The position numbers were made by a program, and so were the translations under genes. Under the pieces are notes generated by a model. The model was not told the origin of the DNA. It saw only the letters and a list, made by a program, of their open reading frames with translations, and ran no database searches. Shown piece after piece: positions 1 through 64,000 of a DNA stretch of 64,000 nt; the stretch's first letter is position 1, and each line of letters begins with the position of its first letter. Origin of the DNA: Terriglobia bacterium (lineage in GTDB: Bacteria; Acidobacteriota; Terriglobia; Bryobacterales; Bryobacteraceae); the NCBI GenBank assembly GCA_020073305.1, contig JAIQFK010000019.1:1-64000 (forward strand), read 5' to 3'.

Positions 1-78
1 GTCCCTCCGGTATCAACCGTGATGCAATCGATCACATACTGGGTCGCCTTTGATGTCCTGTTAAGAATGCTCTCCGCT

Positions 79-570
79 TCATCCCCGGTGAGCCCGGCCG
101 CCGTAAGTTTGCGTCTGCGGATCCAGATGGTAGCTCACGTTCGCCACCGTATCTTGAATGAAAATCATCTTGGGGGCATCGCCGCCGGATGCCCACGGCC
201 CGATCGCCGCGATGGTTTCGTCGCGCCGTGTGCGTCCCGCGCTATCGCGGTAAACGCTGGCGTTTGATTTGTGCGTAATCCGGTTCCCATCGGCCAGCGT
301 TTGGTTGGTTTCCGTGACGGCTTCGGCGCTATATGGCGCTCCCTTCACCGGCTTGTCGCTGAAGCTCATCTCCGCTCCGATGAAGTCCATCGTGACCGGC
401 CCCGGCGTGATCGGTCCCGGCTGGTACATCAACACATCGCCGGACCCGCCGCCGATTGCCCGCACCTCTTTGTGAATCACCACGGCGCCTGCTTCCTGCG
501 CTTGTGCACAAATCGCCGTAGCTGCCATGCCGGCAACTGCCACCCAAAGCAATCGAGTCGTCATTTTCAT
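79..570 (-). CDS. Secreted protein of unknown function, possibly frameshifted at its C-terminus
   Basis: About 163 residues beginning with a signal peptide (MKMTTRLLWVAVAG followed by an Ala-rich stretch and AQA). The GGAG before nucleotide 570 favours the ATG at 570 or the one two codons later over the ATG at 588. The body has the run LADGNRITHKSNASVYRDS and then RTRRDE and ANVSYHLDPQTQT, a pattern I associate with secreted proteins of unknown function in Solibacter relatives. It lies downstream of the sigma/anti-sigma pair on the same strand and may be co-transcribed. It stops shortly after LDPQTQT. A second frame, shifted by one base, stays open from there to the window edge and has coding-like composition, so a frameshift or a natural short end are both possible. 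Confidence 0.6.
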   Translation of the reverse strand: MKMTTRLLWVAVAGMAATAICAQAQEAGAVVIHKEVRAIGGGSGDVLMYQPGPITPGPVTMDFIGAEMSFSDKPVKGAPYSAEAVTETNQTLADGNRITHKSNASVYRDSAGRTRRDETIAAIGPWASGGDAPKMIFIQDTVANVSYHLDPQTQTYGGRAHRG

Positions 571-592
571 ATTCTCCTTGTTCCCCAAAGAA

Positions 593-1294
593 TCACTTCA
601 CAAAACGCACTGCCCGCGCCAGGCCGTCTTCGCCAAGCAGCACATCTGCCCGAATCTTCTCCTCTGCATGCTCCTCGTTCACCGGAAGCCCGAACGCCGT
701 GAGTGCGGCGCGCGGCAGGCGGACGCGCACAATTTGGCCCTGTTCAATCGGCTCCGGATCGTAGAAGACCGGAATGAATTCCGTCATGTGCTCCCGGTCT
801 GCCTCCATCGCTTGCGGTTTGGATGGCCCCACCGGATTCCGCCGCGAGGCGCGCAGCGTCCGCAATCGCGGCTTGCGTACTTCGCGAACGGCCGGCACAG
901 CAACCGGAACGCGCACTGGCTCCTGATACGCTTGCGGCGGCTTCACTTGAGCTTTGGGCGGCTCCGCCGTTCTGTGGAGACTCACCACCGCCGTCACAAT
1001 CACCGCGGCCGCAATCGCCGCCACTGCCGCTCCAGTCCACAACGCCCGCCGGCGCGGTTGCGAAGCTGCCAGCTGCTTCCGGAACGCCGCAATCAGTCTC
1101 TTCTCTACTTCCGGTGGCGCTACGCGTTCGCTGTCTTCTGCCACGGCTGCCGCTACGATACCGCTGAGCATCCGCTCGTTCGCCAGCCTGCGAGCGCACC
1201 GCAAGCAGGTTTTCGCGTGCGCCACGGCCGCGGTATTCATCACTTCTTCACGCGCCATTTCGGCGGCCAATCGCTCAAACTCCCTGCAATTCAT
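593..1294 (-). CDS. Zinc-binding (ZAS-type) anti-sigma factor, single membrane span
   Basis: 233 residues starting MNCREFERLAAEM. The ATG at 1294 overlaps the sigma-factor stop as ATGA, which implies translational coupling and rules out the longer upstream start. The N-terminal domain carries H-x3-C-x2-C (HAKTCLRC, about residues 26-33), the hallmark of ZAS anti-sigma domains. A hydrophobic span (ALWTGAAVAAIAAAVIVTAV) follows near residue 85. The distal part, rich in Pro and charged residues, should be periplasmic. By family knowledge it holds the ECF sigma factor at the membrane until a signal releases it. The signal is not visible in the sequence. Confidence 0.82.
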   Translation of the reverse strand: MNCREFERLAAEMAREEVMNTAAVAHAKTCLRCARRLANERMLSGIVAAAVAEDSERVAPPEVEKRLIAAFRKQLAASQPRRRALWTGAAVAAIAAAVIVTAVVSLHRTAEPPKAQVKPPQAYQEPVRVPVAVPAVREVRKPRLRTLRASRRNPVGPSKPQAMEADREHMTEFIPVFYDPEPIEQGQIVRVRLPRAALTAFGLPVNEEHAEEKIRADVLLGEDGLARAVRFVK

Positions 1295-1887
1295 ACCAGG
1301 CACCCACTCGAGCTGGATTTCCGCGACGCCATTCTCTCCGACAACAGCGCGCGCGCCCGATGCAGCCGCGAACGCACCGAGCCCACCGCGCATCCCATGA
1401 CGCGCGCGGCATCAACATAAGTCAGCTCGTGCAAATCACACAGAACCACCGCTTCGCGATACCGTGCGGGCAGCGCCAGAATGGCACGCCGCAACCCTCG
1501 CACAGCCTCATCGCGCACCAGGTCGCGCTCCACTTGGGAATGCGCAATCAAAGACTCCGGCGTGCGCGCGTCTTCATCTTCTGGTGCCGGAATCGGAAGC
1601 TGCCGCCGGCGCAACGCCAGCCGCCGCCACACTTGCCGCCGCGCGATCCCGTACAGATACGCTGCCAGCGGACCCTTACTTCCATCGTAAGAGGCCCGAT
1701 GGCTCAGCAGCGTCATAAAAACTTCCTGCGTCACTTCCTCCGCCAGGCTCGGGCTGCCGCTCATCTGCAACGCGAACCGGTAAACCGCCGGATGGCGGCG
1801 CCGGTAGAGCGTCGTAAACGCCGCTTCATCGCCGGAGTCCATCCGCCGCAGCAGGTCGTCGTCGGCGAGATGGGTCGGCTCCGTCAT
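1291..1887 (-). CDS. ECF-type RNA polymerase sigma factor
   Basis: 198 residues from MTEPTHLADDDLL. Region 2 is clear (AFTTLYRRRHPAVYRFAL and then EEVTQEVFMTLL), as is region 4 (LPARYREAVVLCDLHELTY, DAARVMGCAVGSVRSRLHRA), the helix-turn-helix that reads the -35 element. Length and domain order are those of an RpoE-like extracytoplasmic-function sigma factor. It is coupled by an ATGA overlap to the anti-sigma gene, so the two are a partner pair. It follows the chromate-transporter-like pair with a 76-bp gap on the same strand. The start at 1887 was chosen because upstream in-frame residues do not look like a sigma N-terminus; the RBS is weak. Confidence 0.88.
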   Translation of the reverse strand: MTEPTHLADDDLLRRMDSGDEAAFTTLYRRRHPAVYRFALQMSGSPSLAEEVTQEVFMTLLSHRASYDGSKGPLAAYLYGIARRQVWRRLALRRRQLPIPAPEDEDARTPESLIAHSQVERDLVRDEAVRGLRRAILALPARYREAVVLCDLHELTYVDAARVMGCAVGSVRSRLHRARALLSERMASRKSSSSGCLV

Positions 1888-1963
1888 CCGGCAGTTCAAT
1901 CGACGAATCGCAAGCGCCTCTGTTAGGAATTGGCAGCCGCGCACCCGATAAGTTCCAAGAAAT

Positions 1964-2479
1964 TTAGAGCAGCTTGCCCGCGAGCCCGGCAGCGGCGGAG
2001 CCGAGCACTACCCAGATGGTATCTTTCTTGGTCAACACCAGAAACAGGAAGCTGCCCACTGCGATGCCGACCGCCAACGGGCTGGTCAGCGCGTCCCTTG
2101 CCAGCGGAACGGTGGCTGAAACCACCAGGCCCGACGCCGCCAGCATGACGCATTGAATAGCGCTCCTCACCGCGGGTTGCGAGGCGCGCGCCCCGAGATA
2201 GCGCAGCATCGGAATGATGAGAAATGCCGGAGTGATCACCGCCAGGCAGCCTACGCAGGCGCCGGGAATCCCCGCAATGAAATAGCCCACGCTGACCACG
2301 TAAAGCCCGTTGGGACCCGGTGCCGTGCGCCCGGCCGTCACCGCGGCGTTCAATTGCCGCTCCGTGAGCACATGGCGATTCTCCACGAAATCGTGGTACA
2401 CCACCGGCATCGAGGTGAGCCCGCTGAACGAGGTCGCCGTCGCCTTCAGCAACAGCAGATACAAAAGGATGAGGTTCAT
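1964..2479 (-). CDS. chrA: Chromate transporter family protein, C-terminal half (short-chain ChrA)
   Basis: 171 residues starting MNLILLYLLLLKATATSFSG. The ATG overlaps the stop of the preceding half-gene as ATGA. It is very hydrophobic with about five or six spans (for example GYFIAGIPGACVGCLAVITP and LAVGIAVGSFLFLVLT) and carries the ChrA repeat signature around PGPNGLYVVSVGYFIAGIPG. ChrA proteins are usually about 400 residues with two homologous halves. Here, as in the known short-chain CHR pairs, each half is its own gene. The annotated role of the family is chromate efflux; some members may move other oxyanions, so the substrate is inferred. Confidence 0.85.
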   Translation of the reverse strand: MNLILLYLLLLKATATSFSGLTSMPVVYHDFVENRHVLTERQLNAAVTAGRTAPGPNGLYVVSVGYFIAGIPGACVGCLAVITPAFLIIPMLRYLGARASQPAVRSAIQCVMLAASGLVVSATVPLARDALTSPLAVGIAVGSFLFLVLTKKDTIWVVLGSAAAGLAGKLL

Positions 2480-3021
2480 TCCGCCGTCTGCCAGAACAAC
2501 CCCACCAGCGCGGCCAGCCCCAACACCGCGATGGGCGACATCGAGAACACCAGCGAGGCGCCGAGCGACGCGAGAAAAATGATCGCCGCGCGCCAGCGGC
2601 GGCCCCGCCGGAGTGCCGGCTCCAGCAGTTGCCAGGCGCTTGTCGCCATCATGCCGCTGGCCGCCGCGATGGAGCCCCCGATCGCTGCCATCGCGAGCGG
2701 GTTCGAGTTCCAACTTTGGTAACCGCTCGTCAACAGCACCACGACAGCCGAAGGAGGAACCGTCATGGCCAGCACCGCCAGTACCGCTGCCGGCCACCCC
2801 AGGATCTGCCACGCGGCCGCCGCCGAGAAAGCCACCAGGTTCGTGCCCGGCGTTATCCGCGCCAGCCCGTAAATCAGCGCGTACTGCTCCTCATCCAGCC
2901 AGCGTCGCGTGAACACGAGCTCCGATTGCAGCGCAGCCATCGTGGGATCGCCGCCGCCGAATGTCAGGTTGCCGACGCGAAGAAATATCCCCGTGAGCCG
3001 TTTGAGCGAAGCCTGCGGCAT
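2476..3021 (-). CDS. chrA: Chromate transporter family protein, N-terminal half (short-chain ChrA)
   Basis: 181 residues. The start MPQASLKRLTGIFLRVGNLT leads into FGGGDPTMAALQSELV and then YGLARITPGTNLVAF, both recognisable ChrA-family motifs. Five to six hydrophobic spans follow. It is translated first and coupled by ATGA to the second half. The two products are expected to assemble as a heterodimeric membrane carrier. No strong Shine-Dalgarno sequence is visible before the ATG at 3021. Neighbours do not indicate chromium specifically. Confidence 0.86.
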   Translation of the reverse strand: MPQASLKRLTGIFLRVGNLTFGGGDPTMAALQSELVFTRRWLDEEQYALIYGLARITPGTNLVAFSAAAAWQILGWPAAVLAVLAMTVPPSAVVVLLTSGYQSWNSNPLAMAAIGGSIAAASGMMATSAWQLLEPALRRGRRWRAAIIFLASLGASLVFSMSPIAVLGLAALVGLFWQTAE

Positions 3022-3096
3022 GACGCTACTGTATCATCCGGTCGCCGTTTCTTGTCGGATTCAGAACAATGCCCCAGATCGACTCCGCCTGGCCGC

Positions 3097-3125
3097 TTGC
3101 AAAGTTTGGTTGTCCTTTATATATT
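3097..3125 (+). promoter_or_regulatory. Candidate sigma-70-type promoter for the secreted protein at 3215
   Basis: TTGCAA at 3097-3102 and TATATT at 3120-3125 are separated by exactly 17 bp. They lie about 90 bp upstream of the start codon in the divergent gap between the transporter pair and the secreted protein gene. No activator site was recognised. Confidence 0.45.
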
Positions 3126-3214
3126 CCAAGGGCGAACGTTTCCGGGCGCGCATCACAAAATGAAACCTCCGATCCGGGAACCGCACTATACCGTAAAGCT
3201 CTAGGAGGAGCGAC

Positions 3215-4948
3215 ATGAAAGTTTTCTGTCTCGTAACGGCCGGACTATTGGCGCTTGTAACAACCGCCTCGGCCCAGCCTGTCATCACCGCAGGCAGTGT
3301 GACAAATGGCGCCAGCTATCTGCCTGGCATCGCACCCGGCTCCATATTTATCGCGAAGGGAAGTGGACTGGGCCCGGCGACCCTGCTGCAAGCGCCCAGC
3401 CTGCCCTTCCAAACCACCCTTTCAAACACCAGCGTTACCTTTACACCGGTAGCCGGTGGCGCTCCGATTGAAGCGCTGATGGTCTATACATGGGACAAGC
3501 AGATCGCGGCGATGCTTCCATCGACCGCCGCACCGGGAGACTACAACGTCACGGTGACCTACAACGGGGCGACCAGCGCGCCTGAACCCGCGACCGTGGT
3601 CGCGCGCAATTTCGGATTCGTCACGCAAGCTTCGTCGGGCGCCGGTCCAGCCCAGGCCACCTACGGCGGTTACGATCTCAATCGCTTCACCACCGGCACA
3701 GTAGCCTTCGCAGGGCACAACTGGAGTTTGCACCCAGCCGTGGTTGGGAACAAACTCATCCTTTGGGGCACGGGCGCCGGTGCGGACATCAAGTCCGACA
3801 CCACGGGCGGCTCCTCGGGTGACCAGACGGCGGCGGGCGCCTTCGTCCTGAACATTGACGGCATCGATGTCAAGCCTGACTACCTGGGCCGCTCATCGGG
3901 CTCGCCCGGCTTGGATCAGGCCAATTTCACAATACCGGCTGGCGTGACTCCGGGTTGCTTCAAAAACGTGCAGATCAGGGGAACCGGATTTACCTCGAAT
4001 CTGGGCACCATCGCCATCGCGGGCGCGGGCCAGAAGGCCTGTTCTGCTCCTACTCTGACGCAGTCTCAATTGGCCAAGCTGGATCTCGGCGGAACCCTCA
4101 CCATCGGAACGCTGACCCTTTTGAAGAATTCCCTGGAGCTCACCGTGCCGACACTGGGCACCATCCAATCCAAGAGCGAGAGCGCCTCCGGCTCGTTTGC
4201 CAAATATACCGTCGACACCGTCGGCACTGCCAACTTCTCGCTGACCGAGATCGGCGCCTGCTACGTTTACCAGCGGACCGGCACCTCGCAACAGATCATT
4301 CAAGGCGTCCCGCCCACGCCACTGAACGCGGGCAATCACTTGACGCTGAATGGACCGAATGCCTCGAATGTGGCAATGCCCATGCTGGCGGGGGCCAACG
4401 ACTTCTACTCGGCATCGCTGTATTCGAACGGCTTCAACGGCATTGGCGGCAGCGGCACCCCGACGCTGACGACAGGCACCTACACGATTGCAGGGACCGG
4501 CGGGACCGACGTCGGCGCCTTCAGTGCTAGCGTGAACTTTCCCGGCGACCTGACCTGGACCAACGAAGACACCCTCCCGGATCCCATTCCGCGCAGTTCT
4601 GGCCTGACTGTCAACTGGACCGGCGGTACCTCCGGGCTTGTCGCAATTGCCGGGACGGCGTTTGCCCAAAGCGGCGGTACGCAGCAGAATCCGATCTACA
4701 ACGCGTCTCTGTTCACCTGCATTGCCCAGGCTACGGCCGGCACCTTTACCGTGCCGGTGAGCGTCTTGAGCCACTTGTTCCAGGTTTCGAATGATTCTTC
4801 AAGTGGGTCTTACGGTTCCCTGTCGGTCTTCGGTGTCATTGACCCGACTCAGGGCCAGTTCACGGCTCCGCTGACTGCCGGCGGTTCCATCGACCGGGGT
4901 TTCTTCGCCTATTCGGTAGGAGCAACAAAAACCACCGGTTGGAATTAG
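3215..4948 (+). CDS. Secreted Solibacter-type protein with N-terminal TIGR03437-like domain
   Basis: 577 residues with an AGGAGG ribosome-binding site just upstream and a clear signal peptide (MKVFCLVTAGLLALVTTASA). Residues about 20-270 follow the pattern of the Solibacter-specific domain: NGASYLPGIAPGSIFIAKGS, later LILWGTGAGAD and DQANFTIPAGVTPGC. The same domain sits at the C-terminus of the protein at 56590-58878. The second half (from about residue 285) is Gly/Thr/Ser-rich beta-type sequence of no recognised family. It is probably extracytoplasmic and structural or binding in nature. No catalytic motif was seen. A promoter-like sequence and a strong terminator suggest a monocistronic unit. 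Confidence 0.75.
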   Translation: MKVFCLVTAGLLALVTTASAQPVITAGSVTNGASYLPGIAPGSIFIAKGSGLGPATLLQAPSLPFQTTLSNTSVTFTPVAGGAPIEALMVYTWDKQIAAMLPSTAAPGDYNVTVTYNGATSAPEPATVVARNFGFVTQASSGAGPAQATYGGYDLNRFTTGTVAFAGHNWSLHPAVVGNKLILWGTGAGADIKSDTTGGSSGDQTAAGAFVLNIDGIDVKPDYLGRSSGSPGLDQANFTIPAGVTPGCFKNVQIRGTGFTSNLGTIAIAGAGQKACSAPTLTQSQLAKLDLGGTLTIGTLTLLKNSLELTVPTLGTIQSKSESASGSFAKYTVDTVGTANFSLTEIGACYVYQRTGTSQQIIQGVPPTPLNAGNHLTLNGPNASNVAMPMLAGANDFYSASLYSNGFNGIGGSGTPTLTTGTYTIAGTGGTDVGAFSASVNFPGDLTWTNEDTLPDPIPRSSGLTVNWTGGTSGLVAIAGTAFAQSGGTQQNPIYNASLFTCIAQATAGTFTVPVSVLSHLFQVSNDSSSGSYGSLSVFGVIDPTQGQFTAPLTAGGSIDRGFFAYSVGATKTTGWN

Positions 4949-4961
4949 CAGACTTTTGTAG

Positions 4962-5003
4962 CGCAGGTCCACACCCGGTTTTGGTGGGGACCTGCGGCCT
5001 TTT
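4962..5003 (+). terminator. Rho-independent terminator after the secreted protein gene
   Basis: A perfect 9-bp stem CGCAGGTCC / GGACCTGCG (4962-4970 with 4988-4996) encloses a loop that can pair further (ACACC with GGTGG) and is followed by GCCTTTT. It begins 13 bp after the stop codon. Confidence 0.75.
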
Positions 5004-5183
5004 GCCCATATCCTAAAATGAAATTGCTGGTGCTCGGTCCGCCTGGTTGGTAGGCCGGGCGCCCCGCGAAACGTATTTTGCAAAACAAAGCCAATTTCGC
5101 CCTACAAGACTCATTCCAAAGGTCGTTAAGCGCCCCTTCTCGTTGCATTGCGCTGCAGGCTAGAATGAGTCGAGACTTCCAAA

Positions 5184-6701
5184 ATGCAATTCTTGGCCAA
5201 TAGCCTCTTGGAGCTGATCACTCAAACGTCCACAAATCTGCCGCCCGATGTGCGCGCCGCCATGCAGATTGCGGGCGCTGGTGAGACGCCCGGCACGCAA
5301 TCGTCACAAGCCCTGAACATTATTCTTGGCAACATCGACATGGCGAAAGACGACGAGGGTCCCATCTGTCAGGACACCGGCATGCCGACGTTCTTCGTGC
5401 ACACGCCCGTCGGAGTGAACCAGATCAGGATCCGTAAAGCCGTTCACGAAGCCGTGGCCGAAGCCACGCGGCGCGGAAAACTCCGGCCCAACTCCGTGGA
5501 TTCCCTCACCGGAAAAAATAGCGGCAACAATCTTGGCGACGAGACCCCCGTCATTCACTTCGAGCAATGGGAAGAGGACGAGATCGAAGTCAGGCTGATC
5601 CTCAAGGGGGGCGGTTGCGAGAACAAGAATATCCAGTACTCGGTGCCCTGCGAGCTCGATCACCTCGGCCGCGCCGACCGCAATCTCGAAGGCGTGCGCA
5701 AGTGCATCCTCCACGCGGTCTGGCAGGCGCAAGGGCAGGGTTGCTCGCCCGGCGCTCTCGGGGTGTGCATTGGCAGCGACCGCGCCCGCGGATACGATCT
5801 TGCCAAGCAGCAGCTCTTGCGAACGCTCGACGATGTGAATCCGAATGCGCAGCTCGCCCGCCTCGAAGCTGAAGTGATGGAAGAAGCCAACCGCTTGGGT
5901 GTGGGCGCCATGGGATTCGGCGGCAAAGTCTCGCTGATCGGCTGCAAAATCACGGCCGCCAACCGTCTCCCGGCGAGCTTTTTCGTTTCCGTGGCCTACG
6001 ACTGCTGGGCATTCCGCCGTCTCGGCGTGAAGCTCAACGCGGCGACGGGCGCCATCACCCAATGGCTCTACCGCGATCCCGATCGTCCCGTCGAACGCAT
6101 GGCCAGGGGCGAGGGCTTTCCGCTCACCGGCCGCGAAGTGATCCTCACGCCTCCGCTCTCCGAAGAAGCCGTGCGCGCGCTCAAAGTAGGTGACGTGGTG
6201 CTCGTGCGCGGTGAAATGTTCACCGGCCGGGACAACGTCCACGCGCATCTGATGAAAAATCCGCCGCCCGTCGATCTCCGCGGCGCGGTGCTCTATCACT
6301 GCGGTCCCGTCATGCTCAAGCAGGGCGAGGACTGGGTGGTGAAAGCTGCGGGACCCACCACCAGCAGCCGTGAAGAACCGTATCAAGCCGACATCATTCG
6401 CCGCTACGGCGTGCGCGCCGTGGTGGGCAAGGGTGGAATGGGCGCCAAAACGTTGGCGGCTTTGAGAGACTCCGGCGCGGTTTATCTGAATGCCATTGGC
6501 GGCGCCGCCCAATATTACGCGCGCACCGTCGAGAAAGTGCTCGGCGTTCACCTGATGGAGTTCGGAATTCCGGAAGCCATGTGGCGCCTGAAGGTCCACG
6601 ACTTCGTCGCCATCGTCACCATGGACACGCACGGCAACAGCCTGCACGCCGCGGTCGAAAAGACCACCGGCGAAGCGCTCGCCGCGCTCGAAAAGGTGTG
6701 A
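5184..6701 (+). CDS. fumA: Class I fumarate hydratase, fused alpha/beta, iron-sulfur
   Basis: 505 residues. It catalyses reversible hydration of fumarate to malate in the citric acid cycle. The N-terminal part carries ICQDTGMPTFFV (Cys62), then GGGCENKN, QGCSPGALGVCIGSDRA (Cys187) and FVSVAYDCWAFRR (Cys274). The spacing of Cys62, Cys187 and Cys274 fits the three ligands of the labile [4Fe-4S] cluster in class I fumarases. The C-terminal beta domain (VRGEMFTGRDNVHAHLMK, then GPTTSSREEPYQADII and GKGGMG) completes the fused form, typical in length. Tartrate dehydratase belongs to the same family and cannot be fully excluded. It stands alone, with tRNA-Phe 25 bp downstream. Confidence 0.9.
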   Translation: MQFLANSLLELITQTSTNLPPDVRAAMQIAGAGETPGTQSSQALNIILGNIDMAKDDEGPICQDTGMPTFFVHTPVGVNQIRIRKAVHEAVAEATRRGKLRPNSVDSLTGKNSGNNLGDETPVIHFEQWEEDEIEVRLILKGGGCENKNIQYSVPCELDHLGRADRNLEGVRKCILHAVWQAQGQGCSPGALGVCIGSDRARGYDLAKQQLLRTLDDVNPNAQLARLEAEVMEEANRLGVGAMGFGGKVSLIGCKITAANRLPASFFVSVAYDCWAFRRLGVKLNAATGAITQWLYRDPDRPVERMARGEGFPLTGREVILTPPLSEEAVRALKVGDVVLVRGEMFTGRDNVHAHLMKNPPPVDLRGAVLYHCGPVMLKQGEDWVVKAAGPTTSSREEPYQADIIRRYGVRAVVGKGGMGAKTLAALRDSGAVYLNAIGGAAQYYARTVEKVLGVHLMEFGIPEAMWRLKVHDFVAIVTMDTHGNSLHAAVEKTTGEALAALEKV

Positions 6702-6726
6702 ACCGTCTGCTAAACTGAAACATCCC

Positions 6727-6802
6727 GGCCAGGTAGCTCAGTTGGTAGAGCGCAGCCCTGAAAAGGCTGGCGTCGGCGGTTCGATTCCGTCCCTGGCCAC
6801 CA
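6727..6802 (+). tRNA. tRNA-Phe (anticodon GAA)
   Basis: 76-nt cloverleaf. The acceptor stem GGCCAGG pairs with CCTGGCC. The anticodon stem CAGCC/GGCTG encloses the loop CTGAAAA with anticodon GAA at 6760-6762. The T arm is GGCGG-TTCGATT-CCGTC, and the 3' end is genomically encoded ACCA. The D arm (GCTC-AGTTGGTA-GAGC) is standard. Confidence 0.97.
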
Positions 6803-7129
6803 TGTTTTCAAGACCTTACGGACTCCGCAGGACGCAGTTTCATTCCATTTCATTCCAAAACTTTGGCGCGCAGCGACCAGCCAGGGGTGAAGTGCGGTCT
6901 GAACGTCCGTCAGTCGGCTCTCGATTCCGTCATCCTTTTCTGAGGGGCGGGAGGATCAGTGGTTTTTCCCCAGCCACTTTTGCATTAGCTTACCGTCCAT
7001 GCGTTTTGGGGAATAGACGCTGTTCACAGGCCCAACGATTTCACCGCACTCTGGAGTCAACCACGGGCCTGAAACCGATCCACATTCTGGAAAGCAATAG
7101 TCCCGGATCGTACCGGTGTGCTCAGCCGT
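6803..7129. other. Gap with no supported gene, 3' of tRNA-Phe
   Basis: Open frames through here have no recognisable protein character and no ribosome-binding site. The stretch directly follows a tRNA 3' end, a common integration site, but I could not find a repeat of the tRNA end nearby and see no integrase. Confidence 0.4.
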
Positions 7130-7843
7130 TTATCTCCGCTGAATCTCGATCACGTCGCCGCTGCCGCCCGGTTCACGCGAGAACAGCAGCACCTTGTCAA
7201 AATCGAAGGCAAACTTCCATTGCGCCAGATGGTCGGGCCGCGCGTACACCTCGCCCGGTCCCAGGAACTGGTCATTGACGATCAGGAGCCAGACCTCCGG
7301 TGCCGACAGCCTGTAATCGTTAACGCGGCCGTTTTTCTCCGCGATGCGGGCTTCAAGAAGCTCCTTCGGTGCCACAATCGTATCGAAAGCTCTTCCTCCG
7401 TGCCAACGTCCGCCCGCTACCAGAGGCTCGTGAATTCCGATGTGACAGTAGCCGGGTGGCAATCCTGTCTCGAAGCCGGTTCCCTTGCTGTTCCGGTTCG
7501 CATAAACGAAGTCGGCGAGCGACCTTGTTAAAACGTTGAAGCCTATGTCTTCCGCCCTCCAGAACCCTATGCCAACGTCGACGGGATCAGCGTCCGGCAA
7601 TCGGTCGTAAATCTCTTTCGCCCTGCCGGGCACTTTCACAAGCCTTCCTGCTTCCGCCCTCGGCTCCTCGCGGCATAGTTCCGTAAGTTCGATTCCGATC
7701 TTGCCGTGATCGGCTAGCAGCAGGAAATCAGGCCTCTCATGCGGATCGAGCCTCCCGCTCGGAAAGATCGACGAGGCCCGGCGGGCTTCTTCGACGTATT
7801 GTGTTTCAATCCGCTTTTTGCGGTCTACCGCCGGCATCAACAT
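7130..7843 (-). CDS. Uncharacterised protein, possibly nuclease-fold
   Basis: 237 residues, soluble, no signal peptide. Near residues 37-55 it reads ERPDFLLLADHGKIGIELTE. The arrangement of a Glu, then Pro-Asp, then a hydrophobic strand ending in Glu-Leu-Thr-Glu is reminiscent of PD-(D/E)XK-like nuclease cores, although the usual final Lys is replaced by Thr. No other family was recognised. The C-terminal half contains APEVWLLIVNDQ and FDFDKVLLFSR, looking like core strands. It sits beside a toxin-antitoxin pair and a tRNA, a typical accessory setting. I am confident it is a gene and unsure about the fold. Confidence 0.6.
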   Translation of the reverse strand: MLMPAVDRKKRIETQYVEEARRASSIFPSGRLDPHERPDFLLLADHGKIGIELTELCREEPRAEAGRLVKVPGRAKEIYDRLPDADPVDVGIGFWRAEDIGFNVLTRSLADFVYANRNSKGTGFETGLPPGYCHIGIHEPLVAGGRWHGGRAFDTIVAPKELLEARIAEKNGRVNDYRLSAPEVWLLIVNDQFLGPGEVYARPDHLAQWKFAFDFDKVLLFSREPGGSGDVIEIQRR

Positions 7844-7892
7844 AGCTTCATTCTTTCATGGGTTGAGCCTAAATCGCCGCCCGAATGACTTA

Positions 7893-8225
7893 TCAGCCAA
7901 TGAGCACGCGGATCTTCGCCCGCACTTCCGCCAGTTCTTCGGGCGCTACGCGGCCTTTCCGAGTGGCTTTTCGGGTGCGCCAGTCGACGCTTTTCACCTG
8001 ATCGGCGAGGACAGCACTGGGCGGCGTGCCGCCGATGAGGACCTCAAAAGGATAGTTCTTGATTTGCGTCGTCAGAGGACAGCAGATCATCAGGCTCGTC
8101 TTGCCGTTGTAAGCCGAGGGACTCAACACCAGAGCCGGACGGTGTCCCGCTTGCTCATGCCCCGCTTGAGGCGTGAAGTTCAGCCAGACGATGTCCCCGG
8201 CGTCCGGCACATAGCGCTGCGGCAT
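7893..8225 (-). CDS. mazF: MazF/PemK-family endoribonuclease toxin
   Basis: 110 residues with the MazF core: GDIVWLNFTPQAGHEQAGHR, then PALVLSPSAYNGKTSLMICC, then an end typical of the family (ADQVKSVDWRTRKA). The family cuts single-stranded mRNA at short sequences under stress. The ATG at 8225 shares one base with the antitoxin stop (TAATG), so translation is coupled. The residues that matter in MazF (the Arg in GHRPALVL and the Thr in CPLTTQ) are present, so the toxin looks intact. Confidence 0.92.
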   Translation of the reverse strand: MPQRYVPDAGDIVWLNFTPQAGHEQAGHRPALVLSPSAYNGKTSLMICCPLTTQIKNYPFEVLIGGTPPSAVLADQVKSVDWRTRKATRKGRVAPEELAEVRAKIRVLIG

Positions 8226-8467
8226 TACCAGACCTCTTTCCCTTGCGGAGGCCCGAAATCAACCGCCTCATGCAGATTTTTCGAGGTGATGCCTTTCAGA
8301 AGGTCCTTCAGCTCATAGGTTCTTTGCCGTACAGGCTCGATGATGATCCGTCCCCGGTCCTCCCGCACATCCACAACCTCATCCAGGTTAAGGTGCGTGG
8401 CCTGCATCACGGACGTCGGAATCCTCACCGCCGCGCTGTTACCCCATTTCTTCACCGTGGATTTCAT
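8225..8467 (-). CDS. mazE: MazE-family antitoxin, AbrB/SpoVT fold
   Basis: 80 residues. The N-terminus KKWGNSAAVRIPTSVM is the swapped-hairpin DNA-binding motif of MazE/AbrB. The acidic C-terminal tail (about residues 50-80) would bind and block MazF. An AGGAGG Shine-Dalgarno sequence lies 5 bp before the ATG. The gene is first in the pair, and a consensus-like promoter and palindromic operator lie just upstream, consistent with autorepression. Confidence 0.92.
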   Translation of the reverse strand: MKSTVKKWGNSAAVRIPTSVMQATHLNLDEVVDVREDRGRIIIEPVRQRTYELKDLLKGITSKNLHEAVDFGPPQGKEVW

Positions 8468-8489
8468 GGTTGCCTCCTGTATAAACCTT

Positions 8490-8526
8490 GTATATACATT
8501 ATGACATCACGTCTCACCTGTGTCAA
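8490..8526 (-). promoter_or_regulatory. mazEF promoter and candidate MazE operator
   Basis: Read on the minus strand: TTGACA at 8526-8521, a 17-bp spacer, CATAAT at 8503-8498, directly followed by the palindrome GTATATAC at 8497-8490. The -35 is a perfect consensus. The palindrome sits at the expected transcription start, where a MazE/MazEF complex could block polymerase. Confidence 0.65.
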
Positions 8527-8644
8527 CAATGTAGATACGTTCTTTCTTCGCGCATTCATAGCCTCCGGACATAAACCCAAGATTGTTATTTACAGAATCT
8601 TAAACCTATGCGTGTAGTCTGAGGGCGAGGGGTGGAAATGCGCC

Positions 8645-8972
8645 ATGTCGCCAAAGACCGAAGACGATCTCGAAACGATACCGGAGGCGGAACTGCTGAC
8701 CGTCCCCGGCGACACCTTCCCTCCGGGCTGGCTCACCACTTTCTTCACGCGCGCTGTATCAGGAGCAGGCCGACGAACTCGTGCGCGAACTGGACGGCGA
8801 CTCGACCCTCCATCTGATGATCCCCGTTGGCATGGACCCGCAGGAACGGCAGCGGCGCGAGGAAGATGAGCGGCGCCGCGCGTTGCAGGCCGAAAGGGAA
8901 ATGGAGGAATACAAGGAGCGCAGCGACCGCGTGCTGGCGCAGATCGAGGAACAACAGCACGGTCGGCTTTGA
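8645..8972 (+). pseudogene. Frameshifted small gene of unknown function
   Basis: Two overlapping frames each look coding. The first starts MSPKTEDDLETIPEAELLTV at 8645 and runs to PGWLTTFFTRA near 8755. The second takes over from about 8752 with LYQEQADELVRELDGD and ends in a strongly charged helical tail rich in Glu and Arg at 8972. Joined, they give a smooth protein of about 108 residues. One base gained or lost near 8750-8760 would explain it. No family was recognised. A sequencing error is as likely as true decay. Confidence 0.4.
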
Positions 8973-9116
8973 TAAGTTATGGCACGGCTTCGCTCACAGG
9001 AAAGATGAGCTTGCTGCCGTCTGGAATCCTATTTCACCGCGCACAGTCGCTATCACTTTCTCGCAACGCAGCCATGTCAGGCACTCCCCAAACTGAGTCA
9101 CGTTACTTGTCGCCAC

Positions 9117-9410
9117 TTAGGGTAATGCGGCAACGATCTTCCGGTATTCCGCCTCAGTAAAGGCGCGAAGGGTTTCCGTGCGGATGTTTCCGTGTGCACC
9201 CAGAGTCAGCGTCAGCCGCGCCGCTGCTTCATCACTCGGCGCTTCGAATATGGTTACGGCATCGATCCTGCCCGTCGTCAGGTAAAAGGCTTTCAACTCC
9301 CCGCCGGCATCGCGGAAGATCTTTTTGGCTGCGTCGAGGCGCGTGGGGCTCTGCTTGATCTCCTCTATACCCTTTTGCGTGTAGCGCAACAGCGAAATGT
9401 ACGTAGGCAT
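9117..9410 (-). CDS. GYD domain-containing protein
   Basis: 97 residues beginning MPTYISLLRYTQKGIEEIKQ. The pattern Y-x-S-L-x-R-Y-T-x-K-G followed by AFYLTTGRIDAVTIFEAPSD is the GYD family (alpha/beta ferredoxin-like fold, about 95 residues, function unknown). An AGGAG ribosome-binding site precedes the ATG and a TATAAT hexamer lies at 9436-9431 on the minus strand, so it probably has its own promoter rather than being read from the tfuA gene 186 bp upstream. Confidence 0.85.
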   Translation of the reverse strand: MPTYISLLRYTQKGIEEIKQSPTRLDAAKKIFRDAGGELKAFYLTTGRIDAVTIFEAPSDEAAARLTLTLGAHGNIRTETLRAFTEAEYRKIVAALP

Positions 9411-9595
9411 GGCGTATCTCCTCGCGCATTATTATATGCGCATGGTTGCGGGTCTGCGCGTGTGACCGTGGAAGGGCTCGTCCCTGGCACGGCCAAGTAT
9501 GTAGGCAACTTGGATTTCAGCGCGACCGAAGGCGCGCAAAGCGGAGTCGCGAAAACCCCGTCCCGGCCGGCGCGGATCGGAACCCGGGCAGCTAG

Positions 9596-10312
9596 TCAGT
9601 CCCTTGTGGCGGTAGAAGCTTTGAAGGGGGGCGCATCCTTTCCGACATCCCGGCGGATGCGCGCGACCAGCAGCCGGGCATCGCGCTCCTTCACGGTCGG
9701 TGCGCCGACGGCGAGAAACTCATGCAATCGGCCGGTCCGCTCGATCCCGATCTGTCTCCGCGCAAACGCCAGCGAAAGCTCCCGCGTCCTCTCCGGGAAA
9801 TAGACGTCTTTGAGCGCCAACACGATGGCACCGGCCTCGGCCTTCGTGAGAATTCCGCGCCGCACTGCCGCGCGTAGCTGGTACCGCGAATTCACCAGCG
9901 GCTCGGACACCGCCCGATACGTGTCGCTGGAATACGCCAGAGCGACTTCGTCATCGGCATCTAGAACGCCGCGGCGAAACAGCCGGAACACGCTGCCGAT
10001 GCCGATCATGCCGTAGCGCCACAGTTCCACGGCCCGCAGCGCTCCCATGCTGGCCGCCCCGTAGACCGCCACTCCCGCCTCCGGCAGCGAGAGGACCTCT
10101 TTGGGCGACACCGCCAGGCTCTGGTAAAACTCCCCATCGATGATGCCGACCGCACGCGGTTTGGAACGGACTAGGGGCAATAGATCCCCACGCTTCACCG
10201 GCGGCCTGCATTCCGCATCCAGAAGGGAAGCCGCGTCGCGCGGGTGCAAGCTCGGACCCGTGAAGATAACCACGCGTGGCCCGTCAGCCCCGCAGCCGGT
10301 TTTACGCGACAT
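9596..10312 (-). CDS. tfuA: TfuA-like protein, partner of YcaO
   Basis: 238 residues from MSRKTGCGADGPRVVIFTGP. The family core is clear: GPSLHPRDAASLL, PPVKRGDLL, VGIIDGEFYQSLAVSPKEVL, then VYGAASMGALRAVELWRYGM and DADDEVALAY. TfuA proteins act with YcaO enzymes. In characterised cases the pair installs thioamides, with TfuA thought to help deliver sulfur. The ATG at 10312 lies inside the end of the YcaO gene (11-nt overlap), so the two are coupled. It is the last gene of the run. Confidence 0.88.
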   Translation of the reverse strand: MSRKTGCGADGPRVVIFTGPSLHPRDAASLLDAECRPPVKRGDLLPLVRSKPRAVGIIDGEFYQSLAVSPKEVLSLPEAGVAVYGAASMGALRAVELWRYGMIGIGSVFRLFRRGVLDADDEVALAYSSDTYRAVSEPLVNSRYQLRAAVRRGILTKAEAGAIVLALKDVYFPERTRELSLAFARRQIGIERTGRLHEFLAVGAPTVKERDARLLVARIRRDVGKDAPPFKASTATRD

Positions 10313-11615
10313 GCCGCCGCCAGAATGCGAGCGCGCGCGGTCCGATCCGTTCCCCATCGAGCGCCCAAAACTCCAGGCCCGGCGCCATCACCCGCACCAC
10401 AGCGAAGCCATCGGGACCCGAAAGGTCCACCACCAGGACCCGCTCGATGCCGTGCCGCGCCAGGCGCGCCAGAATCAGCCGGATATCGTCGGCAATGTCG
10501 TCGTTCTGAACCGAAGCCATCTGGCGGAACCGCCGCGTGCGGCCGGTCTGCTGGAAAAGCCATCTTCCCGGTTCGATCTTGTGGACGCGCTGCGTCAGCC
10601 GGTTGCCCTCGGGCGCGGTTTCATGGGCGGCGACGATGTCCTCGCGCGCGCCTTGGATATCTACAACGCGCGATTGCGCTAACTCGGTGATGGCGCGGAT
10701 CACCGCGATGCGCGCGTTGGGATGCGCCCCCATTCCGCCATGCGCCTGCGGGAATCCCGGCACCGTGTCATCTGCCGTGGACGCAACCGCGCTCGGTATT
10801 CCGATATCGGAAGTGATGTCCCGCACCACCAGGCGAAGTCCGGCGCGTTCGAACTTTTCCAGCAGTAACGGAAAGGGATCCCCGGCGCCGGCCAGGTCGA
10901 TGCGCGGGCAGGCATCCGGGTCATCCGCGCCCGGCGCCCCCGCGCCCAACACCGCCTCGCGTCTGGCCTTCGGAATCCATTGGCTGCGCAGTTGCGCCAG
11001 CGTGAAGGCGTCCCGCTCCACGAGTTCGCATAACCCATGGCATACCGCCTCTTCGAAGCAGTTTCCCGAAGCCAGCCCGTTCGACGAGCTGGTCGCAAAC
11101 GGCGATCCCGGGTGCGCGTACCGCGTACCATAGGCCACCATCGCCGCCGGCACCATCACCACCTCGCCGTGGATGAGATCGTGCGCCTCGGTCCACAGGG
11201 ACGCGCGATCCTCGCGGTAACCGGCTCGCAGTTTTTGGTTGAACGAACGGGGATCGACCGCCGCCCGTTTGCCACGGCGCATCGCGCGGAAGCTCGCCAT
11301 CACCACCGGCAGCCGCGTATCCAGGGCGGTCTGGCGTTCGATCGCTTCCATCAGCGCGCCGGCCTTGGATTCATCGCGGTGAATCCCCTTGCCGTTATAG
11401 ACTGAGATGGAGTCGTCAGACTTAGGAACCACCGCGGTAAATACCGGGATCCCCAGGCGATCCAGACCCGTGATGTTGGCCAACCGCGTGACGCCGAGTG
11501 CCGCTGCGCATGGGCCAGCCCGCGCGAGCGTTTCCTCTACCGGAACCGCCCGCTCGGAGCGAGCCGATGCATGCTTCCGGACGCTCTGGATGCGCATCTG
11601 CGGTCTAAGCGTCAC
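10302..11615 (-). CDS. ycaO: YcaO-domain protein, ATP-dependent backbone-modifying enzyme
   Basis: 437 residues. The YcaO fold is marked by SKAGALMEAIERQTA and by SSSNGLASGNCFEEAVCHGL followed by CELVERDA, whose acidic residues bind Mg-ATP in the family. Residues near 300-340 (GGMGAHPNARIAVIRAITEL) are also conserved. YcaO enzymes phosphorylate a peptide amide and let a nucleophile form an azoline, amidine or thioamide. With TfuA next to it and no E1-like or dehydrogenase gene nearby, thioamide formation is the best inference. The C-terminus ends RRHVA, without the Pro-rich tail of azoline-forming YcaO proteins. Translation starts at GTG, overlapping the stop of the upstream small gene as GTGA; the ATG six codons later is an alternative. 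Confidence 0.88.
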   Translation of the reverse strand: MTLRPQMRIQSVRKHASARSERAVPVEETLARAGPCAAALGVTRLANITGLDRLGIPVFTAVVPKSDDSISVYNGKGIHRDESKAGALMEAIERQTALDTRLPVVMASFRAMRRGKRAAVDPRSFNQKLRAGYREDRASLWTEAHDLIHGEVVMVPAAMVAYGTRYAHPGSPFATSSSNGLASGNCFEEAVCHGLCELVERDAFTLAQLRSQWIPKARREAVLGAGAPGADDPDACPRIDLAGAGDPFPLLLEKFERAGLRLVVRDITSDIGIPSAVASTADDTVPGFPQAHGGMGAHPNARIAVIRAITELAQSRVVDIQGAREDIVAAHETAPEGNRLTQRVHKIEPGRWLFQQTGRTRRFRQMASVQNDDIADDIRLILARLARHGIERVLVVDLSGPDGFAVVRVMAPGLEFWALDGERIGPRALAFWRRHVA

Positions 11616-11911
11616 CCTCTCGTGTCTCTTTTAGGCATCATCAGCCGCGTCTTTTTCGGACCTGGCCCTATGGTTCCGTGTATCAGGAAGACGATCGCTG
11701 TTTCCCCTCCCCGTATCAGGAGGTCTTTCAATTTTCTGGCAGTGAGGTTCGGGTGGAAGGAAAGCATCGCCTCCTTCCTCGTACCCAAGCTGGCTATGAA
11801 GACGCGCTGCTCCGCGTCGGTCAAGCCCTTGTAGAACTTCGTCACCTTTCGTAGGTATTTCTGCAGCTCCGGCTCGGACAAGCCGATCTGCTGGAGAATA
11901 TCGTTTTTCAC
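11612..11911 (-). CDS. 99-residue protein coupled to YcaO; candidate modification substrate
   Basis: Starts at GTG (11911) with AGGAG 8 bp upstream; its stop overlaps the YcaO start. Residues 1-65 are predicted mainly helical and charged (LSEPELQKYLRKVTKFYKGL, RKEAMLSFHPN, ARKLKDLL). A Gly-Gly at 68-69 is followed by a hydrophobic, Gly/Pro-containing tail (ETAIVFLIHGTIGPGPKK) and a basic end. The layout resembles a RiPP precursor, with a helical leader, a GG and a short core. The leader is long and the family is unknown to me, so it could instead be an accessory or regulatory protein. Position and coupling are firm; the role is inference. Confidence 0.65.
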   Translation of the reverse strand: MKNDILQQIGLSEPELQKYLRKVTKFYKGLTDAEQRVFIASLGTRKEAMLSFHPNLTARKLKDLLIRGGETAIVFLIHGTIGPGPKKTRLMMPKRDTRG

Positions 11912-11956
11912 TTGGCTCGCTCCTTTCCCGGTCCAACCAGGTGTGTGTTGCTGTGT

Positions 11957-14398
11957 TTAGTTGTTCAACTTCATGCGGGTGACAAGCGCGCGAAACCGCT
12001 CATCGGACCGCAAGCCATCTAACATCGGATCTACCTTTACAAAGAGAATCTCAGCCGATTTCCGTTCACAATCCAGCTCCAGGTCGCGCAGGGCCTCCTG
12101 TTTCTCTCCCAGGTCCATGTGCGCGATCGCCAGGTAGTACCAAATCGCCGTTTCCGGTTTTGGCGTGTAGCTGGCCATCAGCGCCCTGGCCTTGTGATCC
12201 TGTTTCGCGCGTGCGTATGCGGAAACCAGCAGCGGCGTGCGCACGTGCGGCGTGAAGGTCTCCGGAAGTTGCGATGCCGCCGCCAGTGCCTCCGCCGGCA
12301 TCGACTTCGCCCAATAATTCGCCGCCCGGACATCGCCCAGGTCGCCTGGCGCCCCCGTTCCTTTGGCGATCGCATCCAGCATCGCCAGCGATTCGTCGAA
12401 CCGCCGCGCATAGTAGAGGATGGTGGCGTTCGCCGCCTTGAGCGCCCAAGCGGTGGGGTCGAGGTTTGCCGCCAGTTGCGCCTCCCGCAGGCTCTCGTCG
12501 AACCGCCCCAGCGCCGCCAGTTCCAGCGCGTAGCATTCGTGGGCATCGGGCGAGTTCGGATTCAGATCGATCGCACGTGTGTAGTTCTTCTCCGCCTCGG
12601 CCCACTGATAGTCGGCCTGCATCTGCACGTACGCCAGCGAGGTATACGCCTCCGCCAGAGTGCCGTCCAGTTCCAAGGCCTTCTGCGCCTCCGTCCTGGC
12701 TTCCTCCAACATGCGCGCCGGCGCGACGTTTCCAAAAACACTGGCGTGCATGGCCAACAGAGCGTAGGTGTATGCCAGCCCCGCGTGCGCTGGAGCGTAG
12801 TCGGCGTTCTTCTTCCGGATCACCTGCTCAAAATACCGCGCGGCTGCGTCGAAGCCGCCAGGCGTGCGTTTGTTCAGCAGGAATCGTCCCTTCAGATAAT
12901 CGTGGTACCATTCCGACCCCACGGCGTACTGGCGCGCCAGCCGGTCCTTCAGGGGGCCGCTCAGTTTCAACCGGAGATGATCGGTCACTTGCACCGAGAA
13001 CTCCTTCTGCGCTTCCGAAAGCGACGACATCTTCGTGGTGTAGGTTTGCCCCCACAAGCGCATGCCAGAGCCGGTATCCATCAACTCCGCCTCGATTCGC
13101 AGTTCGTCCGTCGTCCTCGACACCGAGCCGCGCACAATCCGGTCCACGCGCAATTCACGCCCCGCGTTCCGCGGATCTTTCTTGCCGCCGGCGTAGTGCA
13201 TCACCGCTCCATGCGCGCTCACCCGCAGCGTGGGGATCCGTGACAGGTCGTTGATGAGCGACTCCGTAATGCCGTCGCTGAGATATTCCATGTCCGGATC
13301 GCCCATGCGGTTCTCAAACGGGAGCACCGCGATGGAATTCGGCTTGTGCGGCTTCCAGAACAGCGAGTATGCGATGAAGGCCAAGAGCGCCAGTCCTGCC
13401 AGAGCCGCCACCAGTTTCAGCCGGTTTGCCCGCGGTCCAGCCCCGTGTGCCGCGAACGAAGTGGTCTGCGTGCTGATCTCCGATAGATCCGCGCTGGCTG
13501 CGCCGGAGAGCGTGCTCGCCAGCGTGTCTCCAAAGTCGCGCGCCCGAGCGTATCGATCCTGCGGATCGGGCGACAAGGCTTTCAGAATCGCCTTCTCGGC
13601 GGCGTGAGGCAGGTCCGGCCGCAAATCCATCGGCCGCACCCTCACCTCTTGTGTCTTCTGCAGTAGAAGTCCGCGCGGCGTCGTCGACCGGAAGGGCCTG
13701 ACGCCGGTCGCCAGTTCGTATGCCAGCGCGCCCAATTGGTAGATATCGCTCGCCGGTGACGACTTGCCCTGAAACTGCTCCGGCGCCATGTATTCCCAGG
13801 TTCCGGCAACATTCGCCGACCCGGAAGTCACCTCCACATCCTCGAGCGTGGCGACGCCGAAGTCGATCAGCTTGACCTGATCCTGGTCGCCCGATAGTGT
13901 CTGAACCATCACGTTGGCGGGCTTCAGATCGCGGTGGCACACACCCGCCTCGTGGGCCGCAGTCAAGGCGCGACCGGTCTGCTGCACGATACTCGCCATG
14001 CGAGCTAGCGGCATCCCGTTGCGCGGGTTCAGTTCCCGCAGCGGGCTCCCCGAGACGTACTGCATCACCAGGAACGGCCGGTTGTCCGGCAGATGACCAA
14101 AATCGACTACCGACACCACACCTGGGTGATCGATACGCGCCAGCGCCTCCATCTCCTCATGGAATTTCTTGAGCGACCACGCATCCTCCGCGCGCCGCTC
14201 CAGCAGCACCTTCACCACAACCTTGCGGGATGCCACCTGCTGGTCCGCAGCCAGGTAGGTGGTGCCGAACCCTCCGCGCCCCAGCTCCCGCAGGAGCAGG
14301 TATCGCCCTTGAAGTGGTTTCTCCAGAATGCTCTGCGAGGCGGCTTGCGCTCCAGGTGGCGGGTCCACTCCGGACCCGCAGTTTGGGTCGGAGTTCAT
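11957..14398 (-). CDS. Ser/Thr protein kinase with TolB-like domain and TPR repeats
   Basis: 813 residues from MNSDPNCGSG. The kinase domain (about residues 30-300) has GRGGFGTTY, VVVKVLL, HRDLKPANVM, DFGVAT and APEQFQG, so it should be active. One membrane span follows (LVAALAGLALLAFIAYSLFW). The outer part starts with SIAVLPFENRMGDPDMEYLS, a TolB/cyclase-associated domain, and then TPR-like repeats (AYTSLAYVQMQADYQWAEAE, IDLNPNSPDAHECYA). I prefer the ATG at 14398 because a TATAAT hexamer covers the upstream ATG at 14458. The stop is 45 bp before the small gene that precedes YcaO, with no terminator visible, so the kinase may belong to that operon. Confidence 0.88.
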   Translation of the reverse strand: MNSDPNCGSGVDPPPGAQAASQSILEKPLQGRYLLLRELGRGGFGTTYLAADQQVASRKVVVKVLLERRAEDAWSLKKFHEEMEALARIDHPGVVSVVDFGHLPDNRPFLVMQYVSGSPLRELNPRNGMPLARMASIVQQTGRALTAAHEAGVCHRDLKPANVMVQTLSGDQDQVKLIDFGVATLEDVEVTSGSANVAGTWEYMAPEQFQGKSSPASDIYQLGALAYELATGVRPFRSTTPRGLLLQKTQEVRVRPMDLRPDLPHAAEKAILKALSPDPQDRYARARDFGDTLASTLSGAASADLSEISTQTTSFAAHGAGPRANRLKLVAALAGLALLAFIAYSLFWKPHKPNSIAVLPFENRMGDPDMEYLSDGITESLINDLSRIPTLRVSAHGAVMHYAGGKKDPRNAGRELRVDRIVRGSVSRTTDELRIEAELMDTGSGMRLWGQTYTTKMSSLSEAQKEFSVQVTDHLRLKLSGPLKDRLARQYAVGSEWYHDYLKGRFLLNKRTPGGFDAAARYFEQVIRKKNADYAPAHAGLAYTYALLAMHASVFGNVAPARMLEEARTEAQKALELDGTLAEAYTSLAYVQMQADYQWAEAEKNYTRAIDLNPNSPDAHECYALELAALGRFDESLREAQLAANLDPTAWALKAANATILYYARRFDESLAMLDAIAKGTGAPGDLGDVRAANYWAKSMPAEALAAASQLPETFTPHVRTPLLVSAYARAKQDHKARALMASYTPKPETAIWYYLAIAHMDLGEKQEALRDLELDCERKSAEILFVKVDPMLDGLRSDERFRALVTRMKLNN

Positions 14399-14652
14399 AG
14401 CAGTCAAAGACTTAGCCGGGATTTCCGTTTTGGCTTCCGGGCCGCCTCGATTATACATCCACTCGCTTAGTTTTAAGTCCCTTTTATCTTGTTTCTATTT
14501 CGAGCGGTTCCGGCGGCCCATTTGTCCAATGATCGGGATCAGTCCATAAAAGGAGACCCAAACTGGTCCGGACTATCGAGGATCACATAAGAATACTAGT
14601 AATAAAGATTCAAAAGGACCCTTTACACCTAAATTCTCCGGGCGCACAAGAC

Positions 14653-15483
14653 CCCACGATCCCACGGCTCAACGTTCTACTGCCCTATCCGCAATTCGGG
14701 TACTTCGGTGCCTTTCCGCCGTTCGCGGCCACGTCCCGGTACGATGCCTTGCAGGTGCGGTTCGAGAAGCGATATTCCATGGGATTGAGCTTTACCGGCA
14801 ACTACACGTTTTCGCATATGACTTCCACGTCCGATGAAGGAGCCAACCGTTGGATCGGCGCGCTCAGCGCCGGTGAGCCGCAGGACAAGAACAATCTGCG
14901 GGCCGAGCAAAGTGTCGGGGCCAACGATACGCCCCAGCGGCTCGTGGTTGCCGCAATCTACGAATTGCCATTCGGCCGTGGCCGCCAATTCGGTCAACAC
15001 ATGAATCGGATCCTGGACGGGATCGTGGGCGGATGGAAATTGAACAGTTTTGTGACGCTCCAATCCGGCCAGCCTATCACAGTATACATGTCGCGCAACC
15101 GGCTGTCCGGGGGACAGCAACGGCCCAATCTCAGCGGCGACCCCTGCGGCGGTGTGAGTATCGACGCCGTCGTGAACGGCACAGCGAACTATTTCAATGC
15201 CGCGGCATTCTCCAACCCCGGAGACCAGACTCCCGGCAGCGCGCCGCGCTACCTTTCGGGATGCCGCGTACCCGGCATCCATAACCTCGATCAGGGTATC
15301 TCCAAGAGCTTCACAATCCGTGAAGGCAAGTTTGTCGAGGTGCGAGCGGAGTTTTTCAACTTCCTGAATACGCCGCGCTTTAGCGCGCCGGGCCACGCAT
15401 TCGGTTCGGGCAGCTTCGGGGTGATCAGCAGCCAGGCGAACGCGCCGAGGCACGGCCAGATTGGGGCCCGCTTCGTGTTCTGA
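14653..15483 (+). pseudogene. C-terminal remnant of an Oar-like TonB-dependent receptor
   Basis: The frame carries the last quarter of the large receptors common in acidobacteria: LLPYPQFGYFGAF, YDALQVRFEKRYS, GLSFTGNYTFSHM, VAAIYELPFGRGR, LQSGQPITVY, YFNAAAFSNPGDQTPG and the terminal strand GQIGARFVF. A complete receptor has about 1000-1200 residues with a signal peptide, carboxypeptidase-like domain and plug; none is present upstream. The sequence from about 14650 reads as barrel without a start codon or ribosome-binding site. The ATG at 14749 is internal. It is most likely a truncated, non-functional remnant; the 14459-14650 stretch before it holds nothing recognisable. Confidence 0.65.
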
Positions 15484-15609
15484 ACGAGGAGCGGATACTC
15501 ACCAGCGCGGCCCGCGTGAAGATCGGCAATGAATCTGTTTGGGCGTCACCCTAAAACGCCTGGTCGTTATCGGCGTGCAGGCCGTGCGGGCGGCGGTAGA
15601 CTCAATCTT

Positions 15610-16248
15610 ATGCACAAGATCGCAGCGGCGCTGCTTCTCACGCTTCAGATGGCTGCCGGCGCCGACGAGGCCGGCTTCGCTTCCCTGTTCGACGGGAAGA
15701 CCCTGAAGGGATGGAAGCTCGTCGACGGCCACGGCCCGGGCTACGTCGTGCAGGACGGCAATATCGTGTGTCCAGCCGCGGGCGGCGGCAATCTCTTTAC
15801 TGAAAAGGAATTTGGCAATTTCGCTTTCCGATTCGAGTTTGTCCTTACGGCAGGCGCAAACAATGGCATCGGCATTCGCGCGCCCTATGAAGGGGATGCC
15901 GCCTACCAAGGCATGGAGATTCAAATCCTCGACGATGGAGACAAGATGTACAAAGGCCGGATCCGGCCCGAACAGTATCACGGCTCGGTCTACGATGTGA
16001 TTCCCGCCCGCACCGGCTATCGCAAACCGCTCGGCGTATGGAACGAAGAGGAGATTGTCGCCAATGGCCGCCGTATCAAAGTGACGCTGAACGGCGTGAT
16101 CATTCTCGACACTGATCTCGGCATGGTGAAAGAACCGGAAGTTCTGTCCCACCACCCCGGCCTCGCGCGCCCCGCTGGCCACATCGGCTTCCTAGGCCAC
16201 GGTAGCCTCGTTGAGTTCCGCAATATCCGCGTCAAGGAGCTGCCCTAA
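15610..16248 (+). CDS. DUF1080 / 3-keto-disaccharide hydrolase family secreted protein
   Basis: 212 residues with a short signal peptide ([18 protein letters not shown]). The family signature is intact: [16 protein letters not shown], then [63 protein letters not shown] and [20 protein letters not shown]. The fold is a concanavalin-like jelly roll. Members of this family hydrolyse 3-keto-glycosides made by GMC-type oxidases, but no such oxidase is visible nearby. The start at 15610 was chosen because it begins the signal peptide; no clear ribosome-binding site. Confidence 0.85.
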
Positions 16249-16331
16249 CATCCGATCCGCTCCGGCCGGATTGTCAGGCGTCCCGTAATCGCGCATCAGG
16301 ATTTGTCTCTGGCATGCATGCGATCCTCTTG

Positions 16332-16688
16332 TTAAGCATTGTAGTGGGCCACGACTCGTGCCACTTTTCCATTCGCTGACAGCTCCATGAACTCTCCCGT
16401 ACGTGTTCCCTTTTGGTTCGTGTAGTAGAGCACCACACTGTTCATGCCCCAGAGCACATCCTCAAGGTGAAAGCGGAGTTCCGTGTAGACTTCTAGCCCT
16501 CGCTGAAAGTAAGCTCTCAAGTTTGCCTTTCCGACCACCTTGCCACCGGACGCACCTAACAGCTGTGCGGCAACCGGCGAGGTCAACTCGATTGCATCCT
16601 CATAATGGGTCATGATCAAGTTCAGATCATGAGCGTTCCAAGCGGCAACCCAATGGTTTGCCAGATTCCAAGCCTCGTCTCTCGTCAC
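16332..16688 (-). CDS. SnoaL-like (NTF2-fold) small protein
   Basis: 118 residues. The pattern NHWVAAWNAHDLNLIMTHYE followed by ELTSPVAAQLL and YFQRGLEVYTELRFHLEDVL is the SnoaL/NTF2 cone fold. These proteins bind small ligands or act as isomerases, and this subgroup has no assigned role. Translation starts at GTG (16688) with GGAG seven bases upstream. Isolated gene; the neighbours do not suggest a pathway. Confidence 0.8.
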   Translation of the reverse strand: MTRDEAWNLANHWVAAWNAHDLNLIMTHYEDAIELTSPVAAQLLGASGGKVVGKANLRAYFQRGLEVYTELRFHLEDVLWGMNSVVLYYTNQKGTRTGEFMELSANGKVARVVAHYNA

Positions 16689-16932
16689 TGCCGTTCTCCA
16701 GTCGAAGTCATAACCTGCGGTGCATTATAGACGCTATAGCAGAAAGGTATGCCGCTGCATGACTCCTGGTTAGTCAGCTCTGCTGACGTGACCGCCGTTT
16801 TCTTGGGGCGAACCAGGGATCCAAACCGGGTTCCTCATTACAAGGGCTGTTTATCGCCAGGTATTGCCCATTAGGTTTAGAATTGACCAAGCGGCACAGG
16901 CTCCTGCACTCCTTTCAGAAAACGGATAGACC

Positions 16933-17118
16933 ATGGTCGGGCGCATCATTTCGCACTACGAGATCCTCGAGAAACTTGGCGAGGGCGGGATGGGTGTGGT
17001 CTACAAGGCCGCTATTTCGAATCTCTGGACCATCCCGGTGTCCGGAGGAACGCCTGAACGGCTGCCCGTTGGGGGCGGGAACAGTAATGCGCTTAGCGTT
17101 CCTGTTCGTCGGCTTTGA
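16933..17118 (+). pseudogene. Ser/Thr kinase remnant: kinase head joined to propeller fragment
   Basis: It opens exactly like the kinase-propeller proteins of this genome (MVGRIISHYEILEKLGEGGM, then GVVYKA with the glycine loop). It then jumps straight to a WD40/TolB-like propeller motif (NLWTIPVSGGTPERLPVG), losing the whole catalytic domain, and stops after 61 codons. An internal deletion in a kinase-propeller gene explains this. It cannot encode an active kinase. Confidence 0.6.
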
Positions 17119-17128
17119 CGTGTTGCCG

Positions 17129-17167
17129 TTGCGTGAGGGTATTGAACATTGCTTGTCCCTCCCAAGT
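17129..17167. repeat. Copy 1 of a 39-bp direct repeat flanking the tetraheme gene
   Basis: Matches 18490-18528 at 37 of 39 positions. It begins TTGCGTGAGGGTATTGAACA and ends CTTGTCCCTCCCAAGT. On the minus strand it reads as a purine-rich GGGAGGGACAAG followed by ATGTTCAATACCCTCACGC, so it resembles the 5' end of a gene. Confidence 0.75.
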
Positions 17168-17188
17168 TCTTGGCTCAACCTTCATTCT

Positions 17189-18427
17189 TCATTGGACACG
17201 GCGCCCAGGGACGGGCGCGTTCAAGAAACTGACGAGGTTTCCAGTATCGCCTTCGGTGAGATCCGGCCATGGTACTTTGAGTTCTCGCGTGCGCTGGTAC
17301 ATCTTGGGTCCATCCTTCCACAGAGCCGCCGCGATTGTGATTACCGTGAACGACTTGCCACGTCCGCGGAGCGCCGGACCATTGCGCGTGCCTTCAGCCT
17401 GTGGCCCATGGCAAACAGCGCATCCCCGCTCGACGAACAGAGTGGCCCCCTCCTGCGGGGACCCGGAGGGCTCGAAATAGCGGATACTGGCAAGGAAAGC
17501 GACCAGATCCGCGAGTTGCCGGCCCTCAAATGCAGCACGAGGGACATTACGGGCTTCCGATGCGCGCCACATCTGAGGGGAATGGTTCCACATGATGCCG
17601 GCGAAGCGCACGATGCTGATCGGTAACTGCCGCCCCGGTCCGAGTTCGGGTCCGATGTGGCCTCCTTTGCCATTGATCGAGTGACAGGCAAGACAGGACT
17701 TGTCTTGGAAAACCTGCCAGCCCCGGTCGGGGCTTGCAGGCAGCAGTGCCGTCTCCCGCCGGGGCCCGCCACAGACTTCGCGTACGTAAGCCAGCAGGTC
17801 ATTCATTTCGCCGTCTTCAAACTTTGGCCACGCCGCCCCAAGCTGCTGCATCCGCGCCTCCATCTTCGGCGCATGGTTCCACATGGTCTGGGCCCACACA
17901 ATGGGTGTGTCAATGCCTTTCATGTCCGCAAGGGCCGGTGCGAGGCCGTTCGCTGTCCCCTGTGCCGCGTGGCAGCGCGCGCAACCTTTGGACACGAACA
18001 GGAGCGCGCCGCGGCGCTCGTCGCCGGGCTCGTCAACGTAGTGAGCTGTGTACAGGAACGCGAACAGATTGACCAGGTCCTCGCGATCCAGGTCAGGGTA
18101 GGCGATTCCCTGTGCGCGCATACTTTCCCACATTCTCGGGGCGTGGTTCCACATGGTGCTCACAATCTGAGCGAGGCTCGATTGCGGCGACCGGCTGAAA
18201 CCCAGATCGGGCGCTGAGCTGGCGCCAACACCATTGACGGCGTGACAACGCGCGCACCCCTTCTTTTCGAAGAACAGCGTGGCTCCCTCGTGCGGATCGC
18301 CGACCATGAAACTGTTCCAACGCGCAGGGGAATTTCTGTAGTAGGTGTGAATGACCCCAACCGCCAGCAGAATCAGCGTGCCGAGAACCGATGCGCTCCA
18401 AAGCGTCAAACGATTATGCCTGTTCAT
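17189..18427 (-). CDS. Membrane-anchored tetraheme cytochrome c
   Basis: 412 residues from MNRHNRLTLW; GGGAGG upstream of 18427 fixes this start. An N-terminal hydrophobic span (SASVLGTLILLAVGVI) anchors or exports it. Four c-type haem sites follow: GCARCH, GCARCH, CLACH and GCAVCH, each opening a roughly 100-residue module of the same design. Three modules have a MWNHAP/MWNHSP motif about 35 residues after the CxxCH, and the last has LWKDGPKM. That conserved Met could be the distal haem ligand. Four repeated monohaem domains suggest an internal duplication. It diverges from the electron-transfer operon beginning at 19394 and may feed it. Possible periplasmic electron carrier. Confidence 0.85.
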   Translation of the reverse strand: MNRHNRLTLWSASVLGTLILLAVGVIHTYYRNSPARWNSFMVGDPHEGATLFFEKKGCARCHAVNGVGASSAPDLGFSRSPQSSLAQIVSTMWNHAPRMWESMRAQGIAYPDLDREDLVNLFAFLYTAHYVDEPGDERRGALLFVSKGCARCHAAQGTANGLAPALADMKGIDTPIVWAQTMWNHAPKMEARMQQLGAAWPKFEDGEMNDLLAYVREVCGGPRRETALLPASPDRGWQVFQDKSCLACHSINGKGGHIGPELGPGRQLPISIVRFAGIMWNHSPQMWRASEARNVPRAAFEGRQLADLVAFLASIRYFEPSGSPQEGATLFVERGCAVCHGPQAEGTRNGPALRGRGKSFTVITIAAALWKDGPKMYQRTRELKVPWPDLTEGDTGNLVSFLNAPVPGRRVQ

Positions 18428-18489
18428 TTCGATCCTCCCAACGTCTGGAGATAGCCGCTCTGATTCCCATTCGGCGGGTTTTACCTGCT

Positions 18490-18528
18490 TTGCGTGAGGG
18501 TATTGAACATAACTTGTCCCTCCCAAGT
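18490..18528. repeat. Copy 2 of the 39-bp direct repeat
   Basis: Differs from copy 1 (17129-17167) only at two adjacent bases (AA instead of TG after GAACAT). It lies 62 bp upstream of the tetraheme gene start, so the gene sits between the two copies. On the minus strand this copy opens a short frame, MFNTLTQSR, that stops at once. Confidence 0.75.
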
Positions 18529-18543
18529 CGGCAACTAGCGGTC

Positions 18544-18789
18544 TTACGCGCCCGCCGTCCGTCGGGCCGGTTCGGCGTGCTTCTGGACATGTTCGTCGAA
18601 CTGCCGCTGCCCTTCATTATTTGCGATCTTGGCAGTTCGTAGCGCCTCCGCGGCCCAGGAACTGTCCAAGCTCGTAAGGAGCAGAGTGTTGTAACGATTC
18701 GCAGCCGCAAGGTAGTCAAGTCCACACTCTTGTAATAGGATCTCCAGTCTGAGGCATTCGTCACAGTCTTGCACTTTGAATCCTTCCAT
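18544..18789 (-). CDS. Small soluble protein of unknown function
   Basis: 81 residues from MEGFKVQDCDECLRLEILLQ. Helical, with Cys pairs (DCDEC) near the start and a central stretch AANRYNTLLLTSLDSSWAAE. A longer version starting at TTG (18882), which has a GGGGGAG ribosome-binding site, would add 31 residues that look less protein-like. It lies upstream of the tetraheme gene on the same strand. No family was recognised; composition and periodicity support a real gene. Confidence 0.5.
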   Translation of the reverse strand: MEGFKVQDCDECLRLEILLQECGLDYLAAANRYNTLLLTSLDSSWAAEALRTAKIANNEGQRQFDEHVQKHAEPARRTAGA

Positions 18790-18882
18790 TCTCGTTTCGG
18801 TGGCGCACGTCTGCTTGACCTGATATTTCGATGGATGCCGACAACGGATGACAAGAGGACGGGATAGGCTCAGGGTCTTCAA

Positions 18883-19106
18883 CGCGCTCCCCCTTCGGCG
18901 TGGACGGACCTATTCAGAACAAAGGATCGGAACAGCCGATTCCTGAACCAACTCTTTGTATGACGGTATTCTGTGCCCATTTCCAAACAGCGTCAAGCGA
19001 TTTGTGCGGTTGGCACGCCGTGATCCGGTGGGCTGCATCGGAATCGCGTCGTCCTTCGCGACCTCCTGGGTGCAGGAGGTAACGGAGTGCTAGGTGCGAT
19101 CGGTCC
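18883..19106. other. Intergenic sequence with no recognised content
   Basis: Together with 19215-19393 this forms the divergent gap between the tetraheme/small-gene group and the electron-transfer operon. Apart from the 35-residue frame at 19107-19214 I see no gene. Regulatory sites for the operon at 19394 would be expected here, but no convincing promoter pair was found. Confidence 0.35.
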
Positions 19107-19214
19107 TTAGGAGCCGATCGCTTTCATCGCCTCGTCCAGTTCTTTCTGCCGGTGGCCACTGACAAAAACCGACACGCCTTCGTCCTCGCAATTGCCACAG
19201 GTTTGCTGGGGCAT
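19107..19214 (-). CDS. Very small Cys-motif protein (35 residues)
   Basis: Reads MPQQTCGNCEDEGVSVFVSG, then HRQKELDEAMKAIGS and stop TAA. A C-x2-C knuckle at residues 6-9, an aromatic/hydrophobic strand and an amphipathic helix give a compact zinc-ribbon-like design. GAGGGG lies 4-5 bp before the ATG. Codon choice (GAC GAG GCG ATG AAA GCG ATC GGC) matches neighbouring genes. It is too short for confident calling. Confidence 0.42.
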   Translation of the reverse strand: MPQQTCGNCEDEGVSVFVSGHRQKELDEAMKAIGS

Positions 19215-19393
19215 TTGCCCCTCGCGCTGGTCTCCAATTCGGAATGTGCGGATTCTCGCCCACCTGCGAGTACATTAGACGCTCACAGCTATCAGGATAC
19301 GAAGCACTTAGCGACTGGCGACCAGACTGCATCGCAGCGTCGGCATATTGCACTGGTCGTACTCACGGTATCCGCCCAAAGGAGGCTTTTTCG

Positions 19394-21046
19394 ATGCGAA
19401 CTGGCAAGTGGCTCAGAGTCCTGGTTCCCGGCTCTGTCCTGATGATTCCGCTGTGGATGTTGGTGGTTTCCACGAAAACGTATGCCATCCCCGCGTTTTC
19501 GCGCCAATACCAGACGTCCTGCACGACGTGTCATCTGGATTTTCCGAAGCTGAATGACTTCGGCAAGGCATTCAAGGACGCCGGCTTCAAGTTCCCCAAA
19601 GACGACGAAAACTTTCTGAAGGTACCGAACACTCTGCTGGGAGCAGAAGCCCAGAAGCAGGTGTGGCCGCGGACGGTTTGGCCGGGCCAGATTCCAGGCA
19701 TGCCGCCGATCGGGCTGCGCATGAACAATTTCTTTCAGGTGACCGGCAATAATCGGAACCAGTTCAACGCGCTGGCGGCTCCAGGAACGCTACCGCAGGT
19801 GATTCCGCGAAGCGACTTTGAGACCGGCCTCTTCAGTATCTTCACTGCCGGCAATTTCGGCAGCGACATCGCATTCTGGGTGGATGACGACATCAGCGTG
19901 GCTGGCGACAACGCGGCTGGCGGCCTGGGCGACGGCTATCTCAAGTTCGTCAACATTGGCCGATTCCTGAAGCTGCCCACAGACGCGCTGAGCATTCGCG
20001 CGGGGCAGTTCGAGCTGGATCTGCCTTTTACGCAGGCCCGCAACATCAACCTCAGCCCCTACGACATCTATGCACAGGCGAATATCGGAGCGATCAGCTC
20101 GATGCTGTCGTCGTCGCAGAATGTGAACAACCAGTTCACCTTCGCCGATGCCGCCAAGGGAGTTGAGTTCAGCGGCGGCCACAACTACGGCGGTTATCAC
20201 TACTCCGTGACCATCATGAACCAGAACACCAGCGGACTGGGCCAGTCGAGCAATGCCAGCCCCTATGTTCCGTCAGCATTGGGCGGCGCCAATGGGGGCC
20301 TGGGGTTCGGTTCAGATTCGAGCTTCAAAAATGTATATGCGCGTTTTTCGTACCGCTTTAACCTGGAGCGTGATGCTGAAAGCCGGAACTCCGTTCAGGC
20401 GGCTGGCGCCACCGGACCGCGCGACCATACCTACTTGAACTTCGGAACCTTCTACCTGCGCGGTAATTCGCAGCAGGGTTTCCTGGGAGCCCTGGCCAAC
20501 GGCGACACACGGCTAATCTACGCTCACGAACCCTATTACCGCGCCGGCGGGGACTTCAGCTTCAACTACCGCACTTTCAACCTGTTCGGCGTTTACATGT
20601 ACGGGCGCGACAATAACCTATTGCCAGTGGACGCGAACGGCGCGCTCATGCCGCTTCCCGTCGGCTCCACCACGGCGGTGCCAGTGGGGTTCATCTCCAG
20701 CGTTCCGGCCAAGTTCAACGGCGGCTTCCTGGAGGCCGACTACCTGCTGCTTCCATGGATCATGGCCATCGGCCGCTGGGATGGAGTGCATTCAAGCGCC
20801 GACCGCATCAACGGTCTCGCACTCAGCACCAGCACTTCGTATTTCGGCCCACTCCGCTCGGAGCGAAACCGTTTCACTCCAGGAATCCAGTTCCTGATTC
20901 ACCCCAACATCAAAGCCTCGTTTGAGTATCAGTTCCGGCCCAAGCAGGCCGTGACTGTGGTGACCGACCCGGTGACCGGCGTCCAGACGGCGCTCAATCC
21001 GTTCCGCGTTAACACCGCGCTGGTTGGTCTGGAATTTGTTTACTAA
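19394..21046 (+). CDS. Outer-membrane porin-like protein with one c-type haem
   Basis: 550 residues with AAAGGAGG upstream of the ATG at 19394. A signal peptide (VLVPGSVLMIPLWMLVVSTK) is followed by mature FSRQYQTSCTTCHLDFPKLN, a single CxxCH haem site at residues 43-47. The rest is beta-barrel-like, with alternating aromatic strands, Asn/Gly-rich turns (YGGYHYSVTIMNQNTS, SFKNVYARFSYRFN) and a terminal strand ending VGLEFVY, typical of outer-membrane insertion. A haem-bearing plug in a barrel suggests electron passage across the outer membrane. First gene of a nine-gene run. The barrel is inference from sequence texture. Confidence 0.75.
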   Translation: MRTGKWLRVLVPGSVLMIPLWMLVVSTKTYAIPAFSRQYQTSCTTCHLDFPKLNDFGKAFKDAGFKFPKDDENFLKVPNTLLGAEAQKQVWPRTVWPGQIPGMPPIGLRMNNFFQVTGNNRNQFNALAAPGTLPQVIPRSDFETGLFSIFTAGNFGSDIAFWVDDDISVAGDNAAGGLGDGYLKFVNIGRFLKLPTDALSIRAGQFELDLPFTQARNINLSPYDIYAQANIGAISSMLSSSQNVNNQFTFADAAKGVEFSGGHNYGGYHYSVTIMNQNTSGLGQSSNASPYVPSALGGANGGLGFGSDSSFKNVYARFSYRFNLERDAESRNSVQAAGATGPRDHTYLNFGTFYLRGNSQQGFLGALANGDTRLIYAHEPYYRAGGDFSFNYRTFNLFGVYMYGRDNNLLPVDANGALMPLPVGSTTAVPVGFISSVPAKFNGGFLEADYLLLPWIMAIGRWDGVHSSADRINGLALSTSTSYFGPLRSERNRFTPGIQFLIHPNIKASFEYQFRPKQAVTVVTDPVTGVQTALNPFRVNTALVGLEFVY

Positions 21047-21067
21047 AACATATCGAAAGGATTTGTC

Positions 21068-21664
21068 ATGAAGAATCAATTTACGAAGTCTGCGTTAACA
21101 GCACTGTTCATCTCGACGTTCGCTTTGGCCGCGGCGCTGCCCGGCAACACGTTATCCGGCAAAGTAAGCGCCGGAAAGGGAGTCTCGGTGGTCTACATTG
21201 AGGCCACTCTGGGAAAGACTTTCCCGGCACCAACGGAACACGTGGTTATCGACCAAAAAGGGTTGTTGTTTCAGCCCCACGTGGCGGCCGTGCCAGTGGG
21301 TGCAACCGTGGAGTTTCTGAACAGCGATAAAGTGGCGCACAACATCTTCTGGCCAGCGATCAGCGGGAACAAGAAACTGAGCCACAACATGGGCACATGG
21401 CCATCGGGGCAGAAACGGGATTTCAAATTCGATGCTCCGGGCGTCGTGCCGCTGCTCTGCAACGTGCACCCCGAGATGTCCGCCTACATCGTCGTCACCC
21501 CGACGCCGTACTTTGCGGTAACCGACGCGGATGGCAGCTACAAGATCGCGAACGTGCCGGAAGGCCAGTACACCGTTACGGCCTGGCACGAGGGGATGAA
21601 GGTACAATCGAAGCCGGTGAAGGTCGCTGGGGACACGACGGCAGACTTCGCTCTCTCCAAATGA
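21068..21664 (+). CDS. Periplasmic blue-copper (cupredoxin) protein with C-terminal carboxypeptidase-like domain
   Basis: 198 residues; GAAAGGA ribosome-binding site and a signal peptide (SALTALFISTFALAAALPGN). The type 1 copper site is complete: His in SDKVAHNIFW and the Cys-His-Met trio in PLLCNVHPEMSAYIV. After it, VTDADGSYKIANVPEGQYTV is a carboxypeptidase-regulatory-like strand repeat. Such proteins carry single electrons in the periplasm. It sits 21 bp after the porin-cytochrome gene, so it could link that protein with the quinol-oxidising complex encoded downstream. Confidence 0.85.
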   Translation: MKNQFTKSALTALFISTFALAAALPGNTLSGKVSAGKGVSVVYIEATLGKTFPAPTEHVVIDQKGLLFQPHVAAVPVGATVEFLNSDKVAHNIFWPAISGNKKLSHNMGTWPSGQKRDFKFDAPGVVPLLCNVHPEMSAYIVVTPTPYFAVTDADGSYKIANVPEGQYTVTAWHEGMKVQSKPVKVAGDTTADFALSK

Positions 21665-21695
21665 CGGGACCAGGCGGCCGACAAACCTATCCGTT

Positions 21696-23630
21696 ATGCG
21701 AATGCGATTTCGCGACAAGAAGGTCGACCGCGACTGGCTGAACAGCAATTTCCCTTGCATGATGGCGTGCCCGGCGGGAACCAACGCCGGGCGCTACGTC
21801 GCGCTCATTGCCGAGGGGCGGTTTGAAGAAGCGTACCGGCATGCGCGCGATCCCAACCCGATGGCCAGCGTCTGCGGCCGCGTTTGCGCGCACCCCTGCG
21901 AAACCGCCTGCCGCCGCGGCGAGATCGACAGGCCCATCTCCATCCGCGCCCTGAAGCGCTTCCTCACCGAGCGGTACGGTCCCGAATCGAGACATCCTCT
22001 CGTTGTTCCGCGCGAAACGGCGCCCAAGCTGCCGTATCGAGTCGCCGTGGTGGGGAGCGGCCCGGTGGGGCTCTCGGCCGCACACGATTTGGCGGTCATG
22101 GGTTACTCGGTGACCATCCTGGAAGCGGCTCCGGCAGCCGGCGGCATGCTGCGGCTGGGAATTCCCGAGTATCGTCTACCGCGCAGCGTGGTGGATGCGC
22201 AGATCCGCGAAATCCTGGACACAGGCAACGTCACACTGAAGCTGAATTGTGCGGCCGGCCGTGATTTCACCATTCGCGGGCTGCGCGCCGAGGGGTTCGA
22301 CGCCGTAGTCATTGCCGTAGGCGCGCACCGCAGCCGCGACCTTTCGATTCCAGGCGTGGACCTTGACGGGGTCCATAAAGGCATCGATTTCCTTCTCAAT
22401 GCAAACCTGGGCTACCGCTTCGACATCGGCAAAAAGGTGGTCGTGATCGGAGGGGGCAATGTGGCGATGGACGTAGCGCGTTCGGCGGCGCGCGAAGTAC
22501 TGAAGCAGCATGCCGCGGCGCCCGAGGGCGAGGTGCCGAGCGATACCAACATTGCAGCCGTGGCGGCGCACGAGATGGTGGACATATCGCTTTCCGCACT
22601 CCGGTTGGGGGCGCGCGAAGTGAGCATCGTCTGCCTGGAAAAGCGCGTGGAAATGCCGGCGGCGCTGGAAGAAATCGAGGAGGCCGAAACCGAGGGCATC
22701 ATCCTGCGCGACGGGCGCGGACCCAAGCAGGTAATCGGACGCAACGGGAAAGTTGCGGGGCTCGAAACGCTCAAAACCAAGTGGGTGTTCGATTCCACCG
22801 GGCGTTTCAATCCCGCATTCTACGAGAACAGCGAGTCGGTGGTAGAGTGCGACACCATCATCATGTCGATCGGCCAGACCACGAAGCTCGATTTTCTGAA
22901 ACCCGAGGACGGCGTGCAGATCTCGCCGCGCGGCCTGATTGTGGCCGACCGCAATACGCTCATGACGAGCGCAGCGGGCGTGTTCGCCGGCGGCGACTGC
23001 GTCTTCGGGCCGCGGCTGATTATCGACAGCGTGGGCGACGGGCGGCGCATCGCTGCCGGCATCGATGAATACCTTACCGGGCGCAAACGTCCCGAGCCAG
23101 AGATCGAAGTGGAGGTGCTCGACCGCCACCGCATGTTCGCCGACTACATGAACTGGAACCGCCAGCCAGTGCCCATGCTGCCGCTCGACCGCCGCACCGG
23201 AGTCACGGAAGTCGAGATCGGATTCGATGAAGAAGGCGCTATGCGCGAGGCGAGGCGATGCCTGCGCTGCTGGATCAACACGGTCTTCGAGGGTTCTGAG
23301 GCGGACGGATCGCAGTGCGTATTGTGCGGCGGCTGCGTGGATATCTGCCCGGAAGACTGCCTGAAGCTGGTACCGCTCGAGGAGATCGCTTTCCCGCCCG
23401 AGGTGCTTGACCACATCCAGCAGAATGATCAGCTTTTTCGCGTGGAACTGGATGACGTGGCCGCGGAAGAACTGGGAGTCATCACCGGCTCGGCCATGAT
23501 CAAGGACGAAACGCGCTGCATCCGCTGCGGACTGTGCGCGGAGCGGTGCCCGGTGCAAGTGATCACCATGGAGGCCTACCACATGGTGACCAGCGGTCCG
23601 CCGCCATTGATCCAATTGCAGGTTAGGTGA
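21696..23630 (+). CDS. GltD-like FAD/NAD(P) oxidoreductase fused to a ferredoxin domain
   Basis: 644 residues. The N-terminal Fe-S domain has FPCMMACPAGTNAGRYV and CGRVCAHPCETACRRG. The FAD Rossmann motif is VAVVGSGPVGLSAAHDLAVM and the NAD(P) motif VVVIGGGNVAMDVARSA; GVFAGGDCVFG closes the FAD domain. The C-terminus carries CVLCGGCVDICPEDC and CIRCGLCAERCPVQV, two [4Fe-4S] ferredoxin sites. This architecture matches the small subunit of glutamate synthase and its relatives, which move electrons between NAD(P)H and Fe-S partners. No GltB large subunit is present. In this operon it may connect the NAD(P)H pool with the Rieske/cytochrome b complex encoded next. Cytoplasmic. Confidence 0.87.
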   Translation: MRMRFRDKKVDRDWLNSNFPCMMACPAGTNAGRYVALIAEGRFEEAYRHARDPNPMASVCGRVCAHPCETACRRGEIDRPISIRALKRFLTERYGPESRHPLVVPRETAPKLPYRVAVVGSGPVGLSAAHDLAVMGYSVTILEAAPAAGGMLRLGIPEYRLPRSVVDAQIREILDTGNVTLKLNCAAGRDFTIRGLRAEGFDAVVIAVGAHRSRDLSIPGVDLDGVHKGIDFLLNANLGYRFDIGKKVVVIGGGNVAMDVARSAAREVLKQHAAAPEGEVPSDTNIAAVAAHEMVDISLSALRLGAREVSIVCLEKRVEMPAALEEIEEAETEGIILRDGRGPKQVIGRNGKVAGLETLKTKWVFDSTGRFNPAFYENSESVVECDTIIMSIGQTTKLDFLKPEDGVQISPRGLIVADRNTLMTSAAGVFAGGDCVFGPRLIIDSVGDGRRIAAGIDEYLTGRKRPEPEIEVEVLDRHRMFADYMNWNRQPVPMLPLDRRTGVTEVEIGFDEEGAMREARRCLRCWINTVFEGSEADGSQCVLCGGCVDICPEDCLKLVPLEEIAFPPEVLDHIQQNDQLFRVELDDVAAEELGVITGSAMIKDETRCIRCGLCAERCPVQVITMEAYHMVTSGPPPLIQLQVR

Positions 23631-23634
23631 CATT

Positions 23635-24120
23635 ATGCCGGACGAAAAGAGTACGACGGAACAGGAAGTACGATGCACGCGACGGGAAACGTTCGTAAAG
23701 CTGGGGTTGGGAACGCTGGGCGTCGCCGGAGCCGGCGCTGCCGTTTTCGGATACGAATTTCTGTCTCCTAACGTGCTTTACGAGCCGTCGCCTATCACGA
23801 ATGCGGGCAAGCCCGACCGCTATCCCCAAGGCTCAGTGACGGCCGATCCGAAGACCGGGATTTACGTGGTGCACGGGCCGGAGGGCTTTTACGCTTTGTC
23901 GGCGGTTTGCACGCACCTGGGTTGTCTCACATCGTGGTTGCCGGAGCAAAACCAGATTGCCTGCCCGTGCCACGGCAGTAAGTTCAATGCGGAGGGAGTG
24001 AAGATCGAGGGCCCGGCGCCGCGCCCGCTGGCTTGGCTCCGAGTGTGGATCAGCGATGAAGGCGATCTGATGGTGGACCGCTCCACAACGGTTCCGGCCC
24101 GGCAGTTCCTGAGGACTTAG
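23635..24120 (+). CDS. Rieske [2Fe-2S] protein of a cytochrome bc-type complex
   Basis: 161 residues. An N-terminal membrane anchor preceded by an Arg pair ([20 protein letters not shown]) suits Tat export. Cluster ligands are in CTHLGC (Cys92, His94) and CPCHGS (Cys110, His113), with Cys97 and Cys112 forming the disulfide of quinol-oxidising Rieske proteins. It lies between the flavoprotein and cytochrome b6 genes, one base before the latter. It takes electrons from quinol and passes them to a periplasmic acceptor, here possibly the octaheme or copper protein. Confidence 0.93.
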
Positions 24121-24121
24121 C

Positions 24122-24868
24122 ATGGCGAAAATGCTCGACACATACGTCAACGACTTGCGCGAGTCGCGGCTGTGGCGTTCGGTATTCCGCAGCGGCACGG
24201 GAGCCACCAACCTGCACCGGGCGCTGGCCGTGCAGCAGAACATCTTCCTCCACCTTTTCTCGGTCAAAATGCGGCGGGCGGCGCTGAACTTCAGCGTCAC
24301 CTGGTATCTGGGAACTCTCAGCCTGGCGACATTCCTGATCCTGGTGGCCACCGGAATTCCCCTGATGCTTTATTACCACCCGTCGGTGCCGCAGGCCTAC
24401 GCCGATATGAAGGACCTGCAATTCGTGGTTTCCGCGGGCGTGTTTCTGCGAAACCTGCACCGCTGGTCGGCGCACGCGATGGTGCTGCTGGTGTTCGCCC
24501 ACATGTTCAAGGTGTTCTATCGGGGCGCGTACCGGCCGCCGCGCGAGTTCAACTGGGTGATCGGCGTCGTGCTGCTGATCATCACGCTGTTCCTCAGTTA
24601 TACGGGGTATCTGCTGCCGTGGGATCAACTGGCGTATTGGGCCATCACGGTCGGCTCCAACATCATGTCCGCGGTGCCGGCATTGGGCAAGAAGATCCGC
24701 TTCCTCATGCTGGGCGGGAACACCGTGAATGCCAACGCTCTGCTGCGCTTTTATGTGCTGCACTGCGTGATCCTGCCCTTGGCCGCGATTCTGTTTATCG
24801 GCATTCATTTTTGGCGCATCCGCAAGGATGGCGGCCTCTATACAGGGGAGGCAAAGTCGCATGAGTGA
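24122..24868 (+). CDS. Cytochrome b6-like subunit (N-terminal cytochrome b)
   Basis: 248 residues, four membrane spans. Haem ligands: helix [17 protein letters not shown] (His pair 14 apart) and helix [18 protein letters not shown], where 14 residues separate the two His, the b6f rather than bc1 spacing. [15 protein letters not shown] matches the cd region of the quinol site. The C-terminal part of cytochrome b is a separate gene overlapping this one by eight bases, again the b6f layout. The extra N-terminal segment of about 50 residues is also seen in non-photosynthetic relatives. Confidence 0.92.
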
Positions 24869-25565
24869 GCCAAAGAAGTTCGAGGCCGGGCTCGACTCCG
24901 ACAGCCGGAAGTCGCCCGTGCGTGTGGCCTTTGTTACGCGGCGCACTTCGCCGCACGTAAAGGCGCAGGATGATGCACTGGTAATGACCTGGCCAGAGAC
25001 GCTGTTCCGCGCCGCGGTGGCGATTGAGGTGCTGGGCATCGCGCTGGTGCTGCTGGCGCTTCTCTGGGACGCACCGCTTGAAGAGCTGGCCGATCCCATG
25101 CAGACGCCCAACCCGGCGAAAGCGCCGTGGTACTTCTTGGGCCTGCAGGAGCTTTTGCACTATTTCCCACCCGTGATTGCAGGCGTACTGATCCCCACGA
25201 TGGTGATCGTGGCGCTGATCGTCATTCCGTATTTCAACATCAACGTGGAAGCAGAAGGCGTTTGGATGCGGGCCAAGCAGCGGCGGCTGCGCATTGTGGG
25301 AATCGTGGTTGGCGTGCTGGCTGCACTCTTCGTCGTTTTCGAGGTTTGGGCGATTCTGATTCCGACCCTGGCAGTAGCGGGCTTCATGTTCCTGGCGGCG
25401 GCCAGTTCGGCGGATTCACCTGACAGATTCCGCCGGTGGCTGGTGGCGAAACCGCTCTCGTTCTGGATTATGAGCTGGTTCCTGATCCAGGCGTCGGTAC
25501 TGACCATCATTGGCACTTTTTTTCGCGGTGCGGGCTGGGCGTGGGTTTGGCCGTGGAGGGCTTGA
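24861..25565 (+). CDS. Cytochrome b subunit IV-like protein (C-terminal cytochrome b)
   Basis: 234 residues starting [20 protein letters not shown] at the ATG overlapping the b6 stop. The motif [20 protein letters not shown] includes the PxW Y sequence (here APWY, replacing PEWY) of the quinol-oxidation site. Three hydrophobic spans occur as in subunit IV, plus an additional two at the C-terminus ([40 protein letters not shown]). The longer tail could host an extra contact with the octaheme cytochrome encoded immediately downstream (TGATG overlap). Confidence 0.9.
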
Positions 25566-27616
25566 TGGATCTCAGGCGGAAAGTCGCGGCGGCTTGGGCG
25601 TTCCTGTTTGGCGACAGTGCGCGCGCCTTCGGCACGCTGAGCCTTGTGCTGGTCGCATGTCTGGCGGTGGTCCCGGCCAAAGATCATTTTCGCGAATGGT
25701 CACGGTATCAAACGCGGTATCTGCGGTTGATCCGGCAGCGCGGTGATGCAGCCACGTTACAGCGACGGTTTCAGCCGGGGTTGCAGCAGACCTGGTTGCC
25801 CGAATTAGGTGTCGTGGACCGCTGCACGACCTGCCACGTGGCGATGAAAGAGACCTCGCTGGCGGACGTGAGCACGCAGCCGTTCCGCCCGCATCCGGCG
25901 ATTCCCCACTCGCTGAACGAGTTCGGGTGCGTGATGTGCCACCGCGGGCAAGGCGCGGCGACCACGGTGGAAGAGGCGCACAGCAGTACGAAGGCGTGGG
26001 AGCAGCCGGTGCTGCCGGCGCGTTACTTCGAGGCTTCCTGCGGGCAGTGCCACCAGAATTCGCTCACCGGCACGCCACAGCTCAACCTGGGAAGGAAACT
26101 ACTGGCGCGATATGGGTGCGTGAGCTGCCACGCGCTGCGAACGGCGGGCGCGGCGCGAATGATGCCGACCAATGAGCCTCCGCCGCTGACGCACGTGGCA
26201 CGAAAGACCACGCGGGAATGGATTTATGCGTGGCTCAAGAATCCGCAAGCCTACTCCGTCTCCGCCACCATGCCGGACTTCAAGCTGAGCGACGCGGATG
26301 CGCGGGATATTTCGGCGTTCCTGATCGATCAGAGCACGCCGTACCAGCAGCCGGATGCGTCGAAATCATCAAGTGCGGCCGCCGACGCTCAGGAAGGCGC
26401 CAGCGTGTACGGCGAATCGTTCTGTGCGTCGTGCCATGCGGTGCAGAATGCGGCGGGGTTGATGGTAGGCGGCGACGTTGGGCCGGAGCTGACGCGCATC
26501 GGGTCCAAGGTGAAACCGGAATGGCTGGGCACCTGGCTGCGGGAACCGAAGTTGTACGCCCCGCACACCGCCATGCCGCGGTATCGATTCAGTGAGAAAC
26601 AACTGGGACTGTTGGCGGGTTTTCTCGAGGCCAAGACGGACAGCGATCTGCTGGCCAATGTGCACCTGGATGCTGCGACCAAGGAACAGATCGCACACGG
26701 CAAGGCGCTTGTGAACGAGCGGGGTTGCGCATCGTGCCACGAGCTGAACGGCATTAAGAAGCCGGACAACTTTGCCCCCGACCTCAGCGTAGCGGGAAGC
26801 CGCTCGCTGGCCAAGATCGTATTCGCGCCGGGAGTTCCGCACACGCTGCCGGATTACCTGGCGGCCAAGATCCGCCAGCCGAGCGCCTTCGGGAGTGCAT
26901 TGAAAATGCCGCAGTACAATTTGACTCCGGTGCAAGTGGACGCGCTGGTGACGGGCTTGTTGGCGCAGACCGAGCGCGCCGAAGCCATACCCGCCGTCTT
27001 GAGAGTGGCAGGGACACCGGTGTTGAAATACGACCCTGCAGGCAAAGCCGGCAAGCTCATGCAAGACATGCAATGCTTCAGTTGCCACGCGATCAACGGC
27101 CGCGGCGGCGACATGGCGCCCGATCTCACCTGGGAAGGAAGCGCGGTTCAGCGGGCGTGGCTTCTGACTTTCCTGAAGAATCCGAACACTCTGCGACCGG
27201 CGCTGATCCGGCGCATGCCACGGTTCAACCTGACGGATGCCGAAGCCCAGACGCTCACCGACTACATCCTGACGGCGTACCAGACGCCGGCCTTCGATGC
27301 GGACTCGCTCGACAGCGCAAGCTTTACGGCTGAGGACCGGGAACGCGGGAGGCAGCTCTTCTACTCGAAATACGCGTGCCAGTCCTGCCACATTGTCGAT
27401 GCGCAGAATGATAAGGGTTACGTCGGGCCGACGCTGACGGAGATCGGAGCGAAAGGGACGCCTGCCTGGACATTTCATTACCTGAAAAATCCACAACTGC
27501 TGCGGCCTGGAAATATCGAACCGAACCAGAGCATGAGTGACGCGGACGCACGAGCGCTCACCGCGTTTCTAATGGCCCAGAAGAAGGCGCCGGCGCAGGA
27601 GGCGGCAAAGAAATGA
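25565..27616 (+). CDS. Octaheme c-type cytochrome, membrane-anchored
   Basis: 683 residues. One N-terminal span (FGTLSLVLVACLAVV) and eight CxxCH sites at about residues 87, 122, 159, 185, 287, 388, 504 and 605. The first four are crowded (CTTCH, CVMCH, CGQCH, CVSCH), while the last four each begin a cytochrome c-like domain of 100-115 residues with the motif WLxxPxxxxPxxxMP. The gene overlaps subunit IV by one base. In bc-type complexes of non-photosynthetic bacteria a multihaem protein replaces cytochrome c1 or f; this is the obvious candidate here. It would carry electrons from the Rieske centre outward. Confidence 0.9.
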   Translation: MDLRRKVAAAWAFLFGDSARAFGTLSLVLVACLAVVPAKDHFREWSRYQTRYLRLIRQRGDAATLQRRFQPGLQQTWLPELGVVDRCTTCHVAMKETSLADVSTQPFRPHPAIPHSLNEFGCVMCHRGQGAATTVEEAHSSTKAWEQPVLPARYFEASCGQCHQNSLTGTPQLNLGRKLLARYGCVSCHALRTAGAARMMPTNEPPPLTHVARKTTREWIYAWLKNPQAYSVSATMPDFKLSDADARDISAFLIDQSTPYQQPDASKSSSAAADAQEGASVYGESFCASCHAVQNAAGLMVGGDVGPELTRIGSKVKPEWLGTWLREPKLYAPHTAMPRYRFSEKQLGLLAGFLEAKTDSDLLANVHLDAATKEQIAHGKALVNERGCASCHELNGIKKPDNFAPDLSVAGSRSLAKIVFAPGVPHTLPDYLAAKIRQPSAFGSALKMPQYNLTPVQVDALVTGLLAQTERAEAIPAVLRVAGTPVLKYDPAGKAGKLMQDMQCFSCHAINGRGGDMAPDLTWEGSAVQRAWLLTFLKNPNTLRPALIRRMPRFNLTDAEAQTLTDYILTAYQTPAFDADSLDSASFTAEDRERGRQLFYSKYACQSCHIVDAQNDKGYVGPTLTEIGAKGTPAWTFHYLKNPQLLRPGNIEPNQSMSDADARALTAFLMAQKKAPAQEAAKK

Positions 27617-28344
27617 CCCGCTGGCATTTGACAGCTGTGCTCTCGGTGCTTGGGCTCGCGACGAACTGCGGGCCGAAGGGTGCAGGACCAAAAGGGCCTG
27701 AAGCCAAGGCATACGGCGCGGCGCTGGTTGAAGTGAGCGGCGGCAAGCAGGTTGCGGCCATTGGGACGACGCTCGACCAACCGCTGGTGGTGCAAGTGAA
27801 TGATGCGCAGGGCGGTGCCGTGGCGGGAGCCGCGGTTTCGTTCCGGGCGGGCGGCGGCGCGACCGTCATCCCGCCGGAGGGCCTGACCGGAAACGACGGG
27901 CAACTTACCGTGAGCGTTGCGCTGGGCGGCGTGGCGGGCCGCTACCAGGTGACTGCCATCACGCGCGACAAGGCGGGGAAAACGATTGAGTGGCGAACCG
28001 AAGAGATCGCGCTAGGATATCAGCAGAATCTGGGGCGACAGTTGAACGACCGTTATTGTTCAAGGTGCCACGATCCAGAATCCACCGCGGAGCGGGTCTC
28101 CAATCATGACAACCTCAACGCCAAGCCGCACGCGTTTACCGATGGGGCTTTTCTGAACAACGTGAGCGATGCCGATCTCACCAGCATCATTACGCATGGC
28201 GGGGCAGCGCTCAACAAATCTCCCGAGATGCCGCCTTACGGCGGTACGCTCGGCAAGGCCGATATCGAGGCCCTGATGGCGTACATTCGGGCGGTTGCCG
28301 ATCCGCCGTATCGGTTGAAAGGGTTGGTGTATGCGTCGAATTAA
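27613..28344 (+). CDS. Exported Ig-like domain protein with C-terminal monohaem cytochrome domain
   Basis: 243 residues; ATGA overlap with the octaheme gene. The N-terminus (HLTAVLSVLGLATNCG) looks like a lipoprotein signal, although Asn before the Cys is unusual. Residues about 35-135 form a bacterial Ig-like fold (QPLVVQVNDAQGGAVAGAAV, ATVIPPEGLTGNDGQLTVSV). Then comes one haem site, YCSRCHDPES, and a cytochrome c end (EMPPYGGTLGKADIEALMAY). It probably sits at the outer face of the inner membrane or on the outer membrane and extends the haem chain or docks a partner. Confidence 0.8.
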   Translation: MTRWHLTAVLSVLGLATNCGPKGAGPKGPEAKAYGAALVEVSGGKQVAAIGTTLDQPLVVQVNDAQGGAVAGAAVSFRAGGGATVIPPEGLTGNDGQLTVSVALGGVAGRYQVTAITRDKAGKTIEWRTEEIALGYQQNLGRQLNDRYCSRCHDPESTAERVSNHDNLNAKPHAFTDGAFLNNVSDADLTSIITHGGAALNKSPEMPPYGGTLGKADIEALMAYIRAVADPPYRLKGLVYASN

Positions 28345-29596
28345 GGTGTTGGTGGCGGCAACGTGCCTTGCCGCGGCGATGAACGCGCAGGTGCTCTCGC
28401 CGCCCGAGATTCGCGACCTGAGTATGCGGGAACTGCAGCAGAAGCACATGGGGGAATTGAAGTCGGTTGCGGTCGCGATCTCGTCTCATCCTTTCCCGTA
28501 CCGGTTGTACTTCAGCCGCGTCATGGATCTGGACGAGGGGCAGCAGCAGCGCGCGGACCAGCGTGGAATCCGCTTCGACAAGTTCGGCACGCAGACGGTG
28601 CTGCAGATCACGGCGAACTACTTCGCTTCGTACTCGGCCGAGCTGATGACGAAGGAAGAGCGCGCGCGGAAGACGCTCCACGACGTCACCGTGCCAATTC
28701 TCAAGGCGGCGGTGCCGGTTCTAGTTCAAGAAGAAAAGCTGCAGGCGTTTGCCATCGAGGTTTCGCATCACGTGCGCAGGAAAGTTGTCGGCGTGAGCAC
28801 GGAAAATCCGGAAAATGTGGCTCTCATTCTGCCCCGTTTGCCGGCGACGCAGCTTGTGGCCGCCAAAACCCCGGCTGACCAGGACGCGGCGCTGATGCAG
28901 GGATTGCTGTTCGTCGATGGGAAGGCGGTAGAGGGATGGGGCCCCCGCGATGCGGAGCAGGTTGCCGAGAGCCGTCCGGCGCCGGCGCGGCCTGACGCGA
29001 AGCCGGTGATCGGGACGACGGCCTGGTCTTCGGTTCCGCAGTTGCCCGGGGATGTGGATAGAGTCTCGACACCGCCGGCGCGCCTTGCCGCCGAACCGCG
29101 GCCCGAAGTCACCGACGAACTTCTTCGCAAGCTGCAAAGTACAGACCAGGCGGCGCTTGAGACATTGGTACGGGATCTGGACAAAGTTGCCCACTTCGTT
29201 TCATACGCTCCGCCCACGTTTATCGCGTTTCACAAAGGCGCGTACTTGCAGCTTTCCATGACGACCACCCTGCGGGAGAGCGACGCTGGTTCGCAGTACC
29301 GAATGGCTGCGCTGGCATTCGACGAGCACATCGCGCACTTGATCCGGCCGGTGCTGGCGTCTCTCAAGACGAAGGCGGATTATGATGGGATCGATTTCAG
29401 CACGAGCGTACGTCTGGCGGGGGCGGGAAGCAACGGCGCGCAGTCGGTGGAATTCATCTTCCCAACCGCAGTGCTTACATGCTACGAGCAGTTTGACTGC
29501 ACCGGGCAGCAACTGATCAGCCAGGGCTTTGTGCTCATCAATGGGGAGCGCGTGGGGCTCGATCTACAGGGCGCGGAAGCGGTAGTGGGCCGGTAG
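28331..29596 (+). CDS. Secreted protein of unknown function ending the electron-transfer operon
   Basis: 421 residues; overlaps the previous gene by 14 nt. Signal peptide VLVAATCLAAAMNAQ. No haem, metal or catalytic motif is apparent. Residues 20-150 (AISSHPFPYRLYFSRVMDLD, QTVLQITANYFASYSAELMT) and the C-terminal 170 residues look folded and are joined by a Pro/Ala-rich linker (residues about 210-260). Two Cys occur near the end (CYEQFDC). No family was recognised. Its place in the run suggests an assembly or accessory role for the complex. Confidence 0.7.
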   Translation: MRRIKVLVAATCLAAAMNAQVLSPPEIRDLSMRELQQKHMGELKSVAVAISSHPFPYRLYFSRVMDLDEGQQQRADQRGIRFDKFGTQTVLQITANYFASYSAELMTKEERARKTLHDVTVPILKAAVPVLVQEEKLQAFAIEVSHHVRRKVVGVSTENPENVALILPRLPATQLVAAKTPADQDAALMQGLLFVDGKAVEGWGPRDAEQVAESRPAPARPDAKPVIGTTAWSSVPQLPGDVDRVSTPPARLAAEPRPEVTDELLRKLQSTDQAALETLVRDLDKVAHFVSYAPPTFIAFHKGAYLQLSMTTTLRESDAGSQYRMAALAFDEHIAHLIRPVLASLKTKADYDGIDFSTSVRLAGAGSNGAQSVEFIFPTAVLTCYEQFDCTGQQLISQGFVLINGERVGLDLQGAEAVVGR

Positions 29597-29918
29597 AGCT
29601 CAGAAGGAGCGAATGCTCCCGCTGGTCGGCGCGGAGGGGTACGGCGAGACTGAGCTTGTCGGATGTGGCAGCGACACGCCCAAGCGCGGGCAGCGTCGCG
29701 GTTGGCTTTTCATGCTACAAGCGAGTTTTGCAAATCGGCGATGGTCTGAGGGTCTACCTGAGCCGGTCCAGGTTATTGGCGGCCGATCTGGGGGCCAGAG
29801 TTTCGACGCCGGTGAGAACTTTCGAGAGTGCAGGAAAGTCTTCAAGCATATTTGGTAAAGCTGGGAGCGGCGCAGTTTTCCGGCTGCCACTCCCGTCATC
29901 CCTGAAGTACGCCTCCGA
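29597..29918. other. Convergent gap without a recognised gene
   Basis: Lies between the ends of the electron-transfer operon and the haem peroxidase gene. It contains a short hairpin GGAGC-GAAT-GCTCC just after the operon without a T-run. Frames crossing it have no protein character. Confidence 0.35.
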
Positions 29919-31526
29919 TTACCTTCCGACCGCAAAGTTGACGAACTCTTTCAAGCCAAAGGTTTTGCCGTCGCCAATCGTGGGTTTCCAGTTGGGATCC
30001 AGCGTGAGGAACGACTGGCTGTCGTACACGAGGAGGCCGGCGAAAGTTTCGGCGACGATGCGGCCGCCAACGGGACCGAGCAGCTTCGATTTGACGCCAT
30101 GTAGTCCCGGGACGGTGTGGTGGTCGGTCTCAGCGAGACAATAAGCCCAAAGAGGACAGTTGTCCTTGAATGCCGAGCTGATTGTTTCGATCGGCTTAAC
30201 ATCCTCTTTGTCCTCAAACTTGCCGATTTTGATGGGGTCGATGACGGTCTCGCCCATAGCTTTGGCAGCGGATTGGCCGTTGGGGAGCCTCAGCCGCCAT
30301 CCGCGGACGAGGTTTCTTTCCGCGAGAGAGGGGATGATGAGGTCGGCGACATCCGGAGGGAGTTTGCCGAGGGGGAAGACGATGGAAGGGTCGATGCGAT
30401 AGGCGAGTTGCAGGCGCTTCTTGTTGTCAGCGAGCTGCTGGGCGGATGGAGGTTTGCCGTCTGGGGTATTGCCATTGTCGTCGAGCATGACACCGTAAGG
30501 CCGAGGCTCGATGTCGATGAAGCGGGCCCAATCGAGGGCCCAACCATCGGCGGGGGCCATGAAACCACGGAGGCTCTTGGGGCGGGTGGGAGGACCGTCC
30601 TGGCCAAAGATGGGCAGGAGCGTGTCGTCGGAGTCATTCAGGCGATAGCCTGGGCGAATCATGGAATGGCCGAAGCGGTATGCGGCAACGGAGAATTCAA
30701 GCGGCATAAACGCCAGGTCACGGGCGTGATAGAACTTCAAGACCGGCGGGTTATCGGCGATGGAAGTTTTTGCAGCCAGGTGCGGGAAAACCGTGTGCAA
30801 AGTCTTCTTATTCACCAGGGTTGGGAGGAAGTCATTGATGAGCATCCACTGGTAGTGAAAGCGAAGGGTGCGTTGGGCATCCGCGAAGTTGAGCCTCTTG
30901 TCGTCGATGAGGCGGTTGTGGAAGCGGAGAAAGAGGGTTTGCAGCTGGCTGACGAGGCCGTTTTCGTCGTTACGCGGGTCGCCGATGATGGCGCGTGCGG
31001 GTTGCCCGGGGGCGACGTTAGAATTGTTGCGCGCCAGATCCTGCGCGGGGGGCTTGATGGGAGGAGCTCCCGTAAGCGCTTTACCGAGAAGGAATTTGGC
31101 GCGGTCGGAGCCGCCAGTGAAGTCGTAGAGGTAGGGTTGATCGTCGGGGCCGCGACCGTAAACGTTGTCGAGATCGAATTTGGGAGTTCGGAAGTCGACC
31201 AAGCCATCAGGGTCGTTTTGCTTCTGCAGGCTGCTGGACGGATCAAAGGTGATGTCGTGGTCGACGAACTGGCCGAGGTAGGTGTATAGGGCAGGAATGC
31301 CACTCTCTTCCGTGTCTGGACCATCCTTGGGTTTATCGTCGGTACCCACCATTGCCTTTCCCAGGAGTTTTAGATTTGACTGGGTTTCGTCGTCATTGGC
31401 GCCGAAATCCGCAGGAGGAAGTGCGCGGAAAATACGCCCAAAAGCGCCACTGAAAGAGATAGAGCCGCGAGAGAGGTTCAGCCCGCGAACGCCCTGACCG
31501 TGAGGTGCAAGATTTTTGCGAGTCAT
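29919..31526 (-). CDS. Animal-type haem peroxidase (copy 1)
   Basis: 535 residues, no signal peptide. The distal site is TYLGQFVDHDITFDP (Gln86, Asp89, His90), where Asp and His match the haem-linking Asp and distal His of the myeloperoxidase/peroxinectin superfamily. RNDENGLVSQLQTLFLRFHN holds the catalytic-Arg region, and AAYRFGHSMIRPGY the proximal His. These enzymes oxidise halides or organic substrates with peroxide. A paralogue lies at 49950-51479 with the same layout. The N-terminal HGQGVRGLNL motif is shared. No neighbour supplies peroxide here, unlike the second copy. Confidence 0.9.
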   Translation of the reverse strand: MTRKNLAPHGQGVRGLNLSRGSISFSGAFGRIFRALPPADFGANDDETQSNLKLLGKAMVGTDDKPKDGPDTEESGIPALYTYLGQFVDHDITFDPSSSLQKQNDPDGLVDFRTPKFDLDNVYGRGPDDQPYLYDFTGGSDRAKFLLGKALTGAPPIKPPAQDLARNNSNVAPGQPARAIIGDPRNDENGLVSQLQTLFLRFHNRLIDDKRLNFADAQRTLRFHYQWMLINDFLPTLVNKKTLHTVFPHLAAKTSIADNPPVLKFYHARDLAFMPLEFSVAAYRFGHSMIRPGYRLNDSDDTLLPIFGQDGPPTRPKSLRGFMAPADGWALDWARFIDIEPRPYGVMLDDNGNTPDGKPPSAQQLADNKKRLQLAYRIDPSIVFPLGKLPPDVADLIIPSLAERNLVRGWRLRLPNGQSAAKAMGETVIDPIKIGKFEDKEDVKPIETISSAFKDNCPLWAYCLAETDHHTVPGLHGVKSKLLGPVGGRIVAETFAGLLVYDSQSFLTLDPNWKPTIGDGKTFGLKEFVNFAVGR

Positions 31527-32065
31527 CCAGGATGTCCCCTTTTTGGATTGTTAGCAGGCTGAGTATACACCCGGACGCCATCCTTTGATCCTGCAAGTTG
31601 AGTTTTCCGTCAAGTTGAATTTTCTGACGCGGGGAGCTGCCGTCGACTTCGCCCCAGGCCGCCTTCGCCCCCACAAAACACCAAACCAGCAGATTTCGCC
31701 TTTGTCAGCAGGTTCCATGGACACCTCTCCGTCCCTTACCTGCTTTTCCCTTGGATTCGCTACAAAGAGCCTTCTTTAACCCGTCGCCACCTGCCGTCGC
31801 CGATTCAGGTGTGCGACGCTCTGTCACGCAACGTTCCGAAGTTGACCACAGGCGTGGAGATCCACAGACATTCTACGCAGCCTTGCCGAAAGCTCACGGT
31901 GATTCCGCGATAACTCGAAAGTAGAAGGAAAAAATCGCGGGTTCTGGTGATTCTATTTTGTCCTGGTTCCCCTAATCTTCAACCTGGGCCCACCAAGCCG
32001 GCAACGACAAGCTGACAAGGTGCAATTCCCGTAATTCATCTATTTACAAGAGTGCAAGGAGAAGC
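31527..32065. other. Divergent intergenic region, no gene seen
   Basis: 539 bp between the haem peroxidase and the DUF4331 gene. No frame shows coding character. AAGGAG at 32055-32062 serves the downstream gene. Promoters for both directions must lie here, but no -35/-10 pair stood out. Confidence 0.35.
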
Positions 32066-33157
32066 ATGTCACATCACCTCGACTCACCAATCGCCCGGCA
32101 GGACATCCGTCTCGACATCACAGACCTCTACCTATTCCGCGGTGAAACGGGTACCGCGTTTGTGATCAACGTGTGTCACTCCATTTTCGGCCCCATTCCC
32201 GCGCCCGGCTACCATCCGGAAGGAATGTACGAGTTCAAAGTAGATCTCAACGGTGATGCGGTCGAAGACATCACCTACCGCATTACGTTTAAGGAGCGCG
32301 ACGAGCACGGAAAGCAAAGTTACGTCGTACGGCGCGTTCGGGGAGTGGATGCGGCCGATCCGGATGCAGCCGGTACGGTGGTTGCGACAGGCGAAACGGG
32401 CGAGATCGTCACCACGGTAACAGGCCTACGCGTCTGGGCCGGTAAGGCGGGTGACCCATTTTGGATCGAGCCCGACGTGCTGCACGCCGTTGGCCATGCG
32501 TTCCAGGACGGCACGTCCATCGATCTGTCCGGATGGGATTCAAGTCGCGCTAGGAACCTGTTTGCCGGCCACACGGTGTATGCGATTGTGGTGGAGGTTC
32601 CGGATGGGGAGTTGCTTGCCGGTGCAGGCAACGGGCGTCGAATCGGAGTGTGGGCGGTTGCAACGCTCGCCACCGACGCAGGGGGATGGCGTTCGATCAA
32701 TCGTGTGGGCCTTCCGATGATCCACCCTTTGTTCACCCAGTACAACGAAGATCTCGGCAATCGTCTCAACGCCGGGCGCCCAGCGGATGACTTCTCGACA
32801 CACGGAGCGGCCGTCACGAAGGCAATTGCCGCTGTCGTTTCCGCGAATGGAACGGCCCAAGACCCTGGGGCATATGGAGAGAGAGTCGCTCACCGCTTCT
32901 TCCCGAACATTCTCCCTTACGAGGTCGGCACACCCGCCGTGTTCGGCTTCGCAGAGTGGAACGGTCGCTCCCTAACAGACAACGCGCCAGATGTCATGTT
33001 CTCGATAGCGGCGAACACGCCCGTTCGTCTCGGAATTGGCCGGGACTCGGTCACCTCGAAGCCGTCGACGACCTTCCCGTACGTTCCGGACGTCAGCGGA
33101 GAGCCGGGCCGGAGTCTAGTTGAGGGCGAAGACATTCATTCGGGCGTTTTCCGTTGA
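32066..33157 (+). CDS. DUF4331 family protein
   Basis: 363 residues starting MSHHLDSPIARQDIRLDITD, the characteristic opening of DUF4331 proteins, followed by LYLFRGETGTAFVINVCHSI and YEFKVDLNGDAVEDITYRIT. The later half has SINRVGLPMIHPLFTQYNED, also typical. The function of the family is unknown; it is often near oxidative or metal-related genes. No signal peptide. Strong ribosome-binding site AAGGAG. Confidence 0.85.
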   Translation: MSHHLDSPIARQDIRLDITDLYLFRGETGTAFVINVCHSIFGPIPAPGYHPEGMYEFKVDLNGDAVEDITYRITFKERDEHGKQSYVVRRVRGVDAADPDAAGTVVATGETGEIVTTVTGLRVWAGKAGDPFWIEPDVLHAVGHAFQDGTSIDLSGWDSSRARNLFAGHTVYAIVVEVPDGELLAGAGNGRRIGVWAVATLATDAGGWRSINRVGLPMIHPLFTQYNEDLGNRLNAGRPADDFSTHGAAVTKAIAAVVSANGTAQDPGAYGERVAHRFFPNILPYEVGTPAVFGFAEWNGRSLTDNAPDVMFSIAANTPVRLGIGRDSVTSKPSTTFPYVPDVSGEPGRSLVEGEDIHSGVFR

Positions 33158-33786
33158 GACTGACGTGAGCAGGCTGGATCTGGAAACGGTAGGCGATGGC
33201 TTCCTCAGTTACTGCTGGTCGAACCTGCCGCCGCGCCATCGCGTGAAAGTGATGGCCGGGTCCAGGAGACTGCGATAAGTGACGTGAATCCATGTCCGGC
33301 TACAAGGCCTTCCCGACGACCTACATCGATCAGGGCTACTTGTCCGTCGGCAACCAGGTCCGCCGGCGCGCGCTATGGCATCGTTCAAATACCGGAGGGC
33401 CGCCTCCGGGTCGAAAGTTCGGGCAACGGCAGCCTCATAGTGCCCGGTGGCATCGCGCGGGTGCCGGGCGACGTAGCGCCTCCACAGGACATACTATTGA
33501 CAAGTAACAGCATTGGCGTAACATCTTCAAGGCCCCAATCGCGGCTTTTTCCTGCACTGTCCGCCTTGCGTTGCAGGAACACGAACCCAGGAGGGACTGG
33601 GGCCATTGAGACCTCTGGTGAATCACCATCAAAAGATGCCATCTCCACGCAAAAGATACTGTGTGAATCTCGCCTGTGGGGCGACTAAGATTTAGGTGAA
33701 GAGTAGAGTCACCTAGGGTGATGGCTCTCCGTACTTGCCGCGGTTGATTGGTGGATGTGTAGGTCCCGCCACGGCAGGAGGTGTCT
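33158..33786. other. Region of probable gene debris, no intact gene
   Basis: Two stretches have coding texture but no intact frame. On the plus strand a 37-codon frame from GTG 33165 ends VMAGSRRLR at 33278. On the minus strand 33485-33376 reads WRRYVARHPRDATGHYEAAV and then FDPEAALRYLND, resembling a fragment of a helical or TPR-like protein. Neither has a start with a ribosome-binding site, and both frames close quickly. Confidence 0.35.
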
Positions 33787-34137
33787 ATGAGCCCGCAATC
33801 AGTTCCGATCCAAACGCCCGCGGCTGACAGACGACTGCACGAGCGCCTTTCAGTCAACTTTCAAGTTCACCTGTGTTGGCAGGACCGTCAAGGGAACCAA
33901 ATCCTCCGCGCACGCGCTGTGGACATCAGTAAATTCGGGTTGCTGGTGGAAGCCGAAAAATCAATTGCGCCCGGAACGGCAATTTCCGTGCAGACAAACT
34001 CGATGACGCTCGGCACCGCCTGCGTCCGTCACTGCACGCCCAAAGGTCTGAACTACAGAATCGGCCTGCATATGCCGGATCGCATGGCCGGCGATTTGCA
34101 GATCCGCCGAGCCGCCTGTGGCGGACAGACAGGGTGA
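33787..34137 (+). CDS. PilZ domain protein (first of a tandem pair)
   Basis: 116 residues; AGGAGG upstream fixes the ATG at 33787. The cyclic-di-GMP-binding elements are present: an Arg-rich start RRLHERLSVNFQVHLCW and RAVDISKFGLLVEAE, corresponding to RxxxR and (D/N)xSxxG, although the second motif ends with Lys-Phe-Gly. Single-domain PilZ proteins act as cyclic-di-GMP receptors or adaptors. The next gene, three bases downstream, is a related protein. Confidence 0.78.
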   Translation: MSPQSVPIQTPAADRRLHERLSVNFQVHLCWQDRQGNQILRARAVDISKFGLLVEAEKSIAPGTAISVQTNSMTLGTACVRHCTPKGLNYRIGLHMPDRMAGDLQIRRAACGGQTG

Positions 34138-34140
34138 CGT

Positions 34141-34482
34141 ATGGAAGCGAAAGTAGCAGGCACACCTCGGGCACTCGCGGATGGCCACGGAAAAGCAGAT
34201 CTGCGAGACCAGCCACGGTTATCGGTGGGCGGCTTGGTCACGGTCGTCTGGAGAGACCAAAAGCGGCAGATTCGATCTATGCGTTCGCTCGTGCGAAACG
34301 TGAGCGGAGGAGGTGTGCTGGTTCTCTCCTACCGGCCTTTGCCCGTCGGAGCGTTGGTCCGTATCCGCGACACTAACCTGTTTTTTCTTTCCGGGTGCGG
34401 ATGCGTCCTGCATTGTAACCGCTGGGGCTTCGCATACCTGATCGGCCTGAAATTCGACAGTGCGATAGCCGCCCGTTTCTGA
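34141..34482 (+). CDS. PilZ-like protein (second of the pair)
   Basis: 113 residues. QPRLSVGGLVTVVWRDQKRQ, RSLVRNVSGGGVLVLSYRPL and PVGALVRIRDTNLFFLSGCG follow the PilZ beta-barrel pattern and match the upstream protein in layout. The first Arg of the RxxxR ligand motif is not preserved (DQPRLS), but NVSGGG fits NxSxxG. It may therefore be a degenerate or non-binding partner. It is three bases after the first PilZ gene. Confidence 0.65.
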   Translation: MEAKVAGTPRALADGHGKADLRDQPRLSVGGLVTVVWRDQKRQIRSMRSLVRNVSGGGVLVLSYRPLPVGALVRIRDTNLFFLSGCGCVLHCNRWGFAYLIGLKFDSAIAARF

Positions 34483-34626
34483 ACGTAGGCAGCTTTCTTC
34501 TCCCCCAGGGCGCCTACTACGTGATCGAGCTTCGTAGGCTCTGGATTTCCGCGGTCGCGGCATGCTGAAGACCAGCCCGGACTCCCGCGTGTTATGCGCC
34601 AACCTCACGGTGTGAGGCGCAACAGG

Positions 34627-35580
34627 TCAGAACGGGAACATCCGCTTCAACTCATCATGCGTGGGTTGCCGGCCATACTCGCAGACCTCGAAGGCTTGCG
34701 CGTAGCGGACCGTCCGCGCCTGCGCGTCACCGTAGAATTTGACCAGAGCATCGCGGTAGTTGTCCGCATACCCAGCGTACCGCTTTGCCAGATCTCTGCG
34801 AACTTCGTCACGCCGCCGCTGCCGCCCGGCCGGGTCTTCCGGAAAGAGCCCGGCGTAACCGTTGGCGCCCCCTTCGTGGATCTGTGACTCCATGACCAGC
34901 AGGGCGTCCAATGTGGGTTCGATCACGTCATCAATGGCCACGGCGACATCTGCTCGGAAGGGATTCGGCCGCTGGAACTCATCCGATGCGTAGAGGAACA
35001 CCGGGTTTTTCTTTAGCGGCAGCACGTCCGGGCAGAAGAACGGCACCGTGACCATGTACGCCGAGTCCTCGACCAGAATCGATGTGTAGCGGTGATCGGG
35101 ATGATAGTCGTTTGGCCGGTTGGCAATCACAATGTCCGCGTTCCATTGCCGAATTAACCGTGTAATGATGCGCCGGTTTTCGAGCGTGGGCATGATCTCT
35201 CCGTCATGTATGTCCACCACTTCGGTAGTGACGCCAAGCCGCCGGCCCACCTCCATCACCTCGTTCTTTCTGCGCTGCGCCAGCGGCCCTCCCGCCATCT
35301 GCCAGTGACCGATATCGCCGTTGGTTGCCGAAACCAGCTTGACGTGGTGCCCCATGCGGGCCCACTTCATCGCCACACCTGCCCCGCGATATTCCGCGTC
35401 ATCCGGATGCGCACCGAAGATGATAATCCGCAACTTGCCGTCAGCCGCAGGCTGCGCTGGCACAGCAGCCTTGGCCAACGCGATCTGCGGTCGCTGTTCA
35501 ATCATCACGGTCCCGAACACGACTCCCAAACCGCCACCGACGAGCAGAGTCAAAGCCGAGAAACCCTTTCGCGTTTTCAT
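34627..35580 (-). CDS. PIG-L/LmbE-family deacetylase, exported
   Basis: 317 residues with an N-terminal signal or anchor (SALTLLVGGGLGVVFGTVMI). The zinc site reads IIFGAHPDDAEYRGAG (His-Pro-Asp-Asp), with the second His in PNDYHPDHRYTSILV. The family removes acetyl groups from N-acetylated sugars and glycolipids. AAGGAAG lies before the ATG. Members exported with a signal peptide are common in acidobacteria and planctomycetes and are usually of unknown substrate. Stands alone. Confidence 0.88.
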   Translation of the reverse strand: MKTRKGFSALTLLVGGGLGVVFGTVMIEQRPQIALAKAAVPAQPAADGKLRIIIFGAHPDDAEYRGAGVAMKWARMGHHVKLVSATNGDIGHWQMAGGPLAQRRKNEVMEVGRRLGVTTEVVDIHDGEIMPTLENRRIITRLIRQWNADIVIANRPNDYHPDHRYTSILVEDSAYMVTVPFFCPDVLPLKKNPVFLYASDEFQRPNPFRADVAVAIDDVIEPTLDALLVMESQIHEGGANGYAGLFPEDPAGRQRRRDEVRRDLAKRYAGYADNYRDALVKFYGDAQARTVRYAQAFEVCEYGRQPTHDELKRMFPF

Positions 35581-35749
35581 GTTGATTTCTTCCTTTCACG
35601 TCGTTTGGTCTGCCATAGCACAATGGGAATGAGTACAATTTACAATCTTTTGCACACGGAGGGTCAAGTCCACGGTGGATAACTTCCGTGGGCGCGGTAT
35701 CCGGGGTGATCGCGCAATGCCGGCCTGTTCTACGCGTCGACGACGGGAG

Positions 35750-37438
35750 CTACGCTTTGTTCAGCACAAGCTCGTGCACTTCGTGGTAGCCCTTGTAGCG
35801 CAGACGGTACTTATAGTTGCCTGAAGGGTATTTCGCGGTGTTCCACGCCGCCATGTGGTAGCCGGGATCACAGATGGCATTTGAGATCACTTCCAGGTTG
35901 TTGCCGCTCTGGTCAAGGATCTCTACGAGTACCCATCCCCTTTCTGGGACGCTGAAGTCGATAGCCAATTGCGGATTGTTCGCGTTGGGATAGTGCTGGT
36001 TGAGCACACGCGTGGCCGGCTTTGCCGGAATGCGGAGTTTCGTCTCGCTCACCTTGGAGTAGTCGAACGGCTCGTTGCAGAGATGCCACAGCGGCTCGTT
36101 CTTCTGACGCTGCTGGAGATAGAACGACCTCAACGGCGTGCGCGTGAAACTGGTCAGCGGCCGGCGGACGGCGACGCCATCCTGCCACTCATACACAGGA
36201 ATATTCATGGGATTCATCACGTCGAGATGGCCGCGCTCCATGGCAATGTGGAACAAGCCGAAATTCCCGGGCTCATGACCGCCGAGCCAATGGCCCACGT
36301 TATCGACGAGGTAGGGGTTTTTGCCGAAGATGACGATGTTCGTCATGTAGTCCCAGGCTTTGCCATCGTAGTTGTTCTCGTTGCCGAAGGGATTCGGCCC
36401 GTTGTTGAAGTCGCCATCACGGCCGTAGATACCCTCGATAATATGAAGCCCCATGGGGGACGCCGCATGATTGTCGATGGTCCGATGCGCCCACAATTCC
36501 ATACACAGGGTCGTGTAAGAATACGCCTCATTGTATTTGGGATCGTTCCGCGGCACATCCGGGGTGTCCCATCGTGGAATAGTGCCGGTGTGCCGCTTGA
36601 AGTTGGCGCCTACGACTTCATGGACTTTTGGGTGGATACATTCCTTATTAATCAGCTTCTCTAGCTTTTGCATCGAGTCGATATCGGGCCACTTGGCACA
36701 GTAGCGCTGAAAAGGCGAAGGATGGGCGCCCTGCCAGTTCTTCCCGGTGAGAGTCAAACCCATTTCGTGAGCCTTGAATTTCGCCACATTCAGGTTCCAC
36801 GAATTCGGCGCATTGAAGGGCCACAGGTAAGGGAGTTGCGTACTTACCACGCCCCCGGGAACCTCTTTCCAGACAAATGCCCCGGCATCATTCGCATCGT
36901 CCCGTGTTTTGATGGTGTCTCTTACCGGGGCAACCGTCGCACCCACCCGCTGACCCATAGCCACATATCCGCGGGGTTCGATCACGCCGCCGCCATTGGC
37001 ATCGCGCGTATGCATCCTGCCGCCTGCGATACCCAGTTCCTTCAATGATTCGAACAGACCCTCGACGAAGAACGCGTCAGTGGTAATGCCCATCGTGTCC
37101 TCAAGGGTGAGTCCTCTTTTCTTATCGACTGCGTCGTGAGCGGTGAGATTCGGTTTCGTCGCGATGTTGTGAGTCACCGGAACGCCGGTATGGTCCATGG
37201 GAACGAATACGGACCGTCCAAAATCGAGTCCCACCCGCCTGCACGCATCCGAATTGGTCTTGTAGTCCACATGCGTCCGCAGGATAAAGACCGCTTCGGG
37301 GTGCTGCTCCACAAACGGATGCACACCGAAATATCCGGACGGTTTCGACCCAGCCGCAAAAATGGAAGCCGGGCTGAGAAAGCTCACACCGCCATACAGC
37401 AACGACGAAGACGTAAGAAGATCCCTTCGACTGAACAT
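35750..37438 (-). CDS. DUF362 domain-containing exported protein
   Basis: 562 residues from MFSRRDLLTSSSLLYGG, a Tat-type twin-arginine leader; AAGGAAGG supports the ATG at 37438 over one eight codons upstream. The DUF362-like region contains TKPNLT and HTRDANGGGVIEPRGYVAMG. A long middle part has conserved His/Trp/Asn clusters (VGHWLGGHEPGNFGLFHIAM). The C-terminal 100 residues look like a beta-sandwich with RGWVLVEILDQSGNNL and PSGNYKYRLRYKG, similar to T9SS-like or FlgD-like Ig modules. Function unknown. Isolated between gaps. Confidence 0.7.
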   Translation of the reverse strand: MFSRRDLLTSSSLLYGGVSFLSPASIFAAGSKPSGYFGVHPFVEQHPEAVFILRTHVDYKTNSDACRRVGLDFGRSVFVPMDHTGVPVTHNIATKPNLTAHDAVDKKRGLTLEDTMGITTDAFFVEGLFESLKELGIAGGRMHTRDANGGGVIEPRGYVAMGQRVGATVAPVRDTIKTRDDANDAGAFVWKEVPGGVVSTQLPYLWPFNAPNSWNLNVAKFKAHEMGLTLTGKNWQGAHPSPFQRYCAKWPDIDSMQKLEKLINKECIHPKVHEVVGANFKRHTGTIPRWDTPDVPRNDPKYNEAYSYTTLCMELWAHRTIDNHAASPMGLHIIEGIYGRDGDFNNGPNPFGNENNYDGKAWDYMTNIVIFGKNPYLVDNVGHWLGGHEPGNFGLFHIAMERGHLDVMNPMNIPVYEWQDGVAVRRPLTSFTRTPLRSFYLQQRQKNEPLWHLCNEPFDYSKVSETKLRIPAKPATRVLNQHYPNANNPQLAIDFSVPERGWVLVEILDQSGNNLEVISNAICDPGYHMAAWNTAKYPSGNYKYRLRYKGYHEVHELVLNKA

Positions 37439-37615
37439 GTGGCCCTTCCTTTCCAATGGCACGAATCTGAGATATTCAGATTGTGTTCACTGAAATTGTA
37501 TCGCGTGTAGAAGCGTGGGGCAATCGGGGGACACAGGCGTTAGTCTGTGGCGGTCTAGGGCAGCAGGCCGAACTCGATCAGGCGGACTTTCTTTTCGTGT
37601 CTGGCCGCTGATCTT

Positions 37616-40174
37616 TCACTTGAGACCATCCACCAGGTAGAGCTCAGACAGTTCGCGCCGGTAACAGTAAACGTAGCTCTTGCCGTCCGGGGTGCGCAGG
37701 ATGGGAGCCAGACTGTTTACGCCGGCGGGATCGGCGGGCATAAACTCCTTCCAGAACTCCTTGCGCCCGGTGGCGAGATCCACGCGGTAAACTTTGGCCG
37801 GCAGTTCGGCGCGTTTGTACACATAAAGGGAGCGACTGTCGGATCCCCACTGGGTGGGAGTATCATCCGGATCGAGACCGGAGATCTCGCGCGGCTCGCC
37901 TCCCCCAACCGGATACAACACCAGCTTGCCTTCGGGATTGCGGCAGGCCGCCCATTGACAGTCGGGCGAAACCGGAATCCCGAGATCCGAAATGCCTTCC
38001 GGCGTGAGGGGGCGGGCTTTGCCACCCACGAGATCCTGCACGTAGAGGCGCAGGGCATGACCCGGCTCATTGCCGGCAATCAGGATTCTGTTACCGTCGG
38101 GGAAGAAACTCGCAAACTGATAATTGATGCCCTGGCGCTCAAGGGGCCGCGGCTCGCCGGTTCCGGTGGGATAGAGAATCAATTGAGACACCGAGGTCTG
38201 CGAGGCAATGGAGAGCGCCCACTTGCCATCGGGAGAAAGCCCGGCCGCCGAACCCTCCCCGATCTTGACGGCAGGTTCTCCATTTGTCTTACGGATATAC
38301 ATGGCGTACGTAGCGCCGCCGCCTTCGCCCGACTCCAGAAACATTACGGTGCGTCCGTCCGGAGAAAAACCGCGGACCAGAGAGCGGTCGAGCCAGGACA
38401 AATCTCTTTCCGTTTTTTCTCCAGGCGCCAGCGCCACCATGCCGCGACGGGCGCTGTCGCGGGTAACCAGCACACGGCCATCGCGGGAGATGTCATCCAA
38501 AGTCAAGGTCCCCGCCATGCGGCTCACCACCCGTTCCTTGCCATTGAGGGAAACCGCGTAGAGAGCGCGGGCCACGCCCACGCGCGTAGCGGTGAACCAA
38601 ATCTCGCCGCCCTTTGGGGCCCAGGCCAGACCCATAATGCTGAGCCAGCCCGAGGCCAAGGTGCGCTTTTTCCCAGCCAGATCGACCACCGCCACCGCCC
38701 CGCCATCATCGGCCCGCACCGGATGGTCGAGGAAAGCCACAAGGTTCCCTTTCGGCGAGACGCGCGGGTGACTGATCCATCCCGCCGTCTCGTAGAGAGT
38801 CTTTCCGGCTGGGAATTCCAGCCGGCTTCTGCCAGCCACTTCGTGCACCGTAGCCAGATTGGAGCCGTCGAGCGCCCAATCGGCCTCCTGCACGTCTTCC
38901 AGAATCTCGCGCGAAGCGCCCCCAGCCAGGGAAGCGCGGGCGAGAGTACCGCTGCTGACGAAGGTGCCCAGCGAACGCCGCTTTACCGATATCGCCATTT
39001 CGCCGGTGGAAGAGATCGAGAGAATCTCCGAATCCGGAAATCCCAGGGCGCGGGAGTCGGGCCCTTCGGGACGCGTGGAGAAAATCTCCACCGGATTGCC
39101 ATCCCAGGCGGCGCCGTAGACGATGGTCTGGCCATCTGGGGCAAAGCGCGCCGACAGAATCGTGCCCCGGCGAAAAGTCAGCAGGTGGAAAGACGGAGGC
39201 AGCGACTTCGCCGTCCGTTGGCCGAAATAAAAGCCGCCGAGCGCCGCTATGACGGCCAGCACCGCTGCTGCAGGAAGCACCAGGCCGCGGAAGGCTCGCA
39301 AGCGGGAGGGCCGCGTTCCGGGGGCGTCGCCCGTGAGCATCGCTAAGTCGAACGCGATGTCATGGGCCGAGCGGAAGCGGTCCTCGGGGTTCTTTTCCAG
39401 GCAGTGCCGGATGATGTGCTCCAGCGCCGGAGAAAGCCCGGGGTGCGTTACCGGAATCGGAGGCGGCTCCGACTTGAGGATGGCGTGCATGGTTTCCGTA
39501 TCGTCTTCTGCTTTGAACGCACGCTTGCCGGTGAGCATTTCATAGAAGAGCACGCCGAAGCTGAAGATGTCGGAACGATGGTCGACCGTCAGCCCGCGCA
39601 CCTGCTCCGGCGACATATAGCCGACCGTTCCCATCACGATGCCGGCGGCCGTCTTGGGCGCATCCGAGCCGGGCTGCCCCGCCGGCGCGGCTCCCGGGCG
39701 CGTCAGCTTGGCCAGCCCGAAATCCAGAATCTTCACCCGGCCGTCGTTGGTGATGAAGATGTTTTCCGGCTTCAAATCACGATGCGTAATGCCTTTTTCA
39801 TGGGCGGCGCCGAGGCCGGCGGCGATCTGCAGAGCGTATTCGATCGCCTTGCGGGGGCTCAGCGCCACGCCGCCCAGCCGCGCGTGAAGGGTTTGTCCTT
39901 CCAGAAGCTCGGAAACCAGGTAAGGCGCGCCTTGGTAATTGCCAATATCGTAAACCGCAAGGATATTGGGGTGGTTCAACATCCCGACGGCTTTGGCTTC
40001 CTGCTCGAAACGGCTGAGGCGGTCGGGATCGGACGCCAGCTCGCTCGGCAAGACCTTGATCGCCACCTTTCGGCCCAGGCGTGTGTCTTTGGCGCTCGAA
40101 ACTTCTCCCATCGCGCCCTCGCCGATCGGCTTCAGAATCTCGTAATGATCGATCTTGGTTCCCGTGGGCAGCAT
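37616..40174 (-). CDS. Ser/Thr kinase with WD40/TolB-type propeller (tandem copy 2)
   Basis: 852 residues. The kinase domain has GEGAMGEV (about residues 18-25), [28 protein letters not shown] and SPEQVRG, so it should be active. A span ([20 protein letters not shown]) separates it from an extracytoplasmic propeller with repeated [18 protein letters not shown] and FSPDGRTVM motifs. Such receptor kinases are strongly expanded in Solibacter. The gene starts 26 bp after the paralogous kinase and shares its whole architecture, pointing to tandem duplication. GGGAG precedes the ATG. Confidence 0.92.
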
Positions 40175-40200
40175 AGCTGCTTTTCTCCCGGCTTCTCTTA

Positions 40201-42810
40201 CTACTTCAGGCCTTCAACCAGATAGAGGACTGATAAGAGTCGCAGGTAAGCATAAACATAAGCCTTACCGTCCGGGGTCACGCGCAGGCCCGAGACTCCG
40301 TCCAGGCCCGCCGTGTCGGAGGGAGAGAATTCCCTCCAAAATTCCTTATGCCCGGTGGCAAGGTCCAGGCGATAGACCCTCCTCGGCAACACACTTCTCC
40401 GGCTAACGTAAAGAGAGCGGCCGTCGCCACTCCACTGGCTCGGCTGCTCGCCTTCTTCCAGGCCCGCAATCGGCCGCGGCTCTCCGCCGTCCACCGGGTA
40501 CATTGCAAACTTTCCATCCGGATTCCGGGCAACTAAGAATTTCCCGTCAGGCGATACGCTTTCGAGCGAATTGCTGACAGCCCCCTCCGGCGTAATGGGA
40601 CGCGGCTTGCCGCCTGATATGTCCCCCACCCAGACCCGCGCCGCATGCCCCGGCTCATTCCCGGCGATCAAGATCCGCTTGCCATCCGGCAGGAAGGTTG
40701 CTCCTACGTAGTTGATGTCGTCTCGTTTCAGCGGCCGGGGGTTTCCGGCGCCGGTGGGATAGAGAACGAGTTGCGGAGCCGAGCTGGTCGACGTTATTGC
40801 GAGCGCCCATTTTCCATCCGGGGAGAACCCCGCCCCTGCCCCATCCCCGATGCGAACGGCCGGAGATCCGTCAGTCTTACGAATATATAGACCGTAAGTG
40901 GCGCCGCCGCCTTCCCCGGCTTCAACGAAAAGCACGGTCCGCCCGTCGGGCGAGATATCGGCAGGCAGGGACCAGTCCAGCCAGGCGAGCTCCCGCTCCC
41001 TGGTCTCGCCTGGCGCCAAGGCGATCATCCCCATGCGCTGGTTGTCGTGGGCGATCAATGCGCGCCCATCGCGCGAGATGTCTTGAAGGGTTAACGTGCC
41101 TGGCGCCCGAGCGACCAGCCGCTCTTTTCCCCCGAGGGTCACAGCGTGCAGAGCGCGCCCTGAACCTTCCCGAGTTGCTGTAAACCACACCTCGTCTCCG
41201 CCGGCCCCCCAGGCGAGGCCGAGCGCACTGATCCAGCCGCTCGAAAGCGTTTTCTTCTTCGCGCTCGCGTCCACGACCGCGACCGAGCCGCCGTCGTCAC
41301 CGGTGGCGGGGTGATCCACAAACGCCACCATGTCCGATTTGGGGGACACCCGGGGATTGCTGATCCAGCCGGCGGTTTCGTAGACAACCTTGCCCGCCGG
41401 GAACTCGATCTGTTCTCTTCCGTTGGCACTACGGACGATTGCCAGGTTCCCGCCAGAGGGAGCCCAGTCGGCCTGCTCCACCTCTTCCTGAATTTCTCGC
41501 GAAGCCCCGCCTGCCAGCGCCGCCCTGGCCAAGGTTCCCGCAAAACTGAAAGGCCCGGCAGAATGCTCCTTCAGGGAGATCGCCATTTCGCCGGACGGGG
41601 AAATCGAAAGAATATCCGCCCCTGGATAGCCGAGGGTGCGGGACTCGGAACTTTCCGGGCGCGTTGAGTAAAGCTCGATGGGATTGCCGTCCCACTTCGC
41701 GCCATAAACGATCGTCAGGCCGTCGGGCGCGAATCGCGCTGCGCGGATCGTCCCGCGGCGGAAGGTGACGGCGTGGAACGAGGGGGGCGTGGTCTTGCCC
41801 AGACGCTGGCCGAAAAATAGGCCGGCCGCCAGCATGACCAAGGCGGCGGCGGTGGGCACCAGAACCAGCTTGGCCCTTGACGTTACCGGCCTGGCCGCAG
41901 CAGCACGCTCAGTTTGGGTTAGGGCGACTGCCGCCGTGGTGGTCGATCCCGAGACGGAAGACAGGGCATCAAGATCGTAGGCCATGTCCCGCGCCGATTG
42001 AAACCGCTCATCCGGGCTCTTTTCGAGACAATGCCGCACCATACGGTCGAGAGCCGGCGGCAGGTTAGCAACCGTTGCGGAAAGATCCGGTGGGTCTTCT
42101 TTGAGAATCGCCGTCATCGTCTCGGCCGGCGTCTCGCGGCGAAAGGCGCGATGGCCGGACACCATCTCATACATGATTGCCCCGAAGCTGAAGATGTCCG
42201 AGCGGTGATCGGCTGACTGGCCGCGCACCTGCTCTGGCGACATATAGCCGACAGTTCCGAGAATCGCCCCAGGAGTGGTGTGCTCCGCCAGCGTCGTGGA
42301 GTCCTGGTTTCCTCCGGCGCGCGGCGTTTCCGGCCGGGTGAGCTTGGCCAGGCCGAAATCGAAGATTTTGATCCGGCCGTCCTTAGTGACAAAAATATTC
42401 TCGGGCTTCAGGTCGCGATGGGTGATGCCCTTCTCATGGGCGGCGGCGAGGCCGCGGGCGATTTGCTGTCCGTAATCGACCGCCTTGCGCACAGACAGAG
42501 GCTTGCCTCCCAGGCGGTCGCGCAGTGTCTCGCCTTCCAGCAGCTCCGAGACCAGATAAGGCGAACCGTCATGGGTGCCAATGTCGTAAATCGCCAGAAT
42601 GTTCGGGTAATTGAGCATGCCGGCGGCTCGCGCTTCCTGCTCGAAGCGCCGGAGACGATCCGGATCGGTCGCCAGCGTGCGCGGGAGGACCTTCACGGCA
42701 ACCTCGCGTCCGAGGCGCCCGTCCTTGGCGCGATAGACCTCGCCCATTCCGCCGGCGCCGAGCGGCGAGAGCACTTCGTACGGACCGAGCTGCGTTCCCT
42801 GATTTAGCAT
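40201..42810 (-). CDS. Ser/Thr kinase with WD40/TolB-type propeller (tandem copy 1)
   Basis: 869 residues; it opens [20 protein letters not shown] with the glycine loop [37 protein letters not shown] and SPEQVRG are intact. A Thr/Ala-rich juxtamembrane segment (about residues 285-310) precedes the membrane span ([20 protein letters not shown]), and the propeller carries [19 protein letters not shown] and VSPDGKFLV. It is the first gene of the tandem pair. The signal sensed by the propeller is unknown. Confidence 0.92.
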
Positions 42811-43032
42811 TGTTCTCTAGTCAGCGGGATGCTGAAAACGAAATTCACATTTTGACATCCCGGAAGGGCCTAGTGTACACCCGTATCCACTTGGCCGAAA
42901 AGCGCGCCATCGGTAGAATTGCCGGAGGTCCCCGCAAGGCGATTTTCATTTCCGGCCTCCGGCAGTTTGCAGGCCGTGGGGAGGCTCCGGTTAAGCAGGA
43001 GTGGCACAGACTCCACAATGTAAGGAGGGTGT

Positions 43033-43815
43033 ATGCTTCAGGAGTCACTTATGAGCGTGGAAGAACCGAAGCACACAGGGATCGTTTGGTTATCGGCGAT
43101 CGCGCTGTTTCTCATCGTAGGGATCTGGCTTCTGGCAACGCGGGGCTTGAGCTTGCTGGCGGCCCCCGCTCCCGCGGGAACGCACGGGCCTTACACCACC
43201 GACTTCTCGCGCGCCGAGAATCCGATTTCGGAAGGCGGCAACTGGCTGAATGGCCAGACCGACGGCCTCGATTGGACCGACGTCCGGACGACTCCCGGCT
43301 TCGCATTCGGGACCGAAATAGGCGGGCATAGACCAGATCCACAAAAATACGACGACTCAACCGCGCTTCTGAAGGGTACCTGGGGACCGAACCAAACGGC
43401 CCAAGCCACGGTTCGCGCAGTGAACCCGAACCAGGACGGCAAGGTCTGGGAGGAGGTGGAGTTGCGTCTGCGGAGTTCCATTTCTCCCCACAATTGCACG
43501 GGGTACGAAATCATGTTTCGCTGCTCCAAAATTCCGAAGGCGTATTGCAATATCGCCAGGTGGGAAGGGCCGCTGGGAAAGTTCACCATGCTGAAAGAGA
43601 CGGTGGGTTCGCAGTACGGGGTCAAGGATGGAGATGTGGTGAAGGCCCGTATGATTGGAAAGATTCTTACGGTTTACATCAACGGCGCGCAGATCATTCA
43701 ACTCAGCGACGACAAATTTGCGAGCGGGAATCCGGGGATCGGGTATTACCTCGAAGGGGCCACTGGCGTGATAGGCGACTTCGGGTTTTCGAGTTTTATG
43801 GCGACCGACAGATAG
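43033..43815 (+). CDS. Membrane-anchored protein with concanavalin-like domain
   Basis: 260 residues; GGAGG lies 4-5 bp before the ATG at 43033. An N-terminal span (IVWLSAIALFLIVGIWLLAT) is followed by Ala/Pro-rich linker and a jelly-roll-like domain: YTTDFSRAENPISEGGNWLN, then QATVRAVNPNQDGKVWEEVE, a central GYEIMFRC and GKILTVYINGAQIIQLSDDK, ending GVIGDFGFSSFMA. The pattern resembles LamG/DUF1080-type sugar-binding sandwiches. No catalytic residues were identified. Confidence 0.68.
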   Translation: MLQESLMSVEEPKHTGIVWLSAIALFLIVGIWLLATRGLSLLAAPAPAGTHGPYTTDFSRAENPISEGGNWLNGQTDGLDWTDVRTTPGFAFGTEIGGHRPDPQKYDDSTALLKGTWGPNQTAQATVRAVNPNQDGKVWEEVELRLRSSISPHNCTGYEIMFRCSKIPKAYCNIARWEGPLGKFTMLKETVGSQYGVKDGDVVKARMIGKILTVYINGAQIIQLSDDKFASGNPGIGYYLEGATGVIGDFGFSSFMATDR

Positions 43816-43997
43816 ACGCGCCAGCATGCGGTGGAACCGCCGTACGCCTTCCCATTTGTGCAGACTGCTGGAAGGGCAAAGAACAAGCGCAAACACGCAC
43901 TTAAAACCATCTTGAAACTGCCCGACCTCGAACAGATTCCTTCCCTGGCCAACACATTCTAACCACCTGCGAGCCCACATTTGGATTTGGCCGCAAT

Positions 43998-45182
43998 CTA
44001 TGGAGTATTTGTGTTGATTGCGATGGCTTCGAGCACGCCTCTGCGCAAACACCAGGACATGATCGACCGCGCCCTGGCGCCGCTCACGCCCAGGGAATGG
44101 AGGTGGCCAAGCAAAGCAGCCGAGGTTACGGGCTTGCGGGCCAAGTGTTCGAACTCCAGGAGATCGACACCGCCTAGCCAGCGCACGGCAGTCTGATCGG
44201 CGAATAGAACTGCGTCGGAAGTTACAATCCGTGACTCGATGCTCAGTTCTGCGGTGCCGCGGCGGCCGGAGAAACGGACCTTTTCGGGCAACGGCTGAGG
44301 TGGTGCGGGAGGCTGGTCCAATTCCAGCTTATCGAGGAATTCCAGATGGCGGATGCGAGCCTGATTGACGAAGTCGCGGTAGAAGCGGGATGCGGGCGCG
44401 GTGTCGCTTTTCTCACTCCAGGTTTGAATTACGGAAGCGGCGGCGAAGGCAGACGCGAGCGCGAAGCGGATACCATGACCCGCGAGAGGATCGTAGGCGA
44501 ACGCGGCGTCGCCCACTGCGATTCTGCGGCCTCTCACAGGGTCTTCGCACCATTGCGGAAAGGCGGGGCGGCGACCCAGATAGCGTGCGCCGGGTGGGCC
44601 GTGAGAGGGGCGGCTGCGCGTACTTACGACGCCGAGTGTGGAGCCGATCCGATACATCCAGCGATCCGGCGTTCGCTCGATGCGGCCTCGCTCGGCGGCG
44701 GCGGCGGGAATTTCGAAAAGATCGGCGACCTGGTTGCCTTGGCGGTGGATGGGTCGTGACCATGCGGCTGAGCGGCCCGTTGCGTCCACGGCAGCAAAGC
44801 AGTCAGCAGGGACAGAAGGCAGGCGCCGCACCATGGAGATTTCTACGCCGCGAGCGACGGCCTCTTGGATCGCCGCTGAAGCGAAGACGCTGCGCTCGAT
44901 GTGGAGCCAGCGGCCTGGAAGTAAAACGGGGTCGGAGCGTATCCAGGCGTTTTCAAAACCCTCCACGATTTTCCCGCCGGCAAGGGCCACAGCGCGGTCC
45001 AAACCAAGCTCCCGGATGAGGGGGAAGGCCGCTTCGGGAATCGCCTCCACGCCCGGCATGATGGCGCGTTGGATTGAGATCAGCCTGGGGAGAAAACCCA
45101 GCGAAACCAGACGCAAAGCCGTGGCTGCCGCGGCAATTCCGGTGCCGGCGATTACAATTTCGCTTCCTTTTTCTATTGACAC
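43998..45182 (-). CDS. FAD-dependent oxidoreductase, LodB/QhpG-like (PHBH fold)
   Basis: 394 residues starting at GTG. The FAD Rossmann motif is IVIAGTGIAAAATALRL. The second FAD motif, RRIAVGDAAFAYDPLAGHGI, is the GD...DPLxGxG signature of p-hydroxybenzoate hydroxylase-fold proteins, and the DPL form is the one I associate with LodB, tryptophan halogenases and relatives. LodB and QhpG are flavoproteins that help create the cysteine tryptophylquinone of LodA-type oxidases or quinohemoprotein amine dehydrogenase. It is divergent (129 bp) from an operon of LodA-like halves and a radical SAM enzyme, which supports a cofactor-maturation role. The sequence alone would allow another hydroxylase. 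Confidence 0.72.
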   Translation of the reverse strand: MSIEKGSEIVIAGTGIAAAATALRLVSLGFLPRLISIQRAIMPGVEAIPEAAFPLIRELGLDRAVALAGGKIVEGFENAWIRSDPVLLPGRWLHIERSVFASAAIQEAVARGVEISMVRRLPSVPADCFAAVDATGRSAAWSRPIHRQGNQVADLFEIPAAAAERGRIERTPDRWMYRIGSTLGVVSTRSRPSHGPPGARYLGRRPAFPQWCEDPVRGRRIAVGDAAFAYDPLAGHGIRFALASAFAAASVIQTWSEKSDTAPASRFYRDFVNQARIRHLEFLDKLELDQPPAPPQPLPEKVRFSGRRGTAELSIESRIVTSDAVLFADQTAVRWLGGVDLLEFEHLARKPVTSAALLGHLHSLGVSGARARSIMSWCLRRGVLEAIAINTNTP

Positions 45183-45311
45183 AGTCTAGCAGACCATGGA
45201 GAATCTCCAAGTGCATTAACTAAATTCCCTGAAAACGCCTGTTAGATTTCGCGCATTAAGGAAGCAGCGCGCCCACTCATGTCTTGTTTTCGCCGGTAAC
45301 GGAGATCCCAG

Positions 45312-46931
45312 ATGACAGTAATCGAACAGATTTTTTTCCAGCCGCCCATGGCCGTGGCTCGCCTGGGTGGAAGCGACACGCCGCTGGCGAGCTTCACCTG
45401 GGTGGAGGATCCGACGACGCATGGTGCGGGCAACACCGTGATCCAACCGGCCACCAGCCTGGAGGTGCAGCAAGACGGGTCCGTCCGGCCGTTCCTGCCC
45501 ATAGCGATCCAGTTCCGCGACGGCAACCTGCTGCGGCCGATAGCGCCATTTTTCGAGCTGTGGGCCAAGGTAAAAGGACAGGCTGATCCCGTACCCTTAA
45601 CCTCGACGCTGCTGGAGTCGAGCGGCGGATCCGTTGACGGCGTCGCCTACACAGTGTCGGTGGGGAACCGCAAGGCCGCGCGACGGACCGGCGACGACTC
45701 CTGCGCGTACGTTGCACAGATTGCGGTCACGGGCAATGACCACGATCGTCACCAGCTCCTGGCGTCCAGTCAGGGAGAACCACCCCTCGTTTTTGCCAAC
45801 AGCCCGATTCCGCTGGGGCAGTTTCAAGCGATTTTGCCGAAGCCGGGAATGGCGCTGGGGATCGACCTCGACCAGCTGCGCGTGCGATTTACGCCGGCTA
45901 CGGGGCAAGTCTATGGCGCTCCAGGCGCGACCAGCGACGTGGATCCGGAGACCAACCAGCGGCATGAAATGGTGCCAGCCGCCCATCGAATTCTCAACCC
46001 CGCCTCCCCGTGGGTTGGCTATAACGCTGGTGGCGCGTTCAACAATCCAGTGCCGGCTGATACTTACGACGGCGCCGACCGGGGCGACTCGCGGAGCTTC
46101 GGCGTGGTGGACGACACCTGCGACGGGTTGATCGAAGCGGTAGTGACGGCGGGTGGCGCACGGTTGCGGGCGATTGCGCGGGTATTCTGTGCGCCACCGG
46201 ATTTTGCGCCTGACCGGCGGCCTTTCGTATCATTGGCCGACGATCTGATCGATCGTGATCCTCCTTCGGTGGAACCGCAAGAAGACGTGGCAGACGCGCT
46301 GCAACGTCTGGCAGATCTATTCCAGCGGGCCTTCGAGACAGCGAGCCTGGCGAACGTCGACGCCACGCGACAGCGATCCATCGGAACCAATCAAGGCACA
46401 CAGGGATCAAGAAACGTGACGGGAACGCCCGCGATTCTGAACGACAGCATGACGCGGCGCGATCAGCCATATTACCGGAAGGACCAGACCGATATTCCGG
46501 CGCCCACTTCCGACGAGCGCGTCCCGTTCCACGATACGGCGATAGAGATGCACGGTCCATTGGCAGACGCCGACGACCTGGCGCTGTTCCTGAGAACGAT
46601 GGGCCCCCATGTGAAGCGCATCATTCGGCCGCCCTACGGGACATTCCAGGAGCTGGCCGCGAATCCATCTCCGACGGCGGCGCCGAATCCGCAGCATCGC
46701 GATCCGCGCATCCTTCGCGACACGCTGCACGATATGCGGATGCCGCCATACATGATCGATTCCGACGGCGGATCGATGTCTCTGACGCAGCGGCAGTACA
46801 AATTTCTGATGGATCTGGTGGATAAACTGCAGCTCAAGCCGGGCGGCGCGGCCGGGTCGCAACCGCTGCCCACCAGCACCAATGCCCACGTGGCGAAAGT
46901 CCTGGCACGCCGCAAGAAGGCGAAGCCGTGA
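45312..46931 (+). CDS. LodA/GoxA-like protein, N-terminal half
   Basis: 539 residues; GGAG seven bases before the ATG. No signal peptide. Features that recall the first half of LodA-family oxidases are the opening FFQPPMAVARLGGSD (compare the IARVG start of LodA), a central FGVVDDTCDGLIEAVV, and the end MRMPPYMIDSD followed by SLTQRQYKFLMDLVDKL, similar to the motif that precedes the cofactor half in LodA. The cofactor-forming region is absent from this protein but appears in the gene at 48253. Its stop overlaps the radical SAM start (GTGA). Assignment rests on motif recall, not alignment. Confidence 0.55.
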   Translation: MTVIEQIFFQPPMAVARLGGSDTPLASFTWVEDPTTHGAGNTVIQPATSLEVQQDGSVRPFLPIAIQFRDGNLLRPIAPFFELWAKVKGQADPVPLTSTLLESSGGSVDGVAYTVSVGNRKAARRTGDDSCAYVAQIAVTGNDHDRHQLLASSQGEPPLVFANSPIPLGQFQAILPKPGMALGIDLDQLRVRFTPATGQVYGAPGATSDVDPETNQRHEMVPAAHRILNPASPWVGYNAGGAFNNPVPADTYDGADRGDSRSFGVVDDTCDGLIEAVVTAGGARLRAIARVFCAPPDFAPDRRPFVSLADDLIDRDPPSVEPQEDVADALQRLADLFQRAFETASLANVDATRQRSIGTNQGTQGSRNVTGTPAILNDSMTRRDQPYYRKDQTDIPAPTSDERVPFHDTAIEMHGPLADADDLALFLRTMGPHVKRIIRPPYGTFQELAANPSPTAAPNPQHRDPRILRDTLHDMRMPPYMIDSDGGSMSLTQRQYKFLMDLVDKLQLKPGGAAGSQPLPTSTNAHVAKVLARRKKAKP

Positions 46932-48253
46932 CCCAGTTAGTGACGCTAGAGGGACAAGCGCGTCCGGCTGCGCCGCCAGCGCCTTGGCGCTTGATCGCGG
47001 GGGAGCGGCCGCTGGTGTTCGTCGTCGACGGGTCGCGGCTGTTCGGGGTGGAGCCGGAGTTCTTTGCGGCGCTCCAGGAAGAACGGCCGGAGGCGCAGCA
47101 GGAGCTGCTGGGCGCCGTGGTTGAAGAATCGCGCCAGAGGGATTTCGCCGCCGGCCTGCCCGAGCCGGCGGCCATCTCGCTGAACATCGCGCAGTCGTGC
47201 AACTTGGCGTGCACTTACTGCTACGCCGATGAAGGACGTTTCGGAGGCGCGCCGCAGTTCATGCCGCTGGAGGTGGCGTTGCAGGCGATCGACCGGCTGG
47301 TTGAGGGCGCGCGGGGCCGCCGCGTGACGGTGGGGTTTATCGGCGGCGAGCCCTTTTTGAACCGCGAGGTGTTGTACGGCAGCGTCGAGCACGCTCGCGA
47401 GCGGGCCCGAGCACATGGCTGCACGGTTGGTTTTTCCGTGACGACCAACGGCACGCTGCTCAACGCAGACGACGTACGATTGTTGCGCGAGAGAGGCTTC
47501 GCCGTCTCGGTGAGTCTCGATGGAGGCGCGGCATTGAACGACCGCCACCGCAGAGCCCGAAATGGCGCCAGCGGATTTGAAGCTGCGCTGGCCGGACTGC
47601 GGCCGCTGCTGGAGAATCCGGGGAAGGCGCGGGTGGCGGCGCGGGCGACCATCGCGCGTGACGATCTGTGCGTAGCGGAGCGGGTGGAAGCGCTGGCGGC
47701 GGCCGGCTTCATTGAGATCGGGGTAAGTCCGCTGCGCACGGGCCCGGATGCGAGCCTGGTGCTTCGCGACGCGGATTGGCCTCGCTTGCTGGAGGAAATG
47801 ATGCGCGCGGCGGAACAGGAATGGAGGCGGGTGCGCGCGGGCGCAGGCTTTCGGTTCTCGAATCTGGCGACGGCCATGAAGCAGCTGCACACGGGTTCCG
47901 CCAAGCCTTTGCCGTGCGGGTCTGCGGCGAACTACGTTTCCGTCAGCGCGCAGGGCGGATACTTTACCTGTCACCGCACGATCGATGATCGGCGATTTTC
48001 TCTGGGAACGGTCGACGAAGGATTGTCGGGGTGGCGGCGCGAAAGTTTCCTGCAAGAGCGCCACGTAGACCGGCAAGAGCCCTGCCGCACCTGTTGGGCC
48101 CGTTACCTGTGCGGCGGCGGCTGCCACGCCGAAGTGCTGAGTGCCGGACGAAGCGGGTGCGATTACATTCGTGGTTGGTTGGAGTATTGTCTCCGATTCT
48201 ACGACCGGGTGTTGCGAGAGCGGCCCGGCCTGCTCGGGGTGGAGGTAGTGTGA
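46928..48253 (+). CDS. Radical SAM/SPASM peptide maturase, QhpD-like
   Basis: 441 residues from GTG 46928 (AAGG upstream). The radical SAM cluster motif is CNLACTYC; GFIGGEPFLN is the GGEP SAM-binding motif. The C-terminal SPASM domain holds auxiliary cluster ligands: PCGSAANYVSVSAQGGYFTC, then PCRTCWARYLCGGGC and a final GCDYIRGWLEYC. This is the architecture of QhpD, which makes thioether bonds in amine dehydrogenase, and of anaerobic sulfatase-maturing enzymes. Overlaps at both ends (GTGA before, TGATG after) place it between the two LodA-like halves, so its substrate is probably one of them. No sulfatase is present nearby. Confidence 0.88.
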   Translation: MTQLVTLEGQARPAAPPAPWRLIAGERPLVFVVDGSRLFGVEPEFFAALQEERPEAQQELLGAVVEESRQRDFAAGLPEPAAISLNIAQSCNLACTYCYADEGRFGGAPQFMPLEVALQAIDRLVEGARGRRVTVGFIGGEPFLNREVLYGSVEHARERARAHGCTVGFSVTTNGTLLNADDVRLLRERGFAVSVSLDGGAALNDRHRRARNGASGFEAALAGLRPLLENPGKARVAARATIARDDLCVAERVEALAAAGFIEIGVSPLRTGPDASLVLRDADWPRLLEEMMRAAEQEWRRVRAGAGFRFSNLATAMKQLHTGSAKPLPCGSAANYVSVSAQGGYFTCHRTIDDRRFSLGTVDEGLSGWRRESFLQERHVDRQEPCRTCWARYLCGGGCHAEVLSAGRSGCDYIRGWLEYCLRFYDRVLRERPGLLGVEVV

Positions 48254-49902
48254 TGGAGAAGATTTTTCCTCTGAATCTGACGGCTCAGGCGGCGAAGGTA
48301 GTGCCGGGAAATCCGGTGACGACGCGCCTGGAAAGTGGCGTGGGTAACTGCTTCCCGGGTCTGGAGTACGATCATCGCAACCTGGACCGCCGCTTTTTCC
48401 CGGGGCTGGTGTTTGAGTTCGGCGACGTCACCGGAGCGCCGCTGGTGCGCGTGGATACCAACGATCCGGATCTGGATCCGGCGACCTTTGAAGGACTGCC
48501 CGCGGATGCACCCAAACCCGCCGTGCAGACCGCATTGCGGACGGCGCTGAACGGAGATCCAGGCAAGGCGCTGCGTCAAGGGTCCTGGGTCTTGGCGTCC
48601 ATCACGCAGGGCAGCAGGACGATCACGGTTACTGACCAACCGGGGCTGACCGTGTGGCGCCTGGTGCGCTCGCTCGACCCGGGGCCGGTGGATATCGTAT
48701 TGACGCGGGACGCCGGGACTCCTAAGAAGATCTCCCTCAGCGGCTGGCGGCGGAGGTTCGTGAGCACGAAGACCGGCGTGATCAGCGGAGCTTTCCAACC
48801 CGGGGAACTGACGCAGAGCCTGTGCTCGCCGTGGATGCATGATTTTCGCGACTGCGCTTGTACTTATTGGGCGTCGAATCACCCGGATATCGTTCTGGCG
48901 GAGCAGGTGCCGGGGGCGGATCCGGATCCGGTGTGGGAGGAGACGCCGATCGACTGGTTACGCTCGGATCGCGCGCTGGCGAGGACGGCGGCCGCGGTAG
49001 GGACCGAAGCCGGAAACCGGCCGGCGCAAATGGACCACTACGAAATCAACGAGCGCTGGCAGGATCTGTCCATTGTGCTGGCCGGGCATGAGGTGTCGAA
49101 TGTTTTCAGCGCGCGGCAAGCCGAGTCGGCGAATCCCTTCGCCAGTCCCGATGAGTTGGCGCAAAAGCTTGCGGATTTGTGCGAGCTGGAGCACGCAGTT
49201 GCGCTCGAGTATTTGTACGCGATGTATTCGGTGAAGGATCCCGCAGTGGCCAAGGGGCAAGCCCTCAAGGAGGCCGTGGCATTCGTCCGGCACGAAATCC
49301 TGATCATCGCGGTGAGCGAGATGAGGCACCTGCGTTGGGCCAATCAGTTGATCTGGGAACTGGAGCAGCACGCCGGGTTGACGACGCCGGGCAAAAAGTT
49401 TGGGCCGTCTCTTGGGATCGCAGCGCAAGTGCCCGGCGCCAAGGGGCCGCGTAAACCCGACCTTCGCGTTCTCGATAAGGACACGCTCGATGACTTCATC
49501 GCTGTGGAGAAGCCGAGCGGCACGCTGGATGGGGCCTATGCGCAGGTGTTGGCGACGTTGCGAGATCCGAGGTATCCGCCACCGCTAGAGCAATTGGCAG
49601 CGCGCATTCTGGCGGACGGCATGGAGCATTTCACGCGGTTCCGCGAGATCCAAAGGGTTCTGGCGCCCTTCGCCGCCGGGAACCCGCCCGCGTATCTGCA
49701 GACCCTGGTCAAGGCGGACGCCAAGAGCGGAAAGGCCGCCTTCGATTTGTACCAGAGTATCGTCGCGGACCTGCGAAGCGCCTACGCATTGGGGGACATG
49801 GAGGATGCCGCATCCATCGCCCGGGCACGAGCGACTATGTTCGAGCTGAAAGCTGAAGCGGATAAGTTGGCGAGTGCGGGGATGGGCGTGCCGTACTTTT
49901 AG
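48253..49902 (+). CDS. LodA C-half-like domain fused to a ferritin-like domain
   Basis: 549 residues from the ATG overlapping the radical SAM stop. Residues 30-60 read GNCFPGLEYDHRNLDRRFFP, recalling the C...FxPGxE block of LodA. Residues 184-210 hold GELTQSLCSPWMHDFRDC and YWASNHPD, close to the LodA block around the modified Trp. Candidate Cys are 33, 191, 201, 203 and candidate Trp 194 and 206. From about residue 300 a ferritin-like four-helix domain follows: CELEHAVALEYLYAMYS, HEILIIAVSEMRH (ExxH at 356-359) and ADGMEHFTRF, giving enough Glu/His for a di-iron site. This pattern resembles the ferritin-like domain of VioB-type proteins. The fusion is unusual. Function inferred, not shown. 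Confidence 0.65.
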   Translation: MEKIFPLNLTAQAAKVVPGNPVTTRLESGVGNCFPGLEYDHRNLDRRFFPGLVFEFGDVTGAPLVRVDTNDPDLDPATFEGLPADAPKPAVQTALRTALNGDPGKALRQGSWVLASITQGSRTITVTDQPGLTVWRLVRSLDPGPVDIVLTRDAGTPKKISLSGWRRRFVSTKTGVISGAFQPGELTQSLCSPWMHDFRDCACTYWASNHPDIVLAEQVPGADPDPVWEETPIDWLRSDRALARTAAAVGTEAGNRPAQMDHYEINERWQDLSIVLAGHEVSNVFSARQAESANPFASPDELAQKLADLCELEHAVALEYLYAMYSVKDPAVAKGQALKEAVAFVRHEILIIAVSEMRHLRWANQLIWELEQHAGLTTPGKKFGPSLGIAAQVPGAKGPRKPDLRVLDKDTLDDFIAVEKPSGTLDGAYAQVLATLRDPRYPPPLEQLAARILADGMEHFTRFREIQRVLAPFAAGNPPAYLQTLVKADAKSGKAAFDLYQSIVADLRSAYALGDMEDAASIARARATMFELKAEADKLASAGMGVPYF

Positions 49903-49908
49903 TTGGTG

Positions 49909-49943
49909 AACTGCCGGGGCCGGCAGGAGCCGGCCCGCCAGTT
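49909..49943. terminator. Hairpin between convergent genes, likely bidirectional terminator
   Basis: AACTG at 49909-49913 pairs with CAGTT at 49939-49943, and the GC-rich inner arms (GGGGCCGGC / GCCGGCCC) pair around the loop AGGA with one or two mismatches. It fills the 47 bp between two convergent stop codons. No T-run follows on the plus strand. Confidence 0.55.
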
Positions 49944-49949
49944 GGAAGT

Positions 49950-51479
49950 TCAGGCTTTCATCGCTTGCTTCAGCAGGTCCGCCATTTTAAAATCGCCGCC
50001 CGATGACTTGAAAGCGTCCAGCGGCTTGAACAGCGGATTCTGGCGCAGAAACGAGTGGCTGTCGGCAAGGAGCAAACCGACCATGACCTCGCCGACGATT
50101 CGACCCCCGACCTCACCGAGGTGGATCGGAGTTTCGTCCTTTACGAACTGTTGCTGTGCTTCGGCGAGAACGTAATACCACAACGGCGCGTTCTCTTCGA
50201 ACAGCGGGGAGATATCCTTGAGCTTGGGGTTCGTCTTCTTGTCCGCCTCGGTAGCCTTGCCGACTCTCAACGAGTCATCATCGATCGGCGTGATACCCAT
50301 GGCGGCGGCCACCGCCTGGCCGGATGGAAGCCCCATGCGCCACCCGCGAAGCAGATTTCTTTGGGGAAGGGACGCCGGATTCGCAGCGACCGAAGGTGGC
50401 AGATTGCCCAGCGGGTTGACCACCGACGTGTCGGGCTTGTAGGCCGGTTGGACACGATTCGGCCCGGACTTCGACGCGGGTCCCATCGTAAAGAACAAGC
50501 TCCAATCGATGGCCAGGTTGTCCGGCGTTTGCCGGAAGCCGACGAGGCTGTCGCCGGTCGTTGAGAAAATCGGCAGGCGATCCTTCATCTTGAGGTTCAG
50601 GCGATATTCCGGGCGGACCATGGAATGGCCGAACCGATACGCCCCGACCGAGAATTCAACCGGCATGAAGGCGTCCTTTTGTGGCTGATAGAACTTGATC
50701 TGCGGCGGATCCTGCAGCACGGTGGTGCCTTTGAGGGTGTGGGGCAGGATGGCGTGCCAAGTGTCCTTCCCGATGATGGTGGGCAGAAAATCGTAGAGCA
50801 CTACCCACTGGTAATGCCAACGGACCATGCGCTGGGCTTCCTCGAACGTTGGCGAGTCCAGGGTATCAACCACCCGGTTGTGGAAGCGCAGCATAGCCGC
50901 CTGCAACTGGCTGACGATGACGTTTTCGTCGTTGCGCGGATCTCCGATTAACGCACGCGCGGGCTCAGTTCCATCGGATTTGTTTCTGGGCAGGCCGCGC
51001 GCATTGGGGTCGTTGTCATTGCCCTTGAGGGCAGCCCCCAAGAGCATGTGCAACCCATCGGTGCGATACAAATAGGGCTGGTCGTCCGGGCCGCGGCCGT
51101 AGACGCTGTCCAGGTCAAATCGCGGGGTGCGAAAATCCACCAGAGCGTCCGGATCGTTTTGGCGTTCCAGGCTGCTGGCCGGATCGAAGGTGAGATCATG
51201 GTCGATGAACTGGCCAAGGTAGGTATATCCGGCGCTGATGCCGGTGTTTTCCTCGTCATCGACCTCGGTTTCCGGGGTTGGCTTATCATCCGGGGCCGAC
51301 GTCATGGCTTGGCCGAGCTTCAACAGGATCTTCTCGTCGAACTCTGCGGCGGGCAACGTGCGGAACATCCGGCCGAAACGGCCTTCGAAGGAAGACGAGC
51401 GACGGTTCAGGTCAGCGCCGCGTACGGCGCCGTGGTGACCAGGCATGGTGTGAGAAAGCGGTGCGGTTGCTGGACTCAT
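49950..51479 (-). CDS. Animal-type haem peroxidase (copy 2)
   Basis: 509 residues; AGGAGG upstream of the ATG. Distal site TYLGQFIDHDLTFDP (Gln90, Asp93, His94), RNDENVIVSQLQAAMLRFHN, and proximal His in GAYRFGHSMVRPEY. It is clearly paralogous to the peroxidase at 29919-31526 (shared RTPRFDLDSVYGRGPDDQPY region) with shorter insertions. It converges on the LodA-like operon. A LodA-type oxidase would release hydrogen peroxide, which this enzyme could use, so a functional link is plausible. No signal peptide seen. Confidence 0.9.
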   Translation of the reverse strand: MSPATAPLSHTMPGHHGAVRGADLNRRSSSFEGRFGRMFRTLPAAEFDEKILLKLGQAMTSAPDDKPTPETEVDDEENTGISAGYTYLGQFIDHDLTFDPASSLERQNDPDALVDFRTPRFDLDSVYGRGPDDQPYLYRTDGLHMLLGAALKGNDNDPNARGLPRNKSDGTEPARALIGDPRNDENVIVSQLQAAMLRFHNRVVDTLDSPTFEEAQRMVRWHYQWVVLYDFLPTIIGKDTWHAILPHTLKGTTVLQDPPQIKFYQPQKDAFMPVEFSVGAYRFGHSMVRPEYRLNLKMKDRLPIFSTTGDSLVGFRQTPDNLAIDWSLFFTMGPASKSGPNRVQPAYKPDTSVVNPLGNLPPSVAANPASLPQRNLLRGWRMGLPSGQAVAAAMGITPIDDDSLRVGKATEADKKTNPKLKDISPLFEENAPLWYYVLAEAQQQFVKDETPIHLGEVGGRIVGEVMVGLLLADSHSFLRQNPLFKPLDAFKSSGGDFKMADLLKQAMKA

Positions 51480-51886
51480 AAAAACGCCTCCTGGGCTTTA
51501 GAATGGGTTACGGCGGACGCAGCCGAATTGCGGTCTTCCCGGCCGCGCCAAAATCACGTTGGGATATTACTCCAGTTCGAAACCTAATATCAAGAAAAAA
51601 TGCACAAAAGCAGCAAGCAAACGTCAAAACTTGCGCTCGTCAATTACATTCAATTAATTCACCTGACGGTCTCGACAGTCTTGTGTTCTGTGACAAAACG
51701 CACAAGATCAGGTGACCGGTTAGTAACCGATTGATCGCGATTGCCAGGTAAGTTGCAGCCATCTACACAAAGCGAGATCGGTTTTCGGACAAGGCACTCG
51801 GGATTAGCCCTGGCATTGCAAAGAATTCGTTGCTATTTCAGTTCTCTTTTGGTACAAACATTCCTGTCCACTTTCTGGCGGAGGCA
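51480..51886. other. Intergenic region with inverted repeats
   Basis: No gene apart from the 5' extension of the GH13 frame. It is notably AT-richer than the surroundings around 51580-51660. It contains an interrupted inverted repeat and a palindrome (51660-51729), described separately. Confidence 0.4.
51660..51729. repeat. Nested inverted repeat plus 13-bp palindrome
   Basis: CACCTGA (51660-51666) pairs with TCAGGTG (51708-51714), and inside it CTTGTG (51680-51685) pairs with CACAAG (51701-51706). Two bases further CGGTTAGTAACCG (51717-51729) is a perfect palindrome around a central G. It could be a regulator-binding region for either flanking gene. Confidence 0.5.
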
Positions 51887-53596
51887 ATGGGAGTCTTATT
51901 GCAAGCGTTCTTTTTTGGGCCTGGCAAAGTCCAAGGTGTTCCGTCACCGCTGGATGGCGACAAGACGATTCCTTTCTGGTGGGACCACCTCAGTGCGCAG
52001 GCTCATGATCTGCGGAGCTCTGGTTTCTCGGCCGTTTGGCTACCGCCTCCTCTCAAGGGCAGTTCCGGATCGTTTTCAAACGGCTACGATCCCTTCGACG
52101 ACTACGACCTTGGTTCCAAGGACCAAAAAGGAATTATCCCCACTCGCTACGGAACCAGAGAGCAACTAGAGCGATGCGTGGCGATGATGCGCGGGAATGG
52201 CATCGACGTTTACGCCGACATGGTAGAGAACCAAAGGGACGGCGATGACGGCCATTTCAACTTCGCATACGTGGACGCATTCGGCCAGCCTGGCAAAGGA
52301 AGGTTTCCGAAAGGGCCGAACGATTTTCATCCTCACGTCCCCGAGGACCCCGGGGTATTCGACGATCGATTTCAATTCGGCCGGGACCTGGCGCCCATCA
52401 ACGGAGAAGGGCGCCGCGTGTTTCGCGGTCTGATGGATGCGGGGGACTGGCTCACCCGTGCGCTCGATATCCAGGGCTATCGGCTGGATGATGTGAAGGG
52501 CGTGTCGACGCAGTTCTTGCTTCCTTTCTTGAACCATGGTGCGATGGCGGGCAAATTTGCGGTGGGCGAATTTTTCGATGGCAACATCGGCTTGATCCAG
52601 GGCTGGATGAACGCTGTGCAACACCGGTCGGGCGCCTTCGATTTTCCGCTGCGATTCATGCTGCAGACCATGTGCAACAATCCGGGCGCATTCAACATGT
52701 CGGCTCTGGATCACGCGGGTCTTTCGGGAGTAGATCCGCTCGGGGCGGTCACGTTCGTCGAGAATCATGATACCGACCTCCACTCGCCGATCGTGAGAAA
52801 CAAGGCGCTGGCTTATGCTTATATTCTGACTGCCGAAGGGTACCCGTGCGTGTTTTACCGGGACTACAGCAAGGACGCGCACTGCTTTGGCCTTAAGCCT
52901 GAGATTGATCGCCTGATCTGGATCCACGAACATCTGGCCTCAGGCGGGACCCTCCAGCGCTGGAAGGATCCCGGAGTATTCGCGTTCGAGCGACTGGGCG
53001 GCGGGCGCTTGCTCGTCGCTCTAAACAAAGACCCGAATACGGAGCGCACCATCACGGTCCAAACGGGATTTCCGCCCAAAACGCCGTTACAGGATTTCAC
53101 CGGACACGGCCATGCGGTGACGACGGATGCCCATTCCAATGCCAACCTGAACGTTCCCAGGAACAACAACGGCTTGGGTTATGTGTGTTACGCCCGGCCG
53201 GCTCAGATAACGCCGTTTGATGTCAGGGGACTTGCCGTAACGCAGGACTACGAAGGCGCGGGCGATTTGGATATCAAACCGGCGACGGAAAACCAGGCGG
53301 TCACGGTTTGCCGGGTGTTCGCGCAAGCCAATCAGCCGCTGGAGGCGCAGCTGTTCTTCGATGCAACGGGCTGGGCGCAGGACACCGCCATCCACCTGGA
53401 GCTGCATGGACCGGACAATGTCCGCGTAGCTCAGCACGATTACAATCGGGGTACGCCGCAAGGCACTGCGTTGAAATTCAATACGCAGCAGAAGGGTTTT
53501 CACATCTTTCGAATCCAATCCGCCAACACACCAGCGCAAAACAAAATGCCTGGCTACAAGCTGAGGGTCAAGTACTCGGCGCCCCAGACTATATGA
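51887..53596 (+). CDS. GH13-family alpha-amylase-like glycosidase
   Basis: 569 residues from MGVLLQAFFFGPGK; an in-frame ATG 19 codons upstream is less likely because this start matches the usual amylase N-terminus and GGAGG lies just before it. Catalytic residues of clan GH-H are present: nucleophile Asp201 in GYRLDDVKGV, acid/base Glu228 in FAVGEFFDGN, and Asp295 in FVENHDTD. It acts on alpha-glucans. No signal peptide, so probably cytoplasmic. After residue about 440 a C-terminal beta domain of about 120 residues (GLAVTQDYEGAGDLDIKPA) resembles a pre-peptidase or carbohydrate-binding sandwich. Coupled by ATGA to a membrane-protein gene. Confidence 0.9.
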   Translation: MGVLLQAFFFGPGKVQGVPSPLDGDKTIPFWWDHLSAQAHDLRSSGFSAVWLPPPLKGSSGSFSNGYDPFDDYDLGSKDQKGIIPTRYGTREQLERCVAMMRGNGIDVYADMVENQRDGDDGHFNFAYVDAFGQPGKGRFPKGPNDFHPHVPEDPGVFDDRFQFGRDLAPINGEGRRVFRGLMDAGDWLTRALDIQGYRLDDVKGVSTQFLLPFLNHGAMAGKFAVGEFFDGNIGLIQGWMNAVQHRSGAFDFPLRFMLQTMCNNPGAFNMSALDHAGLSGVDPLGAVTFVENHDTDLHSPIVRNKALAYAYILTAEGYPCVFYRDYSKDAHCFGLKPEIDRLIWIHEHLASGGTLQRWKDPGVFAFERLGGGRLLVALNKDPNTERTITVQTGFPPKTPLQDFTGHGHAVTTDAHSNANLNVPRNNNGLGYVCYARPAQITPFDVRGLAVTQDYEGAGDLDIKPATENQAVTVCRVFAQANQPLEAQLFFDATGWAQDTAIHLELHGPDNVRVAQHDYNRGTPQGTALKFNTQQKGFHIFRIQSANTPAQNKMPGYKLRVKYSAPQTI

Positions 53597-54108
53597 GCGT
53601 GCTGCTTGTCTCATTAGATAGCTTCTTCGCCTCGATGGCACTGGCGCTGTTCGAGCTTCCCGTAGATCGCCAGCAGAGAATGTGTTGCATGTTTGTCCTT
53701 TGCGACGGTTTGGCAACTCTAACTGCGTTTGCCACCAAGGGCGCTCCTCTGAAAGCAATCGGGCCGTTGCTGGCTCACTTAAGTCCGGCAATGCTACCGC
53801 TCTGTGTGTCGTTAGTGCTTGTAATCACGGCGTACAGTGCCGCCAAAGCGGGTAAGAGCCAAGGCGCGCTCATGGTAGCGGTGCCCATACTGCTGAGCCT
53901 GGATAATCTGATGGCAGGTGTACTGGCTGACTCTGTGTCTGCCGGTCTGCCCGGTCGCTTTTTGACCTCATTAGCTGCGGGAATCACAAGCGGTGCTTTT
54001 GCACTTTTGGGGTTCACGATCGGCGCACGCTTGAAGCTTTGCATCCCACGCGTATGCGCCCACGCTGCGGCGGTGAGTCTCGTTATCTTGCCTGTCATTT
54101 TCTGGTAA
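53593..54108 (+). CDS. MntP-like small membrane protein
   Basis: 171 residues with six predicted spans in two similar halves, each opening with an Asp-containing helix: LLVSLDSFFASMALALF and ILLSLDNLMAGVLADS. This repeated SLDxxxA pattern is typical of MntP (DUF204) manganese exporters and their LysE-type relatives. The start ATG overlaps the amylase stop. The neighbour gives no hint of a manganese role; the substrate is unproven. Confidence 0.7.
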   Translation: MSVLLVSLDSFFASMALALFELPVDRQQRMCCMFVLCDGLATLTAFATKGAPLKAIGPLLAHLSPAMLPLCVSLVLVITAYSAAKAGKSQGALMVAVPILLSLDNLMAGVLADSVSAGLPGRFLTSLAAGITSGAFALLGFTIGARLKLCIPRVCAHAAAVSLVILPVIFW

Positions 54109-54181
54109 GGTCCGAACGTGTACCTATGGCGGCCGCGCAAGTGTACGCCCTGAACCCGTAATTAACGCCGCCAATCCGAAG

Positions 54182-56491
54182 TCAGCTTGTCAGCGTGACT
54201 CTGTCGATCAGGGCGGCACACAGATCCTGTAGAAGTGGGTTCGGCGGATCGCTGTGGGCGGTGACTACCATTCCAGCAAAGGCGCTTGGCCCCATGGGGA
54301 TGTTGGCAACACCGACCTGAAGCCAGGCCGAGCCGTCGGCAGATACGAAGCCGGCAAACTGGAATGATCCTCCCTGGGGAGTACGCACGACTCGGACCCA
54401 GAAGGGCGCCTTGACGGGATGGGTGAAGGGCATATGAACGCTCTGCGCACCCTTCGCCGGCCGAAACTGGAACGCGGCCCCGTTTCCGGGTGTGACCACT
54501 GCCATCGCGTGAGGAGAATCCGCATCCAGGCTGGCGCGGATCATCACACCGGCTTTTGCCCAGTCACTGGTATTCTGGACGCTGGCGACGCGAGCGGTAA
54601 TGGTGACGGCCCCTGCGCCCACAGGCTGATAGACGTAGTGGAACGCATCCGACGGATCCCAGATGTCGTGACCAGCGCCCAGAATGGTGAACCGCTGGCA
54701 CGAGAAGCTGGCTGTACCTTCGACTTGAAAGGTGCGGTTTCCGGGCCCTTGAACCGGTATGTCTTCCTGCAGCCATTTGCCGAGCGGCGACCCCAAACCT
54801 TCCGTCAGCAAACCGTAGACCACCAACTGTTGTGAGAACGTCGCGACGTACACTCTGCCGTTTGCGACGACGGGAGGGCAGAACTTGGCGAAATCGCCCA
54901 AGTCGTCGGTTCCTCGTGGGTCGTGGTTGCTGCTCCAGATCGCCTGTGTCAGATCATCGGCCCTGAATGCCTGGAGCACCCCGGCAACCGTTTGATGGTT
55001 GGCATTCCCTTCTGTTGGATGTGTGGCCCACAAGATTGCCGTGCCCTTTGCCGTCGCGGGATTCGCGCCGTTGCACGAGATGGTCAGCATCCCGCCTGGC
55101 ATTCCGATCGGCAGGATTTGCTGGCTAATGAGGTTCGGCTGCACCTGCGTGTCGAACTTCGATTGGTGTGTATCGAAGGGGTATCCCCGCAACTTATCGT
55201 TCTCCCCCCACACGTAGGATACTGGCCCGACAATCGGATCAGAAAACATGACGGGGGCGCAGTGGATATGGCCCGTTCCGCCCGCAGGACCCGGATTCTC
55301 CGCCATGGTCATATTGGGGGCGAATTGCGCGATTGCGTTTTGCCCTGGTTTGAACTTACCCATCTGGCCGCGATCCATGATGTAGTACGCCTTGTCCTTG
55401 CCCCAGGCGCCCACCAGATTTCCCCACGGCAGTATTACCGGGCCGGCGCACAGATCATCGTCGTTACCATTGCGTTGCACGATATCGAACGGCGTGAACC
55501 AGTCTTCCAGCCGCAATGCCTTGGCTTGCCGGTCCAGCTTCAGCTTGATGACGCTATGGCCAAAGAACGGTCCGGAGGACAGGCTCTGCGCGCCGGGGTC
55601 TCCGCCTTTCCCGTTTCCACACACTGCGAATACGTTTCCAGTTCCATCTCCAGCCAGTCCGCAGCCCGACTGCCAAATGCCCCCTTCTCCCCAATCTGGC
55701 GTTGTGCAGTAGGCGCCCAGCAACTCGAGCGTAGTGGCGTCGCAGGCCAGAACCCATCCGTGGTAGGTGCCTTTGTCTCCTTGAGACGCAAACGCGAGGT
55801 ACACCGCCTGATCCTGTAAGAGCAGTCCGGGTCGCTGGAGCTGGAAGAAAGCGTTGAAATTGATCGTGCCGCCTGCGCTTCCTGAGCCGGTGCCCTTAAC
55901 TGCCGGGCCGCTCACAAACGTGAAATTCTTGGCCTGGTCCTTTGCGGCGGCGTCGTTCACGATGGTCTCGGCGATGATTTTCGGGCCATGCAACTTTTCG
56001 GCGCCGGTTCCCAGGTCCAAAGCATGCAGCTTGTAAAAGTAGTGCGGCTTATTTTGCCTAACCTCCTTGCTTTTGGCCGTCACATACATCGTTCCGGAGG
56101 CACGGTCGATGGCGGGTGTGCTTATGATCCCGATCTCGCCGGTGATGTCGTTATAGTCAGCGCCATAGTCGCCCCGCGGAACAGGAACGGCATTGGGACC
56201 GTCGAGATTCACTCGCCAGAGCGGATGACAGGCGTCGGCGTTTTCCGCGTCGAATGCATAGACCATGTTCCGGGTCGTGGCGACGAACACCACGGAGCGT
56301 TGGCCAACCCCCGCAATCTCCAGATCGGATACGGTCAACGGCTGCGCATAGATCTGCCCATCAACGCCGCGTGCGAACACCTTCCCGAAGCCGTTGACGT
56401 TCACGTTGGTCTGGTTTAAGACCGTCTCGCTCAGGTTCGCGCCGGTACGCGAGGTGTTGTATCGGTTTGTCAAAACGTCGACGGCACTCAT
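54182..56491 (-). CDS. PQQ-type propeller protein with C-terminal sandwich domain
   Basis: 769 residues; GGAGG sits five bases before the ATG at 56491. No signal peptide, in contrast with its paralogue at 56590. The propeller has repeated VVFVATTRNMVYAFDAENAD, GIISTPAIDRASGTMYVTAK, LQRPGLLLQDQAVYLAFAS and FCPPVVANGRVYVATFSQQL. From about residue 560 a beta-sandwich domain (AFHYVYQPVGAGAVTITARV, WAKAGVMIRASLDADSPHAM) resembles DUF1349/LamG modules. Quinoprotein-type propellers may bind PQQ or be purely structural; the PQQ-ligating residues were not identified. Divergent from the paralogue. Confidence 0.8.
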   Translation of the reverse strand: MSAVDVLTNRYNTSRTGANLSETVLNQTNVNVNGFGKVFARGVDGQIYAQPLTVSDLEIAGVGQRSVVFVATTRNMVYAFDAENADACHPLWRVNLDGPNAVPVPRGDYGADYNDITGEIGIISTPAIDRASGTMYVTAKSKEVRQNKPHYFYKLHALDLGTGAEKLHGPKIIAETIVNDAAAKDQAKNFTFVSGPAVKGTGSGSAGGTINFNAFFQLQRPGLLLQDQAVYLAFASQGDKGTYHGWVLACDATTLELLGAYCTTPDWGEGGIWQSGCGLAGDGTGNVFAVCGNGKGGDPGAQSLSSGPFFGHSVIKLKLDRQAKALRLEDWFTPFDIVQRNGNDDDLCAGPVILPWGNLVGAWGKDKAYYIMDRGQMGKFKPGQNAIAQFAPNMTMAENPGPAGGTGHIHCAPVMFSDPIVGPVSYVWGENDKLRGYPFDTHQSKFDTQVQPNLISQQILPIGMPGGMLTISCNGANPATAKGTAILWATHPTEGNANHQTVAGVLQAFRADDLTQAIWSSNHDPRGTDDLGDFAKFCPPVVANGRVYVATFSQQLVVYGLLTEGLGSPLGKWLQEDIPVQGPGNRTFQVEGTASFSCQRFTILGAGHDIWDPSDAFHYVYQPVGAGAVTITARVASVQNTSDWAKAGVMIRASLDADSPHAMAVVTPGNGAAFQFRPAKGAQSVHMPFTHPVKAPFWVRVVRTPQGGSFQFAGFVSADGSAWLQVGVANIPMGPSAFAGMVVTAHSDPPNPLLQDLCAALIDRVTLTS

Positions 56492-56589
56492 CACAGCCTC
56501 CGGTGTATGGAGATCCCCTCATGATAGCGCCGCGGAGCGATGACAAGGACCTGAGTTAGAATGTGTCTTCACGATTTGAAAACAAAATC

Positions 56590-58878
56590 ATGCGGAACTA
56601 CCACAAGGCGGCAGTGTGGAGGCTTTTCTCAAGACCCGGCGCGATCTTTTCAGTGCTTCTGGCCGCTCTCGTGACAACTCCCACGGGAGCTCAGGTCAAC
56701 GTCCTCACGGCAAACTACGGCAACGCGCGCACTAACGCCACGCTGAATGAGACCGTACTCAACACGCTGAACGTGAATGCCACGCAGTTCGGCAAGCTGT
56801 TTTCGCTTCCCGTCGGCGGATACATCAACGCGCAGCCGCTCTACGTTCAGAACGTCGCGATTCCGGGCAAGGGAACGCATAACGTGGTTTACGTCGCGAC
56901 TTTGCACAACGACGTGTACGCTTTTGACGCGGATACGCAGGCCAGCCCGCTGTGGCACGTGAATCTCGGGCCCTCGGTTCCCGCACAGGGCTTGGATGTT
57001 GCCGACCTTTCGGAAATCGGGATCCTCAGCACGCCGGTGATCGATGACACGACCGGCACCATCTACGTGGTTGCGAACACCGAGGAGAATTCAGACTCCG
57101 TCTATCGTCTGCATGCGCTCGACATTGCGACCGGCGAAGAGAAGTTTGGTGGGCCCACCGTGATCGCCGGCAGCGCCCCGAGTCAAAACGCAGGCAGCCA
57201 GAACGGCCTGTACAGCTTTAAAGCCAGCAACCATCTGCAGCGGCCGGGTCTGCTGTTGCTCAACAACGTGGTTTACATCGCGTTCGGTTCGCACAATGAC
57301 ACCGGAGACTTCCATGGCTGGCTAATGGGATACAACGCCGGAAACGTTCAGCAGCAGACTTCCGTATTTCTAACGTCCGCACACGGCTGGGGAGCTTCCA
57401 TCTGGCAGGGGGGCAGGGGACCGGTTGCTGACGAGCAAGGCAACATTTACGTGGTCACCGGCAACGGCTCATACGACGGCACCGTGGACTGGGGCATGAG
57501 CGTGATGAAACTGGACACATCGTCGGGTACACCCACGGTGACGGACTGGTTCACTCCGGACAACTGGGAAGCGCTCGACGACCTGGACAGTGATTTCGGT
57601 TCTTGCGGGCCGGTGCTCACATCGTCGGGAACGGTGATCGCCGGTGGCAAAGAGGGGATCCTGCACGTGCTCGATCGTCAAAACATGGGTCACTCACAGG
57701 CCGGAAACGGCCAGGTCCTGCAGAGATTCCAGGCGATTGGCTTCGGAATTTTCAACATGGCGTATTGGGAGCGGCCGGGCAGCCCGATCGTCTACCTTCG
57801 GGCGTACAACGATGCCGTCAAGGCATTTCGCATGACCGGAAGCCAATTCGAAACCAAACCTTTTTCACAGAGTTCGTTCACGGCGGGCCTGCCGTTTGAT
57901 GGGATGGCGGTATCCGTGGATGGCGCGGCTCAGTTTTCCGCGATCCTGTGGGTTACGACGACGTCGAACGGGGACACCAGCGGCCCCGGGGTTCTGCACG
58001 CGCTCCGGGCAACCGACCTATCGAAGGAAATCTGGAACAGCGATATGAACGCTAGCCGCGATGGGTTGGGAAACCTCGCAAAATTCACCGCGCCCACGAT
58101 TGCCAACGGAAAGGTCTACGTGCCCACATTTTCCAACCGGCTGGTGGTCTATGGCCTGATCACGCAGAAGAAACTCATCGGTGATGTGGTGAATTCCGCG
58201 AGTGGCTTGAGCGGTCCGGTGGCGCCTGGAGAATTGGTGGTGGTTTACGGCTCCGGCCTGGGGCCCTCGGCATTGGCGGGAGCGCAGGTCGACTCCGCGG
58301 GACACGTCAGCACGAATGTAGCAGGTACGCAGGTTCTGTTTAATAACTTGGCTGCACCGTTGATTTACACGCGGGCCGATCAAGTGGCGGCGATTGTACC
58401 CAATGCGGTTGAAGGACAGAAAACTGTCACTGTACAGGTGAAATACAACGGACAGAGCAGTCCCACCTTCTCTACTTCAGTCGCGGATACAGTGCCCGGC
58501 ATATTCACGGTGGATCAAACCGGCCAGGGACAAGGAGCGATGCTGAATCAAGATACCAGCCCCAATACCGCAGCCAATCCCGCAACTCGAGGATCCATCG
58601 TCGTGCTCTGGGCCACGGGCCAGGGGCAAAGCGATCCGGACTGGGCGGAAGATGTTCTGGCCTCAGACCCGTTACCGCAACCAAAGAATAAGGTGAACGT
58701 CAATATCGGCGGGCAGTGGGCCCAGATTCTGTATGCTGGGGCGGCGCCGGGACTGGCAGGGGTAATTCAGGTGAATGCGAAAGTGCCGTACGGCATCAAG
58801 CCGGGAAGCAAGGTGCCTGTTGTGCTCAGGATTGGCGAGGGCCTCAGCCAGCCCGGCGTGACCATGGCGGTTCAGTAG
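56590..58878 (+). CDS. Secreted PQQ-type propeller protein with TIGR03437-like C-terminus
   Basis: 762 residues from MRNYHKAAVW with a signal peptide (GAIFSVLLAALVTTPTGAQ); a GTG nine codons upstream is possible. The propeller repeats parallel the divergent gene: NVVYVATLHNDVYAFDADTQ, GILSTPVIDDTTGTIYVVAN, HLQRPGLLLLNNVVYIAFGS and KFTAPTIANGKVYVPTFSNR. From residue about 535 the Solibacter-specific domain begins (VVNSASGLSGPVAPGELVVV), with VVLWATGQGQSDPDW and GLAGVIQVNAKVPYGIKPG. The two genes are clearly paralogues with different C-terminal modules. Extracellular or periplasmic. Confidence 0.85.
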   Translation: MRNYHKAAVWRLFSRPGAIFSVLLAALVTTPTGAQVNVLTANYGNARTNATLNETVLNTLNVNATQFGKLFSLPVGGYINAQPLYVQNVAIPGKGTHNVVYVATLHNDVYAFDADTQASPLWHVNLGPSVPAQGLDVADLSEIGILSTPVIDDTTGTIYVVANTEENSDSVYRLHALDIATGEEKFGGPTVIAGSAPSQNAGSQNGLYSFKASNHLQRPGLLLLNNVVYIAFGSHNDTGDFHGWLMGYNAGNVQQQTSVFLTSAHGWGASIWQGGRGPVADEQGNIYVVTGNGSYDGTVDWGMSVMKLDTSSGTPTVTDWFTPDNWEALDDLDSDFGSCGPVLTSSGTVIAGGKEGILHVLDRQNMGHSQAGNGQVLQRFQAIGFGIFNMAYWERPGSPIVYLRAYNDAVKAFRMTGSQFETKPFSQSSFTAGLPFDGMAVSVDGAAQFSAILWVTTTSNGDTSGPGVLHALRATDLSKEIWNSDMNASRDGLGNLAKFTAPTIANGKVYVPTFSNRLVVYGLITQKKLIGDVVNSASGLSGPVAPGELVVVYGSGLGPSALAGAQVDSAGHVSTNVAGTQVLFNNLAAPLIYTRADQVAAIVPNAVEGQKTVTVQVKYNGQSSPTFSTSVADTVPGIFTVDQTGQGQGAMLNQDTSPNTAANPATRGSIVVLWATGQGQSDPDWAEDVLASDPLPQPKNKVNVNIGGQWAQILYAGAAPGLAGVIQVNAKVPYGIKPGSKVPVVLRIGEGLSQPGVTMAVQ

Positions 58879-58932
58879 TGCGAATCGGCTCACGATGGCC
58901 AGAGCGTCCGTCAGGCTCTTTTTGATGAGGCG

Positions 58933-60186
58933 CTACGCGTGCGTGTGCGACTGGTAGTGCTGGCGGAGCAGATCCTTGCCATAATCGTTGCCGTTGGGAG
59001 TCCGCACCACGCAGTGAATGTGCTGGCGCGTCGGCATCTTGGGGTCCTTGGCGAATCGCGCAAGGTTCGCGGGGCGTTGGTGATCGAATTCGATCAGGAT
59101 CACGGGGCTGTGGATGCGATAGTAGTAGACGCTCGATGAGTCGCAGCCGCCGATCCAGGCGAACGAGGTGCGGCCGATGTGCCTTTTCACCTCGTCCATT
59201 TTGACGCGGGCGTGGCCGTCGTCCATGTTGCCCACGTACAGGTGGATGAGCTCCAGAAGTTGCTTGCGCTGCGGCTGAGAGAAATCGCCGGCGTGCGAGC
59301 CCGCGTAGTCGAGCACTACGTTGTCTTTGAACGCCTCCGTCAGGTTGTAGTTCCCGGTCTTGTTGGGGTTGAGGATGGCCTTCGCGCGCTGGGCCTGGTC
59401 CAGCGCCAGCAACATGTCGAGCCCCCGGTTCTGTTCGTCCTGAAGAATCGAGACGCCCTTGTACTTGCCGGAGGTGGCGGTGACCGGCTCTGAACCGGCA
59501 AAGAAGGGCGTCATCACCACCTGGTCGCCCAGCACGAAGTAGTTGATGATGGCGTGGTGCCCGTCGAGTTGGAAACCCCACGGCTCGCTTGCAGAGGGTT
59601 TGCCCATCACGGTGATGAAGTAGAGCCATTCGCCGAGAAACTCGTGGTCATTGGTCAACTCGGCGAGCGTTTCGTTGAGCCGCATGATGTCGCGGGTCAG
59701 GCTCAGGCCGCGCGCGCTCAGACATGCCTCCAGCAGACCGAAGGCGGCGTCACGTTGGGAGCCGGTCATCTCCTGGAAGCTGACGCCCTGGCGCACGTAA
59801 AAATGCTGGTTCATCCACTTGCGCCATTCCGGATCGTCCACCGCGAACATGGTTCGGTCGCGTTGCTCCTTTGTGAGACTCGCCAGGAAACGCTCGGCGG
59901 CGGTGCGAACGGGCGCGGTCGAAACCCCGGTGGAATGAATGCCGAACAGGCCAGGCTCAACGTTTCCGTTGGCCGTGAGGCCTTTGAACGGCTCGGTCAG
60001 ACCCTTGCGTTCGAAGTCGGCGGACATCTGCCGGAAGCGCTCGGCCATGTCGGGAGCGTTCTGTGGGAAGGCGTGCGGGGCGAGAATAGCGCCAGGGATC
60101 ATGGCCGAAAACAGCGTCCGGCGCGTCAAACGCGGGGCGTGGTGATGGTGCTCGGGCACCGCGCTGTCGTGATTGAGGATTTTCAT
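58933..60186 (-). CDS. DUF3500 family exported protein
   Basis: 417 residues. A His-rich start (EHHHHAPRLTRRTLFSAMIP) contains a twin-arginine-like leader. The DUF3500 body shows PEWRKWMNQHFYVRQGVSFQ, WGFQLDGHHAIINYFVLGDQ, PFFAGSEP, GHARVKMDEVKRHIGRTSFA, and then YYYRIHSPVILIEFDHQ and HIHCVVRTPNGNDYGKDLL. Conserved His and Asp residues suggest metal binding. The family has no known function but is common in acidobacteria and planctomycetes. It follows the two sugar-barrel genes on the same strand by about 100 bp. Confidence 0.82.
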   Translation of the reverse strand: MKILNHDSAVPEHHHHAPRLTRRTLFSAMIPGAILAPHAFPQNAPDMAERFRQMSADFERKGLTEPFKGLTANGNVEPGLFGIHSTGVSTAPVRTAAERFLASLTKEQRDRTMFAVDDPEWRKWMNQHFYVRQGVSFQEMTGSQRDAAFGLLEACLSARGLSLTRDIMRLNETLAELTNDHEFLGEWLYFITVMGKPSASEPWGFQLDGHHAIINYFVLGDQVVMTPFFAGSEPVTATSGKYKGVSILQDEQNRGLDMLLALDQAQRAKAILNPNKTGNYNLTEAFKDNVVLDYAGSHAGDFSQPQRKQLLELIHLYVGNMDDGHARVKMDEVKRHIGRTSFAWIGGCDSSSVYYYRIHSPVILIEFDHQRPANLARFAKDPKMPTRQHIHCVVRTPNGNDYGKDLLRQHYQSHTHA

Positions 60187-60287
60187 TTTTGTAACCAGGT
60201 TCCGGCCAGTATACAGCTAGCGGACTCCGTTGAGGCTCAGGAGACTTCTTGTGATGCGTAGAGTACGGAGCCCGCCCGCGCTAACGC

Positions 60288-61814
60288 CTAACGCGCGATC
60301 CGAACCTTCTTTTCCTGCGCCTGGATGGTGAGCACTTTTGTATTGGGGTCCCACTGCATCTTGCCGCCCGTAACGGATTTGGGAGCCCAGGCGCCCAGCT
60401 TGAAGCGCTCGGCGGAAACGTTGTCGAATTTCGTGTAAGTGATGGCATCAGCTCCATAGCTGATGTTTTGGATCACTGAAGACGTTCGGAGCAGATGATT
60501 CTGATCCTCAGGCGCCAGTTCCGGGAAAGACGCCATGGCCCGCAGGTAGTGCCGGACGTAATCGCCGTAGCCGTCGGTGAGCCAGTTCTCGTCACGCGGA
60601 TAGCGGTTTTTGCCGTCGGCATCGACCATATAAGTGGCCCAGTTCAGCCGGCGGATGGCGGCGTCCTTCAGTTCCATGTTGCCGGTCTTTTCGCAGTAGA
60701 GCAGTTCGACCGCAGCGTGACGCGACGTGTGGCTGTTGCCGGGTACCCTATAAGCCGTCTGCTCATTAATGGCGATGACGCCGGACTTCTCCCACTGATG
60801 ATTGGCGAAGGACTTGTAGCTCCAGTCGAGGATCGCCGCGGCGTCCTGCTTCCAATTCGGATCCCAGGACGGGTGCTCGAGAATATACATCGCCAGCGTA
60901 TCGGCATTGATTTCCGTATCCGACCAGGCTTCGGTCGGAACGTCTTCGAAGAACGGCCCCCACTTATTCGTCTTCAACGGGTAGTTCTTTAGCCAAGCCC
61001 CGACCATGTCGCGAGCTTGCCCGTACTTCGCGGCGTTCGGCTGCTTAAGAGCGATCAGACCGTCGAAAAGGAGCAGCGCCCCGGTGTAATTGGTGGTGTA
61101 CGAGGCGACGTGCGTCTTGCCGCCCTTGACGACCGTGTGGACTTCGCCGGTCTGGGCGTGGACGCGGAAGGGCCAGGGCGAGTTGTCACCGTCCCCCGGC
61201 TTCACTTTGGACGCCAACGTATCGGCAATGGCGACCGCCGTGTTCAGGTATTTCTGCTCGCCGGTTATTTTGTACAGAACTAAGAGTTCGGCCGCGAAAC
61301 TGGCGGCCTTATCGGGCTGGAGGAAGCCTTTCCCCGCCTTCATGTCGCCGTCATATTCGCCCGAGTGCAGCGCCATGTTGTACGGATAAGGAAGACTGCC
61401 CCACAGATCGTTCTTGCCTGAGAAGCCGTGGGAGATCCAGTAATCGGCCATGTATATCATGTTGTCGCGGACGCTCGCGTCGCCCAGGTAGCCGTAGAGC
61501 AGGTTCCAGGACGACATCGCCATGCTGATCTGGTCGCCGCCGAGCCCTCGAGGATCCTCCTCCTTGGCCTTCCACACCTGGTGCTGCATGTACATGGGCA
61601 CGCCGTTCGGGCAGTTGCGCATATTTTTCCAGAATGTGAACAGCAGCCGGAGGTCGTGGTCGTACGCCTGGGAGGGTCCGGTTCCATACCACGGCACAAT
61701 CTTGCCGGAGGCATCTGTCTTGATGTCGTGATAGATGAGTGTTTCGGCGGACGCGGAGACGTTCACCAGGAAAAATAGAAATGGTGCAGCCACGAAGACA
61801 ATCGATCTTTTCAT
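60288..61814 (-). CDS. Secreted alpha/alpha-barrel protein, probable carbohydrate-active (copy 2)
   Basis: 508 residues; signal peptide SIVFVAAPFLFFLVNVSASA. The body alternates helical pairs (ISMAMSSWNLLYGYLGDASV, AASFAAELLVLYKITGEQKY, ADTLAMYILEHPSWDPNWKQ), the texture of (alpha/alpha)6 toroid glycosidases and lyases. A motif NWLTDGYGDYVRHYLRAMAS precedes a short beta domain. The paralogue lies only five bases upstream. I cannot assign a GH or PL family. Part of an operon-like pair facing a GntR-type regulator, so sugar acid or polysaccharide use is a reasonable inference. Confidence 0.7.
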   Translation of the reverse strand: MKRSIVFVAAPFLFFLVNVSASAETLIYHDIKTDASGKIVPWYGTGPSQAYDHDLRLLFTFWKNMRNCPNGVPMYMQHQVWKAKEEDPRGLGGDQISMAMSSWNLLYGYLGDASVRDNMIYMADYWISHGFSGKNDLWGSLPYPYNMALHSGEYDGDMKAGKGFLQPDKAASFAAELLVLYKITGEQKYLNTAVAIADTLASKVKPGDGDNSPWPFRVHAQTGEVHTVVKGGKTHVASYTTNYTGALLLFDGLIALKQPNAAKYGQARDMVGAWLKNYPLKTNKWGPFFEDVPTEAWSDTEINADTLAMYILEHPSWDPNWKQDAAAILDWSYKSFANHQWEKSGVIAINEQTAYRVPGNSHTSRHAAVELLYCEKTGNMELKDAAIRRLNWATYMVDADGKNRYPRDENWLTDGYGDYVRHYLRAMASFPELAPEDQNHLLRTSSVIQNISYGADAITYTKFDNVSAERFKLGAWAPKSVTGGKMQWDPNTKVLTIQAQEKKVRIAR

Positions 61815-61819
61815 ATAGT

Positions 61820-63463
61820 TCAGTCCTTAATGCTGATCTCACCCGAGTTCGTGTGCCGGATGCGCACCACCCAATCGCCGCCGGGCAACGGCTGAAGCTT
61901 GAAGCCTTCCGATTTCAGATCGCTGTGTTCGGCCAGGGGAGTGCTGCCCGCAATGACGTGAGAAGGCTTGAAGTTCAAGCGAATGACTTCGGCCGCGGCG
62001 GCGTCGAAGGTTCGGTATGCGACGCTGCGGTCGCCGTAAGTTACCTTTTGGACCACGGAACTCGAACGCAAAACGTGGTTCTGGCCCACGGGTGCAAACT
62101 CCGGAACGGCTCCCATGGCCCACTGGAAGTGGCGCATGTAATCCGAATAGCCGTCGCTGAACCAGTAGGACATCCCGTAGTCCACGCCGCAGCACGCGAT
62201 GCGGCCGTCGGAACCGGCGAAATAGGTCCCGTAATTCAGAGAGCGGAAAGCGTCTTCCCGCGCTTGCCCATCGCGGGTTTTCTCGAAGTACAAGGCATTG
62301 ATCGCGGCCCAGCGCGCGGTGTGGTCGCCCTGTCCGGCGCGCGAGCAGCAGCCGAACGTTGCGTCCGGCGTGGCCTGTTCGTCAATCGCCTGCGCGCCAA
62401 AGAATGGCCCGCGGCCGAGCTTGATGCGGACCCAGTCGAGGAGCCGCCCCACGTGGCCCATCCACTGCGGGTCGATCTCCGCCGGGTCGTCGCGGTTTAG
62501 GATGTAATAGGCCGCCATCATGGGCGTGAGCTGATTCACATCGTCGGTGTGGCGGGAAACATCCTCGAAGTAACCGGCCCACTTGTTCCAGGCGGGGCTG
62601 TCGCGGTTGAGAGGGTGATCCAGCATCCACTGCCAGGCGGTGTCGCGAGCTTTACGAAACGCGGCCACATCACCGGCGTTGAGCCGGATCAACTCTTCAA
62701 AAAGGCGAAGCGAACCCGCCACATTGCCGCCGTATTCTTCCAAAGCCAGCGTCACCCCCGTGCGCGCGTCGACACGAAAAGTCCATGGAGTATGCATGGC
62801 GTCACCCGCGCGAACATGCTTGGCCAGCGCGTGGGCGCAGCGAAGCGCGGCATCCAGATACTTGCGTTCCCCGGTCAACTTATAAAAGAGCGCGTAGGCG
62901 GTGCCCAGCTCGCCGACCTTATCCGTCTCGATGCCGCCATAGAACTCGCGGGGCATGTTCTGAATGCAGCGGCCGTAGTCCGGCTCATCATCGCAATTGG
63001 TGGCGAAGGGAACTCCGGGCCATTCCCAGTCCAGAGGCGTGGTGCCGTGCGCGAGCTGGTGGTCGAGCATTTCCCGCACCGCCTCGACCGCTTCCTGATC
63101 GCCGGAATAAGGAAACCAACCCACCAGCGAATCCACAAACGACGCGAAGACCATGGCCGGATTGTGCTGCCAGTTTGTGCCCTGCAGAGTTTTCGGGTCG
63201 TAAACGGAATTGATGAGATAAATTTTGAGCCCGGTACCATGGCGGGTGTCACGGGGAACCTTATGTTCGATGAAATCCCAACCCAGCCGGAGCACCTGGT
63301 CGTAGCCGAGGCTCTTTTCCGGCTGGTACCAGGCCAATAACCGGCCCTGAGCGTCGAGCACAACGGGGTGCCACGCGACCTGCGCGTTCACGTAGACCTC
63401 GTCCGCACGGACCGCCAGAGGAAATGTCACACATGCAACCAGCACCGCCAACCGCCGCCTCAT
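61820..63463 (-). CDS. Secreted alpha/alpha-barrel protein, probable carbohydrate-active (copy 1)
   Basis: 547 residues from MRRRLAVLVACVTF; AGGAG seven bases before the ATG at 63463 decides the start over an upstream TTG. Signal peptide ends near LAVRA. Same plan as the downstream paralogue: helical repeats (GELGTAYALFYKLTGERKYL, AAYYILNRDDPAEIDPQWMG), the shared motif WFSDGYSDYMRHFQWAMGAV, then PVGQNHVLRSSSVVQKVTYG and a terminal beta domain. It has extra Cys (GCCSRAG, ACCGVDY). Divergent from a FadR/GntR regulator that may control it. Confidence 0.7.
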   Translation of the reverse strand: MRRRLAVLVACVTFPLAVRADEVYVNAQVAWHPVVLDAQGRLLAWYQPEKSLGYDQVLRLGWDFIEHKVPRDTRHGTGLKIYLINSVYDPKTLQGTNWQHNPAMVFASFVDSLVGWFPYSGDQEAVEAVREMLDHQLAHGTTPLDWEWPGVPFATNCDDEPDYGRCIQNMPREFYGGIETDKVGELGTAYALFYKLTGERKYLDAALRCAHALAKHVRAGDAMHTPWTFRVDARTGVTLALEEYGGNVAGSLRLFEELIRLNAGDVAAFRKARDTAWQWMLDHPLNRDSPAWNKWAGYFEDVSRHTDDVNQLTPMMAAYYILNRDDPAEIDPQWMGHVGRLLDWVRIKLGRGPFFGAQAIDEQATPDATFGCCSRAGQGDHTARWAAINALYFEKTRDGQAREDAFRSLNYGTYFAGSDGRIACCGVDYGMSYWFSDGYSDYMRHFQWAMGAVPEFAPVGQNHVLRSSSVVQKVTYGDRSVAYRTFDAAAAEVIRLNFKPSHVIAGSTPLAEHSDLKSEGFKLQPLPGGDWVVRIRHTNSGEISIKD

Positions 63464-63570
63464 ATACAATCTCTCCTGAACCCGGTGATGCTAGAATACA
63501 AGATCATATCTTTTCAGCAAGCAGCCTGCACTGTTTTTTGGTGCACCCAGCCGGCGTGGCGAGCCATTGA

Positions 63571-64000
63571 ATGCAGAGACGCAGCTTCCGAAACGGGCGA
63601 CTGAGCGAATTTGCGTTGCACGAGATTCAGCGCATGATCGGCGAAGAATATCGTGCGCCGGGCTCGCGTCTTCCGAAGGAGGAAGAACTGGCGGACCGCT
63701 TTCAGGTCAGCCGGATCGTGATCCGCGAGGCCATGAAGATCCTGGAGGACCGGGGCGTGGTCGAGGTCCGCGCGGGGCGTGGCACACAGACCGTGGCGCC
63801 CAAGCCCGACCGCGTGAAAGAGTCGCTTTTGCGGCTATTTCGCGACCAGCCGATTCCGAAGATCCAGGACATGGAGCACCTGCTCGAGTTGCGCCAGGTC
63901 CTTGAGGAAACCACCGCCAGCCTGGCTGCGGTGCGCGCCGGTGAGGAGGATCTCACTGAAATCGAGGCGGCGCTGCGGGAGATGAAGCAGGAGAGCGACG
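63571..64000 (+). CDS. GntR-family regulator of the FadR/FCD subgroup (3' end outside window)
   Basis: 143 complete codons are visible and the frame is open at the window end. It starts MQRRSFRNGRLSEFALHEIQ. The winged helix is typical: PGSRLPKEEELADRFQVSRI, VIREAMKILEDRGVVEVRAG. The FCD ligand domain begins with MEHLLELRQVLEETTASLAA. FadR-type regulators bind small organic acids or sugars and repress neighbouring genes. The divergent genes for two carbohydrate-active proteins are the obvious target. No operator palindrome was recognised in the 107-bp gap. Confidence 0.88.
   Translation, partial: MQRRSFRNGRLSEFALHEIQRMIGEEYRAPGSRLPKEEELADRFQVSRIVIREAMKILEDRGVVEVRAGRGTQTVAPKPDRVKESLLRLFRDQPIPKIQDMEHLLELRQVLEETTASLAAVRAGEEDLTEIEAALREMKQESD

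What the first reader, a model, noticed from the sequence alone, without database searches (positions are those of the whole stretch)
43998..51479. Split LodA-like oxidase with radical SAM maturase, LodB-like flavoprotein and haem peroxidase
Three coupled genes (overlaps GTGA and TGATG) encode a protein resembling the N-half of LodA/GoxA oxidases, a radical SAM/SPASM enzyme of the QhpD type, and a protein resembling the cofactor half of LodA. A LodB/QhpG-like flavoprotein is divergent, 129 bp away. In known systems LodA is one polypeptide matured by LodB, while QhpD and QhpG serve a different enzyme. Combining both maturation types around a split oxidase would be new. A peroxide-using haem peroxidase at the end fits an oxidase that releases peroxide.
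Basis: partly seen in the sequence, partly recalled or inferred. Interest (0 to 1): 0.88.

Follow-up and report, generated by a model that had tools for sequence, protein, structure and literature searches.

The report
Split amine oxidase with cross-linked cofactor
This bacterial gene cluster appears to encode a two-piece oxidase of the LodA type whose built-in quinone cofactor is assembled by radical-SAM and flavin enzymes of the kind known from a quite different enzyme, which would link two separate cofactor families and can be tested directly.

Summary
All four genes are present in 25 of 28 loci compared, from several phyla. In three relatives both halves are one polypeptide.

The cofactor half keeps the LodA cysteine tryptophylquinone (CTQ) pair (C201, W206) and adds C191 and C203, invariant in 28 of 28 and absent at those positions in 27 of 27 ordinary LodA relatives, whose 28 loci show no such radical SAM gene in the fetched flanks. 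The residues match the ladder that QhpD cross-links in the gamma subunit (QhpC) of quinohemoprotein amine dehydrogenase (QHNDH): Cys27-Asp33, Cys37-Trp43, Cys41-Asp49. With the radical SAM profile as query, 59 of 59 fetched loci had a ladder protein nearby (49 QhpC, 10 already known members); background 0 of 56. One further match, L099, showed none.

I infer QHNDH-type maturation of a LodA-type oxidase; no chemistry was tested. The haem peroxidase is not shown to belong. My searches found no description in print.

The parts
43998..45182 (-). QhpG-like FAD monooxygenase, predicted to hydroxylate the cofactor tryptophan; divergent, 129 bp from the next gene
   Evidence: QhpG 95 bits (cut-off 240), GoxB 53, LodB 46; peptidyl tryptophan dihydroxylase 7ctq E 6.5e-8
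45312..46931 (+). N-half of a LodA-type oxidase, 539 aa
   Evidence: hhalign 99.4, E 2.9e-21 with ordinary LodA; GoxA E about 1e-7; fused to the C-half in L022, L024, L028
46928..48253 (+). Radical SAM/SPASM enzyme of the QhpD type, 441 aa; ten cysteines invariant in 28 of 28
   Evidence: TIGR03906 245.5 bits (cut-off 453)
48253..49902 (+). LodA cofactor half fused to a ferritin-like domain, 549 aa
48349..48366 (+). C33-FPGL-E38: possible third thioether pair (counterpart of QhpC Cys7-Glu16); C33 in 23 of 28, E38 in 28 of 28
48823..48888 (+). Cofactor ladder, residues 191-212: C191-D197 and C203-D212 (predicted thioethers), C201-W206 (predicted CTQ)
49126..49899 (+). Ferritin-like (PF12902) domain with possible di-iron ligands E313, E356, H359, E419, D/E455, H459 (ligand roles inferred)
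   Evidence: 46.2 bits (cut-off 22.3); E313, E356, H359, E419, H459 each in 15 of 15, 455 is D (9) or E (6); helical, pLDDT mostly 70-90
49950..51479 (-). Animal-type haem peroxidase, convergent neighbour; not shown to be a conserved part
   Evidence: PF03098 72.1 bits; a relative beside one other locus only (L033)

Best explanation
The locus makes a two-subunit CTQ oxidase of the LodA type that is matured by QHNDH-type enzymes. Proposed order: (1) the radical SAM enzyme links C191 to the methylene carbon of D197 and C203 to that of D212, and C33 to E38 where C33 is present; (2) the QhpG-like flavoprotein puts oxygen on W206; (3) C201 adds to W206 and oxidation gives CTQ; (4) the finished C-half pairs with the N-half to form the active site; (5) the oxidase deaminates an amine or amino acid and passes electrons to O2; (6) the fused or neighbouring ferritin domain acts on the product or the peroxide. 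Shown here: gene set, homology, residue conservation, co-occurrence. Inferred: steps 1-5. Speculative: the substrate and step 6.
For: Gene set: all four genes in 25 of 28 loci; halves fused in L022, L024, L028. CTQ pair: C201 aligns with LodA Cys516 and D197 with Asp512; W206 with Trp581. Ladder: C191, D197, C201, C203, W206, D212 in 28 of 28. The spacings C-6-D-4-C and W-6-D are the same in QhpC ORFs; published QhpC cross-links are Cys7-Glu16, Cys27-Asp33, Cys41-Asp49 and CTQ Cys37-Trp43 (PMC8172795 passages). QhpC profile against the C-half profile: hhalign score 40.6, E 6.7e-6; best of 200 column shuffles 23.4. Ordinary LodA: 0 of 27 have Cys at either extra position and 0 of 28 loci show the radical SAM. 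Reverse search: 59 of 59 fetched radical SAM loci, of about 102 matches, have a ladder protein nearby, 49 QhpC and 10 this family; background 0 of 56. The window genome has no other PF18417 match, no PF08992 match and no other strong QhpD match.
Against: No chemistry was measured. AlphaFold2 gave no usable model of the cofactor stretch (residues 169-291 under pLDDT 50) or of the N-half (mean pLDDT 45.9), so cross-link geometry and pairing of the halves are untested. Radical SAM and flavoprotein fall below the QhpD and QhpG equivalog cut-offs, and the window's flavoprotein does not group with QhpG on the tree. C-to-C and C-to-W spacings differ from QhpC (2 and 5 here, 4 and 6 there). LodA itself and two ordinary relatives (L110, L115) have a Cys one residue after the C191 position. 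C33 is missing in 5 of 28. The ten family loci of the reverse search were all rows of its query alignment, so it found no new member; one further match, G220 (L099), had no ladder protein by pattern in its short locus. L010 has no flavoprotein in its fetched flanks, though the same genome carries a second complete set (L024). A leader peptide or exporter like those of QhpC was not searched for.
Confidence: 0.78

Rival explanations
1. The radical SAM enzyme makes the CTQ bond itself (C201 to W206) or another modification, and C191 and C203 are structural or bind metal.
For: Some ordinary LodA relatives also have a close Cys-Trp pair without a radical SAM (L084, L085, L088, L110, L112), so the spacing alone does not show what the enzyme does.
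Against: LodA and GoxA have CTQ (PMC4417212 passages) and the ordinary loci examined show no such radical SAM; the two extra cysteines are what goes with it. The nearest characterised relatives, QhpD and PapB, make Cys-Asp/Glu thioethers (PMC9413430 abstract).
Confidence: 0.12
2. The protein is not an oxidase: the LodA fold is a scaffold, and the ferritin-like domain does the main chemistry, as in VioB-type biosynthesis.
For: A ferritin-like domain is present in 26 of 28 loci, with the possible ligand residues kept in 15 of 15 fused copies.
Against: CTQ residues are kept in 28 of 28 and both maturases in 25 of 28 loci, which a scaffold would not need.
Confidence: 0.12
3. A quinone dehydrogenase rather than an oxidase: electrons go to a carrier, not to O2, as in QHNDH.
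For: QHNDH-type maturation; a multihaem cytochrome c lies about 16 kb away at 25436-27616.
Against: The neighbouring proteins scanned named no haem subunit coupled to the genes, and the scaffold is the LodA one.
Confidence: 0.2
4. The split is a sequencing or frameshift artefact of one LodA gene.
For: Three relatives have one fused ORF.
Against: The radical SAM gene lies between the halves here and in 13 other loci; the halves are separate in 25 of 28 loci.
Confidence: 0.01

Closest known systems
LodA/GoxA CTQ oxidases with LodB/GoxB
   Same: Both halves related; CTQ Cys and Trp and the nearby Asp aligned; a flavoprotein beside the oxidase gene; a ferritin-like gene near some of them (5 of 28 loci; fungal cases in PMC4417212)
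   Different: Oxidase split in two; two extra invariant cysteines; radical SAM gene; flavoprotein scores nearer QhpG; Pfam cut-offs not reached
Quinohemoprotein amine dehydrogenase (QHNDH): QhpC, QhpD, QhpG
   Same: Same Cys/Asp/Trp ladder; related radical SAM and flavoprotein
   Different: Ladder sits in a LodA-type protein, not in a gamma subunit of about 9 kDa; no PF08992 match in the window genome; equivalog cut-offs not reached
PapB ranthipeptide maturase
   Same: Second-best match of the radical SAM, 226.9 bits against a cut-off of 340; makes Cys-Asp/Glu thioethers (abstract PMC9413430)
   Different: Its substrate is a peptide with Cys-X3-Asp/Glu motifs; here a large enzyme subunit
VioB-type ferritin-like proteins (PF12902)
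   Same: Domain over the Pfam cut-off
   Different: Only the domain is shared; VioB model 14.5 bits against 1250

Membership tests
LodA/GoxA oxidase | CTQ Cys and Trp at LodA C516 and W581 | tested here: met
   C201 and W206 in 28 of 28
LodA/GoxA oxidase | Curated family cut-offs for LodA_N and LodA_C | tested here: not met
   11.9 of 26.3 bits and 20.6 of 25 bits
LodA/GoxA oxidase | One polypeptide | tested here: not met
   Two genes here; fused in L022, L024, L028
LodA/GoxA oxidase | LodB/GoxB maturase as partner | tested here: not met
   Flavoprotein scores higher for QhpG and is under the LodB and GoxB cut-offs; LodB group separate on the tree, 96/96
LodA/GoxA oxidase | Amino acid oxidase activity with peroxide release | not testable with these tools
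   Needs protein
QHNDH | Gamma subunit QhpC (PF08992) | tested here: not met
   No match in G000
QHNDH | Cys/Asp/Trp cross-link ladder | tested here: met
   spacing differs at two steps; the cross-links themselves not testable
QHNDH | QhpD and QhpG equivalog cut-offs | tested here: not met
   245.5 of 453 and 95 of 240 bits
QHNDH | Di-haem alpha and beta-propeller subunits | not tested
   No search with QhpA or QhpB models was run; Pfam scans of the neighbours chosen named none
PF12902 ferritin-like | Family cut-off | tested here: met
   46.2 of 22.3 bits
PF12902 ferritin-like | Bound di-iron centre | not testable with these tools
   Possible ligands conserved in 15 of 15 fused copies; metal not observable

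The most novel reading that the evidence does not exclude
A new branch of CTQ enzymes in which a LodA-type oxidase carries a QHNDH-type radical-SAM cross-linked cofactor cage and works with a di-iron ferritin domain on the same chain. It would show that the QHNDH gamma subunit and the LodA cofactor domain are one protein family, with this system as the link between them.
Probability: 0.55. Interest if true: 0.9.

Novelty: new variant of a known kind. Interest (0 to 1): 0.84.

Why it matters
Two routes to the same cofactor, LodA with LodB and QhpC with QhpD and QhpG, are treated as separate in the papers seen. This family joins them: LodA scaffold, QhpC ladder, QhpD- and QhpG-like enzymes. It predicts which cysteines and aspartates are linked, it predicts that a radical SAM maturase of this kind acts on a large enzyme subunit and not only on peptides and a small subunit, and it gives annotators a rule (Cys ladder plus radical SAM) for proteins now listed as hypothetical, ferritin-like, FAD-dependent monooxygenase or tryptophan 7-halogenase (the annotated records among).

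Tried and rejected
Direct sequence searches of the Protein Data Bank with single proteins gave nothing for the C-half and one GoxA match at E 0.72 for the N-half; profiles were needed, and even so LodA came up for the C-half only at E 0.08. AlphaFold2 models were too poor to test the cofactor geometry. A fold search never ran. The idea that C33 (the NCFPGLE cysteine) is the CTQ cysteine was dropped: it is missing in 5 of 28 and falls beside the PGxE motif of ordinary LodA where those have an invariant Phe (read by eye). The idea that a five-residue Cys-Trp spacing marks radical SAM systems was dropped: some ordinary LodA proteins have it too. The haem peroxidase as a fixed part was dropped. 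Nearby peptidases (trypsin-like, C25) in L033 and L036 might play the part of QhpE, but were not followed.

Rows left out before counts: L011 (contig cut) and L015 (gene broken) were left out of the 28-row alignments; L001-L008 and L016-L020 duplicate larger loci; L014, L034 and L040 were left out of the 25-row N-half alignment and L025 (contig end) out of the 24-row flavoprotein alignment. The 28 loci come from 27 genomes, G166 having two. Of 18 plasmid records, 13 were fetched, the other five being from genera already fetched. Of 36 plasmid records with ordinary LodA, 10 were fetched, chosen for variety. In one search one of 28 LodA loci (L090) gave no motif row, and L021's own ordinary LodA was not in that count. 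The 56 background loci partly overlap each other. In one search, 59 of about 102 radical SAM matches had loci; those without were mostly lower scoring.
Full report
What is there. Divergent from the rest, at 43998-45182, is an FAD protein. Then come three overlapping genes: a LodA N-half (45312-46931), a radical SAM/SPASM enzyme (46928-48253) and a LodA cofactor half fused to a ferritin-like domain (48253-49902). A haem peroxidase follows on the other strand (49950-51479).

Relation to LodA. Single proteins barely reach LodA models. Family profiles do: N-half 99.4 % probability, E 2.9e-21; C-half 96.2 %, E 2e-9, against 14 ordinary LodA proteins. In L022, L024 and L028 one ORF of 717-719 aa carries both halves in order, which argues that the two proteins here are halves of one enzyme type.

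Distribution. Searches with the C-half gave 6 of 200 genomes in the order and 5 of 396 in the phylum, the window's own genome included in both, 7 loci in named genomes and 18 plasmid records. It is patchy but wide: Bryobacterales, Paraburkholderia, a Binatota genome, Nostoc, Streptomyces, Embleya, Rhizobium, Bradyrhizobium, Mycetohabitans, Microvirga and others. In the 28 loci compared all four genes are present in 25; L009 and L014 are cut by contig ends and L010 has no flavoprotein in its flanks. Three gene orders occur: N, radical SAM, C with the flavoprotein divergent (window, L012, L013, L030); N, radical SAM, C, flavoprotein; and N, C, radical SAM, flavoprotein. The ferritin domain is fused to the C-half in 15, lies in a separate or N-fused gene in 11, and was not seen in L029 and L041.

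The cofactor residues. The C-half profile aligns with LodA over PGDLTKRMACPWQADFFNC, so that D197 is LodA Asp512 and C201 is Cys516 (E only 0.08 for that short match, but the C-half to ordinary LodA profile match has the same register). W206 falls on Trp581. Cys516 and Trp581 form CTQ in LodA (PMC4417212, passages). Two more cysteines, C191 and C203, are invariant in 28 of 28; LodA has Ala506 and Ile518 there, though also a Cys at 507. In 27 ordinary LodA relatives, from the same order and from plasmids of other groups, the first position is Ala (23), Gly (3) or Ser (1) and the second is never Cys; two of them (L110, L115) have Cys one residue later, as LodA does. None of their 28 loci shows the radical SAM gene in the fetched flanks; 25 have a flavoprotein and 5 a ferritin-like ORF.

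The match to QHNDH. Six QhpC ORFs found with PF08992 read, for example, GLCQPVERDLFDCHLGCFWPAHVPD; the window reads SLCSPWMHDFRDCACTYWASNHPD. In QHNDH, Cys7, Cys27 and Cys41 are linked to Glu16, Asp33 and Asp49 around the CTQ Cys37-Trp43, and QhpD makes the three links (PMC8172795 passages; PMC7876137 passages). The counterparts are C33-E38 (C33 in 23 of 28), C191-D197, C203-D212 and C201-W206. Profile comparison of QhpC with the C-half gave score 40.6, E 6.7e-6, against a best of 23.4 in 200 column shuffles; QhpC with ordinary LodA gave 38.1 against 23.1. Two unrelated profiles gave 0.4 and 5.6 % probability. So QhpC, the LodA cofactor domain and this family look like one family; I saw no paper that says so. 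PMC7876137 does state that Asp33 of QhpC corresponds to an Asp conserved in all tryptophylquinone enzymes.

The maturases. The window's radical SAM matches the QhpD model best, 245.5 bits, below its curated cut-off; all 28 family members match that model, which has the lowest best E-value of the models listed, and ten cysteines are invariant. On a tree the 28 form one group, 96/96, near QhpD; outgroup branches are long. The window's flavoprotein matches QhpG best, also below the cut-off; of 24 family members 24 match QhpG, 20 LodB and 19 GoxB. On its tree 16 LodB-type proteins form one group, 96/96, and the flavoproteins of the N, C, radical SAM loci join QhpG, 90/95; the window's own sits in a separate group on long branches, so the tree does not place it with QhpG.

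The other direction. With the radical SAM profile as query, two searches of 396 and 200 genomes gave about 102 matches; all 59 with fetched loci have a ladder protein within about 1.5 kb, 49 QhpC and 10 this family. The ten were already in the query alignment, so this adds the 49 QhpC cases, not new members. The same strict patterns hit 0 of 56 other loci, 474 kb. One further, weaker match, G220 (L099), showed no ladder protein by pattern in its short locus. In the window genome there is no QhpC, no other LodA_C match and no other strong QhpD match, so the neighbouring C-half is the evident target.

How it most likely works. The radical SAM enzyme ties C191 to D197 and C203 to D212, the flavoprotein oxygenates W206, C201 adds to it, and the C-half joins the N-half to give an amine or amino acid oxidase. 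The ferritin domain (possible ligands kept in 15 of 15) perhaps acts on the product or the peroxide; ferritin-like genes also lie near some ordinary lodA genes (fungi, PMC4417212). The cofactor stretch is predicted disordered when the C-half is folded alone (residues 169-291 under pLDDT 50). That is what one would expect of a stretch held by cross-links and a partner, but with seven sequences in the alignment it is weak evidence.

What is not shown. No chemistry, no substrate, no structure of the pair. A peroxidase relative was near one of 27 other loci.

Print. Searches for LodA with GoxA and radical SAM, QhpD with LodA (44), tryptophylquinone with radical SAM and operon (45), two of LodA, radical S-adenosyl and maturase (120; 15 of 94 papers listed), QhpC with thioether and radical (121), LodA with QHNDH (135), and related terms (20, 92, 122, and 136 with 8 of 5,472 listed) showed no account of such a system. 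The library holds open-licence papers only. The 2015 survey of LodA genes does not use the word radical in its main text. Of PMC4417212 I saw passages and section 7; of PMC7876137 and PMC8172795, passages; of PMC9413430, the abstract; of the others, search listings only. VioB's role in violacein synthesis and the di-iron reading of PF12902 are recalled, not from a call.

Noticed in passing
window 29919-31526 (-): A second animal-type haem peroxidase, related to the one at 49950-51479.
   Followed up: partly
window 37616-42810 (-): Two tandem, similar genes of 852 and 869 aa just upstream of the locus that look like serine/threonine kinases (sequence; not searched).
   Followed up: no
L021 13379-18049: An ordinary LodA, a LodB-type flavoprotein and a ferritin-like gene lie directly beside the split, radical SAM-associated set in the same genome.
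   Followed up: partly
L034 5019-6653: In Nostoc sp. UHCC 0302 the N-half ORF begins with a ferritin-like domain and only the second part of the N-half follows.
   Followed up: no
L015 9036-11915: A broken relative: radical SAM and C-half are in pieces and a flavoprotein remnant lies on the other strand over the radical SAM piece.
   Followed up: no
L126: A variant QhpC ladder ([27 protein letters not shown]) beside a QhpD-like radical SAM that scores highest after this family; the genome has two such enzymes.
   Followed up: no
L099: A QhpD-like radical SAM (about 223-228 bits) with no ladder protein found by pattern in its short locus.
   Followed up: no
L033, L036: Trypsin-like and C25 peptidase genes beside the oxidase sets on rhizobial plasmids; might process a subunit as QhpE does for QhpC.
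   Followed up: partly
L041 11803-15728: A multicopper oxidase and a tyrosinase gene follow the set in Mesorhizobium sp. AR10, echoing the neighbours of some ordinary lodA genes (PMC4417212).
   Followed up: no
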